Part shown: piece by piece, positions 1 through 64,000 of the stretch
Layout of the letters: the number at the start of each line of letters is the position of its first letter
How positions within the stretch are numbered: position 1 is the first letter of the stretch
Assembly: GCA_902774245.1 (NCBI GenBank)
Contig: CACYHQ010000007.1
Coordinates: 62,001 to 126,000 of the forward strand
Source: an uncultured bacterium
Lineage (GTDB): Bacteria; Verrucomicrobiota; Lentisphaeria; Victivallales; UBA1829
Reading direction: 5' to 3'
Length of the DNA stretch: 64,000 bases
The notes under the pieces: model-generated
Databases searched by the model: none
What the model saw: the letters and a program-made list of their open reading frames with translations, nothing else
Told to the model about the DNA's origin: nothing
Position numbers and translations under genes: made by a program

Positions 1-555
1 CGTGCCGAAATGCGAGCCACGGTTCGGGAAATTCATGAGCGTGAGGTTCTTTGCTCCTGAGGTGAACGGGAAATCCGTGGGCCAGAGCTCCAGGGGGCAT
101 TCCCGGGGCATGTCTTTCGGCAGGACCGTCGTGAATTGGAGAAGCGGATTCAGGCCGCGGAGCTGAAGCAGGAAGATGCGCTGGGAACTGCCGTCGTCCA
201 GCGGGCGCTTCATGAGCAGCGAGGATTCGTTGCCTGCGACCTGCGCCGTGGGGAAAAGCTTCAGGACGGACGCACGCACGATCGGAAGCGACTGGTCGGA
301 CATGGAGATCTTCATCGTCATGTTCCGGCCGTTGACCGTGACTTTCTCGGACCAGAACTGCGTGGCGTCGAGCAGAGTCGCCAGCGTGTCCTCCGCAGCT
401 TCCGCGGACATGTCCGAAACGTCGCCCTTTCCCGCCGATCCGCCGCCGAACGGCCAGATGGAGAAGACGTCCGCGCGCAGTCCGCACGGCGCGGCGAGAA
501 GCGCTGCGAGCGCGAAGAGACGGAACGTTTTTTTCGGGGCGGACAGCGTGCTCAT
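1..555 (-). CDS. Secreted protein of unknown function, partial (C-terminus outside window)
   Basis: The frame opens with ATG at 555-553, overlapping the hisC stop as ATGA, and stays open for 185 codons to the left edge. The first 28 or so residues form a typical signal peptide: a basic start (PKKTFR) and a hydrophobic stretch (LFALAALLAAP) before GLRAD. The mature part begins with a Gly-rich segment (WPFGGGSAGKG) and continues as a soluble domain that I do not recognise. Coupling to hisC suggests co-transcription with the histidine genes, but an envelope protein has no evident role in that pathway, so this may be an operon of convenience. The reading frame and export signal are clear; the function is not. 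Confidence 0.72.
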   Translation of the reverse strand, partial: MSTLSAPKKTFRLFALAALLAAPCGLRADVFSIWPFGGGSAGKGDVSDMSAEAAEDTLATLLDATQFWSEKVTVNGRNMTMKISMSDQSLPIVRASVLKLFPTAQVAGNESSLLMKRPLDDGSSQRIFLLQLRGLNPLLQFTTVLPKDMPRECPLELWPTDFPFTSGAKNLTLMNFPNRGSHFGT

Positions 556-1628
556 GATTTAGCTCCGTAGATCTGGGACAGCACCGACCACACTTTCACG
601 ACCTGGACGGACGTGCCGATGGAGATGCGCACATAGCGTTTCGTGCGAGGATACGGGAAGTACCGCACGAGGATGTTGTTGGCGCGGAGTTCGCGGAAAC
701 AGCGTTCGCCGTCGCCGTCGGGCGGTGCGGCGAAGAGGAAGTTCGTTTCGGACGGGACGACCTCGAAGCCGAGGCCGAGCAGTCCGGAGCGGAGCATTTC
801 GCGCGCCAGACGGATCTTCTCGACGCAGTCCGTGAAATACTGTTTGTCCTGAAGCGCGGCGATGGCGAGCATCTGCGTGAGGTAGGAGACGTTGTACGAA
901 TCCTTCATCTTCATCATGCCGGCGATCGTGCGCGGATGCGCCAGTGCGAATCCGAAGCGCAGTCCGGCGAGCGAACGCGATTTCGAGAACGTGCGCGAAA
1001 CGATCACGTTCGGGAACCGGCTCACGAAGTCGGCGCAGTTGTCGGACGCGAAGTCGGCGTAGGCCTCGTCGATCAGGACCATGCCCTTGTAGTTGGCGCA
1101 GATGCGCTCCATCGTGGCGCGCGGGAAACTGTTGCCGGTCGGGGCGTTCGGGCGCGCGATGAGGAAGAGGTTGGTGCCTTCGAGCTGTTCGAGGATGTCG
1201 TCCGGCAACCCGAAGTCGTCCGTGAGGTCGATATAGCGTACGGGAGCGCCGTGAAGCTCCGCCAGCGTGGGGTACAGGGTGTAGGACGGGCGCAGGCAGG
1301 CGATCGGCAGGTCGGACGAGGAGAAACACCGCACCGTGATGCTCAGCGTGTCGTCCGAACCGTTGCACGCGATCACGTTGTCGCGGGTCAGTCCGAACAT
1401 CTTCGCGATCTCGTCGCGGACGGGATCCGAAGTCGGATTCGGGTACAGGCGGAGGCGTTCCGGGTCGATGGAGGACATCGCCTGAAAGACGCCGGGGCAG
1501 GGCGGGAACGGGTTTTCATTGGTGTTGAGCTTGATGAGCTCGGGGATATTGAGCTGTTCGCCGGGGGCGTAGCCGTCCATCCGGTCGATGTCCTTGCGGA
1601 AATAGGATGTGTAGCGGTCGGGAGTCAT
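552..1628 (-). CDS. hisC: Histidinol-phosphate aminotransferase
   Basis: A PLP-dependent fold-type I aminotransferase of 358 residues that converts imidazole-acetol phosphate and glutamate to histidinol phosphate in cytoplasmic histidine biosynthesis. Visible family marks are the N-terminal LNTNENPFPP segment, the cofactor-contacting RPNAPTG and DEAYADF motifs, and the Schiff-base lysine in SRTFSKSRSLAGLRFG at about residue 216. Length matches the family. The start ATG at 1628 overlaps the hisD stop by 4 bp, which implies translational coupling. HisC paralogues can act on tyrosine or phenylalanine precursors, but linkage to hisD supports the histidine role. Confidence 0.93.
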   Translation of the reverse strand: MTPDRYTSYFRKDIDRMDGYAPGEQLNIPELIKLNTNENPFPPCPGVFQAMSSIDPERLRLYPNPTSDPVRDEIAKMFGLTRDNVIACNGSDDTLSITVRCFSSSDLPIACLRPSYTLYPTLAELHGAPVRYIDLTDDFGLPDDILEQLEGTNLFLIARPNAPTGNSFPRATMERICANYKGMVLIDEAYADFASDNCADFVSRFPNVIVSRTFSKSRSLAGLRFGFALAHPRTIAGMMKMKDSYNVSYLTQMLAIAALQDKQYFTDCVEKIRLAREMLRSGLLGLGFEVVPSETNFLFAAPPDGDGERCFRELRANNILVRYFPYPRTKRYVRISIGTSVQVVKVWSVLSQIYGAKS

Positions 1629-2944
1629 TGCTTGGTGCCTTTCGCGTTTTTTCCGCCGGTTCTGCGGATGGATGCGCTGCGTCCGTGGGCGTCAAGTCCC
1701 TCGAGCTCGGCGAAGTGTTCGATCGCGTCCACCTCGCGCATCAGCGCGTTTTCCGTGAACGACAGGATGCTGCTGCGGCAGAAGAAATCGCCCGCGGTGA
1801 TGCCGTGGAAGAAGCGGGCGGTCCCGGCGGTCGGCAGCACATGGCTCGGACCGGCGGTGAAATCGCCTGCGGGTTCGGGAGTCCAGGGGCCGAGGAAGAT
1901 CGCGCCCGCGGCGTGGATGCGTTTCGCGAATTTCGCAGGCTGGGCGCAGTGGAGTTCGAGGTGTTCCGGCGCGAACTTTCCGGCGATCTCCGCCGCCTCG
2001 TCCATGGAGGCGCAGCGGATCAGGAAGATGCCGTTCGCGAGCACCTTCTGAAGCGGGCCCTGACGCGTGAGCGTTTTGGACTGTTCGAGGATCTGCGCCT
2101 GAACGTCGGCGAGTACTTTCTTCGAATCCGTGACGAGGACGGCCTGTTCGAGGCCGGAGCCATGTTCCGCTTGCGACAGTATGTCGGCGGCGGTCCAGGC
2201 GGGATTCACGCTGCCGTCTGCTACCACCATGACCTCGGACGGACCGGCGACCATGTCGATGGCGACGCGCCCGTAGACGTAGCGTTTCGCGGCCGCGACG
2301 TAGGCGTTGCCCGGGCCGACGATCTTCTCGACGGCGGGGACCGTCTCCGTGCCGTATGCCAGCGCGGCGATGGCCGTGGCGCCGCCCATCTTGTAGACGG
2401 CCGTGGCGCCCGCGGCGACCAGCGCGTACAGCGTGGCCGGGTTGATGCTGCCGTCTTTGCGCGGAGGCGTGGCGGCGATGATTTCGCGGACTCCGGCGGC
2501 CTTCGCGATCGCGACCGTGTGGAGCGCGCTGGAGACCAGCGGAGCCGTGCCGCCCGGCACGTAACACGCCACGCGGTCCATCGGCTTGAACTGTTCACCG
2601 AGCGTGACGCCGGGACGCGGATGCGAGGTCCACGAACGCGGTATCTGCATCTTCGCGAACGCGGTGATATTGTCGAACGCGAGCTTGATCGCGGCTTTGG
2701 TCTTGCGGGAAACGGCCTTCTTCGCGGCGGCGATCTCTTCGTCGGAGACTTTCAGCTCGGGCGAGGTCAGGATCACGCGGTCGAACTTCGCGATCTGCGA
2801 CAGGACGGCCGAGTCGCCGTGCGCACGGACCTCGTCCACGATCGCCTGTGCCCGTTCCTCGATCTCGGGGGGGCACGCCGGCCGGGTATAAAGCGATTGA
2901 AGCGTCTGCTCGTAATCGGCATCGGTGCAGTCAATGATTTTCAT
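1625..2944 (-). CDS. hisD: Histidinol dehydrogenase
   Basis: A 439-residue zinc- and NAD-dependent enzyme that oxidises histidinol to histidine in two steps, the last of the pathway. It shows the HisD core: YVPGGTAP near residue 130, the signature KIVGPGNAYV followed by IDMVAGPSE near 212-240, the zinc/catalytic QAEHG motif near 262, and APEHLELH toward the C-terminus. An in-frame extension reaches 3115, but I chose ATG 2944 because AGAAAGGACC lies at a proper distance upstream and the family begins here; the extension would be AT-rich intergenic sequence. It is first in hisD-hisC-secreted protein. The other his genes are not in the window. Confidence 0.94.
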   Translation of the reverse strand: MKIIDCTDADYEQTLQSLYTRPACPPEIEERAQAIVDEVRAHGDSAVLSQIAKFDRVILTSPELKVSDEEIAAAKKAVSRKTKAAIKLAFDNITAFAKMQIPRSWTSHPRPGVTLGEQFKPMDRVACYVPGGTAPLVSSALHTVAIAKAAGVREIIAATPPRKDGSINPATLYALVAAGATAVYKMGGATAIAALAYGTETVPAVEKIVGPGNAYVAAAKRYVYGRVAIDMVAGPSEVMVVADGSVNPAWTAADILSQAEHGSGLEQAVLVTDSKKVLADVQAQILEQSKTLTRQGPLQKVLANGIFLIRCASMDEAAEIAGKFAPEHLELHCAQPAKFAKRIHAAGAIFLGPWTPEPAGDFTAGPSHVLPTAGTARFFHGITAGDFFCRSSILSFTENALMREVDAIEHFAELEGLDAHGRSASIRRTGGKNAKGTKQ

Positions 2945-3101
2945 GGGGAAGGTCCTTTCTGATTCGGGGGCGCAAACATTAATCCATATAAGATAGCTCA
3001 AAAAACGCATTTTTCCAGTCGAAACGCCCAAAAAAAACGATATTTTCAGCTCCGGTCGGGGCGTTGAAGAGAAGATTTGTTTTTTTTGAAAAAAAACGCA
3101 T

Positions 3102-3137
3102 TTGACAGCTTGCATTTTCGGAAAACCCGTCTAAATT
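3102..3137 (+). promoter_or_regulatory. Candidate promoter of the structured RNA
   Basis: TTGACA is at 3102-3107 and TAAATT at 3132-3137. The gap is too long at 24 bp, but TTGCAT at 3110-3115 sits 16 bp from TAAATT and could serve as the -35. Initiation would fall near 3143, just before the closing stem of the RNA candidate. The exact elements are uncertain. Confidence 0.35.
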
Positions 3138-3142
3138 AAACA

Positions 3143-3252
3143 TCAGGAAGCAGTGGTTCATTCCTCTGAACAAAGAATATATCGGGGCCGCAAGGCCTTA
3201 TTGCACCTACTATTAAGTTGGAGCGGTATATGAAACCCTGCTTCTGTTTTTT
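3143..3252 (+). ncRNA. Compact structured RNA, possibly 6S-like
   Basis: No coding frame is convincing here, but the region folds well. GAAGCAG (3147-3153) pairs with CTGCTTC (3238-3244), and GGTTCAT (3155-3161) continues the same helix with ATGAA and CC (3230-3237), giving 14 bp with single-base bulges. Inside lie a hairpin of GGGGCC (3184-3189), GCAA tetraloop and GGCCTT (3194-3199), and a weaker hairpin at 3203-3224. A U-rich tract follows the closing stem. A long rod with an open middle and a small hairpin on the 3' side, near 100 nt, is reminiscent of short 6S-type RNAs of other phyla. The identity is inference; a regulatory leader or another sRNA is possible. Confidence 0.42.
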
Positions 3253-3273
3253 TGTCTTTTCCGGCGGCTTCAG

Positions 3274-3299
3274 GCGGGTGTTTTTGCACCCGCTTTTTT
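3274..3299 (+). terminator. Rho-independent terminator
   Basis: Perfect 7-bp stem GCGGGTG (3274-3280) and CACCCGC (3287-3293), loop TTTTTG, then six T. It ends the transcript of the structured RNA and insulates the following genes. Confidence 0.85.
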
Positions 3300-3310
3300 C
3301 GTTTTGCGGC

Positions 3311-3339
3311 TTGATTTTTCATTTATTTGGTATTATGTT
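3311..3339 (+). promoter_or_regulatory. Predicted promoter of the motor-like gene pair
   Basis: TTGATT (3311-3316), a 17-bp spacer and TATGTT (3334-3339), lying just after the terminator and 80 bp before the GTG start. The spacing is ideal but each box matches only 4 of 6 consensus positions. Confidence 0.42.
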
Positions 3340-3419
3340 AATAGATGTACGAATTTGCCCATACTGCACACTGTGTAAATATCACAATTAAAAAATATCC
3401 CGCAAACAGGAGGAAAACC

Positions 3420-4010
3420 GTGAACAAAACACCCCAGAACACCGGATCCGGCGCAGGACGTTCCGCCATCATTTACAATGTCATCATCATCGCGCTTGCG
3501 ATTGTCATCATCCTCATCCTGTCGTTCCTCTACAGAAAGAACGATTTCTTCCGTTCGCTCTTCGAAGGAAGCGTGACCGCGCCGACGCAGATGGCGAGCG
3601 AGAACGACATCCGCGAGGCGGCGAAGAACGTCGAAAAGATCAACAGGACGGCCGCGCACCTTTCGTTCTTCATCCTCATGTTCATCCTGGTCCTTCAGGC
3701 GACCGCGTTCATGATGGCGGCGAAAGTCTTCTCCGCGCTGAAACGCAGCACGGAAGCGGTCTCGGTCCGCCTGAAAAAGCTTGAGAACGCCGATCTCTTC
3801 CTCGACCTGCCGCTGTACTTCGGTCTGCTCGGCACTGTCTCCAGCTTCATCGTGATGTCGTTCAACCCGAACATCAGCCGCCTGATCGCCTACTCCTCCA
3901 CGCTCGTCGGCATCATCTTCAGCGTGATCCTGCGCCTGGTCTTCCAGTACCCGCTCAAACAGTCGCTCATCACCGCCGCCGAATCCAACGGAAAGGAATC
4001 CAAACAGTGA
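3420..4010 (+). CDS. Predicted MotA/ExbB/TolQ-like proton-channel subunit
   Basis: A 196-residue membrane protein starting at GTG 3420, chosen because AGGAGG at 3408-3413 is 6 nt upstream; an ATG at 3345 lacks a ribosome site. Four hydrophobic helices lie near residues 17-39, 80-103, 130-148 and 152-174. Helix 3 contains YFGLLGTVSSF and helix 4 AYSSTLVGIIFSVILR, which resemble the paired GLLGTV...F and sTxxGI segments of ExbB, TolQ and MotA that line the ion path. Loops are short, so this would be a minimal version; the long cytoplasmic loop of TolQ or MotA is absent. The stop overlaps the next start as GTGA, suggesting fixed stoichiometry. Assignment rests on motif resemblance seen by eye. 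Confidence 0.55.
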   Translation: MNKTPQNTGSGAGRSAIIYNVIIIALAIVIILILSFLYRKNDFFRSLFEGSVTAPTQMASENDIREAAKNVEKINRTAAHLSFFILMFILVLQATAFMMAAKVFSALKRSTEAVSVRLKKLENADLFLDLPLYFGLLGTVSSFIVMSFNPNISRLIAYSSTLVGIIFSVILRLVFQYPLKQSLITAAESNGKESKQ

Positions 4011-5818
4011 ACCGGTCCATTCTCATTGTCACATGCGACTTCCTGGTCCTGGCGGCAATGTCCCTGTCGATCGGGATGAACGAGGTCGGAGACCCCGCCG
4101 GGGCCGCGAAGATCTCGTCCCCCGCGACCCGTCTGGTCGAGATGATCGACGAGGAACTGGCGCGCCACGAGGAAGTGAAGCAGCAGAAAGACGAGCTGTC
4201 GAAACGTCTTGAGGAATTCCGCGCGCTCGCGCTGAAGGACGAAAAGCAGATCGCGTCTCAGGACGAGGAGATCAAACAAGCGCAGGCCAAACTCACCGAA
4301 ACGCTCGCCGCACTTACGAAGTCCAAAGACGAACTCACCTCCGAAAAGACGAAGTCCGAACAGGAACAGGCGAAGAGCGCCGCCGAACTCGCGAAGAGCG
4401 CCGCCGAGCTTGCGAAGACGAAAAAGGAACTCGACGAACGCGAAGCCGCGCTGAAACGTTCCGCCGCCGTCATCGAACAGAAGGAAAGCGAGCTGAAGAT
4501 CTCCGCGCAGGAGCTCGTCGAACGCGACAAGGTCATCCGCGACAGCGAAAGTCTCCTCGAAACGAGCGAGCGTTCCCTGGCGCGCGTTACGCAGGAAAAG
4601 GCCGCCGCGACCGAAAAGCTCCAGCAGAGCGAACGGACTCTGTCCCGGACGTCCGGCCAGCTCGAAGCGACGAAGGCCGAACTTGAAGCGCTCCGCGAAC
4701 AGGCCCGCCTGGACCGCGCACGCGCCGAGGAAGCCCTTTCAAAGTTTCATGCATCCGAACTTGAACTTGCGGAAACGAAGTCCAAACTCACGTCCACGCA
4801 GACCCAGCTGAACGGCATGGTGCGCGTGCTGGCGGACGTCAATTCGGACCTCGTGAAAACGAAAAGCGAGCTTGACAAGTCCGAACAGTCCCTTGCCATC
4901 TCGAAGGAGACGATCGCCCAGAACGAACGCCTCATGACCGAGAAGGACCGCACGATCGCGCAGACCGAAACGATCCTGACCCAGAAGGACAAGGTGATCG
5001 AAGACAAGGACCGCGACCTGAACGAGACCAAGAAGAAGGCCGACGAGCTGGAAAAGATGCTCAACAATGACGTCCTCACCAGTTACAACGCCTCCGCGCT
5101 TGAGCTCTCCTTCCACCTCGTCAACGACCGCCTTTTCAACAACATCGTCATCGACAAGTCGTTCTTCCTCCCCGCCGTCACGCTCGGCGGCAAGGCCTGG
5201 CTCGTCTCCGCTTTCCGCGACACGACCGGCCTGAACCTGCACTCCGGCTACACCAAGGTCACCGAACTCCAGTACAAGGTGCGTCGTCCGCAGAGCAAGG
5301 ATAAATGGTCCGCCGTCAACGGCCCGGCGCTCTGCCTCGCCGAAGACGCCCGCGTGTGCCTCTTCCCCGTTGCCTCGGACAAAGCGGAACCGGTCCGCGT
5401 GATCACGTTCGGCGCGCTCCGCGAACGCGGCCTCGACAACCTCACGCTCTTCAAGTCCGCGACGTTTTCGAAGGATTCCGCCGATATCACGGGGCGCTGC
5501 TCCGTGAGCATGGAGCAGGGCGACAATTATCTGTATATCCGCAACCCGAACCGATCTTCCAGCGAACTGAAGGCGGATGTCGGCGATATCGTGCTGTCGA
5601 AGGAAGGTTTCTTCGTCGGCGTGGTCGTGAAAGTTTCCTCGACCGACCTCGGGCAGACCTCTACGGCGAAGTGCTTCGTCTTCACCGGCGAACCCGCCCT
5701 TGCAAAGGCGACTCAGCTCCGTCTCACGAAGGAGCCGTCCCAGACGCTCTTCTACGACTTCGTGGACAAGCACGAATCCCTGCGGAGAGTCACCGAACAG
5801 CTTGACAGGACGAAATAA
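4007..5818 (+). CDS. Predicted MotB/ExbD-like subunit with long coiled coil and novel C-terminal domain
   Basis: 603 residues, GTG start overlapping the upstream stop. A single N-terminal hydrophobic helix (about residues 3-24) contains Asp in VTCDFLVLAAMSLSI, placed like the proton-carrying Asp of MotB, ExbD and ZorB. Residues about 45-350 are an almost unbroken heptad-rich coiled coil full of Glu, Lys, Ala, Ser and Thr (repeats such as KSAAELAK). A globular domain of about 250 residues follows (355-603), rich in beta strands and with a VGDIVLSKEGFFVGVVV segment that faintly recalls chymotrypsin-like folds; no catalytic triad can be assigned. Topology should put the coil and C-domain outside the inner membrane. 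A straight 300-residue helix would be near 45 nm, longer than a usual periplasm, so folding back is likely. Confidence 0.55.
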   Translation: MNRSILIVTCDFLVLAAMSLSIGMNEVGDPAGAAKISSPATRLVEMIDEELARHEEVKQQKDELSKRLEEFRALALKDEKQIASQDEEIKQAQAKLTETLAALTKSKDELTSEKTKSEQEQAKSAAELAKSAAELAKTKKELDEREAALKRSAAVIEQKESELKISAQELVERDKVIRDSESLLETSERSLARVTQEKAAATEKLQQSERTLSRTSGQLEATKAELEALREQARLDRARAEEALSKFHASELELAETKSKLTSTQTQLNGMVRVLADVNSDLVKTKSELDKSEQSLAISKETIAQNERLMTEKDRTIAQTETILTQKDKVIEDKDRDLNETKKKADELEKMLNNDVLTSYNASALELSFHLVNDRLFNNIVIDKSFFLPAVTLGGKAWLVSAFRDTTGLNLHSGYTKVTELQYKVRRPQSKDKWSAVNGPALCLAEDARVCLFPVASDKAEPVRVITFGALRERGLDNLTLFKSATFSKDSADITGRCSVSMEQGDNYLYIRNPNRSSSELKADVGDIVLSKEGFFVGVVVKVSSTDLGQTSTAKCFVFTGEPALAKATQLRLTKEPSQTLFYDFVDKHESLRRVTEQLDRTK

Positions 5819-5855
5819 CCGCGCGAAACACGAATCTTTCCCCTCAAAAACACCA

Positions 5856-5890
5856 GGCGGCGCACACCGGACACCAACCGTTGCGCCGCC
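5856..5890 (+). terminator. Hairpin downstream of the motor-like pair, possible terminator
   Basis: GGCGGCGCA (5856-5864) pairs perfectly with TGCGCCGCC (5882-5890) over a 17-nt loop. What follows (GATTCTTATT) is only partly T-rich, so termination strength is uncertain. Confidence 0.4.
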
Positions 5891-5970
5891 GATTCTTATT
5901 CCGATCCCGGGAGTAAAACACAACCCGCCGGACATATACAGGCGTCCGGCTTCTTCAGGACCGCATCACC

Positions 5971-6342
5971 ATGCAGAAAATCATCGAAACCATCGTCTCC
6001 ATCCCCGCCATCTATCGCACGATCTTCCTCCTCGTCTGCTCGAACTGCTTCATGACGTTCGCCTGGTACGGCCACCTGAAGAACATGGCGAGCAAGCCGT
6101 GGTGGCTGGCCGCTATCGTCAGCTGGGGGATCGCGCTGTTCGAGTATCTGCTGCAGGTGCCGGCGAACCGCATCGGCTACACCACGCTCACGCTCGCCCA
6201 GCTCAAGATCATGCAGGAAGTCATCACGCTCTCCGTCTTCGTGCCGTTCTCCGTGTTCTTCATGGGCGAGAAATTCCGCCTCGACTTCATTTGGGCGGCC
6301 CTCTGCCTCTGCGGCGCCGTCTTCTTCATCTTCCGCAAGTGA
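5971..6342 (+). CDS. DUF486 family small membrane protein
   Basis: A 123-residue protein with four hydrophobic helices, matching the DUF486 family, a branch of the drug/metabolite transporter superfamily. Diagnostic stretches are FMTFAWYGHLK, VPANRIGY, TLAQLKIMQEVITLSVF and a final helix ending FFIFRK. Length and topology are those of the family. It probably acts as a homo-oligomer in the inner membrane; the substrate is unknown. A weak site (AGGA) precedes ATG 5971. It appears to be a single gene, followed by a small hairpin and then convergent with the SLC12-like gene. Confidence 0.85.
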   Translation: MQKIIETIVSIPAIYRTIFLLVCSNCFMTFAWYGHLKNMASKPWWLAAIVSWGIALFEYLLQVPANRIGYTTLTLAQLKIMQEVITLSVFVPFSVFFMGEKFRLDFIWAALCLCGAVFFIFRK

Positions 6343-6366
6343 CACGCCCCAAATGGGTGTCGAGTA

Positions 6367-6388
6367 GTGCGCTGCTCCGCGAGCGCAC
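6367..6388. repeat. Intergenic hairpin repeat, copy 1
   Basis: GTGCGCT (6367-6373) and AGCGCAC (6382-6388) form a perfect 7-bp stem around GCTCCGCG, whose reverse complement matches the loop of the copies at 9605, 44641 and 49060. It lies downstream of the minus-strand transporter gene. Confidence 0.6.
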
Positions 6389-6445
6389 GGAGTGTGCCGG
6401 GCAATGCCTGGGCTCGGGCATACATGGAATTGTGTGTGCGCAGAA

Positions 6446-6467
6446 GTGTGCTGCTCTGCGAGCCTAC
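6446..6467. repeat. Intergenic hairpin repeat, degenerate copy 2
   Basis: A decayed relative of the element 79 bp away: loop GCTCTGCG with arms GTGTGCT and AGCCTAC that now pair only partly. It sits between the transporter stop (6485) and copy 1. Confidence 0.4.
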
Positions 6468-6484
6468 GGGCGCTTCAGCCCAGT

Positions 6485-8755
6485 TTACGAATCCAGGTCG
6501 GTGTCGCCGGCGGACGCCGCGAGGAAGGTGGTCGGCATGCCTTCGAGCTGGGCACTGACGCGTTCGTAGAAGGAACGGCAGTCCTCGACCTGCGGCGGGA
6601 TGAATCCGAGGAAGACGAGGGACGCGTGCGAGGAATACGCGCGGAAGGCGGTTTCGAAATCCGCTTCCTGCGAGAGAACGAGGTGCTGCGCCTCAATACG
6701 CGAATCGTAGGCGAGCTGAGCGAGCTCCTTTTCCGCCTCGGGACGGTGTTCCGGGTCCGCAAGACGCAGCAGACGGATCTTCGTCTTGTGCCATCCGCGG
6801 TTGCAGGTCAGCAGATGCGCGAGGATGAGCATGAGGGAGCCGTTCTGCCGTCCGCGCCACCAGATGTCGATGGGGCCGTCGCCCGGTTCTTCCGCGGCGC
6901 GTTCGGGGTTGATGAGGACGAGCGTATTCATGCGGAGCAGGCGGATGGTCTGCAGGTGCCGGAAGAACGCCTCGACGCGGTCGTCGTTGACGGGCCAGCC
7001 GGACAGCACGATGTTCGGTGCGAGCGGGCCGAGCGAATGCGACTGAAGAAAGACGTTCAGCGCTTCGTCGAAATCCGTTTCCTCTGAGGTCGTGACGGCG
7101 ACCGGGAAGAACTGCGTGCCGGATTCCTCCGCGATCTCGCGGAGTTTCGCTTCCTCCTGTTTGCGCTGTTTTTCGGCGGCCGCCGGATCGGGGCCGGGAT
7201 TCAGGAACCGCGCCACGGACATGATGCCGCGTTCGTTGTTCAGCAGCGAACCGTAGCGGATGAGCGCGAGGTGTTTTTTGCTCGGTCCGGCGAGGATGAG
7301 GATCTGCGGACGCCAGTTTTTCGCGTCGGAAGGCATGGACGCCAGATGGATGAGGCAGCGGCGGATGCGTTCGAAGTAGTAGCCGCGGCGGGCGTCGCCG
7401 AACGTGCTTTCGAGCGAATTTTTACGCGCGATGAGGAAGAGGATGCCTACGATGAAGAACGCTACGATCAGCAGTCCGGCGTTGATGAAGAGCGCCACGG
7501 CGAAGCACGCGGCGGCTCCGTAGCAGCCGACCGCCCAGTGGAACATGCGGAATTTCGGGCGGAAGGACGGGTTCGCGGCGAAATGCTCGACGGCGGCCGC
7601 GATGTTGATGATCGCGTAGGTGAAGAGCGTGAACATGGTCACGAGCTCGGCGACGGCGTTCAGCGCGGTGCCGCCTCCGCTCTGGCGGCTGCCCCAGAAC
7701 AGGATGCCCGCCGAGATCAGGAGCGTCAGGCACATCGCTGGGAGCGGTTCGTTGTTCTTGCCGCGTCCCCAGGCGAAGAAGTTCAGCGGATGGAAGATCC
7801 GGTCCGCGGCGAACGCCTGGAGGATGCGCGGAGCGCCGATCAGGGTTCCGAGTGCGCTGGAAAGCGTGGCGGCCGCCATGCCCGCGAAAACGAGGAATCC
7901 GGTGTGGAAGACGGCGTTTTTCACGAGCGTGCCGTATGTGTTTTCGATGAGGTCGGTGCGATCCCACGCCGAGCCGAAGAGCAGGATCTCCACCGCGTAG
8001 ATCACAAACCCGACGCCGATCGCGATGATCGTGCCGCGCGGGATGGATTTGCGCGCATCCTTCAGGTCGCCGGACATATTGACGCCCGCGAGGAATCCGG
8101 TCACGGCGGGGAAGAAGATGGCGAAATTCGTCGCGAGGATCAGGATGTCGACCTTGATGCCCTTGACCGCGTGGAAGTTGGTACGGAGCATGTCGAACGT
8201 CGGCCCGCTCGCCGCAGCGCCGCCCAGGATCGCCACGATGGACAGCGCCAGGATCGCCATGATCACGTACTGCGTGCGGATCGCCCAGTTCGCGCCGATC
8301 ATCGCGATGGCGAAGAGGACCGACAGCGGGATCAGCCCGACCCACAGCCGGACGTCCGCGAACGACGGAAACACCGTCACGAAGGCTTCCGTGAAGCCGA
8401 TCACGTAGAACGGCACGGAGAGAGACTGCGACACGTAGTAGGTCAGCCCGATGGACGCGCCGAAGCCCGGCCCCAGCGAACGTGAGATCAGGAAGTACGG
8501 GCCGCCGCTCTTCACCGGCGTATTCGTGGAGATCGCCGAGATGGAGAGGCCCGTGGCGACGGCGATGCTTTCCGCGACCAGCAGGATGCCGAACGCGCCC
8601 GCGACGCCGAGGTTGCCCACGATCGTCCCCAGTCGCATGAACATCACGACGCCGAGGATGGTCAGGATGGACGGCAGGAAGACCCCGCTGAATGTGTTGA
8701 AACTGTATCCTTTTGCGGCGGGTTCCGCCGCCGGTTCGTTCTGGTCCGTTTTCAT
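6485..8755 (-). CDS. APC-superfamily transporter, SLC12 (cation-chloride cotransporter)-like
   Basis: A 756-residue permease. The first 440 residues contain about 12 hydrophobic helices beginning with FLPSILTILGVVMFMRLG and the helix-1 neighbourhood NTPVKSGGPYFLISRSLG, which fit bacterial homologues of Na-K-Cl cotransporters in the amino acid-polyamine-organocation superfamily. The remaining 300 residues are a soluble cytoplasmic tail with an alpha/beta segment (RPQILILAGPSKKHL) like the regulatory C-terminal domain of SLC12 proteins. Substrate cannot be told from sequence; ions or amino acids are both possible. It has its own promoter at 8810-8838 and no operon partner downstream. Confidence 0.83.
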   Translation of the reverse strand: MKTDQNEPAAEPAAKGYSFNTFSGVFLPSILTILGVVMFMRLGTIVGNLGVAGAFGILLVAESIAVATGLSISAISTNTPVKSGGPYFLISRSLGPGFGASIGLTYYVSQSLSVPFYVIGFTEAFVTVFPSFADVRLWVGLIPLSVLFAIAMIGANWAIRTQYVIMAILALSIVAILGGAAASGPTFDMLRTNFHAVKGIKVDILILATNFAIFFPAVTGFLAGVNMSGDLKDARKSIPRGTIIAIGVGFVIYAVEILLFGSAWDRTDLIENTYGTLVKNAVFHTGFLVFAGMAAATLSSALGTLIGAPRILQAFAADRIFHPLNFFAWGRGKNNEPLPAMCLTLLISAGILFWGSRQSGGGTALNAVAELVTMFTLFTYAIINIAAAVEHFAANPSFRPKFRMFHWAVGCYGAAACFAVALFINAGLLIVAFFIVGILFLIARKNSLESTFGDARRGYYFERIRRCLIHLASMPSDAKNWRPQILILAGPSKKHLALIRYGSLLNNERGIMSVARFLNPGPDPAAAEKQRKQEEAKLREIAEESGTQFFPVAVTTSEETDFDEALNVFLQSHSLGPLAPNIVLSGWPVNDDRVEAFFRHLQTIRLLRMNTLVLINPERAAEEPGDGPIDIWWRGRQNGSLMLILAHLLTCNRGWHKTKIRLLRLADPEHRPEAEKELAQLAYDSRIEAQHLVLSQEADFETAFRAYSSHASLVFLGFIPPQVEDCRSFYERVSAQLEGMPTTFLAASAGDTDLDS

Positions 8756-8809
8756 CGTTTCGCGGTCTTTCTCTTTGACGATTCTTTCAGGTGTGTGTTT
8801 CCTGCGCTA

Positions 8810-8838
8810 ACTATACCACCCTTTTTTCCCGTTTTCAA
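8810..8838 (-). promoter_or_regulatory. Promoter of the SLC12-like transporter
   Basis: Read on the minus strand: TTGAAA (8838-8833), 17-bp spacer, TATAGT (8815-8810). Both boxes match 5 of 6 consensus bases, and transcription would start about 50 bp before ATG 8755. Confidence 0.7.
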
Positions 8839-8865
8839 GCTCGAAAACGATCTTTTTCGTGGAAA

Positions 8866-9540
8866 TCAGTATTCAAAATGCGGCTTCGTGTTCAGAAGCT
8901 CGGCGTCGAGGATCGCCAGGACACGGGCGAACGCCTCCCGTACGGCCATCCGAAGCCGGGTTGCTTGAGGCGCATGTTCGTCCGCCTCGAACCCGACCGC
9001 GTCGATGCCGTGTTGCGCGGCGAGATAGATCGCGCGTTTGCAGTGGAATCTCTGAGAGATGACGGTGAGCTCGGTCGCTCCGAAAAGATTGCGGGCGCGG
9101 ACGACCGAATCCAGCGTACGGAATCCGGCGTAGTCGGACAGCACATCCTCCGGCGCCACGCCCTCCGCGATCAGTTCCCGCGCCATGTCGCCCGTCTCGT
9201 TGTAGTCCGTGCGGCTGTTGTCGCCCGACACGATGATCTTTTTAATCTTTCCCGCGCGATAGAGTTCGACCGCCGCGCGGATCCGGTTGAAGAAATAGGT
9301 GTTGAGGTGCTTTCCATGCACCAGACGCGACGTGCCGGGCAGAAGGCCGTATTCGCGGGCGGGGACGACCCCGACGTCGCTGTAGACGCGTCCGTTGGCG
9401 AAGTGTTCGATGCGCCAGTCGGCGGCGAACAGCGCGAGGGCTCCAAGAAACGCGACACAGGCGAAGACAAGCAGAAGTCTGCGGACGATCGTGTGCTTTT
9501 TCGTTTGCGCGGGCGTTTGGTCTGTTTTGTCGGGATTCAT
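8866..9540 (-). CDS. sanA: SanA/YdcF-like DUF218 envelope protein
   Basis: About 224 residues: a short cytoplasmic N-terminus, one hydrophobic helix (RRLLLVFACVAFLGALALF) and a DUF218 domain. The strings IIVSGDN, DYAGFRTLDSVVRAR and VISQRFHCKRAIYLA agree closely with SanA of enteric bacteria, an inner-membrane protein linked to envelope barrier function and vancomycin resistance at high temperature. The biochemical activity of the family is unsettled. ATG 9540 is taken as the start; an upstream in-frame TTG at 9570 would add ten residues, and neither has a strong ribosome site. It reads toward the transporter gene, which has its own promoter. Confidence 0.82.
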   Translation of the reverse strand: MNPDKTDQTPAQTKKHTIVRRLLLVFACVAFLGALALFAADWRIEHFANGRVYSDVGVVPAREYGLLPGTSRLVHGKHLNTYFFNRIRAAVELYRAGKIKKIIVSGDNSRTDYNETGDMARELIAEGVAPEDVLSDYAGFRTLDSVVRARNLFGATELTVISQRFHCKRAIYLAAQHGIDAVGFEADEHAPQATRLRMAVREAFARVLAILDAELLNTKPHFEY

Positions 9541-9604
9541 GTGAAAAAGAAAAGGCCGCGGATGTTTCAAAAAGCATCCACGGCTCTATAGATGAGACTG
9601 TTTC

Positions 9605-9651
9605 GTGCCGGAGCGGAGCCCGGCACTACCGCAGTGGAGAACTTGTCCTCC
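9605..9651. repeat. Intergenic hairpin repeat, copy 3 with second hairpin
   Basis: GTGCCGG (9605-9611) and CCGGCAC (9620-9626) pair perfectly around AGCGGAGC. The adjoining segment 9633-9651 is nearly identical to that of the copy at 44641-44691. On the minus strand it reads GGAGGAC, AA, GTTCTCC as a second hairpin directly behind the esterase stop codon. Confidence 0.68.
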
Positions 9652-11085
9652 TCAGAGCTTGGAGAAGCTTTCGTTCATCTTCTTCTCGTAATCGACGTCG
9701 ATCTTGGTGTCGGGGATGGTCTTGCCATTCTTGACCTTTTCGATCACGACATCGTCGAGCCAGGCCTTGCCTTTGCCTTCGACCATGATGCCGATGCGGT
9801 CGCGGATGGCCTGCGCCGGGATGTCGAATTCGCCGGAGTAGGTGGTCCATTCCTTGGCGTCGGTGGCGTCGAAGAGCTGGAGATCGAGGCAGCGCTGGAA
9901 GCCGGAGTTTTCGCCGCGGATGCGGATCGTGACCTTGCTGTAGCCTTCGTTCTTGACCTTGCAGGAGACTTTCACGTGCGTGCCGGCCACGTCGCGGATC
10001 CAGGTGCCGATGCCGTCAGCGCCGGGAGCCGTCGAAATTTCCTGGACCGAGGGAAGGGCGGTCGCCGGATCCAGGTTTTCAATGCGCAGCGAAGCGGGGG
10101 CGGAGGCGTAGACTTCGGTGTCGCGGTGGGGATTGATGCGGATGGGATCCCAGCGGCGGGCTTCCCAGCCGAGCGGACGGTCTTCGCCCATCGTCATGTC
10201 GCCGTTTTCGACGGTGATCCAGCGGGCGTCGTATTCCGCCATCTTCTTCTCGACTTCGGCGAGGAGCGGCGCGAATTTCTTCGCGGTCTCGGGCTCGCGC
10301 ATCTTCAGGTAGGCGTCGAGGTAACGGCAGCCGAAGATCTCGACGGAGTAGCCGGAGATGTGGAGTTCGTCGCCGCGGTGCATCAGGCCCTTCGAGCTGA
10401 TGAGCTTGCAGTTTTCGATCTTGGATTCGACGTCCTGAATCATGCGGTTGAAACCGTCGGTCCAGTTCACGTAACGGCCGAGTTCGCCCACGAAGAGCGG
10501 CAGATCGGCGATCCCGATGTCCGTGCGGACGTCGGTCACGAGCTTGTTGAGTTCGTTGATGTAGTTGCGGTTGCCAGTGTCGGATTCGCCCTGATGCCAC
10601 AGCATGGCCTTCACTTCGCCCTGCTGCTGCGCGAATTTGATCTTCTTGATGAGGTTGTCGTAGTTCGGCGCGCGGTCGGTGTTGTCGCGGCCGCCCTTGC
10701 TCAGTTCACGCATGGAGCGTCCGCCGCGGGCCGCGTGGATCACGCCGACTGTCACGTCCGGATGCAGTTTCGCATAGTGGAGCGCGAAGGCCTCGCCCGG
10801 GCCGAAGCCGCGTCCGTACGGAGCGACGTTCTTCACCCACTCCATCTTGTCGTTCAGCTCGATCACCTGCGTCGTGCCGGTCAGGTACTGCGGCAGGACG
10901 GGGTAGCCCGCGCCTTCCATGTTGGACTGGCCGGTCAGCAGGAAGATGTGGAATTCCTTCTTGTCGGCGGGGATTTTGACGACGTTCGGGTCGAATTTCG
11001 ATTCGGCGGCCGTCTGTGCGCAGGCGGTCGTAGCGGCCGCCGCGAGGATCGGCATAAGGCCCTTCATCATGCGGAAGAACTTCAT
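9652..11085 (-). CDS. Secreted carbohydrate esterase (SASA/DUF303, CE6-like)
   Basis: 477 residues with a signal peptide (MMKGLMPILAAAATTACA; a lipobox-like TTAC is possible). The catalytic domain has the serine block FLLTGQSNMEG near residue 50, an HAARGGRS block, WHQGESD near 165, and the His block ELHISGYS near 250. This set identifies the SGNH-fold esterases annotated as sialate O-acetylesterase or CE6 acetyl-xylan esterase. From about residue 330 a second domain resembles a carbohydrate-binding beta-sandwich. It probably removes acetyl groups from plant or mucin glycans outside the cytoplasm. ATG 11085 is preceded by AGGAG. Substrate choice between xylan, pectin and sialic acid cannot be made here. 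Confidence 0.83.
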   Translation of the reverse strand: MKFFRMMKGLMPILAAAATTACAQTAAESKFDPNVVKIPADKKEFHIFLLTGQSNMEGAGYPVLPQYLTGTTQVIELNDKMEWVKNVAPYGRGFGPGEAFALHYAKLHPDVTVGVIHAARGGRSMRELSKGGRDNTDRAPNYDNLIKKIKFAQQQGEVKAMLWHQGESDTGNRNYINELNKLVTDVRTDIGIADLPLFVGELGRYVNWTDGFNRMIQDVESKIENCKLISSKGLMHRGDELHISGYSVEIFGCRYLDAYLKMREPETAKKFAPLLAEVEKKMAEYDARWITVENGDMTMGEDRPLGWEARRWDPIRINPHRDTEVYASAPASLRIENLDPATALPSVQEISTAPGADGIGTWIRDVAGTHVKVSCKVKNEGYSKVTIRIRGENSGFQRCLDLQLFDATDAKEWTTYSGEFDIPAQAIRDRIGIMVEGKGKAWLDDVVIEKVKNGKTIPDTKIDVDYEKKMNESFSKL

Positions 11086-11239
11086 GTTTTTTTCTCCTGT
11101 TTGGGGTTGAATTGGTGGTATGGGTTGATGGTTTTTATGTCTGATCCGCTGTTCGTTTTGAGGTGGGAAAAAAGCTGTTATTCCTACTCAAATGAATAAT
11201 ATACCACCTCGCGGAAAAAATAGAATGTATCATTTGTTC

Positions 11240-11850
11240 GATTTTGTGTAGTATTTATGCGTGTGTGAAGACGCGTGGTGAAAGGACAGGGGACGGAAAA
11301 GAAAATTAATGCGAAAGATAGAAAGCTATGAAATAGGAGTAATAAAAATATTATTATAAGTATTATATATCATATAAATATTATCGTTTTTTCTGCCATG
11401 GTTCTATGGTTTGGAAAAGTGTCGGAGAAGAAAAGACAAGGTGAAATAATGCTGAATTCCTGTCTGTGACGGCAAATATAATTGCTTAGAAGAAATATAT
11501 GCAAAGAAAACAAAAAATAAAAGAAAACAAGCAAGGTGATATAAGACTGTTTGTTGTTTGATATTTGCAAATGGTATCCAACTTTCTTGCTGTCATTGAT
11601 GCCTGGGGTAACATTGCGGCGGAGCATGTCTTTTTTTGTCGTTACCCCAAATAACGGACACCGTTTCGCGGTGTTTCCTGCGGTCTGTCGGGCGACCTGT
11701 CAGACGGCACGAAAAATGCGCTTGTTTTTTTACTGTTTCGTCGGGTTTCCGATACCCGAAATGAATACCCGAATGCGTCGATTTTTTTAGGATTTATGTC
11801 AATAATCTGTACTATTCTCAAAAAGGACATGTTTTCTGATAAAAAATACA
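11240..11850. other. AT-rich gene-free region upstream of the giant gene
   Basis: I see no supported gene. Bases 11300-11540 are strikingly AT-rich against the GC-rich surroundings. GGGGTAAC near 11606 and GTTACCCC near 11640 form an 8-bp inverted repeat with a long loop, and several TATA-like strings occur. A short frame on the minus strand has composition expected of random AT-rich DNA. The contrast may reflect a regulatory or silenced region, or an old insertion. Confidence 0.45.
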
Positions 11851-11851
11851 T

Positions 11852-11879
11852 TTGAAATTCACTCTCGGTAGTGTATAAT
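11852..11879 (+). promoter_or_regulatory. Strong promoter of the giant surface-protein gene
   Basis: TTGAAA (11852-11857), 16-bp spacer and a perfect TATAAT (11874-11879). It is the best promoter seen before the 15-kb gene and implies a 5' leader of about 895 nt. Confidence 0.72.
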
Positions 11880-11885
11880 ATACGC

Positions 11886-12779
11886 GAGAATAATATAAAT
11901 AAATCGCCTGTGAGCGGGCATAACGCGTGAGATGAGCTCAAAACGAAACAAACAAACGAGACAGAAAACTGAACGAAAACAAGCAGAGACGAACAGGATG
12001 AGCCGAGAAGAGCGGAAACCGAGATCAACTGAACTGAACACAAAACGAACTTGAGATACGAACCATGAACCAGACGAACAGCAAACGAACGGAACAGGAG
12101 GCCGGATCCGGGTGGTAAACCGGAAAACGGACGGCGGAAAGCCGGTCGTCCGACCCGAACCTGAACCTGGCGGGGAGCCGGGTAGGGCAGGGCGGAGACG
12201 GAAGGAAGCCGGACGGAGCAGACGAAAGCCGCGCAGGCGGCGCCTGAACGGAAGTTCGGGCTGAATACGATTTTCACTGACTTGAACTCGATCGAAGGGC
12301 TGTCGGAAGGCGGCCCGGAGAAGCAGGTCCGGGAGACGATCCCCGGGCTGAAGAAGCAACCGGAACAACCGCGGGAAACCGCAGGAGACAGACGATGACG
12401 ACGAACTGGAAACGGACGGAAACGGCGAACGGCGCCGGGGCGGATGCCCGGGCTGCCGCGATGCGTGTTTTCTCTGCGACGGAGCACCGTCACGCCGTCC
12501 GGTCGCTTCGCTGGAAACAGGACGCCGTATGCAGAGATGCTTCGGCGGACGCAGACCTCCGCGAGGCGGATCCTGGCGAATTGTCCGGGGCGCAGGCGGA
12601 ATCCACGGGGTCAAGCTTAACCAGAACGATTTTTTACACATCCCGCATTCAAACTCAACCATCAACCCGAAAGGAAACCCACAACACAACCCAGAAAGAG
12701 AAAGGCAAACAAACCAACAAAACAGTAACAATCTCGCATGCAACCGAAACCCTAGCTTAACAACCAAGGAGAAAAAGCT
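11886..12779 (+). promoter_or_regulatory. Long T-poor 5' leader of the giant gene
   Basis: Between the predicted start of transcription and ATG 12780 there is no convincing gene. Bases 11930-12290 are depleted in T and rich in A and G, while the last 130 bases are A/C-rich with little self-complementarity. The ribosome site AAGGAG (12766-12771) is strong, 8 nt before ATG. An unstructured, long leader is typical of stable, highly expressed mRNAs such as those of surface-layer proteins. A 121-codon frame from ATG 12395 has an AGGAG site, but its composition looks non-coding. Confidence 0.5.
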
Positions 12780-15700
12780 ATGGCAATTGCACAAGGCAAT
12801 CTCTACATTGACCCCGCGTATGTCTCCCAGGAGGCGATCGACGCCCTGGGCGGCACTAGTTCCATTACCGGGGAACCGCTGGTTTACGGGTCTACCCTAG
12901 CGGACCTGGAAGCCGGCGCAAACGCGTTCATCCCGAACGGCATGACGAAATGGTTCAAAGTTGAAGGCCAGACCGTCTACGCCGCTCCCGGATGCACCAT
13001 GTATGTGTCCAACTACAACGTCAACAACGAGAGCTTCTACAGCAACGGCACCTACGGCCTGTATTTCAAGGGCTCTTCCGCCAACTACATCTACGGTCTT
13101 CCGAAGACCGCCGGCACGTATGACCTTGAGAACGGCATCAATATCACGCTGGAAGATTCTCTGATCCGCAACTCGCTCGCTCCTGGAGCCTTCCTCAGCG
13201 GCATCACCGTCATCGGCGATTTCAACATCAATATCTCCGGCTCCACGATCAACTCGCTGAACCTCGGCGGCGGCACCACGTACCAGCAGTACGGCACGAT
13301 CAACGGCAACATCAAGTTCAATGTCAAGGATACGGCTGTTACCAACGGCGACTTCCATATTCACAGCGGCAAGCTCTCCAACAGTGACAACACTGACGAA
13401 CTCGCCGTCGTGAGCGGCACCGTTTCCAATGTTACCGTGAGCGGCTCCTTCCGCGGTCTCCAGACCGACGGCGGCAACGACAACCGCGCCATGAACGCCA
13501 AGTTCGACGTTGTCATCACTGGGGCCAGCGTGAACGGCGACATCAGCATCGGCTGGTTCAACAACCCGACCGAGTGGAAGGGCTCCTACGTCCTCACCGT
13601 CGCGGGTTCGACCGCTGCCAGCATCCAGGGCAACGCCAGCACCGCAGGCGAAGCCGATGAACTTCCGGATGTCGAGAAGTTCGACCTGGTCCTCGGCGGC
13701 TCCGAAGCCAAGACCGTCACCGGTCAGATCCGCCGCTTCAAGACCATCACGATCAATGCAGGCGCGAAAGTCCAGGCCACCAGCATCTCGGGCGCCACGC
13801 TCGTGAATCTGGCCCAGGGCGCCGAAGTCTCCGTCGGTCAGCTCTCCGGCATCGGCACGCTCGCCATCACCGGCGAATACACCGCCGTGAGCAACACGCT
13901 CTTCAGCGGCCTCGAAAGCTTCTCCGTCGGCGACATCGCCGAAGTCACCCTGAACGGCGAGAAGATCGAATACGGCTTCATGCCCGGACAGTACTCCTTC
14001 ATGGGCGACAAGCTGGTCCTGCACGAAGGCAAAACCGTCCTCGTGAACAGCTCCTACACCGACGGCGCGAAAGTCGTCTATAAAGATATTGAATATACTG
14101 GTTATTCTTCTGTCGCGAGCGCGCAGGCCGCTGTTTCCGCCGACCAGTATATCCTCACCCTCGTTCCGACGGATGAAAGCTCCTCTGTTGGCGCCGACAT
14201 CGTGACCAAGGGCTACGGCGTGGTCGTTCAGGGCAGCGAAACCCCGATCGACATGCAGGGCAACAACTTCATGATCGGCGAAGACGGCGTAGCGAATGCT
14301 GGCGCCACGGTCATCATCGACGGCCTCAGCAGCGTCGGCACGCTCAGTTTCGGCGATCTTGATTCCGTGTACGTCTCCGCCGACAACGTCAGTGCCAGTA
14401 AGGTCGATCTCCGCGGCGCGAACATCGGCGACGCTGATATCTCCTTCAACGGCCTTGTTGTGGAAGAGGTCTATCTCCCCACCGCCAATTCGATCGACGG
14501 CGCTCTGAACATCACCTCCGGCTCGATTGAGACCATCTACGGTTCCCAGGAAGGCGACGGCAAGCTCGCGCTGAATTTCGGCAGCAGCGTTTCCGTCGGC
14601 ACCCTCTATTCCGAAGGCAAGTTCACTGACGTCGGCGGCGCGGCCGTTGACTACTACTATGCCGGCCTCAAGGACGGCGGCGACGTCGCATCCATTGATT
14701 TCGAGGCGACGAAGGCCGTCAAGATTTCGAATCTGGTCCTCGGCGGCGATGCTGCCACGACGATCGGCTCCGTGAACGCCAAGATCGGCGCTGCCGGCAT
14801 CGGTACTGTTCAGATCGGCGGCGATGCCGACACGATCTCCGGCGATGTCAATATTGAGCTGACCGGCCCGCAGGGCGTTGCTCCTGCCTCTGAAAACTTC
14901 CGCGGCATCACCTACGGCGCGGATATCTCCGGCGATCTCGACGGCAAAGCCGATGAAATCGGCGGCGATGCCATCCTCAACGTCACCGGTCATTCCAAAG
15001 TCAATTCCATCGACGGTTTCGACGTGATCAACGTTACGGGCGGTACCCTTAACGTCGGGCAGAGCCTCGAAGGCGATGCGAAGATCACCAACCGTCGTAC
15101 CATCAGCGCCGGCGGCGACATCTACGCCAGCAGCATCACGAACACCGGCGTCATCGGCGCCAAGGGTGCTCTCAATGTTGAAAACTCCGTCACCAACTCC
15201 GGCGAATTCCGCGTGGACAGCCTCACGGTCGGCGGCGCGTTCGACAACAGCAACACCATCTACGTCAACGGCTCCGTCACGGTCGACGGCATCTTCACGA
15301 ACTCCGGCGTCATCTACAGCGGCACCGCCGAAGGCAGCTCCTTCGCTCTGAACGACAAGGATCTGACCAACACCGGTACGATCTATGCCGCTTCCCTCAG
15401 CGGAGTGAAGAACCTCTCCACCTCCTCGCTGTTCGTGTCCGGCAATGCGGCCATCGACGGTACCCTCACCGTCAATGCCTACTCCAGAGTCGCGTTCCAG
15501 GAAGGTCTGGAAGGCTACACCGCCGTCACGATCGACGCCACCTCCACTCTGAGCGTCGGCGGCGATTCCTTCGACGGCAGCGGCAAGACCCTGACCATCA
15601 ACGTCGGCGACCTGATCGGCTACAATGAAGTCGTCCGCGCCAACGGCGGCCTGAACGACTGGACGATCAAGCTCTCCGACACGAGCAAGTACGGTTATAC

Positions 15701-18700
15701 CGTGTCCGACACCTCCATCGTCGTCTACTCGACCGATGTGGTCTACGTCAACTCCGGCTTCGACGCCAATTCCGACATTATCGTCGACGGCAACAAGCTC
15801 CTCTACGGCAAGAACGCGTTCGCAAGCGTCGAAGAAGCCGTCGCGGGCGCCAAGGCCGGCGCGAAGATCGTCATCGTCAATGACAAGTCCGGCATGGACG
15901 TCAACGCCGCCAGCTTCGACGTCGTTCTCGACGGCTCCACCGTCGGCAACGTCACCGCGAAGACCCTCGGCGTCACCAGCGACAGCAAGGCCAACAGCAT
16001 TGCTTCCGCCACCCGTCTTACGATCGACGCGGGCGCGGTCCTGAGCGTTGCTGACACGATCCCGGCCAATCTCCCGATCGCGATCGATGCCTCCGAAGGT
16101 GCAGGCTCCCGCCTTGCCCTTGACGTCGACGCCACGAAGGTCACGCTCTCCGAAGACCAGGTTACGGTCATCGGCAAGAACACCTATTCGGCCAAGGTCC
16201 TCGACGGCGAATCCGCGCACGCGGGCGACCTTTATCTTATCTCTACGGATGTCGTCTACTTCGCACCGAACAAGTACGAAGAAATCATGGGCGAACGCCA
16301 GGTCGTCATCGACGACGTTCCGCAGGTCGATCCCGAGACCGGCGAACCCATCATGGAACAGTACGGCACCGGCGTCTATAAGGCCACCTTCGTCGACGGC
16401 GACTTCGACAAGGCGACCGGCGACGCTCTGTTCGACGGCGTCAATATCTTCCAGTCGAAGGATGATGCCGTTGCGGTCGCGACCGGAGTTACCGGCGTGC
16501 TCGTCATCGTCGATCACATGCTCGAAAACCATTTCAAGGTCGCCGGCGTCACCACGGCGTTCGAGAGCGACATGGAAACCGTCAGCGGCGTCAACCGCAG
16601 CATCTACGGCGGCGTGACGTCCGATCAGTCCTACACGGGCGAGGGAGACCTCACCGTCATGGTCCTCGGCACGACGATGAGAGGCAACCTCTATGCCATC
16701 GCCAAGAAGGCCACGATCAAGGAGGTTGACACCTACACCCTCGTCATCAAGGATACGACCCATCTCAGCAACAACGCTGATCACTGCGCGTATTTCGTTG
16801 CCAGGGACAACGGCAGCCAGATCGACGGCGATGTCTTCGTCAATGTCAGCAACAGCGTGTTCAACGGCCAGGCCACGACCACGGTCGGCGGCAACAGCAC
16901 GGTCGGCGGCGACATCACCTACGACATCTCCGGCAGCACGTTCACGGCGGGCCTCTCCCTCGTTACGAACAACATGAACGCCAAGGTCTCCGGCAACATC
17001 AACGCCGAGATCTCCGGCTCCAGCATCGCCGGTTTCTATGTCGGTTACGGCACGTTCGGCACCGACGAGACCGCTCCGATCGACATCGACGTCAAGGTCA
17101 CCAATTCCAGGATCAGCGATTTCCGAGCCTTCCGCGTGAGCGAAGACGCCAACATCCTTCCTGTCATCAATGCCAACCTCAACGTCGAGATCTACGACTC
17201 GTCCGTGAGCGGCGCCTTCTACGCGGTGTACACCGGCGACTGGGACGGCGGCTCCGGCGTCAGACTGCGCTACACGGCGTACAACTCCGGCAGCATCACC
17301 GTGACCTTCGGCGGCGTCTCCGGCCTCGACCAGGTCCACGGCGGCGACTCCCTGACGCACAGCCGCAACGCTCTGCAGAACTTCAACATCCCGACCCTGC
17401 TCCACATTGTGAAGGGCGAGAAGAGCGAAACGACGGTTGCCAACTGGGTCATGGAATGGGAAACCATCATGGTCGACGCAAACGCGACCTTCCAGGTTAA
17501 CAACGACATCCAGTATCTGTCCGGCGACGTCACCGGCCGTATCGTGAACGACGGCCAGGTTGCCCTGTACAAGATCAACATGGCCGGTTTCGAAGGCGGC
17601 ACCCGCGCCGTCATCCGCGCCAACAACATCTACGTCAATGAAGATCATTCCGGCATCGAAATGATCGGCAGCGAAGACATCGAAGGTCGTTACGAGCTCG
17701 TTCTCGTCGGCAGCGGCAACAGACTGAAGCAGATCGGCGTGTACGACAAGGCCAGCGACATCTACCTGAACAGCACGTATGCCTCCGGCATCCACGGCAC
17801 CTTCGACGGCAGCCAGGTCCTATACTTCGGCTACAATGCTCTGAATGATGCTTCCGAAGCCGAATCCCTCATCTCCGAGTGGGGCAACGCCCTGGTCATC
17901 ACCGGCGGTACCTTCGGCGATATCGAATTCGCCGACGCCCTGACCGTCCGCGCCGCCACTGTGGACTCCCTGACCGGTTCCGGCAGCGACGACGACGTGA
18001 CCATCACGATCGAAGCCAAGGCCGCCATCGGCTCCCTCGTCGTGACCGACAGCGCGGTTGCCGGCGATGTGAACGTCACCGTCAACGGCGCGCTCGCCTC
18101 CGAGGCGGACATCGACGGCGTCAGGGACCAGGTCGCAGGCAAGGCCAAGCTCGACATCAAGGCGACGACCGATCTCGGCGATGTCACCAACTTCGACGAA
18201 GTCACGGTGGCCAAAGGCGCGGAAGTTGTGTTCAGCACTCTGACCAACGCTTCCCTGAGCGTCTTTGCGACCAACACCATCTCGGCCGACAGCATCACGC
18301 TCGGCAGCGATGTCATCACGATCGACGTCACCAACTACGACGGCGGCCCGCGCACCCTGATCTACACCGTGAACGGCATCACCGACTTCGCGGCCTCCAA
18401 GGTCAAGCTCGTCGCGGCCGACGGTTCGACCGTTACCCCCGATGACTTCACCGTCAACTACGCCGACGGCAACCTGTCCATCGTCACCAAGAAACCGACC
18501 GACATCTACCTGAACAGCGAGTATTCGGCCGCCACCACCGGCACGTCCTATGACGGCGTCTACCTGGAATACGGCTTCAACGCGTTCAGCACGATTGCCG
18601 ATGCGGTCTCCGCTGTCGGCGAAGGCTACAGCGTCATCATGACCGGCGGCGAATTCGCCGACACCATCACGCTCGACGGCGTTCCGTTCATCCTGAAGGA

Positions 18701-21700
18701 AGGCATCCTCGGCATGGTCAAGGGCGGCTCCCTCACGGTTGAAGGCAGCGCCACCGTGACCGACGGTATCGAAGACATCTCCGCTCTCACGGTCGACGCC
18801 GGCGGAACCCTCGTCGCGGATCACATCGACCTGCTCGACGGCTCCTCGATCACCGTCACGGCCAACAGCTTCAAGACGGAAGAAGGCAACCTGCACAAGG
18901 TCATCGACACGGTCACCGGTATCTCCGGCACGACCACGTTCAACGGCCAGGGCGTCTACGTGTTCTACCAGAACAACGACCTGTACGTCCTCGACAAGAG
19001 CCGCATCTATGTCGATCCGACCTACACGGCTGCCATCACCGGCACCACCGCCTTCACCGGCGACACCCTGATCTTCGGCGTCAACGCGTTCGCGGTCCCG
19101 TCCAACACGAACTTCGCTGAAGCCACCGAGGTCAACAATGCCCTCGTCGCCGGCGGCACGATCTTCGTTCTGAACTGGGGTACCCGCGGCACGCAGGCCG
19201 GCGACCTCCGCGTCATGAAGGACGTCAGCATCTACACGCAGGGTCCGACCAACTACTCCATCGTCTTCGGCAACAACGGCGGCGACGGACACGTGGTCAA
19301 CGATGATATCCACATCACCATCAGCAACACCGGCACGCCGCAGGGCAACACCCGCATCATCCACAGCGGCAACGACAATGCCCCCTGGACCTTCAACGGC
19401 AACGTCTACATCACGTTCAACGGCACCGGCAACCTCAATACGAACGCGAACTTCGGTATTGTGGCCCGCTCCAGGTTCAACGGCGACATCGTCCAGATCA
19501 ACATGGACGGTTCCAACGGCATGAACAACGATGCCGACTACTGGATCTTCCGCAATATCGTGGGCGGCGCCTTCGACAACGTCGGACTGGTCGAAGTCAA
19601 CATCACCGGCGTGACGACCCCGAACTCCAAGTGGGCCGGCATCTTCGACGGCGATCCGACCATCTCCGCCAAGAAGGTCGTCCTTAACATGACGGACTGC
19701 GTGTACCGCGGCGGCAACTGGTCCTACAGTATGGTCACCAACGGCGCCAACTCCAGAGCCACGAACTACGACGTGCACATCAGCGGCACCACGATCGAAG
19801 GTCTCCTCTCCGGTCTGCGCAGACGCGACCAGAACGTCCCGGGCACTGGTTCCGAGTACTCCGGCACGAGAACGCTGTACGTCGACGGCAACAAGATCAG
19901 CCGTGTCCAGCAGGCTCAGATGTTCAACCACATCGTGATCGACGCCAACGCCCAGCTGATCGTCAACAACGCCAACAATCCGAGACTCGGCGCGGTCCAG
20001 TTCCTGGCCTCCAGAACCGCCGGAACCTCCGGATTCGACGACAAGGATAGCATCATCATCAACGTCAGCACCTATGAAGGCGCCGACAAGATGCTCATTC
20101 AGGCTCCGAGCTTCTCCTATGGCCAGAACGCGAGTGCCACCCTCGACGACGTCGACGTCATCATCGAAGGCGACACCGAAGGCAAGTTCATTGCCGGCCT
20201 CGGCCTGACCAAGGGCGTGTACATGATCACCAAGAACGGCGACGTGCTCTTCAACTCCTCCTACACGGCTGATGACAACGGTACCGCGGTCGGCGACACC
20301 TTCGTCCACATGGACGAGATCAACCCCGAAGATTCCAACGCGTTCAACGTCTTCGACGATGCCAAGGCTGCGTTCGACGCGCATGAAGCCGCCAATCCGG
20401 GCCGCACGCTATTCGTGACCGGCAACGGCGACAGTGCGTTCTACGCTGACGGCTATGCCGTGACCATCTCCGGCGGCACCTACGAGAACGGCGTGTACGG
20501 CACCGACGATGAAAAGGATTCCGTCGCTTCCGTCAGCCTGAAGATCACCGACGGCCAGTTCTTCGAAGTCGCGGCCTCCGATGGCAACGGCTCCGTTACC
20601 GGCGCCGCCACGATCGAACTCGCCGGCGGCAAGTTCGGTATCGCGGCAGTCTATCAGACGCCGGAAGCTACCGAAGAGAATCCGAATCCGGAACCCGAGA
20701 AGGTTGAAGACGAAGTCTCCGCCACGATCAGCGGCAGCAGCGACAACGTGGGCGGCGTCAGCTCCCTCGTCGTCAGCGCCGACCTAACGATCAACGGCTC
20801 CATCGAAGACTTCGATGCTGCGACCGTGAACGCCAACCTGACTGTCACGGGCGACTTCGAAGCCGAAACCATCACGATCGACGCCAGCAAGATCGTGAAG
20901 GTCGAAGGCGACATCGATGCAACCACGATCATCATCGACGCGACCCAGTACGTCGGACCTTCGAAGGTCATCGCGGTTTCCGACACCTTCGAAACCCTGG
21001 CGGACCAGCCGGCCGTCACCATCCTCGGCGACGCCGAAACCTACGACTACAAGTACGTCGAAGATACCCTGTACCTCGTGTCCAAGCACGCGGGCAACGT
21101 CTATCTGAACAGCACCTGGGATGAATCCATCTCCGGTACGATCTACAACGGCGAACTCCTCGTCTGGGGCGTCAATGCGACCAACAGCATGGACGAAGCG
21201 GTCCTGAAGCTCACCGATGACTACTCGCTGTTCATCACCGGCGGCAACTTCGCCGGCACCTACACGTTCTCCGGCAATGCCAAGATCGACATCCGCGACG
21301 ATGCCACCACCATCGGCGGCCTCGTTCTCGGCGACGGCTCCACCATCACGATCTCCGGCGTTACCAGCGGCAAGTCCTCCATCGGCAGCATCGTCGCCGT
21401 GGAAGGCTACACCTCCGGCGTCAACGTGACCGCGTTGAGCGAGACCGCCTTCGGCGCTCTCTCCGACATCCGTTCCATCACGGTTGCCGCGGGTCAGGTC
21501 TCCGCCGACTCCATCACCTACCGTGAAAACGGCGGATCCCTCACCATCGACTTCGCCGACTACACCGCCGGCGCAGGCGTGGTCCTCCAGACCAAGGATG
21601 GCATCAGCAACTTCATCCAGCCGGTCGAAGGCCAGACCTTCAGCCGCACGACTGTCGGCGCCAACAACAACACCGACAGGCTGATGCCGTACTACGACGA

Positions 21701-24700
21701 AGCCAAGAAGGCCGTCGTGGCCGTCGAACGCGGCGCGTTTGCGTTCCTCGATGCCAATGCCAGCGCCGACGAAAACGGCACTGTCGTGACCATCGATGGC
21801 CAGACCGCCACGAAGGTCTACGGTTACAACTACTCCGAGTGGAACGTCAACGTCGGTCGTTACCTGATCTCCGGCGGCACGCTCTTCGCCGACGGCGGCG
21901 AAGAAACGCCCTTCTACTGGTTCTTCACGGCCGCACCCATCAATGTGAACGTCAACCACATCAGAACCGGCGGCTTCGTGGCCGGCTACAACGATGACAG
22001 CGCCGCGGACGAGAAGTACCGCGACGGCGAATTCACCGCGGTCATCAACGCCTCCACGATCACCTGGTTCGCCGCGATCGCCGGCCAGGGCAACAACACG
22101 ACCCATCAGGAAATGGTCGTTGCCAAGTACGACGATACGGAAGAAGAGTGGAACGATGTCGCATGGAACATCACGATCTCCAACGGCACCCACGACACCA
22201 ACGACTTCCGCGTCGCGCGCTATGCCAACCTCTCCGGCGGCACCGTGAACGTCACGTTCTCCGACTACCTGCTCCGCGGCGACCTGATGCTCTTCGACCG
22301 TGTCTTCAACGGCAAGGCTGAAGGCCACGACGGCGATGAGCTGAAGGAAGTCAACGTCACCCTGACGAACGTCCAGGAACCCGCTGCCAAGTGGATCCAG
22401 GTCTGGGAACCGCAGGAAAGCAACAGCACCAAGATCAATCTGACGATCACCAACATGAACATGGCTGGTGACAACACGTCCACGATCGGTCTCTTCGGTG
22501 TCGACACCACCGGATCCTGGAACGGCGAAGCCGACGTCTACATCACCGGCCTCACCAACACCCAGGGCAACCTGAACGGCGGCCGCGGCCAGACCGGCGG
22601 CGGTCTCGACAACATCGACGGCGTCCGCAGACTCCACGTGTATGGCACTGAGAACAACATTGCCACCATCAGAGAGTTCACGAGCATCGAAGTTGCCGAC
22701 GGCGCTCTGCTGAGAGCCAACAACATCTCCGTGTCCGAAGGCGAAGGCTTCATCCTCCGCGGCGAAGCCGGATACAAGGGCGATGCCAAGGTCTACGTTG
22801 TGGCCGGTACCACGATCTCCGGCAACACCGAAGCTCAGTTCCTCGACGCGAACGACGAGGAGATCGAAGGCTATGCTGCCGTCGTTGGTAACACCACCGC
22901 GTTCGTCTACTACACCGAAGGCGATGTGTACTTCAACAACACGTTCAGTGATGCGACCACCGGCACGGCTGTCGTCGAAGCCAGCGGCATCACGAACTTC
23001 CTGGTGTACGGTGACAACGCTGTCTCCGGCATGCAGGCCGCCTCGGCCGCCATGGATGCCCGTGACGACGCCACGATCTACGTCCTCGGCGCTGCCAGCT
23101 CGAACTTCGAGACCCGCGGCTACCGCATCGTCTTCAACAGCGGCCGTGCCACCACCATCTGGGGCGGCTTCAACGGCACCGCTGAAGAAGTTCAGGAAAC
23201 CGTGAGCTCCGCCGACATCACCGTCAATAGCGGTGCGACCGTGACGAACATCTACGCTGCCGGCGCTCAGGCAATGGTCTCCGGCGACGTCAACATCACC
23301 ATCGGCGAAGGCACCTCCATCGCCGGTATCATCGACGGCGCTCAGAACTTTGTGGCCGGCGACAGATTCCTGACCTTCAAGGGCTCCGCGACGGTCAAGG
23401 GCGATGTCCTCGGATTCAGCAAGGTCTCTGTTGATGCTGATGAAGTCGTCGCTGTCGGCGGCACCGTCAGCAACGCTGCCATCGTGATCGACGCGACGGG
23501 CTTCAAGAACTCCTCCAAGATCGTCATGTCCTCCGAGGCCGGTTTCGATGATTCCGTCACCGTCTCCGTGATCGGCGAAGGCTTCAGCTACGAGTTCACC
23601 GAAGACAAGAAGTCCCTCCTGGTCGTTTCCCCGTTCGTCGGCGACACGTTCTTCAACACCGACTGGACTCCGGACGACGTCGCGGGTCTCTTCGTCGGCG
23701 GCGTGGAACTCGTCTGGAACAAGAACGCCTTCAACACCCTGGCCGGTGCGGCCGGTGCGGTCGGCGCGGGCTACTCCGTCGTTATGGACGGCGGCACGAC
23801 CTCCGAAAGCGCGGACCTCGCGGGCCACGACTTCGTGTCCGGCGGTACCGCCGCCAGCTCCGTCGGCAACGTCTCCAGCACGGGCGCGACCCTGACGGTC
23901 TCCAATGACCTGACCGCGTCCGGCCTCGCCGGATTCGCCGCCATCGACCTGACCGCGGGCAAGACCCTCACGGTCTCCGGCGGCATCGATCTGGCTGCCA
24001 ACGCCGCGATCAACATCGACGTGACCGGTTACACGCAGACTGCGGACGACGTCGTCCTCATCGCCACCGGAACCGGCATCGCCAACATCGACACCGCGAC
24101 CATCAGCGTGGTCGGCAAGAACGAAACTCCGTTCCTCGTCTACTACGATGCGGAAGACAAGAGCGTGCACATGAAGAACGTCGACAAGTTCTACGTTGAC
24201 GTGGCTTACGGCACCGCCGGCGAGAACATCCAGCCCGGCCAGACCGACCCGACCACGGGCGAAGCGCTCGTCTTCGGCGTGAACGCGTTCTACTCCTTCG
24301 CCGATGCGTCCAGCAAGATGAAAGCCGGTCAGACGATCTACGTGTACAACATCGAAGGTGATGCCAACACGCAGAACAAGATGGCCAGCATGTACATCGC
24401 CAACAGCGTTGCGAACAATGTCAGCTGCGGTTTCACCAGCGGCGACCAGTCCTTCGTCGGCGATGTCTCCCTGACGATCGTGAACAGCACGTTCGCGACC
24501 GTTGACGGCGACTACCTGATGGGCAACGTGACCGACGGCGAACCCTGGAACCACCAGAACCGGATCTTCGGCAATGTCACGCTCGAAGTGACCGGCTCGA
24601 CGATGGGCGTTCCCAACACCGGCGGCAACATGACCCGCGTCTATCACTACACGCAGGTCTACGGCACCGCTGAAAATCCGGCCCTCGTGACGATGAGCTT

Positions 24701-27700
24701 CAAGGATACCGTCATCAGCAACGATATCCTCTTCATCGGCGACTCCCCGATCGGCAAGACCACTGAAATCGACGGCCAGACCTACACCGGCGCCGACCTG
24801 GTCATCAACCTTGAAAACGTTGATGTCCCGGCTGCCAAGTGGTGGAGAATCCAGGACGGCGACCAGGAATCCAAGGGCACCATCTCCGTCAACATCAAGG
24901 GCAGCACCTTCGCTTCCCAGAGCGGCACGATGCGTCTTGCTCTCGACAACAACTGGGGTACCGGCTGGGGCGCGATTCCGCGCAGCAGCTCCGACTTCGT
25001 CTTCACGGTTGAAGACTCGGTCATCAACGGCTATCTCATCGCCGGTCGTCTCGACTACGGCCGCGACGATGCCGAACTGGCTGACACCTACACCGGCGCG
25101 AAGACCCTGACCGTTGTCGGCGATGTCAAGATCACCAACACACTCTGGTTCAGAGAGCTCAACCTGACCGCCGATTCCAACTTCACCGGAACCACGCTCC
25201 GCATGGCCACCGCCGGTTCGACGATCAACGTCGACATCACCGGCTACACCGGAAAGAGCAAGGTCCTCGTCAGCATGACCAATGCGTTCGAGAACTTCGA
25301 CAAGGCCACGATCAACGTTGTGAAGGATGAAGGCTCCAATGTCGACATTCTCGCTTCCGACCGCGCCATCGTCATCAAGGGCGAAGTCAAGGACGTCTAC
25401 GCGAACAGCACGTACACGGCTGCCGTCACCGGTACCGTCTACGAGCCGACCGGCGAGCTCCTGCTCTTCACCGCCAACGCCTTCGACAAGATGGCGGATG
25501 CCATCACGGCCGTGGCGGCCGACGGTACGATCTACGTCACCGGCGGTTCCCTCGAAGTTGCGACGGCTCTGCCGACCAACAGCATCACGATCGACGCAGG
25601 CGCCAACCTGACCTACAAGGGCGGCGTTGCGATCACCATCACCGATGCGTTCGTGAACGAAGGCACGCTGACGATGTCCACGGATGGCTTCGACCTCTCC
25701 AGCGGCAAGACCCTGGCCCTGTCCGCCGGCTCCATCTCCGGTACCGGCAACTACAAGGTCATCGGCGACACCAGATACCTCCTCCAGAAGGACGGCAACG
25801 CGTACTACTTCGTCGAACGTAAGCTCGACGTGTACGTGAACACCTCCTGGAGCGATCTGGAAGACGGCACTGTGGTCACGCTGCTCTCCGGCGGCACCGC
25901 CACCATCGGCACCGACGCGTTCGCGTCCGGCGACGCTGCTTTGGCGAACGTCTTCGGCGGCGGCTCGATCACGATCGAAGCCGGCGACATCGCGTTCAGC
26001 TCCAAGGTGACCTGCACGGTCAACGCTCTCACGGGCGTCAACGTCAGCACCACGATCATCGACGATCAGGGTGTCCTGACGGTCAGCGAAGGCGCTTCCG
26101 CCGCCAACATGACTGTCCGTAAGGGCGGCACCCTGACGGTCGACGCCGGTGCTCTCCTGACCGGTACGCTCGCTCTCGGCAACGGCTCCACCGCCACCGT
26201 CAACGGCACGTTTGACTTCAACCTGGCCGGTATCGCGGCCGGCAACGAAGCCATCGTGAACAACATCGCGGGTATCGGCGGCGCGCCGACCTACACGATC
26301 ACGGTTGACGCCACCCAGGCCGACGGCACCTACACGCTGGCCGGCGGCGCTTCCACGTTCGCCATCACCGGCGGTATCGTCGTGAAGACCACCTCCGCGG
26401 AAATCGGCACGCTGACGACCCTCGGCAAGACCGAGAACTTCGGCGGCATCCTCTACACGCTGGGTATCACCGACAACGGCGATCTGGCTCTCACCAGAGA
26501 AGTCTACATCGCCCCGATCGAAGTCACCTACGTGAACAGCGAATGGGCCGGCCTTGCTGCTGACACGATCGTTCAGGTCGCTGGCGGCACCGCCAAGATC
26601 GGTTACGACGCGTTCGCGACCGGCGACGAAGGTATTGCTGCGGTCGTCGACTACGGCAAGGTCGAAGTCGTCGGCGGCACGGTCTCCTTCACGGATGCCA
26701 TCGCCAAGACCATCGTGATCAACAACGATGCCACGCTCGTCGGCAACGCCACGTTCGCTACCGCGATCACCGTCACCGGCACCGTCGCGTTCGACACCGC
26801 CTTCGCGAGCACGGAAGCAGCCCAGTTCGGCGGCTTCTCCTTCGTGGGCGGCGAAACGAAGTACACGCTGACCGATGCGGCCGGCGTCATCGGCGACTAC
26901 AAGCTCGCCTCCGACGTCACCGCATTCACCGGCTCCATCTCGTTTGCGGACGGCGCTCTGACTGTCGGCGGCGACGCTGTCGTGGTCGATGACCTCGCCT
27001 ACACGGTCGCCATCGTCGGTACCGACCTCGTTCTCTCGGTCGCCGAATACGTCCCGCCGGTCGTTGTCCCGACACAGGCGTACGTGAACAGCGAATGGGT
27101 TTCCTATGCTGAAGGCACGGTCGTTCCGGTCACTGGCGGCACCGCCGTCATCGGTTACGACGCGTTCGCGGATCTCGCTTCGGCCATCACCGGCACAACT
27201 GACGACGGCAAGATCAACGTCGTCGGCGGCTACATCACCTTCGCGTCCGGCTACAGCAAGACCATCACGGTCGAATCCGCGGCCACCGTCATCGGTTCCG
27301 CCAACTTCGACAAGCCCATCACGATCGACGGCACGATCAACTTCAGCACTGCCTTCGCGACCGCGGCGGAAGCTCAGTTCAAGAACTTCTCCAACGTCAC
27401 GACCAGCGCCTCGACGTCCTACGTGCTGACCGATACGAACCCGACCGCGGGTACCTTCCTGCTCGCCTCCAACGCAGCCACGTTCAACAGCAACGTCGAG
27501 CTCAATGTTGGCGAAGCGTGGTACACGCTGACGGTTGGCGCGGATGCCATCCAGGTTGGCGACTTCACCTACGCGCTCGGCATCACCGCCAACAGCGAAC
27601 TCGCTGTGACGGTCGCCGCGTACGTCCCGCCGACCCCGCCGTCCGATTACATCGCCAAGGGCGACCGCGACGGAAACGGTATCTCCGACGTGATGTTCGT

Positions 27701-27881
27701 CTGGACCGACAACAACTGTGCGCACGGCTACTGGATGCTACGACATGAGCGGCGACGGCAAGGCCGACGCGGTCATGTTCGGCAACGTGACCACCGACGC
27801 CGGAATCAAGGGCGCCTACATCGGTTACTACCAGGACGGCGACGACGCGAACGGCTGGGTGACCATTGGTTACCTCGATAA
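12780..27881 (+). CDS. Giant repetitive beta-solenoid surface protein (about 5,000 residues), C-terminus frameshifted
   Basis: One 15.1-kb frame, rich in Gly, Asn, Thr, Val, Ser, Asp and with almost no Cys. It starts MAIAQGNLYIDP without a signal peptide, so type I-like export is more likely than Sec. About 17 modules each open with a Y-x-N-S-x-Y/W motif and then G-x-N-A-F-x(4)-DA and GG-x-F/Y, the pattern that opens many pectin-lyase-like beta-helix domains. Short (150-280 residues) and long (400-500) modules alternate; long ones begin near 12800, 16252, 19000, 21738 and 24187. The last three short modules (25825, 26524, 27076) are most alike, hinting at recent duplication. A proline-rich linker leads into a DRDGNG calcium-binding motif, after which the frame is lost near 27735; the final 49 codons are out of phase. 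Codon choice is strongly biased, as in abundant proteins. Adhesion, S-layer or cell-cell roles are inference. Confidence 0.85.
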   Translation: MAIAQGNLYIDPAYVSQEAIDALGGTSSITGEPLVYGSTLADLEAGANAFIPNGMTKWFKVEGQTVYAAPGCTMYVSNYNVNNESFYSNGTYGLYFKGSSANYIYGLPKTAGTYDLENGINITLEDSLIRNSLAPGAFLSGITVIGDFNINISGSTINSLNLGGGTTYQQYGTINGNIKFNVKDTAVTNGDFHIHSGKLSNSDNTDELAVVSGTVSNVTVSGSFRGLQTDGGNDNRAMNAKFDVVITGASVNGDISIGWFNNPTEWKGSYVLTVAGSTAASIQGNASTAGEADELPDVEKFDLVLGGSEAKTVTGQIRRFKTITINAGAKVQATSISGATLVNLAQGAEVSVGQLSGIGTLAITGEYTAVSNTLFSGLESFSVGDIAEVTLNGEKIEYGFMPGQYSFMGDKLVLHEGKTVLVNSSYTDGAKVVYKDIEYTGYSSVASAQAAVSADQYILTLVPTDESSSVGADIVTKGYGVVVQGSETPIDMQGNNFMIGEDGVANAGATVIIDGLSSVGTLSFGDLDSVYVSADNVSASKVDLRGANIGDADISFNGLVVEEVYLPTANSIDGALNITSGSIETIYGSQEGDGKLALNFGSSVSVGTLYSEGKFTDVGGAAVDYYYAGLKDGGDVASIDFEATKAVKISNLVLGGDAATTIGSVNAKIGAAGIGTVQIGGDADTISGDVNIELTGPQGVAPASENFRGITYGADISGDLDGKADEIGGDAILNVTGHSKVNSIDGFDVINVTGGTLNVGQSLEGDAKITNRRTISAGGDIYASSITNTGVIGAKGALNVENSVTNSGEFRVDSLTVGGAFDNSNTIYVNGSVTVDGIFTNSGVIYSGTAEGSSFALNDKDLTNTGTIYAASLSGVKNLSTSSLFVSGNAAIDGTLTVNAYSRVAFQEGLEGYTAVTIDATSTLSVGGDSFDGSGKTLTINVGDLIGYNEVVRANGGLNDWTIKLSDTSKYGYTVSDTSIVVYSTDVVYVNSGFDANSDIIVDGNKLLYGKNAFASVEEAVAGAKAGAKIVIVNDKSGMDVNAASFDVVLDGSTVGNVTAKTLGVTSDSKANSIASATRLTIDAGAVLSVADTIPANLPIAIDASEGAGSRLALDVDATKVTLSEDQVTVIGKNTYSAKVLDGESAHAGDLYLISTDVVYFAPNKYEEIMGERQVVIDDVPQVDPETGEPIMEQYGTGVYKATFVDGDFDKATGDALFDGVNIFQSKDDAVAVATGVTGVLVIVDHMLENHFKVAGVTTAFESDMETVSGVNRSIYGGVTSDQSYTGEGDLTVMVLGTTMRGNLYAIAKKATIKEVDTYTLVIKDTTHLSNNADHCAYFVARDNGSQIDGDVFVNVSNSVFNGQATTTVGGNSTVGGDITYDISGSTFTAGLSLVTNNMNAKVSGNINAEISGSSIAGFYVGYGTFGTDETAPIDIDVKVTNSRISDFRAFRVSEDANILPVINANLNVEIYDSSVSGAFYAVYTGDWDGGSGVRLRYTAYNSGSITVTFGGVSGLDQVHGGDSLTHSRNALQNFNIPTLLHIVKGEKSETTVANWVMEWETIMVDANATFQVNNDIQYLSGDVTGRIVNDGQVALYKINMAGFEGGTRAVIRANNIYVNEDHSGIEMIGSEDIEGRYELVLVGSGNRLKQIGVYDKASDIYLNSTYASGIHGTFDGSQVLYFGYNALNDASEAESLISEWGNALVITGGTFGDIEFADALTVRAATVDSLTGSGSDDDVTITIEAKAAIGSLVVTDSAVAGDVNVTVNGALASEADIDGVRDQVAGKAKLDIKATTDLGDVTNFDEVTVAKGAEVVFSTLTNASLSVFATNTISADSITLGSDVITIDVTNYDGGPRTLIYTVNGITDFAASKVKLVAADGSTVTPDDFTVNYADGNLSIVTKKPTDIYLNSEYSAATTGTSYDGVYLEYGFNAFSTIADAVSAVGEGYSVIMTGGEFADTITLDGVPFILKEGILGMVKGGSLTVEGSATVTDGIEDISALTVDAGGTLVADHIDLLDGSSITVTANSFKTEEGNLHKVIDTVTGISGTTTFNGQGVYVFYQNNDLYVLDKSRIYVDPTYTAAITGTTAFTGDTLIFGVNAFAVPSNTNFAEATEVNNALVAGGTIFVLNWGTRGTQAGDLRVMKDVSIYTQGPTNYSIVFGNNGGDGHVVNDDIHITISNTGTPQGNTRIIHSGNDNAPWTFNGNVYITFNGTGNLNTNANFGIVARSRFNGDIVQINMDGSNGMNNDADYWIFRNIVGGAFDNVGLVEVNITGVTTPNSKWAGIFDGDPTISAKKVVLNMTDCVYRGGNWSYSMVTNGANSRATNYDVHISGTTIEGLLSGLRRRDQNVPGTGSEYSGTRTLYVDGNKISRVQQAQMFNHIVIDANAQLIVNNANNPRLGAVQFLASRTAGTSGFDDKDSIIINVSTYEGADKMLIQAPSFSYGQNASATLDDVDVIIEGDTEGKFIAGLGLTKGVYMITKNGDVLFNSSYTADDNGTAVGDTFVHMDEINPEDSNAFNVFDDAKAAFDAHEAANPGRTLFVTGNGDSAFYADGYAVTISGGTYENGVYGTDDEKDSVASVSLKITDGQFFEVAASDGNGSVTGAATIELAGGKFGIAAVYQTPEATEENPNPEPEKVEDEVSATISGSSDNVGGVSSLVVSADLTINGSIEDFDAATVNANLTVTGDFEAETITIDASKIVKVEGDIDATTIIIDATQYVGPSKVIAVSDTFETLADQPAVTILGDAETYDYKYVEDTLYLVSKHAGNVYLNSTWDESISGTIYNGELLVWGVNATNSMDEAVLKLTDDYSLFITGGNFAGTYTFSGNAKIDIRDDATTIGGLVLGDGSTITISGVTSGKSSIGSIVAVEGYTSGVNVTALSETAFGALSDIRSITVAAGQVSADSITYRENGGSLTIDFADYTAGAGVVLQTKDGISNFIQPVEGQTFSRTTVGANNNTDRLMPYYDEAKKAVVAVERGAFAFLDANASADENGTVVTIDGQTATKVYGYNYSEWNVNVGRYLISGGTLFADGGEETPFYWFFTAAPINVNVNHIRTGGFVAGYNDDSAADEKYRDGEFTAVINASTITWFAAIAGQGNNTTHQEMVVAKYDDTEEEWNDVAWNITISNGTHDTNDFRVARYANLSGGTVNVTFSDYLLRGDLMLFDRVFNGKAEGHDGDELKEVNVTLTNVQEPAAKWIQVWEPQESNSTKINLTITNMNMAGDNTSTIGLFGVDTTGSWNGEADVYITGLTNTQGNLNGGRGQTGGGLDNIDGVRRLHVYGTENNIATIREFTSIEVADGALLRANNISVSEGEGFILRGEAGYKGDAKVYVVAGTTISGNTEAQFLDANDEEIEGYAAVVGNTTAFVYYTEGDVYFNNTFSDATTGTAVVEASGITNFLVYGDNAVSGMQAASAAMDARDDATIYVLGAASSNFETRGYRIVFNSGRATTIWGGFNGTAEEVQETVSSADITVNSGATVTNIYAAGAQAMVSGDVNITIGEGTSIAGIIDGAQNFVAGDRFLTFKGSATVKGDVLGFSKVSVDADEVVAVGGTVSNAAIVIDATGFKNSSKIVMSSEAGFDDSVTVSVIGEGFSYEFTEDKKSLLVVSPFVGDTFFNTDWTPDDVAGLFVGGVELVWNKNAFNTLAGAAGAVGAGYSVVMDGGTTSESADLAGHDFVSGGTAASSVGNVSSTGATLTVSNDLTASGLAGFAAIDLTAGKTLTVSGGIDLAANAAINIDVTGYTQTADDVVLIATGTGIANIDTATISVVGKNETPFLVYYDAEDKSVHMKNVDKFYVDVAYGTAGENIQPGQTDPTTGEALVFGVNAFYSFADASSKMKAGQTIYVYNIEGDANTQNKMASMYIANSVANNVSCGFTSGDQSFVGDVSLTIVNSTFATVDGDYLMGNVTDGEPWNHQNRIFGNVTLEVTGSTMGVPNTGGNMTRVYHYTQVYGTAENPALVTMSFKDTVISNDILFIGDSPIGKTTEIDGQTYTGADLVINLENVDVPAAKWWRIQDGDQESKGTISVNIKGSTFASQSGTMRLALDNNWGTGWGAIPRSSSDFVFTVEDSVINGYLIAGRLDYGRDDAELADTYTGAKTLTVVGDVKITNTLWFRELNLTADSNFTGTTLRMATAGSTINVDITGYTGKSKVLVSMTNAFENFDKATINVVKDEGSNVDILASDRAIVIKGEVKDVYANSTYTAAVTGTVYEPTGELLLFTANAFDKMADAITAVAADGTIYVTGGSLEVATALPTNSITIDAGANLTYKGGVAITITDAFVNEGTLTMSTDGFDLSSGKTLALSAGSISGTGNYKVIGDTRYLLQKDGNAYYFVERKLDVYVNTSWSDLEDGTVVTLLSGGTATIGTDAFASGDAALANVFGGGSITIEAGDIAFSSKVTCTVNALTGVNVSTTIIDDQGVLTVSEGASAANMTVRKGGTLTVDAGALLTGTLALGNGSTATVNGTFDFNLAGIAAGNEAIVNNIAGIGGAPTYTITVDATQADGTYTLAGGASTFAITGGIVVKTTSAEIGTLTTLGKTENFGGILYTLGITDNGDLALTREVYIAPIEVTYVNSEWAGLAADTIVQVAGGTAKIGYDAFATGDEGIAAVVDYGKVEVVGGTVSFTDAIAKTIVINNDATLVGNATFATAITVTGTVAFDTAFASTEAAQFGGFSFVGGETKYTLTDAAGVIGDYKLASDVTAFTGSISFADGALTVGGDAVVVDDLAYTVAIVGTDLVLSVAEYVPPVVVPTQAYVNSEWVSYAEGTVVPVTGGTAVIGYDAFADLASAITGTTDDGKINVVGGYITFASGYSKTITVESAATVIGSANFDKPITIDGTINFSTAFATAAEAQFKNFSNVTTSASTSYVLTDTNPTAGTFLLASNAATFNSNVELNVGEAWYTLTVGADAIQVGDFTYALGITANSELAVTVAAYVPPTPPSDYIAKGDRDGNGISDVMFVWTDNNCAHGYWMLRHERRRQGRRGHVRQRDHRRRNQGRLHRLLPGRRRRERLGDHWLPR

Positions 27882-28491
27882 CGTCGACGATGTCAACTGG
27901 CAGAACAAGGTCGGCAACCTGACCGGCAACGCCGAAGGCAAGAACTCCATCGTCTGGTACGCTCCGGATCTGTACGCCATCGGCGTGTGGACCGAAGGAA
28001 CCACCGACTGGGTGCCTCTCAGCGAAAGCTTCGGCGGCGAAGCCTGGAACCTGGCCGGCTGCGGCGACTTCGACGGCGACGGAAAGGATTCCGTGCTGAT
28101 GAGCTACAACGCGAGTCAGTATTACACCGTCGATTTCGACGGCACGGTCAAGTCTATGGGCAGCAACGCGTGGTACAACTGCGCGGTCCGCGCGATCGGC
28201 GACTTCTCCGGCGACGGCAAGGAAGACATCGTGCTGTTCGACGAGAACACCGGATCGATGTACATGCTGGTTGACGGCAATGCCGACAACTACCTGTCCA
28301 TCGGTCAGCTCGACCCGACCGACTGGTTCGTGGCAGGCTGCGGCGATTACAACAACGACCAGAAGGACGAACTCCTGGTCCGTCAGTACTCGACCGGTAT
28401 GCTCGGCTACTACAACAACGGTGTCCAGAGCGACGCGAACTGGAATATCCTGGGCTACGGCGTCGGCATGGAATGGACTGTCATCGCATAA
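27745..28491 (+). CDS. Frameshifted FG-GAP-like C-terminal domain of the giant protein
   Basis: This frame is +1 relative to the giant gene and continues its domain. It holds four loops of the D-x-D-G-D/N-G type: DMSGDGKAD, GDFDGDGKD, GDFSGDGKED and GDYNNDQKDE, spaced about 45 residues apart, as in calcium-binding FG-GAP/VCBS beta-propeller repeats. The first loop of the series (GDRDGNG) is in the upstream frame, and only about 30 residues separate it from the next, so roughly 15 residues appear to be missing at the junction. No ribosome site precedes ATG 27745, so independent translation is unlikely. The end GMEWTVIA is followed by a strong terminator. Either a real disabling deletion or an assembly collapse could explain it. 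Confidence 0.7.
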   Translation: MSGDGKADAVMFGNVTTDAGIKGAYIGYYQDGDDANGWVTIGYLDNVDDVNWQNKVGNLTGNAEGKNSIVWYAPDLYAIGVWTEGTTDWVPLSESFGGEAWNLAGCGDFDGDGKDSVLMSYNASQYYTVDFDGTVKSMGSNAWYNCAVRAIGDFSGDGKEDIVLFDENTGSMYMLVDGNADNYLSIGQLDPTDWFVAGCGDYNNDQKDELLVRQYSTGMLGYYNNGVQSDANWNILGYGVGMEWTVIA

Positions 28492-28548
28492 GTTTGCGGG
28501 ACAATTCACTCCTGTCCGCCAAACCCGGACGGTTCCAGTGAACCAACG

Positions 28549-28583
28549 GCCCCTGCACCTGGAAACGGGTGCAGGGGCTTTTT
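28549..28583 (+). terminator. Strong terminator of the giant gene
   Basis: An 11-bp perfect stem, GCCCCTGCACC (28549-28559) with GGTGCAGGGGC (28568-28578), loop of 8, then TTTTT. Confidence 0.92.
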
Positions 28584-28937
28584 CTGTCCGCGCGGCCAGC
28601 AAGTTCTTCCCTTAGGTCACGCCACGCTTCCTGACGGCATCCCGTTCTTTGCTGAAATGCCTTTCCATCCGGCGAAACGAGCGTGAATCCGTGCGGAAAT
28701 ATAGAAGAAGAGGGATGTTCCCGAAAGAAAGGGCAGGGGGACAGGATAAGTTGTCTCTTCCGGAACGCGCGGAGGCCGTTTCAGGGCAGGGGAACGGTTC
28801 AAACGGGTCAGTGTAGGGGGCAGATGCGATTCGCGCCTCTGAATGCCCCTGCGTTTGTTTTTGCCGGCGGATTCCGTGTGACTGCGCCGGTTTTCATGGC
28901 AGAAAAAGCCGGATGACAGGATTTATTCCGGCGCAAG
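28584..28937. other. Gene-free region between convergent units
   Basis: I see no gene, RNA or repeat that can be supported. It separates two terminators of convergent transcription units and is of ordinary composition with G-rich runs. Confidence 0.5.
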
Positions 28938-28968
28938 AAAAAGAGGCTGCCCCGTTCGGAGCAACCTC
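28938..28968 (-). terminator. Terminator of the arabinanase operon
   Basis: Minus strand: GAGGTTGCTCC (28968-28958), GAAC loop, GGGGCAGCCTC (28953-28943), then TTTTT. The 11-bp stem includes two G-U pairs and lies 28 bp after the GH43 stop. Confidence 0.85.
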
Positions 28969-28996
28969 GTGCTTGATCTTTGCGTATTGTCTCAGT

Positions 28997-30718
28997 TCAT
29001 TTTGCGGCAGGGGGGATCCTCTGCCCCCAGACGGCGACGCCCTTGTCGGTGAGTCCGGTGAAGAACACGGTCTGGCATTTGCGGTCCTGGTCCCAGCCGT
29101 AGGCACAGACGCCGTCCGCCTTCACGCCGCCGGGGAGCTCGACGTGGGTGATAATGCCGTTCCTACGCTCGACATAGCCTCCATACAGGCCGTCCGCGAA
29201 CATTGTAATCGATTTGTCGTCATCGAGCTCCCATTTGCCGCCGCCCTCGATGGTCCCGTCCGCCTTGAGCGTGTAGATCGTCGATTCGTCGACGCGCCGG
29301 AACGTGGTGTCGTCCGTGACGCTGAAGACGATGAAATCCCACTGCGCGGAGTCGCCGGAGTTCAGGATGCCGTCTTTTTCGACGATATTTTTGCCCCAGG
29401 TCGGTTTGCCATTGACGACTTTGACCCCGCTGCCGATCTCCAGATCCTCGCCGGCGTAGATGCAGGGCGAGAGCAGCGGCCAGCCGTCCTTCGACCAGAA
29501 GACCCGCCGCAGGCCGACGAACGACGCGCCGTTGGCGCGGTCCTTGCTGTTGCTGCCGAAGAAGAGATGGCTGTAATTGCTCCTCGGGTCTTTTCGGAAG
29601 AGCGTGGTGTGTCCGGTGCCGACCCAGCCTGCGCCGGTCGATTTCCAGCGGTACGGTCCGATGAGCTTGGTGCCGTTCACGTCCCCGGGCCCCTGTTTCT
29701 CCTGATCGTAGACCAGCGGCTTGCCGTTGTAATCCAGATATGGCCCTTCGACGTTTTTCGAACGTCCGACGCGCACATGGTAGGTCAGGGCGAGGCGGTC
29801 GTAGGAGACGAAGAGATAGTAGTATTTCGTTTTGGGATTGTAAACGATGCTCGCGCCCTCGATGCCGTAGGCGGTGAAACGCTGTCCGTCGACGCTGACC
29901 GTGGGGTTGCCCTCGAATCCGTCCTGTTCGTAGACTTTCTCATAGCCGCGGCAGGCGATGGTCGTGCCGTGGGTGCCGGGGTGAAGCAGTTTGGCGGGAT
30001 CCTTCGGGTCCAGCTCCACGATGGCGATCCCACCGAAGAATGAGCCGTAGATCATCCACAGTTTGCCGTCGGTGTCCTTGAAGACTGTCGGGTCGATGGC
30101 GTTGTATTTCCTGCCGTCGCCGGTGCGCGTGTGGATCAGCTGGCCGCAGTCTTCCCACCCCTTGTCCAGCGTCCTGCTCTTCGCGCAGCCGATGAACGAA
30201 TTGCGCGTGCCGTAGGCGGAGCAGGAATAGTACAGATAGTAGGTTTTGTCCGCTTCGTTGAAGTAGACGCACGGAGCCCAGAACGGCTGGGCGCCGCCGA
30301 GACGGTAGTTGTTCGCGCCGGGCTTGCGCTCAGTCAGGAACTCGTATTCGCCCTTGTCATTGATGGTCACGGAGTTGAAGTCGTAGCTCCAGCCGCGCGG
30401 CCCCACGTTCAGGATCTTCGGCGCGTTCGCCTGCGTGAAGACGCGCCCGACGTCCTTCCAGTTCACCAGGTCGTCCGACTGCCAGATCGTGATGCCCGGT
30501 CCGCGGACGTCCGTGCCGACCGCGAAATAATGCTGCTGTCCGTCGGAGCCGAGGCCGTAGATCATTTCCTCGTCGTGCGAGGGGCCGAGCATCCCGGCGG
30601 TGCGCGGGCCGTCCTTGTTTACTTTGAATTCGAGCGCGGGCTCCGCTGCGAAGAGGGCGGAAACGAGCGTCGCGGCGGTGAGTGCCGCGGCAAAGATGCA
30701 GGTCGATTTTGTTTTCAT
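28997..30718 (-). CDS. Secreted GH43 arabinanase-type glycoside hydrolase
   Basis: 573 residues with a signal peptide (CIFAAALTAATLVSALFA). It has the five-bladed GH43 propeller with its three acidic residues in recognisable settings: HDEEM near residue 48 (general base), NAIDPTVF near 208 (pKa modulator) and IEGASIVY near 284 (general acid). KLWMIYGSFFGGI, GVAVWGQRI and the roughly 100-residue C-terminal beta domain ending VFFTGLTDKG match endo-1,5-alpha-L-arabinanases with the GH43_C domain. It should cut arabinan side chains of pectin. Its start lies 1 nt after the stop of a paralogue, so the pair is translated together. GH43 also contains xylosidases; exact specificity is inferred. Confidence 0.88.
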   Translation of the reverse strand: MKTKSTCIFAAALTAATLVSALFAAEPALEFKVNKDGPRTAGMLGPSHDEEMIYGLGSDGQQHYFAVGTDVRGPGITIWQSDDLVNWKDVGRVFTQANAPKILNVGPRGWSYDFNSVTINDKGEYEFLTERKPGANNYRLGGAQPFWAPCVYFNEADKTYYLYYSCSAYGTRNSFIGCAKSRTLDKGWEDCGQLIHTRTGDGRKYNAIDPTVFKDTDGKLWMIYGSFFGGIAIVELDPKDPAKLLHPGTHGTTIACRGYEKVYEQDGFEGNPTVSVDGQRFTAYGIEGASIVYNPKTKYYYLFVSYDRLALTYHVRVGRSKNVEGPYLDYNGKPLVYDQEKQGPGDVNGTKLIGPYRWKSTGAGWVGTGHTTLFRKDPRSNYSHLFFGSNSKDRANGASFVGLRRVFWSKDGWPLLSPCIYAGEDLEIGSGVKVVNGKPTWGKNIVEKDGILNSGDSAQWDFIVFSVTDDTTFRRVDESTIYTLKADGTIEGGGKWELDDDKSITMFADGLYGGYVERRNGIITHVELPGGVKADGVCAYGWDQDRKCQTVFFTGLTDKGVAVWGQRIPPAAK

Positions 30719-30719
30719 A

Positions 30720-32456
30720 TCATGAATCCTTCGAGGTTGTTTTCAAGTTCATTTTTTTCGAGGAAGGGATTCTTTGTCCCCAAACAGCAATTCCCTTGTC
30801 GGTCATCCCGGAGAAGAACACCGTCTGGCATTTCCGGTCCTGGTCCCAGCCGTAGGCGCAGACGCCGTCCGCCTTCACGCCGCCGGGGAGCTCGATCAGC
30901 ATGGAAACGCCGTTCAAATATGTTTGCTGACCCCATCCTCTGCCATCATTTGTTCTGCCGTCCAAAAACATCATGTCCGAATTCCATGTGCCGATCTGCC
31001 ACTTGCCGCCGCCCTCGATGGTCCCGTCCGCCTTGAGCGTGTAGACTGTCGATTCGTCGACGCGTCGGTTCGAGCGGTCCTGCGACTGGCTGAAGACGAT
31101 GAAATCCCACTGCGCAGACTCGTCGGAGTTCAGGATGCCGTCTTTTCTGACGACCGTGTCGTACGGGATCAGTTCGCCATCGACATATTTCGAGCCGCTT
31201 CCGATGGTGAATCCCTCGCCTGCATACAGGCAGGGCGAGAGCAGGGGCCAGCCGTCCTTCGACCAGAAGACCCGGCGCAGTCCGAGATACGAGCCGCGCG
31301 AGCCTTCCCACTTGCTGTTGCTGCCGAACATGATCATGCTGCCTTCGCCGAAGACCGTGGTGTGCCCGGTCCCCGCCCAGCCGGTCCCGGTGGATTTCCA
31401 GCGGTACGGCCCGATGATCTTGGTGCCGTACACGGTGTCCTCGCCGAGCTTCCGCTGGTCGTAGATCAACGGCTTGCCGTTGTAGTCCAGATACGGCCCC
31501 TCGATGTTTTTCGAGCGCCCGACGCGGCAGTTGTAGCTCCACTCCAAATTGTCGTACGAGACGAACAGATAATAATAGCCGTCGAAAAGATACCTGTGAT
31601 ACAGGATGCTGGCGCCCTCGATGCCCTGGCCCGCGGTCGGGTCGTTCTTCGGCGCGGCCTTCGCCTTCTCCAGCGTACTGAGTTCGAAGACGGTGTCCGT
31701 GGTGCGCGAGGCGATGGTCTTCCCGTGCGTGCCGGGGTGAAGCAGTTTCGAGGGATCCTTCGGGTCGAGCTCGACGAGGGCGATGCCGCCGAAGTACGAG
31801 CCGTAGACCATCCATGTGTGGAAGTCGTTGTGAATGACCGCCGGGTCGATCGCGTTGAACCGCTTGCCGTCGCCGACGCGCGTGTGGATGAGCACGCCGC
31901 AGTCCGTCCAGCCTTTGTCCAGCGTCTTGCTCTTCGCACAGCCGATGAACGAGTTCCGGACGCCGAACGCCGAGCAGCAGTAGTAGAGGTAATAGGTCTG
32001 GTCGTAGACGTGGTAATAGATGCATGGGGCCCAGAAGGCGTTGCCGAGGTGGTTGTTGCCCTGCGCGGGCGTGTCGAGGAACTTGTACGCGCCGTCGTCG
32101 CCGATCTCGACGTTGCGGAACGTGTAGGCGAAGCCGCGGCCGCCGTTCTCCAGGATCGCGGGCTTGTTCGCCTGCGTGAAGACGCGCCCGACGTCCTTCC
32201 AGTTCACCATGTCCTCCGACTGCCAGATCGTGATGCCGGAGCCGCGGACGTCCGTGCCGACCGCGAAATAATGCTGTTTGCCGTCGGAACCGAGGCCGAA
32301 GATGACCTCCTCGTCGTGCGTGGGGCCGCACATCCCGGCTGTGCGCGGAGCATCCTTGTTCACTTTGAACTCAATGACGGGTTCCGCGGCGGCGAGTGTG
32401 GAAACGAGCATGGCGGCGGCGAAGAGTGCGGCGGTCAGAACGGTTTTGGATAGCAT
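30720..32456 (-). CDS. Secreted GH43 arabinanase-type glycoside hydrolase, tandem paralogue
   Basis: 578 residues, colinear with its neighbour over the entire length and clearly a tandem duplicate. The catalytic settings HDEEVIFG, NAIDPAVI and IEGASILYH are intact. It differs in the loop before the general acid (an insert with KAKAAPKNDPTAGQG) and in the C-terminal domain, where extra residues (WNSDMMFLDGRTN) appear, which suggests altered substrate binding. I start at ATG 32456, behind AAAGGAAAGG and directly before the signal peptide LSKTVLTAALFAAAMLVSTLAA. An ATG at 32498 overlaps the upstream stop but has no ribosome site and would add 14 residues to the signal. Confidence 0.87.
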   Translation of the reverse strand: MLSKTVLTAALFAAAMLVSTLAAAEPVIEFKVNKDAPRTAGMCGPTHDEEVIFGLGSDGKQHYFAVGTDVRGSGITIWQSEDMVNWKDVGRVFTQANKPAILENGGRGFAYTFRNVEIGDDGAYKFLDTPAQGNNHLGNAFWAPCIYYHVYDQTYYLYYCCSAFGVRNSFIGCAKSKTLDKGWTDCGVLIHTRVGDGKRFNAIDPAVIHNDFHTWMVYGSYFGGIALVELDPKDPSKLLHPGTHGKTIASRTTDTVFELSTLEKAKAAPKNDPTAGQGIEGASILYHRYLFDGYYYLFVSYDNLEWSYNCRVGRSKNIEGPYLDYNGKPLIYDQRKLGEDTVYGTKIIGPYRWKSTGTGWAGTGHTTVFGEGSMIMFGSNSKWEGSRGSYLGLRRVFWSKDGWPLLSPCLYAGEGFTIGSGSKYVDGELIPYDTVVRKDGILNSDESAQWDFIVFSQSQDRSNRRVDESTVYTLKADGTIEGGGKWQIGTWNSDMMFLDGRTNDGRGWGQQTYLNGVSMLIELPGGVKADGVCAYGWDQDRKCQTVFFSGMTDKGIAVWGQRIPSSKKMNLKTTSKDS

Positions 32457-32494
32457 GTCGAAAACCTTTCCTTTATGGTGTTGCTGGAAATGAG

Positions 32495-33922
32495 TCATGG
32501 TTTGTTTTTCGCGGTCTTTTTGAGCTCGGCGAGCGTCTTTGCCTCGGGGCGGTTCTTATAGCATTCGTCGAGCGGATAACAGCCGGAGATCAGCCCGGCG
32601 CGCGGGGCGTTGGTGCAGTCGCCGAACGTGCGGCAGATGCAGGCGCGGCGCAGGGGGCGTCCGGCAAGGACGTCGGCGCAGAAATCGGGGTAGGAGAGCG
32701 CCATGCGCCCGAACCCGACAAAGTCCGTGAGGCCGTTCGCCACGGCGTATTCGGCGGCGTGCGGGAGGTATTCCTGAAGCGCGGTGTAGCCGGAGCCGAC
32801 CACGATCAGGCCGGGGCAGAGTTCGCGCAGACGGCGCACGGCCTCGATGTGGAGCCACACGCTGCGGAGCGGGTCGTGCGGCGGCAGATAGCCGTCGGAG
32901 ACCGGATAGAACGCCGGGCGCTGGATGTGGACGCAGTAGTACGGGCTGCCGATCGTGGCGCAGATCATCTTCACGCCGAGCGAACGCATGAGCTTGACGA
33001 GCGCGACCGTGTCCTTCAGGCCCGGATCCATCGTGAGGCCGTCGCCCGCGCCGCCGAACGCATAGGGGTAGGGGCCGGACCAGTCCATCGGCACGCCGAC
33101 GCCGTCCGGTCCCTTCACGAACGGCCGGATGTCGAAGATGCTGACGCGGGAAGAGAGTTCGAGGCCGGGGCAGCGTTTGCGGATGCCCCCGGCGATCTCG
33201 CGGAAGAAGCGCGTGCGGTTCTCGAAGGAGCCGCCGAACGGGCCGGGGCGGTCGTATGCGGTGAGGAATTCGTGCCCGAGGTAGCCGTGCGCGAGCTTCA
33301 CGTCCACGAAGTCGAACCCGGCGTCCTGCGCGAGCTCGGCGGCGCGGATGAAGTGCGCGATGATGTCCGCGACCTCGTCGTCCGTGACCACGTTCGATGC
33401 GCCGTTGTGAAACTTCTTGTCGAGGAGCGGATGGGCATACGCGGTCTTCGAGGCGAGCACGCGGTTGTCGTCGGGGTGCGAGAACCGCCCGGAGTGCGTG
33501 AGCTGAAGCCCGATCTTCAGGTCAGAATCCGTGCCGAAGCGTTCGCGATGCGTCCGGCGCATCTCCTCGTTGAGCCGTTTCAGCGCGCCCGCGGTGTGGT
33601 CGGCGACCAGCAGCTGGCGGGTGTTGCTGCGGCCGGAGTGCATCACGGCTGCGGCTTCGGTCCCGTAGATGAGCTTCGCCCCGCTCGAAGCGAACCGGAG
33701 CCAGCGGCGGCGCGTGAACTCGGACGGTGCGCCGTCGCGTCCGCAGTCCCAGCCCTCCATGGGCAGGACCGCCCAGCGGTTGCCGATCCCGTTCAATGGC
33801 TTTGCGAGCGCGGATTCACCGGCGGGCGGGAGTTCGGCGAGGCCGATGGGGATATTCGATGCGGCGAGGTGCGCGCGGAATTCGTCGAGCGTGCGGAACG
33901 AGGCGGGTTTCGGGTAATCCAT
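32495..33922 (-). CDS. Old Yellow Enzyme-family NADH:flavin oxidoreductase
   Basis: 475 residues forming an FMN-binding TIM barrel of the OYE family. Family marks include NRWAVLPMEGWDC at the first strand, LQLTHSGRFS with the nicotinamide/substrate-contacting His, FDFVDVKLAHGYLGHEFL, and GGSFENRTRFFREI. The protein ends shortly after a cysteine cluster (CICRTFGDCTNAPRAG, plus SGCYPLDEC) that could hold an iron-sulfur site as in 2,4-dienoyl-CoA reductase, but the FAD/NAD domain of that enzyme is missing. It would reduce an activated C=C bond. It follows the FrdA-like gene by 3 nt and precedes the arabinanases, an unusual setting. Substrate unknown. Confidence 0.85.
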   Translation of the reverse strand: MDYPKPASFRTLDEFRAHLAASNIPIGLAELPPAGESALAKPLNGIGNRWAVLPMEGWDCGRDGAPSEFTRRRWLRFASSGAKLIYGTEAAAVMHSGRSNTRQLLVADHTAGALKRLNEEMRRTHRERFGTDSDLKIGLQLTHSGRFSHPDDNRVLASKTAYAHPLLDKKFHNGASNVVTDDEVADIIAHFIRAAELAQDAGFDFVDVKLAHGYLGHEFLTAYDRPGPFGGSFENRTRFFREIAGGIRKRCPGLELSSRVSIFDIRPFVKGPDGVGVPMDWSGPYPYAFGGAGDGLTMDPGLKDTVALVKLMRSLGVKMICATIGSPYYCVHIQRPAFYPVSDGYLPPHDPLRSVWLHIEAVRRLRELCPGLIVVGSGYTALQEYLPHAAEYAVANGLTDFVGFGRMALSYPDFCADVLAGRPLRRACICRTFGDCTNAPRAGLISGCYPLDECYKNRPEAKTLAELKKTAKNKP

Positions 33923-33925
33923 GCG

Positions 33926-35863
33926 TCAGTCTCCTGTATTATCGTAAATGCGTTTTTCGCGGCAGGCTTTCCAGACGGTCTCGAACCAGCCGTCCGTCTC
34001 CGGGACCGGGCGGCACGGGACGCGGCGGACCGAAACGGTACCGTCCGGCGTGGCGGTGACCTCCTGAACTGTGGCTCGGAACGATTGATCTTCGTCAGCG
34101 ATTTTGAACGGCAGTCTGCCGTGAACGGGGCGACCGTCCGGGATGAGCACGACCGACCCGCCGCGCGAGCCCACGCCCGCTTCGACCTGTTCGAGCATTG
34201 CGGCGAGGTAGACGGCGGCGGAGAAGACGAGGCTGCGCGTGCGGAGGCGTTCGGAGAGTTCGGCGGCGGAATTCGAGGCGAGACCGTCGTTCTGGAGGTT
34301 CGCGAGCTGTTCGCGCGTCTCCTTCAGGGCGGTTTCCAGCGACTCCCTGTCGCGCAGGAATGCCCCGGACTTGCTCATGCGAGTCTGCATGATGGCGCGT
34401 TCCTCTTTCCAGTCGAAGAACGTGCCTTTGCCCATTTTGTCGAGGATATCCTTCTCCATCTTTTCGGCGGCGGCATTGAACGGCGCATCGAACGATCCGT
34501 CCGGGTCCGCGTACTGCGCGGCGATGTATTCGGCGGCGCGGAACGCCCCGACCTGGCCCGCGTTCAGCGCGGAGCCGCCGGGCCGGATCACGCCGTGCGA
34601 GCCGTTGACCTCGCCGACGGGGAAGAGATGGCGGATATTTTCGGATTCCCACCAGAGATTGGCGGCGAGTCCGCCGTTGTTATGCTGGGCGCAGACGGCG
34701 ATCTCGAGCGGCTCTTTCGCGAGGTCGATGCCGTGCGCGCGGTACAGCTCCACGGCGGGTGCGTTCATCTGCAGAAGGCGTTCCAGCGGGGAGCGCCCGA
34801 TGCAGCCGCTCTTTTGCAGATAGTCGCGCGTCTCCTGCGAGAGCGCGGCGATGTCGAGGTCGGCGGGATCGGTGCGGTAGTCAAGCCACACGCGTCGTCC
34901 GCGCAGCTCGGTTTCGACGTAGACCATGAGGTCGACGAGCGAGGATCCCGGCACATGGACGGCGGCGAACGGCCATTGGTAGCCTTTCAGGAACACGGCG
35001 TCCTCCAGCGCGCGGAGGTCGTCGAAATACTCGCGCAGGAACTCGCGTTCGTCCCCGCCGTCAGCGTCCGTGGAGACGAACCGCGGAAGCACCTGCATGT
35101 AGCTGCCGGAGACGTTCCAGCGGAATTTCAGCGAGGCGAGCCCGAACTGCGATTCCGGCAGATTGCGCGCCGCCGCGCCCGCCTCAAGCGCCACGCCGAT
35201 GCCGCCCGTGTGGACGGCCGGGTACACGCTCCGGGCGTACAGGCCGCCGGGGCCGCCGGTCGCGAACACAACATTTTCCGCGCGGATGAACTCGATCATG
35301 TCGGTTTTTTTTTCCGAATTTCTATTCACGAGCGCGGCGCCGATGCAGCGTTTCGTGTCGCCCTCGGGGGCGGTGAGCAGTGCGAAGACCACGCGGTCCT
35401 CCAGCACGGGGATGCCGCTCTGTTGAACGGCGTCGATGAGGCGCAGACACATGTCGCGCGAGGTATACGGGCCGCAGCTGGTGGCACGGCGTTTCGGGTC
35501 GTGGTCGGTCTTGTAGCCGATGAATTGTCCGAATTCGTCGTGGGGGAACGGCACGCCGAGCGAGGCGAGGTGGGCGAACGCCAGCTGGGAGACGGCGGCT
35601 TCGACCAGCGCCAGGTCGCCGTGGACCGCGCCGCCCGCGAAGAGGTCGCGCGCCATCAGGGCGGGGGAGTCCGGTTCCGCGCCGTACATGCCGAGCTTGT
35701 AGTAGGTCTGCTTGTCGCTGCCGGTGTTGACGGAGGTCCCCATGCGGAGCCCCTCGGAACAGATCAGGACGTCAGACACCCCGAGCGCGTGCAACCTGAC
35801 GGCGGCGCACAGCCCGGCGGCTCCGCTCCCGATCACGAGCGTATGGACGCGGCGGGTATTCAC
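33926..35863 (-). CDS. FAD-dependent FrdA/SdhA/aspartate-oxidase-like flavoprotein
   Basis: 645 residues. The start is GTG 35863, overlapping the SDR stop as GTGA and preceded by GGAGG. The N-terminus has the dinucleotide motif VIGSGAAGLCAAVRL, then SVNTGSDKQ, ATGGPGGLY near residue 195, a CAQHNNGGL active-site-like segment near 390, and the FAD pyrophosphate-closing region FPVGEVNGSHGVIRPGGSALNAGQVGAFRAAEYIA. This is the flavoprotein family of fumarate reductase, aspartate oxidase and AprA. No iron-sulfur or membrane-anchor partners are adjacent, so it likely works as a soluble reductase or oxidase. The linked SDR and OYE suggest a joint reduction pathway. Confidence 0.82.
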   Translation of the reverse strand: MNTRRVHTLVIGSGAAGLCAAVRLHALGVSDVLICSEGLRMGTSVNTGSDKQTYYKLGMYGAEPDSPALMARDLFAGGAVHGDLALVEAAVSQLAFAHLASLGVPFPHDEFGQFIGYKTDHDPKRRATSCGPYTSRDMCLRLIDAVQQSGIPVLEDRVVFALLTAPEGDTKRCIGAALVNRNSEKKTDMIEFIRAENVVFATGGPGGLYARSVYPAVHTGGIGVALEAGAAARNLPESQFGLASLKFRWNVSGSYMQVLPRFVSTDADGGDEREFLREYFDDLRALEDAVFLKGYQWPFAAVHVPGSSLVDLMVYVETELRGRRVWLDYRTDPADLDIAALSQETRDYLQKSGCIGRSPLERLLQMNAPAVELYRAHGIDLAKEPLEIAVCAQHNNGGLAANLWWESENIRHLFPVGEVNGSHGVIRPGGSALNAGQVGAFRAAEYIAAQYADPDGSFDAPFNAAAEKMEKDILDKMGKGTFFDWKEERAIMQTRMSKSGAFLRDRESLETALKETREQLANLQNDGLASNSAAELSERLRTRSLVFSAAVYLAAMLEQVEAGVGSRGGSVVLIPDGRPVHGRLPFKIADEDQSFRATVQEVTATPDGTVSVRRVPCRPVPETDGWFETVWKACREKRIYDNTGD

Positions 35864-36618
35864 AGCCTCACGACCTCCAGTCCGCCGCCGACGTTCACGA
35901 CCTGTCCGGTGGAATACCCGATGTCGCCGCGGAGCATCATGGCGACGGTCTTCGCGACGTCCTCGGGACGGCCCCAGCGCGGCTGAAGCGTGAGTCCTTC
36001 GGCGATGAGCTTGTCGTATTTCTCCTTCACGCAGGCGGTCATGTCCGTGGCGATCACGCCGGGCCGGATCTCGTACACGTTCACGCCGTACTTCGCCATC
36101 TCGACTGCGAACAACTGAGTGACCATGGCGACGCCCGCCTTCGAGATGCAGTATTCGCCGCGGTTCGTGCTGACGACCGTCGCGGAACAGCTCCCGATGT
36201 TCACGATCACGCCGCTTTTCTTTTCGGCGAAATGCCGCGAGACGAGCTGGGAGAGGAAGAGCGTGCCTTTCAGGTTGATGCCCATCACATAGTCGAAGCT
36301 TTCCTCGCTCATCTCGAGCAGGTTCGCGCGCACTTTCGGCGCGACGCCGGCGTTGTTCACCAGCGCGTCGATGCCGCCGAAATCCCGGATGATCGCGTCG
36401 ACGGTGTTTTTTCGGTCGTCCGCTTTCGAAATGTCGCAGACGTAGTAGCGGGCGGCGACGCAGTGTTTCCGCATGATCTCCGCGCACTGCGCATCGCCGT
36501 CGGCCTGCGGCTTCCGGGCGGCCAGAATGGCGACATTCCAGTGTTCCGATGCGAGTTTCTCCGCGATCGCGGCGCCGATGCCGCGTCCCGCGCCCGTGAT
36601 GACGGCTGTTTTTCCCAT
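35860..36618 (-). CDS. Short-chain dehydrogenase/reductase (SDR)
   Basis: 252 residues, classical SDR. The cofactor motif TGAGRGIG is at residues 8-15, NNAG near 88, catalytic Ser in NIGSCSATV near 140, and Tyr/Lys in EYCISKAG near 155-159. The C-terminus has RPGVIATDM and the usual GGGLEV end. The lack of an acidic residue pattern typical of NADH enzymes cannot be judged reliably here. It resembles FabG and sugar or steroid dehydrogenases; the operon with OYE and flavoprotein argues against fatty acid synthesis. AAGGAGG lies before ATG 36618, and it is first in the five-gene operon. Confidence 0.87.
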   Translation of the reverse strand: MGKTAVITGAGRGIGAAIAEKLASEHWNVAILAARKPQADGDAQCAEIMRKHCVAARYYVCDISKADDRKNTVDAIIRDFGGIDALVNNAGVAPKVRANLLEMSEESFDYVMGINLKGTLFLSQLVSRHFAEKKSGVIVNIGSCSATVVSTNRGEYCISKAGVAMVTQLFAVEMAKYGVNVYEIRPGVIATDMTACVKEKYDKLIAEGLTLQPRWGRPEDVAKTVAMMLRGDIGYSTGQVVNVGGGLEVVRL

Positions 36619-36682
36619 GGCGGAAAGCCTCCTTATGTGTCAGAAAAATATGCTTAAAAAAAGATTCGGTTCGAATCGCCAT

Positions 36683-36711
36683 AATATAGTTTCCGGAATG
36701 TAAAAAATCAA
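36683..36711 (-). promoter_or_regulatory. Promoter of the SDR-arabinanase operon
   Basis: Minus strand: TTGATT (36711-36706), 17-bp spacer, TATATT (36688-36683). The spacer contains the palindrome TTCCGGAA (36691-36698). Confidence 0.65.
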
Positions 36712-36768
36712 GAAGAAAGTATGGATTAAAGAAAAAATATATGAATATCGAAATAAATAATTCCGGAA
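36691..36768. promoter_or_regulatory. Paired TTCCGGAA palindromes, candidate operators
   Basis: TTCCGGAA occurs at 36691-36698, inside the minus promoter, and again at 36761-36768, upstream of the plus promoter. The centres are 70 bp apart, within a non-coding AT-rich stretch. One regulator could control both directions; this is inference. Confidence 0.38.
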
Positions 36769-36784
36769 AAATAGAAAAACATGA

Positions 36785-36829
36785 TTGAAAAACGCCGAAT
36801 TTGTGCTATCTTTTCTAGAACATATTCTA
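36785..36829 (+). promoter_or_regulatory. Promoter and operator-like palindrome of the furanose transporter operon
   Basis: TTGAAA (36785-36790), 16-bp spacer, TATCTT (36807-36812). At the expected start of transcription lies TAGAA-CATA-TTCTA (36816-36829), with flanking TTTT and AAAA extending the symmetry after one mismatch. Its position suits a repressor. Confidence 0.5.
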
Positions 36830-36868
36830 AAAAAATCGTCCACTCACCACCCCACACAGGAAAGACGA

Positions 36869-38362
36869 ATGGATTTACTGCAAACCAAAGGCATTGAGAA
36901 GCAATTTCTCGGCGTCAAGGCCCTGAAGGGCGTCGATTTCGCGGTGAAAGCCGGCGAGATCCACGCGCTCATGGGTGAAAACGGCGCGGGGAAAAGTACT
37001 CTCATCAAGATCATTACGGGCGTTTATCCCGCTTCCGCCGGTTCGGTCTATTTCAACGGGAAGGAATGCAAGTTCCGCTCCCCGCTGGACGCCGAACACG
37101 CCGGCATCAGCACCGTGTACCAGGAAGTGAACCTGCTGCCCGACCTGTCCGTTGCCGAAAACATCTGCATCGGCCGCGAACCCCGCACGAAGCTCGGGTT
37201 CATCGACAAGAAGGAACGCAAGGTGCAGGCCCGCAAGGCGCTCGCCCGGCTCGACATCGACATCAACGTCGGCGAGAACCTTTCCAGCTATTCCGTCGCT
37301 ATTCAGCAGCTCGTGGCAATCGCCCGCGCACTGGACGTGGACTGCAAGCTGCTCATCCTTGACGAACCGACCTCCAGCCTCGACGAAAACGAGGTGAAGG
37401 AACTCTTCAAGGTCATGAAGAAGCTCCGCGAGGAAGGCATGGCGATCATCTTCATCACGCACTTCCTCGACCAGGTCTACGAGGTCAGCGACCGCATCAC
37501 CATCCTGCGCGACGGCCAGCTCGTCGGCTCCTACGACGCCAAGGACCTGCCGCGCATCGAAATGGTCGCGAAGATGATCGGCAAGACTCCGGACGAGATC
37601 AACCAGATGCAGGCCGGGATCGTGAAGAACACCAAGTTCGGCGACACCGTTTACGAAGCGAAGGGCATCGGATGCGTCGGCACCATCAGCCCGGTCGATG
37701 TCAGCATCCGCGAGGGCGAACAGCTCGGACTCGCCGGCCTGCTCGGTTCCGGACGCTCCGAGATCGCGCAGATCATCTTCGGCGTGGATCCGCACGACTC
37801 CGGCACCATGACCATGTGCGGCAAGCCCGTGAACTTCAATTCCCCGCAGAAGGCCGTGAAGGCGAAAGTCGCCCTGATTGCCGAAGACCGCAAAGTGACC
37901 GGCATCATCCCGGACCTCACCATCCGCGAAAACATCTTGCTCGCGCTCCAGGCGTCGAAAGGCATCTGGAAGACCATGACGCTGAAGCAGCAGGAAGAGA
38001 TGGCCGAGAAATACATCAAGCTTCTCCGCATCAAGACCCCGAGCGGCGAACAGCTCATCAAGCACCTGAGCGGCGGCAACCAGCAGAAAGTCCTGATCGC
38101 CCGCTGGCTCGCGACCAATCCGAAGCTCCTGATCCTCGACGAGCCCACGCGCGGCATCGACGTCGGCGCGAAGGCCGAGATCGAGGCCCTGACTCAGCAG
38201 CTCTGCGGCGAGGGCATGGCCGTCATCTTCATCAGCTCCGAACTCGAGGAAGTCGTCCGCGATTGCGACCGCGTGATCGTGCTCCGCGACCGCAAGAAAG
38301 TCGGCGAGGTCGCCGGGTCCGACATTTCCCTCAAGAACGTTATGAAACTCATCGCAGGTTAA
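36869..38362 (+). CDS. ytfR: Furanose ABC transporter, double ATPase subunit (YtfR-like)
   Basis: 497 residues with two fused ABC domains. The first has Walker A GENGAGKST near residue 39, Q-loop YQEVNLLPDLSVAENICIGR and Walker B LLILDEPT; the second has the shortened GLLGSGRSE loop near 290 and the intact signature LSGGNQQKV with LLILDEPTRGID. HFLDQVYEVSDRITILRDG is nearly the same as in E. coli YtfR, the ATPase of the galactofuranose importer. ATG 36869 follows AGGAAAG. It leads a four-gene plus-strand operon and is divergent from the arabinanase operon, so arabinofuranose or galactofuranose from pectin side chains is a reasonable cargo. Confidence 0.85.
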   Translation: MDLLQTKGIEKQFLGVKALKGVDFAVKAGEIHALMGENGAGKSTLIKIITGVYPASAGSVYFNGKECKFRSPLDAEHAGISTVYQEVNLLPDLSVAENICIGREPRTKLGFIDKKERKVQARKALARLDIDINVGENLSSYSVAIQQLVAIARALDVDCKLLILDEPTSSLDENEVKELFKVMKKLREEGMAIIFITHFLDQVYEVSDRITILRDGQLVGSYDAKDLPRIEMVAKMIGKTPDEINQMQAGIVKNTKFGDTVYEAKGIGCVGTISPVDVSIREGEQLGLAGLLGSGRSEIAQIIFGVDPHDSGTMTMCGKPVNFNSPQKAVKAKVALIAEDRKVTGIIPDLTIRENILLALQASKGIWKTMTLKQQEEMAEKYIKLLRIKTPSGEQLIKHLSGGNQQKVLIARWLATNPKLLILDEPTRGIDVGAKAEIEALTQQLCGEGMAVIFISSELEEVVRDCDRVIVLRDRKKVGEVAGSDISLKNVMKLIAG

Positions 38363-38374
38363 GGGACCCCCGAC

Positions 38375-39607
38375 ATGAATAAATCATCGAATAAATTCCG
38401 CCATCTCATATGGCCCCTTGTCTCGCTCGCTTTGCTTCTGCTGTTCAATGCGATCTTCACCGACAACTTCTTCAAGATCGAAATCAAGAAACAGGACTCC
38501 GCCCAGGCTGTTCAGTCGACGGCCGTCCCGGACGATCTTCCCGGCGCAGCCGGCACGGCTGCCGCGCAGGCTGCGGCAGAGGAAGTCGAAGCCGCCAAGC
38601 AGACTGTGAAAGAATCCGCCGGACAGCAGGCTGTCCCTGAGAAGAAAGACGACAAAGGCGTTTCCATTTTCGGCTACTATCTCTATGGCACCCCGATCGA
38701 CATCCTGAACCAGGGCTCCAAGGTCATGGTCCTCGCCATCGGCATGACGCTCGTGATCGCCACGGGCGGCATCGATATTTCGGTCGGCGCGGTCATGGCT
38801 ATCGCGGGCGCGATCGCCGCGCTCCTCATTTCCATGCTTGACGCGGGCAACTGCATCGGCGCGGGCATGGGACCCGCCTGGTACTGGATCATCCCGGTCG
38901 CCGCCGCGCTCGTACTCTCCACGCTCGCCGGGTTCTGGAACGGCATGCTGGTCGCGGGCTTCGGCATCCAGCCGATGGTCGCCACGCTGGTGCTGATGGT
39001 CGCCGGACGCGGCGTGGCCCAGCTGATCACTGACGGCCAGATCATCACGTTCGACAACCCCGGACTGGTGTTTCTCTGCAACGGCCACGCGCTCTTCCTG
39101 CCGTTCTCGGTGTGGATCGTGGTCGCGATGTATGTGATCTTCGGTCTGCTCACGCGCAAGACCGCGTTCGGGCTCTTCATCGAGTCCGTCGGCAACAACG
39201 AGCGCGCCAGCCGCTATGCGGGCATCGAAGCGCGCCGCATCAAATGGCTCACCTATGTGATCTGCGGATTCTGCGCGGGCATGGCGGGACTGCTCGCCGC
39301 CTCCAATATCAAGTGCGCCGACTCCAACAACGCCGGCCTTAACCTCGAACTTGATGCCATCCTCGCCACCGTGATCGGCGGCACCTCCATGGCGGGCGGC
39401 CGGTTCTTCCTCTCCGGCTCGCTGGTCGGCGCGATCCTGATCCAGACGCTGACGACCACGATGTACATGAAGAACGTGAGCCCTGCGATCGTCGCCGTGC
39501 CGAAAGCCATGGTGGTCATCATCGTGTGCCTGCTCCAGTCGCCGGTCTTCCGCGCGAAAGTGCTTTCCATCTTCGCCTCGAAGGCCGCGAAAGGAGGCGT
39601 CCAATGA
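38375..39607 (+). CDS. ytfT: Furanose ABC transporter permease 1 (YtfT-like) with extra extracytoplasmic insert
   Basis: 410 residues, about 65 longer than typical YtfT. The permease core has VLAIGMTLVIATGGIDISVGAVMA, the EAA-like loop region GNNERASRYAGIEARRIK, and AVIGG-type glycine helices. The excess lies between helix 1 and helix 2 (residues about 33-95): a low-complexity Ala, Glu, Lys, Gln segment predicted to face the periplasm. It starts 12 nt after ytfR. Together with YjfF it should form the heterodimeric membrane channel. The function of the insert is unknown. Confidence 0.83.
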   Translation: MNKSSNKFRHLIWPLVSLALLLLFNAIFTDNFFKIEIKKQDSAQAVQSTAVPDDLPGAAGTAAAQAAAEEVEAAKQTVKESAGQQAVPEKKDDKGVSIFGYYLYGTPIDILNQGSKVMVLAIGMTLVIATGGIDISVGAVMAIAGAIAALLISMLDAGNCIGAGMGPAWYWIIPVAAALVLSTLAGFWNGMLVAGFGIQPMVATLVLMVAGRGVAQLITDGQIITFDNPGLVFLCNGHALFLPFSVWIVVAMYVIFGLLTRKTAFGLFIESVGNNERASRYAGIEARRIKWLTYVICGFCAGMAGLLAASNIKCADSNNAGLNLELDAILATVIGGTSMAGGRFFLSGSLVGAILIQTLTTTMYMKNVSPAIVAVPKAMVVIIVCLLQSPVFRAKVLSIFASKAAKGGVQ

Positions 39608-40590
39608 AAAAGTTCAAATTCCCGATGCGCTACGTGCCGATCTCGGCGACGATCCTGGTGTTCTTCATCGTCTACCTCATCGGCATCATCTCCTTCGACA
39701 ACTTCGGTTCGCCGAAGGTGTTCCTCGACCTCTTCGTCGACAACGCCTACCTCGGCATCGCCGTTATCGGCACCGCGCTGGTGATCCTCACGGGCGGCAT
39801 CGACCTCTCGGTCGGCTCCATCATCGCCTTCACAAGCATCCTGATCGCGAAGATGATCGCCACGGGCAGCAACGCCCTCGTCGCGATTGCCCTCGCACTC
39901 GCGATCGGCATCGCGTTCGGCATGCTCCAGGGCTGGCTGATCCACTGCTTCAGCCTGCCGCCGTTCCTCGTGACGCTCGCCGGGATGTTCTTCATCCGCG
40001 GCTGCGGCTTCATCGTGAGCGAGGAATCCATCGGCATCAAGAACGACCCGGTGTTCAACTTCATCCAGAACGACCTCACGATCAAGCTCGGCAAGGGCAT
40101 GAACCTCCGCTTCATCGTGATCGTGTACATCGTCGTGCTGCTCGCGGCCATCTTCTTCTCCCAGCGCACCCGCTCCGGACGCAGCATCTATGCCATTGGC
40201 GACAACGAGCTCGCCGCGACGCTGATGGGCATTCCGGTCGGCCGTACCAAGATCATGACCTACACGATCGCCGGATTCTGCTCCGCGCTCGCGGGCGTGG
40301 TCTACGCCGTGTATCTGAAGGCGGGCAACCCGCTGAACTGCGTCGGCCTGGAAATGGACGCCATCGCCGCGGTCGTGATCGGCGGCACGCTGCTGACTGG
40401 CGGCGTCGGCTACGTCTTCGGTTCGCTCTTCGGCGTGCTGGTGCTCGGCCTGATCCAGACGCTGATCGTGTTCGACGGCCGCATCAACTCCTGGTGGACC
40501 CGCATCATCGTCGGCCTCCTCGTGCTCGCGTTCATCTTCATGCAGAACCTGATCACGAAGATCTCCAAATCCAAATCGAAATCCCAATAA
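39604..40590 (+). CDS. yjfF: Furanose ABC transporter permease 2 (YjfF-like)
   Basis: 328 residues, normal length. It has about nine hydrophobic helices with VILTGGIDLSVGSIIAF and the cytoplasmic coupling region GDNELAATLMGIPVGRTKI followed by GLEMDAIAAVVIGGTLLTGG, both hallmarks of RbsC/YjfF-type permeases. ATG 39604 overlaps the ytfT stop (ATGA), with AGGAGG upstream inside the ytfT coding sequence, so the two permeases are made in equal amounts. The tail is Lys/Ser-rich. Confidence 0.84.
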   Translation: MKKFKFPMRYVPISATILVFFIVYLIGIISFDNFGSPKVFLDLFVDNAYLGIAVIGTALVILTGGIDLSVGSIIAFTSILIAKMIATGSNALVAIALALAIGIAFGMLQGWLIHCFSLPPFLVTLAGMFFIRGCGFIVSEESIGIKNDPVFNFIQNDLTIKLGKGMNLRFIVIVYIVVLLAAIFFSQRTRSGRSIYAIGDNELAATLMGIPVGRTKIMTYTIAGFCSALAGVVYAVYLKAGNPLNCVGLEMDAIAAVVIGGTLLTGGVGYVFGSLFGVLVLGLIQTLIVFDGRINSWWTRIIVGLLVLAFIFMQNLITKISKSKSKSQ

Positions 40591-40628
40591 CTTTTTCCTT
40601 ACAACAACCTAAAGAAAGGCAAGCAAGA

Positions 40629-41633
40629 ATGAACAAGTTTGCAACCGTCATCATGGCCGCCGCGGCCGCGACGCTCCTCGTCACCGGATGCTCCAAGAGC
40701 GACAGCTCCAAGATCAAAGTCGGCTTCTCCCAGGTCGGCGCGGAATCCGACTGGCGCAAGGCCAGCACCGAGTCCATCAAGGGCGAGGCTGAAAAGCGCG
40801 CCATCATTGAGCTGACGTTCTCCGACGCCCAGCAGAAGCAGGAAAACCAGATCAAGGCCATCCGCAACTTCATCAGCAAGGGCGTGGACGTGATCTCCTT
40901 CTCCCCCGTCGTCGCCACCGGTTTTGAAGACGTCCTGAAGGAAGCCAAGGAAGCCGAGATCCCGGTCGTCCTCTTCGACCGTGCCGTCGACGTCTCCGAA
41001 GACGGCCTCTATGTCAGCTTCATCGGCTCCGACTTCGTGGAAGAAGGCCGCCGCGCCGGCCGCTGGGTCGTGAAGAACGTCGGTGAGAACGCCAACGTCG
41101 CCGAGCTCGTCGGCACCGTCGGCTCCGCCCCGGCCATTGACCGCAAGAAAGGCTTCGAAGAGATCATCGCGAATTACCCCGGCATCAAGATCATCAAGTC
41201 CCAGAGCGGCGATTTCACCCGTGCCAAAGGCAAGGAAGTCATGGAATCGTTCCTGAAGTCTCCTGAAGCCGACCAGATCCAGGTCCTCTTCGCCCACAAC
41301 GACGACATGGCCCTCGGTGCGATCCAGGCCATCGAAGAAGCCGGCAAGAAGCCCGGTAAGGACATCATCATCATCTCCATCGACGGCGTCAAGACCATGT
41401 TCGAGCAGATCCTCGCCGGCAAGGCCAACTGCACCGTCGAGTGCAACCCGCTCATCGGCGCCCAGCTCTTCGACGTGGTCGAACAGATCCATGCCGGCAA
41501 GAGCGTTCCCTCCCGCATCCCCTCCGTGGAAGGCGTCTATGACAACGTCGGCGGCGTCAACGTCGGTACCGACAGAGAGCCCGTGGTCACCAAGAAGATC
41601 ACGCAGGAGATCGTCGACAGCCGCAAGTATTGA
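40629..41633 (+). CDS. ytfQ: Furanose ABC transporter substrate-binding lipoprotein (YtfQ-like)
   Basis: 334 residues with a lipoprotein signal (AAAATLLVTGC, lipobox VTGC at about residue 21). The mature protein is a type I periplasmic binding protein: VGFSQVGAESDWRKA, DAQQKQENQIKAIRNF, SPVVATGFEDVLKEAKEAEIPVV, AIDRKKGFEE and SQSGDFTRAKGKEVMESF all correspond to E. coli YtfQ, which binds galactofuranose. Lipid anchoring differs from the soluble enteric protein. It is last in the operon, 38 nt after yjfF. Related systems in other bacteria carry L-arabinose, which would fit the arabinanases next door. Confidence 0.88.
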   Translation: MNKFATVIMAAAAATLLVTGCSKSDSSKIKVGFSQVGAESDWRKASTESIKGEAEKRAIIELTFSDAQQKQENQIKAIRNFISKGVDVISFSPVVATGFEDVLKEAKEAEIPVVLFDRAVDVSEDGLYVSFIGSDFVEEGRRAGRWVVKNVGENANVAELVGTVGSAPAIDRKKGFEEIIANYPGIKIIKSQSGDFTRAKGKEVMESFLKSPEADQIQVLFAHNDDMALGAIQAIEEAGKKPGKDIIIISIDGVKTMFEQILAGKANCTVECNPLIGAQLFDVVEQIHAGKSVPSRIPSVEGVYDNVGGVNVGTDREPVVTKKITQEIVDSRKY

Positions 41634-41661
41634 TCGGCTGACAACGGCCTGAACGAACCGG

Positions 41662-41720
41662 TTCCCGGTTCCTCAGCATTGATCCCGAACCGGGAAGGCC
41701 CCGCGCTTTCCCGGTTTTTT
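41662..41720 (+). terminator. Terminator with competing upstream stem
   Basis: AACCGGGAA (41688-41696) pairs with TTCCCGGTT (41708-41716), followed by T residues to 41720. The segment 41662-41671 (TTCCCGGTTC) can pair with GAACCGGGAA (41687-41696) instead. It lies between the transporter operon and the CE12 gene. Confidence 0.72.
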
Positions 41721-41768
41721 CGTGCTTTTTTTTCGGCTTTTTCCGGTTTCAGGGTTGTTTTTCCGTTG

Positions 41769-41791
41769 TTTCCGGTGTATGGTATCGGAAA
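41769..41791. promoter_or_regulatory. Inverted TTTCCG/CGGAAA half-sites before the CE12 gene
   Basis: TTTCCG (41769-41774) and CGGAAA (41786-41791) are separated by 11 bp and lie 30 bp before the gene. They match the half-sites at 36691, 36761 and 42778. Such short motifs can arise by chance. Confidence 0.25.
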
Positions 41792-41820
41792 ATGTCAAAC
41801 ACTGTTTTTGGAGTTTCCCC

Positions 41821-42696
41821 ATGAAAAAACTGCTTGCCGCCGTCTTTGCTTCCGCTGTCTTCACGCTTGCCGCCGCCGACATCCACATGGCGGGCGATTC
41901 CACCATGATGACCTACCGGGGCAAGGACGCGCCGCAGCAGGGCTGGGGACAGCGCATGCAGGAACTCGTGAAGGACGGCGTGACAGTGAAGAACCGTTCC
42001 ATCGGCGGGCGCTCCACGAAGAGCTTCAAGGCGGAAAAACGCTGGGAAAACCTGCTCAAGGAGGTCAAAAAGGGCGACTTCGTGATCATTCAGTTCGGGC
42101 ACAACGACGGCACGAAGGACAAGCCGGAACGCTACACCGACCCGAAGACCGAGTACAAGGAGAACATGAAGGGGTTCGTGGAGGACGTCCGCAAAGCAGG
42201 CGGCATCCCCGTGATCGCCACGTCCATTCCGTTCGGCATCTATCTGGAGAACGGTTCGTTGAAGCCCGCCGGATTCCTGAATCCATATCTGCAATCCGCG
42301 CGCGAGGTCGCCGCCGAGACGAAATGCGATCTGGTCGACCTGTACGCGTACGCCGACAAGGAGCTGAACGCCGCCGGGGAGAAGAAGGGCACGCGGCTGT
42401 ATCTGGAGCTGAAACCCGGCGAATATCCGAACTATCCGCAGGGCAGGTCCGACCGCTGCCACATCAGTTTCCGCGGCGCGCTGTTCTATGCGAAGGCGTT
42501 TGCTCTGCTCGCGAAGCAGAACAAGCTTCCGGTTGCGGAGCTCTTCAAGGAGTCGGACGTGTCCCCGATGGATGCCGCGCTGAAGGAAGAGGATATTTAT
42601 ATTTCAAAGAAAGCTGAGGTTAAACCTGACGAGAAAAAAGCAGAAACCGAGGCGAAACAGGATGCCGCGAAGGATCAGCCGTCCGCGACCCGCTGA
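41821..42696 (+). CDS. Secreted rhamnogalacturonan acetylesterase-like SGNH hydrolase (CE12)
   Basis: 291 residues with a signal peptide (KKLLAAVFASAVFTLAAA). The SGNH blocks are complete: HMAGDSTMM at residue 23, VKNRSIGGRSTKSF, IIQFGHNDGTKD near 95, and the Asp/His pair in SDRCHISFRGA near 215. This arrangement is that of CE12 enzymes such as RhgT that deacetylate rhamnogalacturonan I. The last 35 residues are a charged Lys, Glu, Asp, Ala tail with no clear fold. Start ATG 41821 follows GGAG. With the arabinanases it completes a pectin side-chain toolkit. Confidence 0.85.
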   Translation: MKKLLAAVFASAVFTLAAADIHMAGDSTMMTYRGKDAPQQGWGQRMQELVKDGVTVKNRSIGGRSTKSFKAEKRWENLLKEVKKGDFVIIQFGHNDGTKDKPERYTDPKTEYKENMKGFVEDVRKAGGIPVIATSIPFGIYLENGSLKPAGFLNPYLQSAREVAAETKCDLVDLYAYADKELNAAGEKKGTRLYLELKPGEYPNYPQGRSDRCHISFRGALFYAKAFALLAKQNKLPVAELFKESDVSPMDAALKEEDIYISKKAEVKPDEKKAETEAKQDAAKDQPSATR

Positions 42697-42733
42697 ATCC
42701 GCCGCTTTTTTTGCGGAAAAATGACCGTTTAGC

Positions 42734-42762
42734 TTGATTTTACGCGCATTTGATAGTATAAT
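42734..42762 (+). promoter_or_regulatory. Strong promoter of the PAS-ended membrane protein gene
   Basis: TTGATT (42734-42739), 17-bp spacer, perfect TATAAT (42757-42762). Confidence 0.8.
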
Positions 42763-42777
42763 ATTCTCTGTATAAAT

Positions 42778-42795
42778 CGGAAAACCGGATTTCCG
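42778..42795. promoter_or_regulatory. Inverted repeat downstream of the promoter
   Basis: CGGAAA (42778-42783), 6 bp, TTTCCG (42790-42795): a perfect dyad about 10 bp after the expected start of transcription and before the ribosome site, a usual repressor position. Confidence 0.35.
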
Positions 42796-42817
42796 GATTC
42801 TGTTCAGGAGAATGGAT

Positions 42818-44635
42818 TTGAAACACCTGCTTTTCAAACTGTTGTTGTTTTGCGCCGTGCTGATGACCGGGCGGTCCGTGTTCGACTGCGGTGTGCCAGC
42901 GAGAGCGGATCTGCTGCCTGAGCCGCCGGAATTCAGGCGCGTCCTGATTCTGTTCCCCGCCGAAGCCGGACCTCGTGCCCAGGAGGAATTCATGGAGGGG
43001 CTGAAGGAAGTGCGTGAACAGCACGAGGCGGAATACCGCGAGCTTATGCGGAAATGGCGCGAGACGGAGCCGGAACGCAAGGTGAGGAAACAAGCGAAGC
43101 TGGACAGGATCGCCGAACAATTCGGCGAAAACTGGTGGGAGGACATTGAGGATCCAGACGTTTTCTCCATGCTCCCCGAGGAACGGGAGATGATGTATGT
43201 GCATCCGTCTTTCCTGAACGAAACGGAAGTGATCCCCGTTCGGGTCGAAAACTCGTTCCATAGCAGCGTGGTTCTCCCCGACGATGCATTCAGCAAGTTA
43301 TACGAGGCGAAAGGTCAGTACAGCGCCGTGATCGTCGTCGCGTCCGACGAGATCGCCAAAACGATCGCGAATTTGCTCGACGGGGATTACGACATCAATT
43401 TCAAAACGAAAAACCTGAACGGCGAGCTCGCCGTGGTGTTCGCGGGCGTGAGCTCGTTCGATGAAAAACTCCGCAGATACACCGATACAAGGGATTCGGA
43501 ACGAAAGGAACTCAATAACTTCGCGATCGTGCACTCTGCGGACCCGTGGCCGAACGTGGATCTGGCGCTTCGGGCGTTCCCCAATACGAAGAAGATCGTG
43601 CTGCTGGCGTCCCGCATGAACTGGAACGAAAAGAAAGAGGTGGCGCTGCGCGATATGCTTGGCCCGGGGAAGACGCTGAAAAGCGTCCTGCTCCCCGATT
43701 CCGTCACTCCATCCGATTCTGTGCCTGGAGACTATTCACAGGTGATGCGGCAGCAGTATCCGTCGCTCGGCGAGGTCCCCGGCAAGGAGATCGAGGCGTT
43801 CCGCGCGGCAGTACAGGCGGAGATTCAGCCGGACACGGTCATTGTTTCGCTGTCCTCGTTCGAGTGGGGGATCGACCCCGTGGAATGGCTGCCCGCCGAC
43901 TTCGACGCATGCCCGATCTTCGCAGACACGCCGCCGATGCGGAAAAACGCGGTCGGGGGCTTCTGCCGTTCCATGAAGAAACTCGCGGGTCAGGTCGGCG
44001 ACCTGCTGGAAGAACTTGGAAAAGCCCCGCTTGAGGCATCGCGGCAGAATATCCCGATGACCATCCCGGAGAGCGACGAACTCTGGCTCAACGAGGCGGC
44101 GCAGAAACGTTACCGCCTGAACCGTCTGGACGATTTCCAGGAGAACGTGATCGTGGCGAACACGACCACGAAAAAAACGCCTCGGAGGAAGGTGTACCCC
44201 ACCTGGACGAAAAAACGCATCTTCGCTCTGCTTGCGGCGAACGCCGCCGTGCTGGGCGGACTGGCGCTGATTACGCTGCTTTCCATCCGCGCACGCCGCA
44301 GAAGACGCAACCTGGCGGAAAAAGTCTATGAATCCTTGCCGGTACGCGTGCTGGTGACGGACCGCGAAGGCCGCATCATCGACTACCACATGCAGTACGG
44401 CGAGGTGACGCAGGCGGGCGATCTCCCGTGGCGGAACATCAGTTCCGTGCCGTGGCTCCAGAATATTGATGCAGGCAAGGCCGTGCGCGAGGCGTTCGAC
44501 ACGGGCCGGACGATCGTCCGCGAATACGAGATCGACGGCGAGCGCCGTGTCGTGGTGCTGTCCAGTACGCCGTCGGACGTCTTCGGACGTGCCGCCGTGG
44601 TCGCGGTCAGCAGCGACACGCCAAAATCTGTATAA
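42818..44635 (+). CDS. Membrane protein with periplasmic domain and cytoplasmic PAS-like end (sensor without kinase)
   Basis: 605 residues. The start is taken as TTG 42818, 7 nt from AGGAG (42806-42810); ATG 42812 would be only 1 nt from that site. A signal peptide (LLFKLLLFCAVLM) precedes about 435 residues outside the membrane, with alpha/beta segments (FRRVLILFPAE, YSAVIVVAS, ELAVVFAGVSSF, KKIVLLASR, DTVIVSLSSF) that recall ABC-type substrate-binding domains used as sensors. A helix at 469-489 is followed by Arg-rich residues and a PAS-like domain (LPVRVLVTDREGRIIDYH). No kinase, cyclase or DNA-binding domain follows. It may signal through a partner encoded elsewhere. Confidence 0.6.
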   Translation: MKHLLFKLLLFCAVLMTGRSVFDCGVPARADLLPEPPEFRRVLILFPAEAGPRAQEEFMEGLKEVREQHEAEYRELMRKWRETEPERKVRKQAKLDRIAEQFGENWWEDIEDPDVFSMLPEEREMMYVHPSFLNETEVIPVRVENSFHSSVVLPDDAFSKLYEAKGQYSAVIVVASDEIAKTIANLLDGDYDINFKTKNLNGELAVVFAGVSSFDEKLRRYTDTRDSERKELNNFAIVHSADPWPNVDLALRAFPNTKKIVLLASRMNWNEKKEVALRDMLGPGKTLKSVLLPDSVTPSDSVPGDYSQVMRQQYPSLGEVPGKEIEAFRAAVQAEIQPDTVIVSLSSFEWGIDPVEWLPADFDACPIFADTPPMRKNAVGGFCRSMKKLAGQVGDLLEELGKAPLEASRQNIPMTIPESDELWLNEAAQKRYRLNRLDDFQENVIVANTTTKKTPRRKVYPTWTKKRIFALLAANAAVLGGLALITLLSIRARRRRRNLAEKVYESLPVRVLVTDREGRIIDYHMQYGEVTQAGDLPWRNISSVPWLQNIDAGKAVREAFDTGRTIVREYEIDGERRVVVLSSTPSDVFGRAAVVAVSSDTPKSV

Positions 44636-44640
44636 GCCCC

Positions 44641-44691
44641 GTGCGAGAGCGGAGCCGCGCACCACTCAACAGTGGAGGACTTGTCCTCCTC
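44641..44691. repeat. Intergenic hairpin repeat, copy 4 with second hairpin
   Basis: GTGCGAG (44641-44647) and CGCGCAC (44656-44662) flank AGCGGAGC, with 6 of 7 pairs. The second part (44672-44691) reads on the minus strand as GGAGGAC, AA, GTCCTCC directly behind the mnmA stop. It shares both modules with the copy at 9605-9651. Confidence 0.68.
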
Positions 44692-45775
44692 AGGGAATCC
44701 AGCCGCCGCCGAGAAGACGTTCCCCGTCGTAGATGACGGCCGCCTGTCCGGGCGTGACAGCGCGCTGCGGCGTGTCGAAATGAATGAAGACCACGCCGTT
44801 CGGCGAGAGCAGGACCGAGGCGTCCGCGGGGCGCGATCTGTAGCGGATTTGTACCTGTCCGCGGAATTCAACGGCTTCGGCGGGCTTGGTGATCCAATGA
44901 GCGCACGGCAGCACGAGCGATTCGCGCAGAAGGTCGTCCGGATTCGTCGTGAGCCAGACTTTGTTTTCGCCCGCGTCGATGCGGCTGACCCATGCCGGGA
45001 CGCCCATCGCCACGCCCATGCCCTTCCGTTGTCCGATCGTGTACGCGTAAATGCCTTCGTGCTGACCGAGGATGCGCCCGTCCGGGGCGGAAACGAACGT
45101 CCCGCCGGGCACTGTCTCTCCGAAATGATCGTGCAGGAACTCCGCCGCGGTCTTGTCCGGCGGCATGAAACACGCGTCCTGGCTTTCCTTCGATTCGGCG
45201 TTCGGCAGACCGAGCTCGCGGGCAATCCCGCGCACCTCGGGTTTCGTCATGCCGCCGAGCGGGAAAACGATGCGCGCGAGCTGTTCCTGCGAGAGTCCGA
45301 AGAGGAAATACGACTGGTCCTTCTCGCGGTACGAACCGCGGGCGAGGGCGGTTTTGCCGTCTCCGGCGTCGATCACCTTCGCGTAATGCCCGGTGGCGAA
45401 CGCCGCGCAGCCGTGCTGTTCCATGAGCGGCATGAGCGCGCCGAATTTGACCCTGGGATTGCAGATGGCGCACGGATTCGGCGTGAAGCCGGATTTGTAC
45501 ATGTCCCAGCTCGGACGCAGGACAGATTGTTCGAACTCTTTCGTGCAGTCCGCATGGACGAGTTCGATCCCGAGTTCCACGGCAGTTTCCTCGGCTTTCC
45601 GCCGGGAATCTTCTCCACCGGGGAGAAGCGTCATGTGGACGCCCGTGACCTGATAGCCCGCGCGGAGCGCGAGGACGGCGGCGACGGCGGAATCAATCCC
45701 GCCGCTGAATGCGAGCAGAATGCGGGAGCCTTCGGGGAGGCTTCGGAAAGGCGCGTAGGAAGCATTCTGCGGCAT
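44690..45775 (-). CDS. mnmA: tRNA-specific 2-thiouridylase
   Basis: 361 residues. MnmA adenylates and thiolates U34 of tRNA for Lys, Glu and Gln in the cytoplasm. The PP-loop is SGGIDS at residues 24-29 (the usual form is SGGVDS). The two catalytic cysteines are visible in TPNPCAICNPRVKF near 105 and SQDACFMP near 200. GHYAKV, KDQSYFLFGL and YTIGQRKG are further family marks, and the C-terminal beta barrel is complete. It begins 4 nt after the DUF167 gene, with GGAGTG upstream, and is last in its operon. Confidence 0.94.
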   Translation of the reverse strand: MPQNASYAPFRSLPEGSRILLAFSGGIDSAVAAVLALRAGYQVTGVHMTLLPGGEDSRRKAEETAVELGIELVHADCTKEFEQSVLRPSWDMYKSGFTPNPCAICNPRVKFGALMPLMEQHGCAAFATGHYAKVIDAGDGKTALARGSYREKDQSYFLFGLSQEQLARIVFPLGGMTKPEVRGIARELGLPNAESKESQDACFMPPDKTAAEFLHDHFGETVPGGTFVSAPDGRILGQHEGIYAYTIGQRKGMGVAMGVPAWVSRIDAGENKVWLTTNPDDLLRESLVLPCAHWITKPAEAVEFRGQVQIRYRSRPADASVLLSPNGVVFIHFDTPQRAVTPGQAAVIYDGERLLGGGWIP

Positions 45776-45779
45776 GGTT

Positions 45780-46082
45780 TCACTCCAATGCGGCGGCGAG
45801 TGCGGCGGCCGTGACGCCCGGCAGGAAAACGACCTTGTCGCGCGAGGTTTGGCCGGAGACCAGCGACACGGCGCTTTTCGGCAGTTTCAGTTTCTTTGCC
45901 AGAAACACGCACAGTTCCTTGTTCGCCTTGCCGTCGATCGGAGGCGCGGCGAGCGAGATTTTGAGGGCCGTGCCGTAGACGCCCGCGACCGCGGTGCGCT
46001 TCGCGCCGGGCTGCACGTGGCACGACAAAAACACCCCTGACTCGTTGACGCGGATCAGGGGTGCGAGAGTTTCGGCCGTCAT
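45780..46082 (-). CDS. DUF167 (YggU) family protein
   Basis: 100 residues, the size of the family. It shows HVQPGAKRTAVAG, LKISLAAPPIDGKANKELCVFLAKKL and VSGQTSRDKVV, the three conserved blocks of DUF167/YggU. The biochemical function of the family is not established. It lies 15 nt after ftsH and 4 nt before mnmA. Confidence 0.9.
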   Translation of the reverse strand: MTAETLAPLIRVNESGVFLSCHVQPGAKRTAVAGVYGTALKISLAAPPIDGKANKELCVFLAKKLKLPKSAVSLVSGQTSRDKVVFLPGVTAAALAAALE

Positions 46083-46097
46083 GCGGACGCTCCGGGG

Positions 46098-48284
<2,187 letters not shown>

Positions 48285-48287
48285 GAA

Positions 48288-48860
48288 TTAGACGATCCGG
48301 GTCACGATGTCCTGTGCGGCGGGGATGAAAGCGTTTGCGTTCTGGCCTTCCATGAAGCTCTTCAGGAAGAGTCCGAGGATGGCGAGGAAGATGAGCGCGA
48401 GGAGGACGACGATGATGATCATGAGCTTGTTGGAGAGGCCGCTGCTCTGCTTGCGTTCGGTAAAGCCGGTGCTGGCGACGGACTTGATCGTCTGGGTCGT
48501 GCTGGCGGCGTTGATGTCGATGCCGGTCTGCGTCTTCTGGATCGACATGACCATGGTCTTGTCCTCAGAGTCGAAGAGCAACTCGAACGCACCGATGCGG
48601 ACGATGTCGCCGTTCTGCAGTTCGTATTCCTCGGTGAGCGGGTTGCCGTTGACCTTGGTGCCGTTGGTAGAACCGGCGTCGGCGATGATGACCTTGTCGC
48701 CGCTGCGGGTGACTTTGCAGTGAAGCGTACTGACGGTCGGGTCTTTCAGGCAGATGGTACGGTCGTCGGAACGGCCGATGGTGATCTCGTCCTGGTTGAT
48801 TTGAAACATCTGACCGCGAAGCTGTTCGCTGAGCACGACGAATTTCGGATTGGCGGGCAT
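48288..48860 (-). CDS. FHA-domain membrane protein
   Basis: 190 residues. An FHA domain covers about residues 5-100, with the phosphothreonine-binding marks ITIGRSDDRTI, DPTVSTLHCKV and ADAGSTNGTKVNGNPL. A Ser/Thr-rich linker follows and then one helix (MIIIVVLLALIFLAILGLFL, about 144-164) and a short tail. The FHA domain should face the cytoplasm. It is the first gene of FHA-ftsH-DUF167-mnmA and has a clear promoter. No Ser/Thr kinase is in the window. Confidence 0.88.
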   Translation of the reverse strand: MPANPKFVVLSEQLRGQMFQINQDEITIGRSDDRTICLKDPTVSTLHCKVTRSGDKVIIADAGSTNGTKVNGNPLTEEYELQNGDIVRIGAFELLFDSEDKTMVMSIQKTQTGIDINAASTTQTIKSVASTGFTERKQSSGLSNKLMIIIVVLLALIFLAILGLFLKSFMEGQNANAFIPAAQDIVTRIV

Positions 48861-48952
48861 TTCCAGATAAACTCCTGATTTGATTTGAATCGCATCCGCG
48901 AAGTGAGGGGCGCGGAGGCGAAGTTGTTGACTTGGGTCGATAGTTGTCTTTT

Positions 48953-48980
48953 AATATATAGCTTAGAAAACGGATTTCAA
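48953..48980 (-). promoter_or_regulatory. Promoter of the FHA-ftsH-DUF167-mnmA operon
   Basis: Minus strand: TTGAAA (48980-48975), 16-bp spacer, TATATT (48958-48953); the leader is about 85 nt. Confidence 0.7.
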
Positions 48981-49059
48981 ACCCGAAACGGAAGAAATTC
49001 GGGATTATTTGTGTACATTTCTAAAAAAATCGGGACAACTGCGGCAATACGGTGGCGAT

Positions 49060-49081
49060 GTGCGCGAGCGAAGCCGCGCAC
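49060..49081. repeat. Intergenic hairpin repeat, copy 5
   Basis: GTGCGCG (49060-49066) and CGCGCAC (49075-49081) pair perfectly around AGCGAAGC. GGCGATG just before and CATCGCC just after add an outer stem. It is 23 bp downstream of a minus-strand stop. Confidence 0.62.
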
Positions 49082-49103
49082 CGTATCAGCATCGCCTGCG
49101 GTG

Positions 49104-49718
49104 TTAATCTTTCGGAATGATCTTGTGGTCCTGCGCCGCCTCCAGCAGGACCTTGAGCAGGATCGACTTCTCGGACGGGGTTTCCACGTGGAAACGTTCG
49201 GGCGCTTCGGCGAGCTCGCGCCAGTACGCGCGGACCTCGGCGGAGGCGGGGGAACCGGATTTATCCGGGAAGAGGTCGAGCAGGAAATCCAGTATCTGCC
49301 AGACGAGCTTGACCTGATCGTGCGAGAACGACGAGATGAAATCGTCCGTGACGCGCTTCATCTCCGGGTAGACCCAACGTCCGCGAATCGACCACGCCAG
49401 CGGCATCATGCAGCGGAAGAGCATTTCGGGCTCGGGCAGGCGTGTGAGGACCGCGCCGGGCAGGACCGGATTGCAGAAGACTTCCGGATCGTCGTCGCTG
49501 CCGGCGCGTTCGTAGACGAAATCGAGGATGCCGAAGAAGATCTCCGCGAGCTCCAGTCTGCGGTCGGGCGGATAGTAGCGCGGATTGTCGGAGATGGCGT
49601 CTTCGAGCTTCTGTTTCGTGTCGTAGACGGGCGCTTCGTTCGGGCGTTTGAAGAGCTTGTCCAGTTCGTTCTGGAACGCCTCGATGTCGCGCTGGATGCC
49701 GTGTCTGTCAGAGGGCAT
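49104..49718 (-). CDS. Conserved-looking protein of unknown function
   Basis: 204 residues, no signal peptide or membrane helix. It is mainly helical and acidic, with a Pro-containing start (RPNEAPVYDTKQ) and Trp/Tyr-rich segments (MPLAWSIRGRWVYPEMK, EVRAYWREL). I do not recognise a family. ATG 49718 comes 2 nt after the stop of the TSCPD gene, so the two are almost certainly co-translated, which is the only functional clue. Confidence 0.72.
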   Translation of the reverse strand: MPSDRHGIQRDIEAFQNELDKLFKRPNEAPVYDTKQKLEDAISDNPRYYPPDRRLELAEIFFGILDFVYERAGSDDDPEVFCNPVLPGAVLTRLPEPEMLFRCMMPLAWSIRGRWVYPEMKRVTDDFISSFSHDQVKLVWQILDFLLDLFPDKSGSPASAEVRAYWRELAEAPERFHVETPSEKSILLKVLLEAAQDHKIIPKD

Positions 49719-49720
49719 GA

Positions 49721-49981
49721 TCAGGAGAGTCTTCCCGCGAGGATCTCTTTCAGCGCCTTGGCGAGCTGGTCGGTGCAGGACGTGCCCTTGCCGCCGCAGT
49801 CGACGCCTTCGAGCAGGTCGATGACTTCCTGCGGCTTCTTGCCCTTCACGAGAATGCCGATTGCGGTGAGGTTGCCGGGGCAGCCGCCCGTGAACGCCAC
49901 GTTGGTGATGACGCCGTTGTCGATGTCGATGTCGATCTGGGAGGAGCAGACGAGCGGGCTGTTCTTGTAGGTGTAGTGCAT
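49721..49981 (-). CDS. TSCPD-domain protein (TIGR03905 type)
   Basis: 86 residues. It has CSSQIDIDIDNGVITNVAF, TGGCPGNLTAIGILVKG and CGGKGTSCTDQLAKAL, the layout of the small TSCPD proteins that also occur as the zinc-like C-terminal domain of some ribonucleotide reductases; the usual TSCPD string is TSCTD here. Conserved cysteines suggest metal binding. AAAGGA precedes ATG 49981. It is divergent from ribD. Confidence 0.85.
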   Translation of the reverse strand: MHYTYKNSPLVCSSQIDIDIDNGVITNVAFTGGCPGNLTAIGILVKGKKPQEVIDLLEGVDCGGKGTSCTDQLAKALKEILAGRLS

Positions 49982-50084
49982 GGCGGTGTCCTTTCGGGAT
50001 AATTGAAAAAAGGTTGCGGTTTCTTAATGTAGCACGAAAAAGCGAAAAGGCCAAACCCAAAGCGGAAAAAAGAGAGAAAAAGTC

Positions 50085-50112
50085 TTGCAATCGGGAAAAA
50101 ACAAGCTATATT
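50085..50112 (+). promoter_or_regulatory. Predicted promoter of the rib operon
   Basis: TTGCAA (50085-50090), 16-bp spacer, TATATT (50107-50112). The leader of about 70 nt is too short for an FMN riboswitch, and none is visible. Confidence 0.55.
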
Positions 50113-50189
50113 TTCGGGACACCTTTTATTTTGAATAATTCTTCCGGCGGATGGTCATGCCGGAATGAACCAATACGGAGCGGACTTTC

Positions 50190-51221
50190 GTGGACTGCAG
50201 AAACGACCTGTTTTTTATGCGCGAGGCGCTGAACGAAGCTGAACTCGGCGCGGGCTATACCAGCCCGAATCCGGCGGTCGGCGCGGTCATCGTGCGCGAC
50301 GGCAGGATCATCGGACGCGGCCACCACAAACGCTGCGGCGGTCCGCATGGCGAGATCGAGGCGTTCCTGAGCCTGCCAAATGAATCCGACGCGGCGGGCG
50401 CGGACCTGTATGTCACGCTCGAACCGTGCAGCACCGCTGGACGCACGCCGCCGTGCTGCGACACGATCATCCGGAACAAGATCCGGCGCGTGGTCGTGGG
50501 CTGTCTTGATCCGAACCCGAAACACGCGGGGCGTGGCGTCGATATTCTGCGCTCCGCCGGAATCGAGGTGAAGACCGGCGTGCTGGAAGAGGAATGCCGT
50601 GTCCATCACGAGGCATTTTTCAAGTGGATTACGACGGGGTGTCCTTTCGTGCTGCTGAAAATGGCGGAGACGCTCGACGGGAAGATCGCCGCCGCGAACG
50701 GGGACTCCAAGTGGGTCACCTCGGAAACCGCGCGGGAACGCGTGGCGTATCTTCGGCGGCTTTCGGACGCCGTGCTCGCGGGCGCGGAGACATTCCGCAC
50801 CGATTCGCCCCGGTTCACGGCGCGCACGCCCGACGGAACCGTCCTGAAAACCCCGCGCAGGATCATCGCCACGCACCACCCGGAAATCCTGTCCGGCGCG
50901 GGCGAAGGCTGGGAATCCGTCGTGCTGGATACGCCGGAAGACTGGGAGAAGTTTCTCGTCCGGCTCGGGCACGAAAACGTGACCATGCTGCTGATCGAAG
51001 GCGGCGGCGAACTGGCGGCGTCGGCGATCCGCGCCTGTGCCGTCGACAAGATCGAATTTCATATCGCGCCGAAACTGCTCGGCGGACGCGGCAGCCGTCC
51101 AGTGCTGGGCGGCCCCGATCCGGCCGCACTGTCCGAGGCGGTCTGCCTGGACCGTCTGCGCGTGTCCGAGCTGGGCTGCGACCTGCGGATCGATGCGTAT
51201 CCGCTGTACCCGGAATCCTGA
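50190..51221 (+). CDS. ribD: Bifunctional riboflavin biosynthesis deaminase/reductase
   Basis: 343 residues. The N-terminal deaminase has the zinc site HGEIEAF near residue 50 and PCSTAGRTPPCC near 75-87; the C-terminal reductase begins near 145 with LLKMAETLDGKIAA and has NGDSKWVTSE and LLIEGGGELA. Both steps convert the pyrimidine intermediate of riboflavin synthesis. The start is GTG 50190, with GGAGCGGAC upstream. It heads a run with ribE; ribBA and ribH are not here. Confidence 0.94.
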   Translation: MDCRNDLFFMREALNEAELGAGYTSPNPAVGAVIVRDGRIIGRGHHKRCGGPHGEIEAFLSLPNESDAAGADLYVTLEPCSTAGRTPPCCDTIIRNKIRRVVVGCLDPNPKHAGRGVDILRSAGIEVKTGVLEEECRVHHEAFFKWITTGCPFVLLKMAETLDGKIAAANGDSKWVTSETARERVAYLRRLSDAVLAGAETFRTDSPRFTARTPDGTVLKTPRRIIATHHPEILSGAGEGWESVVLDTPEDWEKFLVRLGHENVTMLLIEGGGELAASAIRACAVDKIEFHIAPKLLGGRGSRPVLGGPDPAALSEAVCLDRLRVSELGCDLRIDAYPLYPES

Positions 51222-51243
51222 GGAATTTTGAGGAGAAAATACG

Positions 51244-51894
51244 ATGTTTACAGGTTTGATCGAAAAGACCGGGATCCTGACCGGACGCGAGACCGGTGCG
51301 AAGGCCGGACGTCTGACCATAAAGCCCGATACCCCGTGGACCGACCTTGAGGCGGGCGAGAGCATCGCCGTGAACGGCGCGTGCCTCACGTTCGAGAAGG
51401 AATCGGGCGGGAACCTGACATTTTTCGTGATGAAGGAGACGCTGGGCCGGACGAACTTGGGACAGCTGAAAAACGGTGCGCGCGTGAATCTGGAACGTGC
51501 GCTAAGCCTCGGCAGCCGTCTCGGCGGACACCTCGTCAGCGGACACGTCGACGCCGCCGTGAAGGTCGTTTCGTTCGGGAAGATCGGCGACGACTACGAG
51601 CTCCGCATGGAAATGCCGTCCGAACTGCGGATCTTCTTCGTGACGAAGGGCAGCGTGTGCGTGAACGGCGTTTCCCTCACGCTCACTGACGTGACCGACG
51701 AGACGTTCGCGGTGCGGCTGATCCCGACGACCCGGCGCGAGACCAACCTCGATGAGCTGAAGCCGGGCGACCTCGTGAACATTGAGACCGACCTGATCGG
51801 CAAGTACGTCTGCGAACAGCTCAGGCACATGGACGGCGGTGCGCAGAGCGGGAAGACGATCTCCATGCGCGACCTGACGGAGGCCGGATTCTGA
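51244..51894 (+). CDS. ribE: Riboflavin synthase alpha subunit
   Basis: 216 residues with the two similar lumazine-binding barrels. The N-terminus MFTGLIEKTG is diagnostic; each half has a glycine-rich GGHLVSGHVD or SVCVNGVSLTLTDV type segment. It makes riboflavin and a pyrimidine from two lumazine molecules. GAGGAG precedes ATG 51244. Its stop shares bases with the start of the next gene (TGATG). Confidence 0.95.
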   Translation: MFTGLIEKTGILTGRETGAKAGRLTIKPDTPWTDLEAGESIAVNGACLTFEKESGGNLTFFVMKETLGRTNLGQLKNGARVNLERALSLGSRLGGHLVSGHVDAAVKVVSFGKIGDDYELRMEMPSELRIFFVTKGSVCVNGVSLTLTDVTDETFAVRLIPTTRRETNLDELKPGDLVNIETDLIGKYVCEQLRHMDGGAQSGKTISMRDLTEAGF

Positions 51895-52709
51895 TGGAAA
51901 ACGAAAAGATCGACTACAAGGCGCTTCAGTTCGGGCTGGCGCTCGGCCATGCCGCCATGGATCCGGCGTCCGTGCCGGACTTCCTCACGCCGGGCACGTT
52001 CGACGTCATTGAGATCCCGATGGAATGCTTCCTGCACCGCGATGTAGAGTTTCAGCGGCGTCTGGCGTCCTGCAAATATAAGAGCGTGCGCGCCGGACAT
52101 CTGATGGCGCCTGACCTCACGCGGGAGATACCGTTCCTGGCGGACAACTACCGCCGCGACTACGTGGAACAGGCTTCGATCATGGTCCGCACGCTCAAAG
52201 CGGCGGGCGCGTCCGGGGCGTTTCTCGGGCTCGATATGAGGCGGATCCTGGGCGACGACGTGGCGGAGGCCGCCGCGCTGGAGATCGTCCGGCGCATGGT
52301 CCCCGTGCTGTACCGCGAGAACTTCGAACTGCTGATCCCGTACCGGATCCCGTTCAAAAGCGAGCGCGACATCATGACGCCGCAGCTGATGGGCCGGTTC
52401 ATGCGCGGCACGCTCAGTCCGCTCGTGAAACTGAGTTTGGAGATACACCCCTTCGAGGTGAAGCCGGAGGAGGACAAATCCGAACTGCTCGGATTGCTCG
52501 GATGCGAGGCGCATCAGGCGGTGCTCGTCTACGACGCCGACAGCGGCCTCCATATTGCCCCGGCGCAGTTCAGACCGTGGGCGGAGCTGCTGGAACGCCG
52601 TCTGTTCCGCGGGCCGTACCTGCTGTGTCCGCGTTCGGTCCGCAACCGCATGGCGATCCCGGAGTCGGATTTGTTCTCAAAAATGGTTTCGGACTTGCGA
52701 AATGAATAA
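51894..52709 (+). CDS. Unknown protein, possibly TIM-barrel sugar-phosphate isomerase-like
   Basis: 271 residues, coupled to ribE by a 1-base overlap. Alternating hydrophobic strands and amphipathic helices (FDVIEIPMECF, KSVRAGHLM, ASGAFLGLDM, NFELLIPYRIPF, LVKLSLEIHPFEV) would fit a xylose-isomerase-like or AP-endonuclease-2-like barrel, but I cannot see a full metal site. No signal peptide or membrane segment. Placement between ribE and pdxJ suggests a role in cofactor metabolism. The fold guess is weak. Confidence 0.68.
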   Translation: MENEKIDYKALQFGLALGHAAMDPASVPDFLTPGTFDVIEIPMECFLHRDVEFQRRLASCKYKSVRAGHLMAPDLTREIPFLADNYRRDYVEQASIMVRTLKAAGASGAFLGLDMRRILGDDVAEAAALEIVRRMVPVLYRENFELLIPYRIPFKSERDIMTPQLMGRFMRGTLSPLVKLSLEIHPFEVKPEEDKSELLGLLGCEAHQAVLVYDADSGLHIAPAQFRPWAELLERRLFRGPYLLCPRSVRNRMAIPESDLFSKMVSDLRNE

Positions 52710-52756
52710 AAACGTGCTACATTACTAGATTACTTTTCTTTTTGGGAGATTTGAAT

Positions 52757-53497
52757 ATGACAAGAACTTTGAAACTCGGTGTCAATATCGACCACGTGGC
52801 GACGGTCCGTCAGGCCCGTCTCGCCTCCCAGCCATCCCCGCTCGAAGCCGCGCAGCACTGCATTGCCGCCGGAGCGGACGGCATCACCGCCCACCTCCGC
52901 GAAGACCGCCGCCACATTCAGGACGCGGACGTGATCGCGCTTTCGCAGGCTGGGCTCCGCCTCAACATGGAAATGGCGCTGACCGAGGAGATGGTACGCA
53001 TCGCGAGCACGCTGGTGCGTCCTCAGAGCTGCTGCCTGGTGCCGGAAAAGCGCCAGGAGCTCACGACCGAGGGCGGCCTCGACGCCGTCGCGAGCCTCGA
53101 CAAGCTCATACGCTGGGTGCCCGTGCTGAAGAACGCCGGGATCGCCGTCAGCCTTTTCATCGCGCCGGATTTCGCGCAGATCGACTGCGCAAAACAATGC
53201 GGCGCGGAGTTCGTCGAGCTCCACACCGGTTCGTTCGCCAACGCCGTTTCCGCGTCCGACCAGGCCGCCGAACTCGACCGTCTGGCGAAGGGCGCGGAGT
53301 ACGCGCATTCGCTCGGCATCGGCGTGAACGCCGGACACGGCATCGACTATGAAAACATCAAGCCGCTGCTCGCGGCCGTGCCGCATCTGCACGAACTCAA
53401 CATCGGGCACAGCATCATCGCGCGCGCCATCATGAAGGGCGTCGGCACGGCGGTCGCGGACATGCTCGACCTCATGAAAGATTACAAGGGCGAATAA
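52757..53497 (+). CDS. pdxJ: Pyridoxine 5'-phosphate synthase
   Basis: 246 residues, a TIM barrel that condenses deoxyxylulose 5-phosphate with aminoacetone phosphate to pyridoxine phosphate. Marks are LGVNIDHVATVRQAR, AGADGITAHLREDRRHI, LNMEMALTEEM, VPEKRQELTTEGGLD and GVNAGHGIDYEN. ATG 52757 lies 8 nt after GGGAG; the family begins here rather than at an upstream TTG. This indicates the DXP-dependent vitamin B6 route. Confidence 0.95.
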   Translation: MTRTLKLGVNIDHVATVRQARLASQPSPLEAAQHCIAAGADGITAHLREDRRHIQDADVIALSQAGLRLNMEMALTEEMVRIASTLVRPQSCCLVPEKRQELTTEGGLDAVASLDKLIRWVPVLKNAGIAVSLFIAPDFAQIDCAKQCGAEFVELHTGSFANAVSASDQAAELDRLAKGAEYAHSLGIGVNAGHGIDYENIKPLLAAVPHLHELNIGHSIIARAIMKGVGTAVADMLDLMKDYKGE

Positions 53498-53537
53498 GCC
53501 CGTTCCGCTTTTACCCCAGCAGAAAGGATTTTAAAAA

Positions 53538-54629
53538 ATGGCCTCGGAGATCATCGAAACCTTCCATCAGATCCTCGCACAGTGCGTGGAACACGGCGCA
53601 TCGGACGTCCTGCTCAAGGAAGACGCTCCTGCCAACCTCCGCATCGCGGGCGCGCTCTATCCCGTCGACTTCGTCACGACGCACGATTTCCTCGATACGC
53701 TCCTGCACACCATCATGGATGAACGCATGCAGAAGGAATACGAGCAGAACGGCGACGCGGACTTCTCCTACTGCGTGGAAGAACTGGGGCGGTTCCGTAT
53801 CAACGCGCACAAGCAGCGCGGCATGCACGGCATCACGCTGCGCTATGTGAAGAGCAAGATCAGCTCCATGGAAGAGCTTTCGCTCCCGCCTGTGCTCCGC
53901 ACCATCGCGGAGACCCCGCGCGGCATCATCCTGGTCTGCGGTACCACCGGCAGCGGCAAATCGACCACACTGGCGGCCATGATCCAGCACATCAACGAGC
54001 ATTTCACGAAGCACATCATCACGATCGAGGACCCGATCGAATACGAGTTCCGCGACGGCAAATCGTTCGTGGAGCAGCGCGAAGTCGGGCTGGACTGCCC
54101 GTCGTTCTACAGCGCCCTCACGCACGCCATGCGCCAGGCCCCGGACGTGATCATGGTCGGTGAAATGCGCGACAAGGAGAGTTTCGAGGCCGCGCTTCAG
54201 GCAGCCGATACCGGCCACATGGTCATCAGCACCGTGCATGCCGCCGACGCCTCGCAGGTCGTCGGCCGTATCCTCGACCTCTACCCGATTCAGGAACAGG
54301 ACACCATCCTCGAGGCGCTCTCTGCCAACCTGAAAGCCACCATCGCGCAGCGTCTGCTCCCGAAGGCGCTCGGCAAGGGCGTGGTCCCGGTCGTCGAGGT
54401 CATGATCTGCGACCCGGTCGTCCAGCGCTATATCTCCAAGAAGGAATTCGAGAAGCTGCCCGAGGCGATGGAAAGCGCCCGCGAATCCGGCATGCAGACG
54501 TTCAACATGGCGATCCTCGACCGCATCAACAACGGCGAGATCACCGAGGAAGTCGGCCTCGCCGCGTCCAGTTCGCCCACCGCGCTGAAGATGAACCTGA
54601 AGGGCATCTTCCTGAACAGCTCGAAATAA
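53538..54629 (+). CDS. pilT: Type IV pilus retraction ATPase PilT
   Basis: 363 residues. The N-terminal PAS-like domain includes the sequence ASDVLLKEDAPANLRI. The RecA-like domain has Walker A GTTGSGKST near residue 135, the Asp box ITIEDPIEYEF, Walker B APDVIMVGEMRD and the His box TGHMVISTVHAADA near 230. It powers pilus retraction at the inner membrane face. No other pilus genes are nearby. AAAGGA precedes ATG 53538. PilU is an alternative, since no AIRNLIRE-like C-terminal motif is clear. Confidence 0.9.
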   Translation: MASEIIETFHQILAQCVEHGASDVLLKEDAPANLRIAGALYPVDFVTTHDFLDTLLHTIMDERMQKEYEQNGDADFSYCVEELGRFRINAHKQRGMHGITLRYVKSKISSMEELSLPPVLRTIAETPRGIILVCGTTGSGKSTTLAAMIQHINEHFTKHIITIEDPIEYEFRDGKSFVEQREVGLDCPSFYSALTHAMRQAPDVIMVGEMRDKESFEAALQAADTGHMVISTVHAADASQVVGRILDLYPIQEQDTILEALSANLKATIAQRLLPKALGKGVVPVVEVMICDPVVQRYISKKEFEKLPEAMESARESGMQTFNMAILDRINNGEITEEVGLAASSSPTALKMNLKGIFLNSSK

Positions 54630-54640
54630 ATTCAACGCAC

Positions 54641-54657
54641 CCGGGCCGCCGGCCCGG
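54641..54657. other. GC-rich hairpin between pilT and uppP
   Basis: CCGGGCC (54641-54647), GCC, GGCCCGG (54651-54657) is a perfect stem 11 bp after the pilT stop. No T run follows, so it may mark mRNA processing or weak termination. Confidence 0.5.
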
Positions 54658-54674
54658 ACGGACTTGTTATAAGT

Positions 54675-55583
54675 ATGAAAGCATTTGCTACGAAAGCAAA
54701 AACAGTCAGCACCGTCGCCGCGATCATCTTATGCTGTATTCTGGCGGTCAGGGGCGGCACTCTTGACTTGACCCTCACTCTTCAGGCGTTCGTGCAGGGC
54801 ATCGTGGAGGGCGTGACCGAATTCCTCCCGATCAGCAGCACGGGCCACATGATCATCGTGGACAGCTTCTTCCCGATGAAGGACGAAGCGTTCGCCAAAC
54901 TCTTCGAAGTCGTGATCCAGCTCGGCGCGATTCTGTCCGTGCTGGTGTATTTCTACAAGACCATCTTCCCTCAGAAGTGGAACGTCGCCGGATTCAAAGA
55001 CATGATCCCGCTGTGGTCGCGCGTGGTGGTCGGCGTGATCCCCGCCGCCGTGATCGGATTCCTGCTCGACGACTTCATCGAGGCGCACCTCTTCAACATC
55101 GTGGTGGTGTCCGTGGCGCTGGTCGTGTGGGGCGTGGCGCTCGTGTTCAGCGGGAAACTGGAACAGCGAGAGTCAAGCACGGCGGAGATCGTGAAGATGA
55201 GCTACGGCAAGGCGCTTGCGGTCGGGTTCTTCCAGTGCCTCGCCATGGTTCCCGGGACCTCGCGTTCCGCAGTGACGATCCTCGGCGCGATGTGCCTCGG
55301 GTGCTCCCGCGGATGCGCCGCCGAATTTTCGTTCTTCCTGGCGATCCCGACGATGTTCGGCGCTTCGTTGCTGAAGCTCGTGAAGGGCGGGGCGCACCTG
55401 ACCTCTCCGCAGTGGATCGCGCTCACGATCGGCTTCGTGACCGCGTTCTTCGTGGCGTGGGGCGTGATCGCGTGGTTCATGGACTACGTGAAGAAACACG
55501 ATTTCAAGCTCTTCGGCTGGTACCGGATCGTGCTCGGCGCAATCCTGTTGGTTCTGTTCTTCTGCGGCGTCGTGAAGGTCTGA
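54675..55583 (+). CDS. uppP: Undecaprenyl-diphosphatase (BacA/UppP)
   Basis: 302 residues with about eight hydrophobic helices. The two catalytic regions are plain: VEGVTEFLPISSTGHM near residue 38 and MVPGTSRSAVTILGAM near 195. The enzyme recycles the lipid carrier of peptidoglycan and O-antigen synthesis by removing a phosphate outside the membrane. The first 30 residues extend beyond the usual start and contain an extra hydrophobic stretch. It is convergent with the polysaccharide operon. Confidence 0.94.
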   Translation: MKAFATKAKTVSTVAAIILCCILAVRGGTLDLTLTLQAFVQGIVEGVTEFLPISSTGHMIIVDSFFPMKDEAFAKLFEVVIQLGAILSVLVYFYKTIFPQKWNVAGFKDMIPLWSRVVVGVIPAAVIGFLLDDFIEAHLFNIVVVSVALVVWGVALVFSGKLEQRESSTAEIVKMSYGKALAVGFFQCLAMVPGTSRSAVTILGAMCLGCSRGCAAEFSFFLAIPTMFGASLLKLVKGGAHLTSPQWIALTIGFVTAFFVAWGVIAWFMDYVKKHDFKLFGWYRIVLGAILLVLFFCGVVKV

Positions 55584-55608
55584 ATGGCTCTGTAGCCTGC
55601 AGTCCGGA

Positions 55609-56412
55609 TCAGTCGCCGGGCTGCAGCGCGGCATTCCTGAAAACGGCAAACGTGATGCCGTCGACCGTATCGACGTGAATCCGCCGGTACCCTTTTGAAC
55701 CAGTTTCGTCCCGGTCGTTTTCTCCAAAAACAATGGAATCCGGGATGTCGCCATCCTGAATCTTTTCCCCGAAGAATGCCGCAGGGAGGACAATGTAATC
55801 CGGCAGGATATCCGATTTTTGGAGAAAAGCCGCGTAGTTCTGGCCTCCGGCGAAGAAGCCGAGGCGCGGCCATTCGGTGCAGGTTTCGACGAGGGGGCGT
55901 TTCCCGGACTGATACTCATCGCATTTCATGATCCGCAGGCGGGGCTCCTGTGATGCCGGGAGCTTGTTCCAGTCGGAACGGATCCATTCCGCCGCGACAA
56001 AATGGAAGTTGCGTTCCCTGCCTTTCTCGGATGTGTGGAAGAATTCCGTGAAGAGCGGAGAGTATAACTTATAGAAGAATGCCGCGCAGAGGAGGACAAC
56101 GAGAAAAACAGCGACAGTTTTCCCGAACTTGGATTTCGAGAGGATGCGCCATAGATCGCGGAATCCGAGCGCCGTATACGGCAGGTAAAGCGGGACGCCG
56201 ATGAAAAGATAGCGCCTGGATGTCGTGAGGAGACCGTAGAAGAGGCAGACTTGAAACGCCGCGAGAAATTCGAACACGAGGAAGGTCAGGATCACAAGCG
56301 TGTCGAATCCGGTCCACTGGCGGCGGCGGATGCGTCCGATGATCCCGATCACGGCGAAAAAGAAGAAGAACGGGAAAATGCCGCCCCAGATCGTGTGCAG
56401 GAATTCACTCAT
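55609..56412 (-). CDS. Membrane protein, probable C-terminal half of a GT-C glycosyltransferase
   Basis: 267 residues. Three or four hydrophobic helices in the first 110 residues are followed by a soluble part (about 115-267) that should lie outside the inner membrane. It begins with ATG 56412 inside the last codons of the preceding gene, an 8-bp overlap in another frame. The preceding protein ends after the early helices of a GT-C (PMT/ArnT-like) fold, and this one supplies more helices and a periplasmic tail, as if one enzyme had been split. Independent folding cannot be excluded. Confidence 0.65.
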   Translation of the reverse strand: MSEFLHTIWGGIFPFFFFFAVIGIIGRIRRRQWTGFDTLVILTFLVFEFLAAFQVCLFYGLLTTSRRYLFIGVPLYLPYTALGFRDLWRILSKSKFGKTVAVFLVVLLCAAFFYKLYSPLFTEFFHTSEKGRERNFHFVAAEWIRSDWNKLPASQEPRLRIMKCDEYQSGKRPLVETCTEWPRLGFFAGGQNYAAFLQKSDILPDYIVLPAAFFGEKIQDGDIPDSIVFGENDRDETGSKGYRRIHVDTVDGITFAVFRNAALQPGD

Positions 56413-58024
56413 GGGCGGCCTCCGCGGTCGGCATGACAATGTCAAGCTGCATGACGGGATCGGGATGAACGAGGCATTTCAGAGGCGGGAGCTTCTGCGA
56501 AACGAGGTTGAAGATCGTCGCGTGGCGCGTATCCAGGACCGGATATCCTATCATGCGCCTGTTGCAGCAGAGCTGGGGGACGATGAGGATAAAGATCGCA
56601 AAGCCGGTCAGGATGCTCCGGAACGGGATGCGGAACCGGATGCAGTCCCAGACAAAAAGCCCGGCGAACAGAAACGCGGCAAACAGGACCATATCGCCCC
56701 GGCTCAGGAGGATGACCGTCTCCCCGAATGCAAACCAGCACCACGGGGCGAATCTGCGCGGATTCTGCGAAAGGAGCACGGCGGCATAAATACAGAGCAG
56801 AAGCCCGAAGATTGTGCCGGATTCGCGGCTTCCGTAGTAGCCGAAACGAAGAAGATACGGGCAGACGATGAAGAGCAGCGAGGCGCAGACTGCGATCGGA
56901 CGTCCAAAGAGGCGGCGCGCCGCGGCATAGAGCGGGAAAATGGATAGGGAGAGGAAAAGCGAGGAGGCGAGTTTGCATGCGAGGAATCCGCCGCAATGGA
57001 AAATGGATGCGATCAGCCCTGCGGAAACGGTGAGGAGCGGCGTGATGCGCGGATGAAACGCGAAAAGCCAGTCATGCCGGGCGAATGCCTCGGCCATGGG
57101 GGCGTAGCGCATTGCGACGTCCGGGAGGGGGTAATCTTCAAGGATGATGCAGGGAGCGAGCAGGAGCCAGAGCAGAAGGAAGAGCAGGGCGGGCAGAACG
57201 AGGTCGCGGAAGCGAGCCGAACAATACCCCATGGCTTTGATTGCGAGGGGGAGGATGACGCCTGCCGGGATGTTCTTCCGCGCGGCCTCGACGGAGGAGT
57301 TTTTGAATGTCCGCAGAAGGTCGGGATTCTGTCGGTGGAAACTGCCGATCTGCCATCCGCGCCGGAACAGCTCGGAGGGTGCGTTGGAGTGTTCGTGGAT
57401 AGCGATCGCCTCGGCGCAATAGCCGATGGAACCGCCGTTTTCAAGGATGTGCGCCGCAAGGAGCGTGTCTTCACCGAAATCTGTTTTCGGGAAATTTCCG
57501 AACCGGATCAGATCCTGAATCTTCCAAGCGGCGAATGCGTTGGAGAAGAATGCCGCCATGAGGCCGTCGCGCGGGATGTCGGCGGCGGATTTGACGTGCG
57601 AAATGTTCGGGTAACAGCGTTCCCTCTGCCATGCGTTGAGCGTCTTTTCGTGGAGACTGATCTGCTTGCCGCAGCAGGCGGATATCTCCGGGTGTTTCCA
57701 AAGGAAATCCGTGAGTTTTTTGAGCGTACCGGGTTCCGAGAGGACGACGTCCTGCGAGAGGAAGATGACCGTGTCGAATCCCTTTGAGGCGAGATAGCGG
57801 ACGATGCGTGCGCGGGTCGTGCCGTGGTTGAAGTTCCGGCGGTCGTGTCGGAGGCATTTCCAGCCGTGCGCGGTGGCGAGTTCGACCGTCTGGTCGGAGG
57901 AATCGCTGTCGACGATCAGCTTCAGGTCGATTTGGAGTTGCTGTTCCGCGATGGCGCGAAGCAGTTCGTACCAGAAGCCGCGCTTCACGGCGTTGAGCGT
58001 GGGGACTACGACCGCCGTTTTCAT
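56405..58024 (-). CDS. GT2 glycosyltransferase fused to GT-C-like membrane region
   Basis: 539 residues. The first 240 form a GT2 domain: AVVVPTLNAVKRGFW at the N-terminus, DSDSSDQTVELA, and FLSQDVVLSEPGTLKKL carrying the acidic metal-binding residues. About eight hydrophobic helices follow, with GYYGSRESGTIFGLLLCIYAA and LLSRGDMVLFAAFL in the style of PMT/ArnT-like enzymes, in which an early acidic loop and lipid-linked donor are used. The start is ATG 58024, overlapping the previous stop by 4 bp. It may build a lipid-linked sugar and transfer it in sequence with the next gene. Confidence 0.75.
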   Translation of the reverse strand: MKTAVVVPTLNAVKRGFWYELLRAIAEQQLQIDLKLIVDSDSSDQTVELATAHGWKCLRHDRRNFNHGTTRARIVRYLASKGFDTVIFLSQDVVLSEPGTLKKLTDFLWKHPEISACCGKQISLHEKTLNAWQRERCYPNISHVKSAADIPRDGLMAAFFSNAFAAWKIQDLIRFGNFPKTDFGEDTLLAAHILENGGSIGYCAEAIAIHEHSNAPSELFRRGWQIGSFHRQNPDLLRTFKNSSVEAARKNIPAGVILPLAIKAMGYCSARFRDLVLPALLFLLLWLLLAPCIILEDYPLPDVAMRYAPMAEAFARHDWLFAFHPRITPLLTVSAGLIASIFHCGGFLACKLASSLFLSLSIFPLYAAARRLFGRPIAVCASLLFIVCPYLLRFGYYGSRESGTIFGLLLCIYAAVLLSQNPRRFAPWCWFAFGETVILLSRGDMVLFAAFLFAGLFVWDCIRFRIPFRSILTGFAIFILIVPQLCCNRRMIGYPVLDTRHATIFNLVSQKLPPLKCLVHPDPVMQLDIVMPTAEAAHE

Positions 58025-58944
58025 GCCGCCCACCAGAGACCGAGGGTGCGGAGCCAGTCATTTTTCCTGAAACCGTGTCGCCAAATCGTGCCGAGGCGTT
58101 TGAAGTAGGCGGACTCGGTCTGGCAGCGGCTCCAGTCTTCCAGTATGCGGATCTGGTCCGCGGAAAGATTCGCGCGGAAATGATTCAGAAACGCGCCCGC
58201 CTGACGCTGGGTCAGCCGGACTCTCTCATGGAGGCGTCGGCGCAGGAAGAAATGCCTTAGAAGTCCTTTGCGCGGGACTGCGCCGTAGACATTGTCCTTA
58301 TGCTGGCGGTAGTCGACCAGGCTCTCCGGGAGGAAAATGATCGTCCCGAATGCCGCAGCCGTGAGCGAGAGATACCAGTCGTGGCAGATCGCCTCCCTCG
58401 GAATCCGGGCAAGCGAGGCAAGCGCACGGTTGAAAATCGTCGTGCATCCTGTGACGTTGTTCTGAATCATGAGGTCCGCGAGCGATGCCCGGGCCGGATT
58501 CAGGCATTGGTATCGGATCATGGACGGCGCGATCTGCTTCAGGTGTTCGTCCACGACACGCAGGTCGGAATGAACAAGGACCGGAGTCCCGGACGGACGG
58601 GCGGATTCGGCATTCATTATTTCCTGAACGCTCCGTGCGATCTTATCCGGGTGCCAGACGTCGTCCTGATCCGCGAACATGAAATACGGCGTGCCTGTTT
58701 CCGTCGCGGCATCCAGAAGACGCTGGTACGAGGCGATGACGTTGCAGTGCGTCTGGTCCGGCAGGACGACGGCGGAAGGGAAACCGGAAACGAGCGACAG
58801 GATCGCGGGCGAGGGGGAGCCATCGAAACGGCACACCAGTACAAAATCCCTGAAGGACTGATTCGTGAGCGAATCCAGAAAGTCCTTCAGGAATATGGAG
58901 TCTCCGTGAACGGAGAGGAGAACGCTGACCTGCGCCTTGCTCAT
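58021..58944 (-). CDS. GT2 glycosyltransferase, RgpB-like
   Basis: 307 residues. VSVLLSVHGDSIFLKDFLDSL opens the nucleotide-binding fold, FADQDDVWHPDKI near residue 90 holds the metal-binding acidic motif, and HSDLRVVD plus GCTTIFNRAL are seen in rhamnosyltransferases of the RgpB type. No membrane helix. It probably adds rhamnose or a related sugar to the growing O-polysaccharide on the cytoplasmic face. It lies 12 nt after the methyltransferase gene. Confidence 0.87.
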   Translation of the reverse strand: MSKAQVSVLLSVHGDSIFLKDFLDSLTNQSFRDFVLVCRFDGSPSPAILSLVSGFPSAVVLPDQTHCNVIASYQRLLDAATETGTPYFMFADQDDVWHPDKIARSVQEIMNAESARPSGTPVLVHSDLRVVDEHLKQIAPSMIRYQCLNPARASLADLMIQNNVTGCTTIFNRALASLARIPREAICHDWYLSLTAAAFGTIIFLPESLVDYRQHKDNVYGAVPRKGLLRHFFLRRRLHERVRLTQRQAGAFLNHFRANLSADQIRILEDWSRCQTESAYFKRLGTIWRHGFRKNDWLRTLGLWWAA

Positions 58945-58956
58945 GAGGAGGCAGTG

Positions 58957-60279
58957 TTATTCCTTAGGCTCGGAATCGGTTTCCGAGGCGGGAGTTTCGG
59001 CTGCATTTTCCTCCGTTGCGGCAGTTTCCGCGGGCGCTTCGGCGGCTTCGGCGGCTTCGGCGGCTTCGGCGGCTTCGGCGGCTTCGGCGGCTTCGGCGGC
59101 AGGGCGGTTCACTCCTGCGCCGAGGTCCTGTCCGTCTTGCTCTTCACCTTCCTCCTTGCCCACGGAAGAACCCGGATCGAACGCCTGAGCCGGTGCGAAC
59201 GGCTTCGGGGGCAGGGGCTGACGGCCTTCCTGCGCACCATTGTGGAGGTAATGCCAAAGCGGGTTCAGACCTGCCTGACGCACGTCGGGGTTGGTGTCCA
59301 GGTAATACTTTGAGTCGAAGCGTTCGGAGGGGTTGAATCCGTGGTATGCGCCCCAGAAATAATAGTGCTTGAGGGGGTTCAGGCCGCTGATGCGGACCGT
59401 CGGATACGTGGTGAGGTACCACACGGGATCGAACCAGCCGGACTTCGTGATCTGGGACATCTGGAGCCTGAAATCGTAGATGTTTACACTGGATTCGTCC
59501 TGCGGCGGTTGTACAGGGACCTTCTTGCCGAGGATATGGATCTGATCCCAGTCTGTACATTTCTCGAGGACGATGTCGAATTCGTTGTCGAGATCGGGCT
59601 CGTAGTGGCAGTCCAGAACCGAGAACGGGAAGTAGCGCATACGGATCAGGGGACGGATGATCTTGTCCAGGAAGTTTTCATAATTAAAAACGTGATGATG
59701 ATGCACGAAATTGTAGCGCTGCGCCTCAATGTCGCTCCAGTAGATGTTCAGATGATCTCTGTCCTGGTGGTAGATCAGGGCGTCGAGGATGTGTTCCGCG
59801 GCGTCCACGCTGCCGTTGTTTTCGTAGTCGACGACGAGGTGTCCGGCGGAGGTCTCGGGACGGTCGACGTCGAACGTGAAACGGCGGTCGGGGATGGCGA
59901 GGAAGAATTTGCCGTTGTCGTTGAGGCTCTCATAGACGGCTTTGAAGAAGCCGATAAAGTCCGGGATATGCTCAATGACGTGGTTCGCGATGAAATAATC
60001 GAACTTGATGTCGCCGAGGACTTCGGAAAGCGAGCGCGTCTTGGCGACGAAGTCGACGTCGACGAAGGTTCTGCCGGGGTAGAACTCCTGGAAATGCTCG
60101 ATCAGGGTTTCCTTCGGGAAGATGTCGTAGTACTTGACATTGGACTCTTCCTTAGTGAGCAGCGGGGAGCAAAGCGCGCCGATTTCAAGACCGGAAAGTT
60201 CCGCATAGTTGGGAACATTCTTCATGAAGATCCTTCTGCGTACGATGTCACGCTTTTTGTCTTTTTCGATGTCGCTCAT
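58957..60279 (-). CDS. SAM-dependent methyltransferase with glycan-cluster repeat motifs and AAE-repeat tail
   Basis: 440 residues in three parts. Residues 1-255 are a class I methyltransferase: GLEIGALCSPLL as motif I, FDYFIANHVIEHIPD as the post-motif region, and FFLAIPDRRFTF. Residues 275-365 carry two copies of a W/F-D-x-x-YYL-x-x-NPDV-x-x-G-x-NPL-x-HY-x-x-G motif common in WbsX/RgpF-linked proteins. The end is Pro/Glu/Ala-rich with seven AAE repeats. It may methylate a terminal sugar or modify the glycan. GAGGTG precedes ATG 60279. Confidence 0.82.
   Translation of the reverse strand: MSDIEKDKKRDIVRRRIFMKNVPNYAELSGLEIGALCSPLLTKEESNVKYYDIFPKETLIEHFQEFYPGRTFVDVDFVAKTRSLSEVLGDIKFDYFIANHVIEHIPDFIGFFKAVYESLNDNGKFFLAIPDRRFTFDVDRPETSAGHLVVDYENNGSVDAAEHILDALIYHQDRDHLNIYWSDIEAQRYNFVHHHHVFNYENFLDKIIRPLIRMRYFPFSVLDCHYEPDLDNEFDIVLEKCTDWDQIHILGKKVPVQPPQDESSVNIYDFRLQMSQITKSGWFDPVWYLTTYPTVRISGLNPLKHYYFWGAYHGFNPSERFDSKYYLDTNPDVRQAGLNPLWHYLHNGAQEGRQPLPPKPFAPAQAFDPGSSVGKEEGEEQDGQDLGAGVNRPAAEAAEAAEAAEAAEAAEAAEAPAETAATEENAAETPASETDSEPKE
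59036..59098. repeat. Seven perfect copies of a 9-bp tandem repeat within a coding sequence
   Basis: Unit GCTTCGGCG repeated from 59036 to 59098 without change, encoding Glu-Ala-Ala on the minus strand. Units of 9 bp keep the frame when the copy number changes. Confidence 0.95.
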
Positions 60280-60282
60280 GTT

Positions 60283-63200
60283 TCACCTCGTTTTGGCTGT
60301 TATTTTGATAAAATTAGTTGGATACTGGTACAGACGCGAGATCAGATGAACTGTCTCGTTGATTTCAGGCTGCTTCAGATAGTAGCAGATGTTTTTCTTC
60401 AGGAACGGGAATCCGAGGACGAGGAAGTCCTGCGGCCTGCAGTAGATGGCGTTGAATTCCGGCGTGATCTTGTCGACTTCCTGAAGGCGGCCGGACGCGC
60501 GGAGATAAATGTCGGACTTGAACCCGGCCTTTTCCAGTTTGTTGCTGAGGCGCGTCTCGTAGTTTGCGACGACGGCGGGCAGGGAAGTCTCGTCCTTGAC
60601 GTTCCGCCAGAACTCCTTGAACGCCTCCGAGGAGAAGACCTGCTGACGGAAGACCAGGAAATAGCTCTGGATGTGACGCGGGATGATCCCGTTCGGGAGC
60701 CACTTGGCTTCCTCGCGTCTCGGATTGTCGGTTTCGGGGAACTCGGTCATGCCCCAGAAGTCGGCGGGATTCGAGCTCATACGTGCGAAGATCTCCTGGA
60801 AGGAGTACATCGGACCGTAGACGCTGTTGTTCAGCAGGACCAGCTCGTCGTATCCGGTGAGGCGGGTTTCCTCAAGCGCATCGCGCCATGCGCCGAAATC
60901 GTAGCCGACGTTTTCGCGCGTGATGACCTTTGACGCGATGCGGGAGACCTTTTTCATGCTGTCCCGGACCAGGCCGCTGTTGCTCACGAACACGATGTCT
61001 GCGCATTTCTTCAGTTCGCCGAGCAGATACATGTCGGCGTTGGAGACTTTCTGTTCCGCGTCGTAATGGATGAAAATCGCAAGGCGTTTCACGTATTCCG
61101 TCTCTTCGCCCGGTTCGGCCTTTTTCTCCGGCGGGACAGGCGGCGGCACGACGGCGGAAAGCGTGGTGTATCCGGCGCCCTGCGCGACATATTTCCAGAT
61201 GCGTTCGATGGCGTGCGCCAGCGTGTCGGAGATCTGGTAGTTTTCCTCCTCGAATTTGCTTTGGTCGACGATTCCCTCGCGGAAGAGCGGTGCAATGGCT
61301 TTGGCGCGCGCCCAGAACATCTGGCCGACCGGGAACTCCGGTCTCGGCGGAAGCGAGGAAGGTAATCCCATGGCCTTGAGGAGCTCCACGCAGCGGTCGA
61401 GGTTCTTTTCCCAGTTCATGTAGTCGCGCATGGTCGGGATCGGAACGGGGTAGTAGAGTCCGATATGTGGATCGCGGGCGAAACGCCGGAAGATGGCGGC
61501 GACGGTCTCCGGGGAGCCGAGCATCTGGTCCAGGAGGTAGTGGCGCCATTCGTGGCCCCAGTTCACGGTCATGGATTTCTTGGTGTGGAAGTGCCCGATG
61601 AAATCGTACTGGTCGATCAACTCGGAGCAGGCCGCGAAGAACGGTGCGACGTCGCGGCCGATGTTGCGCGTGACGGTGACCGTGCATTTTTCGCAGTTCG
61701 CGACCGGGTTTTCGTCCAGACGTCCCATGATCACGGTGCGTTTGCGGCGGTTGTCCGTCGTGATAACGCAGTCGAATTTGAACGGGATCTGGTTCAGATA
61801 GTGGATGATCTCGCCCATGAGATCGGGGTAGAAGATATGAATGTGAAGGAGGACTTTCCCTGGCTGCGCGGCGGTGGCTTCCGCAGGCGCGAGGACTTCA
61901 TATTCCGGGAGCGGCGGGAGATTGCAGAGCGCGCGGGTCGTCGTGTTGATGCTGGCGTAGCCGAAGCATTCGTCCGGTTCCAGATAGGTGCCCTCCGCCC
62001 ATTCGTTCCAGGCGTTGATGAAGATGAAGCGTTCCTTCTCGATGAAGTTCTTGCGGGTGTATTCCAGGATATTTCTGAGCCAGTAGTGGTAGGAATTGAG
62101 GGAGAAATACTGCCAGACGGAGTAGCCTGTCTCGCGGCGGCAGGAATTGTCCCAGCCGAGCATGGCGCAGCGGTAGAAGGGATACGGGGATTCGTCGGCG
62201 AACGTCTTTTTATGGTAAAGATCGGAAATGATTTTCTGATAGTTGTAGTAGAAGCCGTCTTCCTTGAAGGCATGGAATCTGGACGGCGGGAACAACTCAA
62301 GGTCGGAAACCATGTGCGGCGGGAACTCGACTTCGCGGTCGACCTCGTCGAGGATTTTGAATTCCTTGCTCTTGATGAACGTGCGGCAGGACCATATCTG
62401 AATCTCGCCGACGCCGTTCTTCCTGCACCATGTCCGCCATGTGGCAAACGTCTTGTTGGGATCCGGCAGTATCTTCGCGTGATAGATCAGGATCACGGGC
62501 TTGCCGTGGCAGCGCAGATAGCGCGGATCGGTGATGTAGCGTTTGAGGTCCTTGATGAAGTTGACGTCGTTCTCTTCGGAGTAGTTCTGCTGGATCAGGA
62601 CCGAATTCTGCTGGCCGTCCCAGGTGCGTGTCCAGTTCTCGTTGGCCCAGCAGAGGCAGAAATTGAATTTGATCTCGGGGTGAGCCATGATGAGTTCGAG
62701 CGGTTTTTCCATGAGTTTCTTGCCGTCGAACCAGTAGTAATAGAGGCAGAACGCCGAAATGCCGTGCGCCTTGGCGAGCGCGACCTGCTTTTTGATGCTT
62801 TCGACGTCGGACAGGTCGTAGTAACCGATGTCCTTGTGGGGCGTACGCGGTTGATAGTGGACAGGGAAGCGCGGCTTTGCCTTCTTCGTGTTGGTCCATT
62901 CCGTGAAGCCTTTGCCCCACCATTCGTCGTTTTCGGGGAAAGTGTGGAACTGCGGGAGGTAGAACGCGATGGTCTTGACGTCGCGCGGAATCTGCTGAAA
63001 GGGTTCGTCGTCCTGATAGCAGGACTGGTAGGTGATCTGGTCCAGCAGGGAGTCCGGCCCGGATGAACTGACGGCTTCCGCTGCTTTGCTGAAATGCTTC
63101 GACGTTTTCGCCGCACCGTTCAGCAAGTAGTAGATGAACATGGAGATTTTCGAGGCGGAGCTTCCCTGCGCGACCGTGATGTCGTCGACATAGGACTTGG

Positions 63201-63618
63201 ATTCCTTGATAATCTCTTTGTTGAGTGTCAGATATCCGTAGAGGAAATGGAAAAGGCGTGCGATGCCCCATGCGCGCGACGTGCGGATGTCGTGCATCAG
63301 CTGCTTGTCGTATTCCACCTGCCAGCGGAGAGCTTCGATTTCGTTCGTCAGGTTCGCACGCTCGACGTTGTATTTCGCGGCGTCCGAACTGAGGACGTTG
63401 ACCTGTCGGCGGAGTTCGGCCAGCTGGGTCAGCAGGGTGTTGATTTCCTTCTGAAGCAGGATCAGATTGCGTTCCAGCCCGGCGCTGTAGTGTTCCACTT
63501 CGTGCGCTGAGGTCTGCGGGAACGAAGGAAATCGTTTCGGTGTGTCTGTTTTCTCCAGCGAATCCGGCAGAATGCCCTGAATGTAGATTCGCAGGAGCTC
63601 GTTTTCTCTGTGGCTCAT
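60283..63618 (-). CDS. WbsX-like plus RgpF-like polysaccharide biosynthesis fusion protein
   Basis: 1,111 residues. The start is ATG 63618, overlapping the Wzt-like stop by 4 bp. A coiled coil covers about 47-108. A WbsX domain runs from about 214 (IAFYLPQFHTFPENDEWWG, GFTEWTN) to 550 (NAWNEWAEGTYLEPD), with FCLCWANENWTRTWDG in the middle; this fold is related to GH99. Two RgpF-like regions follow: LLHIHIFYPDLM with RNIGRDVAPFFAAC and GHFHTKKS, and then LAIFIHYD with RENVGYDFGAWRDAL and LLNNSVYGPM. Such proteins make rhamnan-type or O-antigen chains. The order of domains suggests one polypeptide doing several transfers. Confidence 0.85.
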   Translation of the reverse strand: MSHRENELLRIYIQGILPDSLEKTDTPKRFPSFPQTSAHEVEHYSAGLERNLILLQKEINTLLTQLAELRRQVNVLSSDAAKYNVERANLTNEIEALRWQVEYDKQLMHDIRTSRAWGIARLFHFLYGYLTLNKEIIKESKSYVDDITVAQGSSASKISMFIYYLLNGAAKTSKHFSKAAEAVSSSGPDSLLDQITYQSCYQDDEPFQQIPRDVKTIAFYLPQFHTFPENDEWWGKGFTEWTNTKKAKPRFPVHYQPRTPHKDIGYYDLSDVESIKKQVALAKAHGISAFCLYYYWFDGKKLMEKPLELIMAHPEIKFNFCLCWANENWTRTWDGQQNSVLIQQNYSEENDVNFIKDLKRYITDPRYLRCHGKPVILIYHAKILPDPNKTFATWRTWCRKNGVGEIQIWSCRTFIKSKEFKILDEVDREVEFPPHMVSDLELFPPSRFHAFKEDGFYYNYQKIISDLYHKKTFADESPYPFYRCAMLGWDNSCRRETGYSVWQYFSLNSYHYWLRNILEYTRKNFIEKERFIFINAWNEWAEGTYLEPDECFGYASINTTTRALCNLPPLPEYEVLAPAEATAAQPGKVLLHIHIFYPDLMGEIIHYLNQIPFKFDCVITTDNRRKRTVIMGRLDENPVANCEKCTVTVTRNIGRDVAPFFAACSELIDQYDFIGHFHTKKSMTVNWGHEWRHYLLDQMLGSPETVAAIFRRFARDPHIGLYYPVPIPTMRDYMNWEKNLDRCVELLKAMGLPSSLPPRPEFPVGQMFWARAKAIAPLFREGIVDQSKFEEENYQISDTLAHAIERIWKYVAQGAGYTTLSAVVPPPVPPEKKAEPGEETEYVKRLAIFIHYDAEQKVSNADMYLLGELKKCADIVFVSNSGLVRDSMKKVSRIASKVITRENVGYDFGAWRDALEETRLTGYDELVLLNNSVYGPMYSFQEIFARMSSNPADFWGMTEFPETDNPRREEAKWLPNGIIPRHIQSYFLVFRQQVFSSEAFKEFWRNVKDETSLPAVVANYETRLSNKLEKAGFKSDIYLRASGRLQEVDKITPEFNAIYCRPQDFLVLGFPFLKKNICYYLKQPEINETVHLISRLYQYPTNFIKITAKTR

Positions 63619-64000
63619 ATTGTTTTTACCTCGCGGCATTCGATCGCTGTCATGGGCAGGCCGACCATGGCCCCCAGGAGCGGATAGCTTGATTTGATTT
63701 GGAACGTCATGGCGTTGTGGTTCCAGACCTGAATATGATGATCTTCCAGTTTCCCGGTCGAGACCGCCACGCCGACGGAGTATGTGCCGTTCGCCAGCCG
63801 CGGCAGGACGAAATGGAACACGACCTCCATTTCGCCGCCTTCCTCCAGAACCGGGATCGCACCCGGGATGCTGGTGTCGCCCCACAGGTTGATCCCCTCG
63901 GGGGAGCGCACACGGAATCCGACCGCGGGCATTTCGAGGCGTTTCTGCGCCCGGAGCCGGACCGTGAACTTGACGGCTTCGCCGCCGCGCGCCTGACTCA
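63615..64000 (-). CDS. wzt: C-terminal glycan-binding domain of Wzt-type ABC exporter ATPase, partial
   Basis: The frame is open to the right edge; 127 codons are visible. GGEAVKFTVRLRA, VGFRVRSPEGINLWGD, GGEMEVVFHF and LANGTYSVGVAVS match the beta-sandwich that follows the ATPase in Wzt and recognises the finished, end-capped O-polysaccharide. The ATPase itself would lie outside the window. It implies export by an ABC transporter rather than a Wzy pathway, with a terminal modification as the signal, for which the downstream methyltransferase is a candidate. Confidence 0.83.
   Translation of the reverse strand, partial: SQARGGEAVKFTVRLRAQKRLEMPAVGFRVRSPEGINLWGDTSIPGAIPVLEEGGEMEVVFHFVLPRLANGTYSVGVAVSTGKLEDHHIQVWNHNAMTFQIKSSYPLLGAMVGLPMTAIECREVKTI

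Follow-up and report, generated by a model that had tools for sequence, protein, structure and literature searches.

A conserved pair of adjacent genes, encoding a four-helix membrane protein (A) and a protein with a single membrane helix, a long coiled coil and a C-terminal domain (B), constitutes an undescribed family that is spread over its phylum with a vertical, single-copy distribution. The pair is motor-like by anatomy and is not placed in any known motor family. The explanation that we favour, at a probability of about 0.57, is that A and B together are an ion-driven motor, distant or convergent, that works like the 5:2 motors and has its output on B. To our knowledge, ion-driven motors of this A/B type are few, and each has been found to power a different job; they comprise MotAB, ExbBD, TolQR, AglRQS, GldLM and ZorAB. 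A co-inherited, phylum-wide pair that shares their key features, has a new output module and falls in no Pfam, NCBIfam or PADLOC family would extend this class of motors to the Verrucomicrobiota/Lentisphaerota, whose envelope is poorly known; motor or not, the pair is an envelope machine that is conserved and that also occurs in cultured species such as Victivallis vadensis.

The locus was analysed within a window, the whole stretch of 64,000 nucleotides, from a host genome (G000) of 2.84 Mb that is 86% complete. A sequence-only reading of this DNA had described a four-helix protein with GLLGTV and STLVGI helices, coupled by a GTGA overlap to a protein with one N-terminal Asp-bearing helix and a coil of about 300 residues, and both open reading frames and their coordinates were confirmed (Table 1). 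The stop codon of gene A occupies 4008-4010, the GTG of gene B beginning one position before it. A longer ATG frame opens upstream at 3345, and the start given in Table 1 is preferred because the Shine-Dalgarno sequence and the relatives favour it. On the other strand upstream of A lie hisD and hisC, and 3' of B lie a gene for a small DUF486-like membrane protein and then one for a large cation-chloride-cotransporter-like permease, all named by reading their sequences; with these flanking genes, the pair appears to be a lone unit within the window. As each of the features of A and B is conserved in the homologous loci examined, they are not the product of chance. A G+C-rich stem-loop followed by a T-run is found on the forward strand at 3272-3295, between hisD and gene A and 5' of the A start, and could be a leader terminator or attenuator.

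Table 1. Features of the A/B locus, in window positions.
Feature	Position	Strand	Basis
Shine-Dalgarno sequence of gene A, AGGAGG	3408..3413	+	sequence
Gene A, 196 aa, GTG start; membrane protein with four helices	3420..4010	+	ORF, relatives, AlphaFold2
A TM1, about residues 16-38, weakly conserved	3465..3533	+	helix 11-40 in model; mean entropy 2.66
A TM2, about residues 80-104; across 30 phylum-wide sequences Gln93 is invariant	3657..3731	+	model, alignment
A TM3, residues 129-149, DLPLYFGLLGTV...F; D129, L132, Y133, G135 invariant; T139 mostly Thr/Ser	3804..3866	+	alignment
A TM4, residues 154-177, AYSSTLVGI; A157, Y158, S160, G164 invariant	3879..3950	+	alignment
Gene B, protein with single helix, coiled coil and predicted HtrA fold, 603 aa, GTG start	4007..5818	+	ORF, position in relatives
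B N-terminal membrane helix, about residues 4-23	4016..4075	+	alignment; positive-inside charge pattern
B Asp11 codon (gac), invariant membrane Asp	4037..4039	+	95/95 B proteins and 38/38 out-of-sample
B coiled-coil region, residues 41-345, proline-free	4127..5041	+	heptad-like pattern
B C-domain, residues 346-603 (258 residues), predicted trypsin/HtrA-like, no catalytic Ser or His	5042..5815	+	model, alignment

With the window A as query, A was found in single copy in 62 of 100 relatives, among them every one of the 12 other genomes of the genus. A scan of contigs with A yielded 101 relatives, of which 80 were kept; nearly all belong to the Lentisphaeria/Victivallales, one is recorded as Verrucomicrobiota (L128), and among them are Victivallis vadensis DSM 14823 (L114) and the Lentisphaerota zth2 (L083) and WC36 (L123). 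The closest named relatives are rumen Victivallales/Lentisphaeria assemblies. A phylum-wide model of A (A4), built from distant members, detected A in 125 of 388 sampled genomes of the phylum. Single in-frame stops occur within the A match in G107, G182, G309, G320 and G381, and reflect either sequencing error or decay. No relative was found in the plasmids and viral contigs searched, and an origin in mobile elements or defence islands was rejected on this ground.

The two genes are inherited together. Within the order, with B sought through its C-domain, 61 genomes carry both genes and 37 carry neither, while one has A alone, its contig ending just past A, and one has B alone, on a contig fragment (Fisher p 4e-25, a value that ignores shared ancestry). 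Phylum-wide, the open reading frame directly 3' of A is B in nearly every complete locus, and in an out-of-sample test on 38 loci fetched after this rule had been stated, B adjoined A in 36, three of these neighbours being recognised only on checking all frames. In the two exceptions (G381 and G386) B resides elsewhere in the genome with its Asp present, and that both genes persist once separated points to functional dependence. The conservation of the pair on which the sequence-only reading depended is thus observed both in the order and in the new loci. Unlinked genes that are both kept are located on C6 and C20 in G381 and at 252 kb and 323 kb of C2 in G386 (loci L249, L251, L266 and L267).

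The AlphaFold2 model of A (pLDDT 84) contains helices at residues 11-40, 42-49, 61-109, 114-146 and 150-193, corresponding to four membrane helices and a short one, with GLLGTV (residues 135-140) in TM3 and STLVGI (160-165) in TM4. Mean entropy is 1.26 and 1.34 in TM3 and TM4, compared with 2.66 and 2.25 in the variable TM1 and TM2, and conservation in TM3 and TM4 has a periodicity of 98-102 degrees, meaning that it follows one helix face. Across 30 phylum-wide sequences, invariance extends to Q93, the TM3 and TM4 residues so marked in Table 1 and one Leu near the C-terminus. This pattern is as would be expected of pore-lining inner helices in the style of MotA and ExbB, and is not proof of homology. 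The TM2-TM3 loop is rich in Lys and Arg, which places the TM3-TM4 hairpin in the MotA/ExbB topology, and together with the helix layout supports the MotA/ExbB-like topology first proposed for A. At the level of sequence alone, A therefore displays the motor-family traits of Thr or Ser in TM3, an invariant Ser160 in TM4 and a K/R-rich (presumably cytoplasmic) TM2-TM3 loop.

Membership of the pair in the MotAB/ExbBD/TolQR/ZorAB group, also proposed in the sequence-only reading, was not supported by the profile searches. PF01618 (MotA_ExbB) was absent from the Pfam matches of the window A at E<=10, and in a scan of 75 A proteins (E<=0.1) it was not among the 25 most-matched of 56 Pfam families, outside which a lone weak match of a member is possible. 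A PF01618 search of the same genome returned three genuine MotA_ExbB loci elsewhere, the A/B locus not being among them. Alignment of A by hhalign with 30 ExbB/TolQ-type proteins of the same order gave probabilities of 7-11% (P 0.003-0.005) and put the GLLGTV and TM4 columns of the two in register; block-shuffled ExbB profiles scored equal or higher, and this likeness, being motif-driven and no better than shuffles, was rejected as evidence of homology. When the monomer model of A was compared with the PDB by Foldseek, TolQ, ExbB, MotA and PomA made up 10 of the top 50 matches, at non-significant E-values of 1.7-4.5 and TM-scores of 0.2-0.3. A PDB sequence search with the profiles of both proteins gave no match, and scans of A and B against Pfam, NCBIfam and PADLOC gave chance or coiled-coil matches and weak ones to KwaA only.

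These results bear on a stricter claim than motor-like working, and one compatible with the favoured explanation, namely that the pair truly belongs by descent, though as a very divergent member, to the MotA/TolQ/ExbB-MotB/TolR/ExbD superfamily. The TM3 motif PL[YL]xGLLGTVxxF and a TM4 with polar S/T and G occur in the same order and topology as in that superfamily, and are the columns that hhalign brings into register; with a score not above that of shuffled controls and no Pfam match, however, we regard common descent as possible but doubtful. A motor mechanism does not hinge on a profile match, because GldL-GldM is a 5:2 motor that itself lacks obvious sequence homology to MotAB (PMC9389320).

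B proteins were picked by position and length, not by motif, and all 95 of them, representing 68 distinct 30-residue N-termini, have Asp at the column of the window Asp11, as residue 11 in 93 and residue 13 in two. The residue is kept in all 38 out-of-sample B proteins (26 distinct N-termini among those counted), or 133/133 overall, and it shares full invariance in the B N-terminus with Met1 only, while the helix around it differs among the proteins (MNRSILIVICDFLVL, MNKTLLLIICDFLLLNLLAL, MRRSILIVMLDVMVLSVLAL). The intramembrane Asp that had been picked out in the window B is thus an invariant feature of the family. The net charge of B is +1.0 in the N-terminal tail and -1.6 in the 30 residues past the helix, which by the positive-inside rule, the one basis for this topology, suggests that B is likely N-in, with the coil and C-domain outside, as in MotB and ExbD. 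A single N-terminal helix with a conserved Asp and an N-in charge pattern is the MotB/TolR/ExbD trait found in B. The tail ahead of the Asp comprises 10 residues and is without the Pro of ExbD/TolR, and a cleavable signal peptide was judged unlikely because the invariant Asp sits in the core of the helix. Disulfide pairing was rejected as proof of a periplasmic B, since the Cys columns pair inconsistently. The 305 residues of the window coil include no proline, and Glu makes up 16% of them and Ala, Leu and Lys 12% each; across the family the coil measures 196-456 residues, or 29-68 nm as a straight helix, a range that is a poor fit to a strict ruler.

The model of the B C-domain (pLDDT 92.6) matches HtrA/Deg chains in Foldseek with a probability of 1.00 and an E-value of about 5e-6, and the domain is accordingly modelled as a trypsin/HtrA-like fold without catalytic residues. 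The assignment is one of fold, because hhalign against genuine HtrA proteins of the same phylum was not significant and no sequence method detects the likeness. At the site of the HtrA GNSGG motif, 66 of 68 B proteins have GD followed by F, L, I, M or Y (one has Ser), and the His equivalent is absent in Lentisphaeria, which suggests that the domain should be proteolytically dead. B C-domains of other classes have GD followed by a hydrophobic residue or Ala and are also without the Ser, and those of other lineages are homologous to the window's (hhalign probability 96, P 3e-9). The domain had been described as some 250 residues long, not recognisably OmpA-like and otherwise unknown; its length and its difference from OmpA stand, and the HtrA-like fold found by Foldseek replaces the rest.

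Comparison with known systems places the pair near several and within none. ExbBD and TolQR are likewise two-gene pairs whose A-type subunit has a GLLGTV helix followed by one with a polar residue, and whose B-type subunit has a single N-terminal Asp helix (...DV in ExbD/TolR, CDF or LDV in B, for which N-in is the probable orientation); they differ in the lack of profile similarity, in the four helices and very short TM3-TM4 hairpin of A, in the coil of about 300 residues and HtrA-like head that B has in place of the small ExbD fold, and in that A/B has no TonB/TolA partner. MotAB and PomAB share the four-helix A, the conserved TM3/TM4 and a B helix in which Phe follows the Asp, whereas A/B is without their torque-generating cytoplasmic domain, plug, OmpA-like domain and a profile match. 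GldL has two membrane helices. The GldLM/PorLM motors of type IX secretion and gliding have, like A/B, a long periplasmic shaft on the B-type subunit, and the FGE-fold GldK has a counterpart in the FGE-type domain that the operon kinase bears in relatives; four folded domains build the GldM shaft, that of B being a coiled coil, and no GldN or secretion genes are found near A/B. The location of the long tail on the B side, presented earlier as a new feature, is correct in that the coiled coil is there, but its novelty was overstated, as GldM already has a periplasmic shaft 18 nm long (PMC9389320). The Zorya tail is cytoplasmic and belongs to ZorA, and ZorB has a peptidoglycan-binding domain (PMC11890865). 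ZorAB, an ion-motor pair, resembles A/B in its conserved B-subunit Asp and in having one extension of unusual length, and differs in that A/B has its tail on B, an HtrA-like domain and a single-copy, vertical spread that is not defence-island-like; next to A/B the ZorC/D/E genes are absent, and no Zor profile matches. DegS and HtrA share with B a membrane-anchored trypsin-like fold, while B is without the catalytic Ser (GD[FLIMY] for GNSGG), the His (in Lentisphaeria) and a PDZ domain, and has the coil inserted.

To the earlier remark that no receptor, nuclease or tonB gene is adjacent it must be added that relatives, unlike the window's own genus, do have neighbours of interest. In 44 loci (L114:11305-15871 and 43 others), all from Victivallaceae-type genomes of one family, B is followed by a gene for a Ser/Thr protein kinase and then usually by one for an ABC-F ATPase. 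The kinase keeps its motif (HRD/HCD/HGD-[LI]KPxN), has one apparent membrane span near residue 380 (by eye) and usually carries an FGE-sulfatase domain at its C-terminus; its nearest NCBIfam family is PknD, under the cut-off, while the ABC-F protein passes the NCBIfam threshold for ribosomal-protection-like ABC-F. The FGE domain has a weak match to GldK (3e-9, below cut-off), which may be an echo of the GldK-GldLM arrangement or possibly mere fold similarity. Full-length orthologues of the kinase were not found in the tested genomes of the window's genus or its sister genera, and the kinase and ABC-F therefore look like lineage-specific additions. With such orthologues confined to one family among the tested genomes, and that not including the window's genus, the kinase was rejected as an essential third component.

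The topology of the pair, the GLLGTV-type helix, the one-face conservation of TM3 and TM4 and the invariant Asp of the partner all support motor-like working. In the inner membrane, an oligomer of A, probably a pentamer, would encircle a dimer of B N-terminal helices, and Asp11 of B would be alternately protonated or ion-bound, and then released, against a polar ring of A formed by T139 in TM3 and S160/T161 in TM4. Ion inflow would turn A relative to B, and the coiled-coil dimer of an N-in/C-out B would carry this movement into the periplasm, where a coil of about 45 nm when fully extended is probably tilted or folded back and where the dead HtrA-like head may bind a periplasmic, peptidoglycan or outer-membrane partner. 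The kinase and ABC-F that share the operon in Victivallaceae-type relatives would probably regulate the machine or read its state. The motor reading is favoured by the co-occurrence of the genes, the order of B after A, the Asp, the N-in charge pattern, the recurrence of TolQ, ExbB, MotA and PomA, though at non-significant E-values, among the Foldseek matches, the GldLM precedent and the HtrA fold, and is weakened by the lack of profile homology, Foldseek E-values above 1, a 10-residue B tail without Pro, the variable coil length and weak KwaA matches in some A proteins. A broader proposal, which we advance as a speculation and consider improbable as it stands, is an old motor architecture, common across the Verrucomicrobiota, in which the Asp subunit is the output and bears a coiled-coil rod of roughly 30-68 nm and a dead HtrA head, with a transmembrane Ser/Thr kinase and an ABC-F translation factor coupled to it in some families; if true, it would link the state of an ion motor directly to phosphorylation and the ribosome.

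The main rival to the motor is a non-motor anchored scaffold or sensor, a passive or signalling complex in which A would hold B in the inner membrane, Asp11 would serve helix packing or assembly, and the head would act in the periplasm, possibly binding misfolded envelope proteins as a DegS-like protein without a protease and signalling to the kinase in genomes that have it. The head is folded like stress-sensing HtrA proteins, a one-span kinase, mostly with an FGE-type C-terminal domain, shares the operon in 44 loci, and homology to MotA/ExbB is not demonstrable, all of which would suit such a complex; yet an exceptionless buried Asp and the Thr/Ser/Gly face of TM3/TM4 exceed the needs of anchoring, and most lineages that keep A and B are without the kinase, so we judge this rival unlikely. 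Far less probable still is a distant kinship of A with KwaA, from the Kiwa anti-phage system, which would make the pair a Kiwa-like sensor complex with another partner: A and KwaA are both four-helix membrane proteins and resemble each other weakly along the TM2-TM3 stretch, 14 of 75 A proteins are hit by the KwaA profile of PADLOC (best E 8.4e-7) and a short motif around TM3 is common to A (LENADLFLDLPLYFGLL) and the KwaA of L215 (IEHANNSFLPSYLGYF), but the profile-profile match by hhalign is not significant (probability 2-5%, with scores of 20.6-23.5 where shuffles reached at most 19.5), 8 of 10 A proteins that were scanned one by one, among them the four that come from other lineages of the phylum, have no match, B is unrelated to KwaB and no KwaB adjoins A, and the vertical, single-copy distribution without a plasmid or viral-contig match differs from that of KwaA. 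L215:961-3065, in another genome of the phylum, is a genuine Kiwa-type locus in which KwaA is followed by a KwaB-like gene.

Several families have a long form of A, a protein of about 570 residues in which A is the C-terminal part and is preceded by an additional N-terminal domain some 380 residues long (L149:6604-8316, L134:6812-8500 and L141:6815-8527), with two extra membrane helices by eye. This domain matched no Pfam family in L149, L134 or L141 and no NCBIfam family in L149 or L134. A gene that by eye encodes peptide deformylase lies in opposite orientation upstream of A in L149, L150 and L141, which belong to the long-A families. Finally, positions 12780-27881 of the window (+ strand) form a single open reading frame of 5033 aa with many 'VYLNSTY...GT...' repeats and low-complexity sequence, the product of which is probably a giant surface or autotransporter-like protein.
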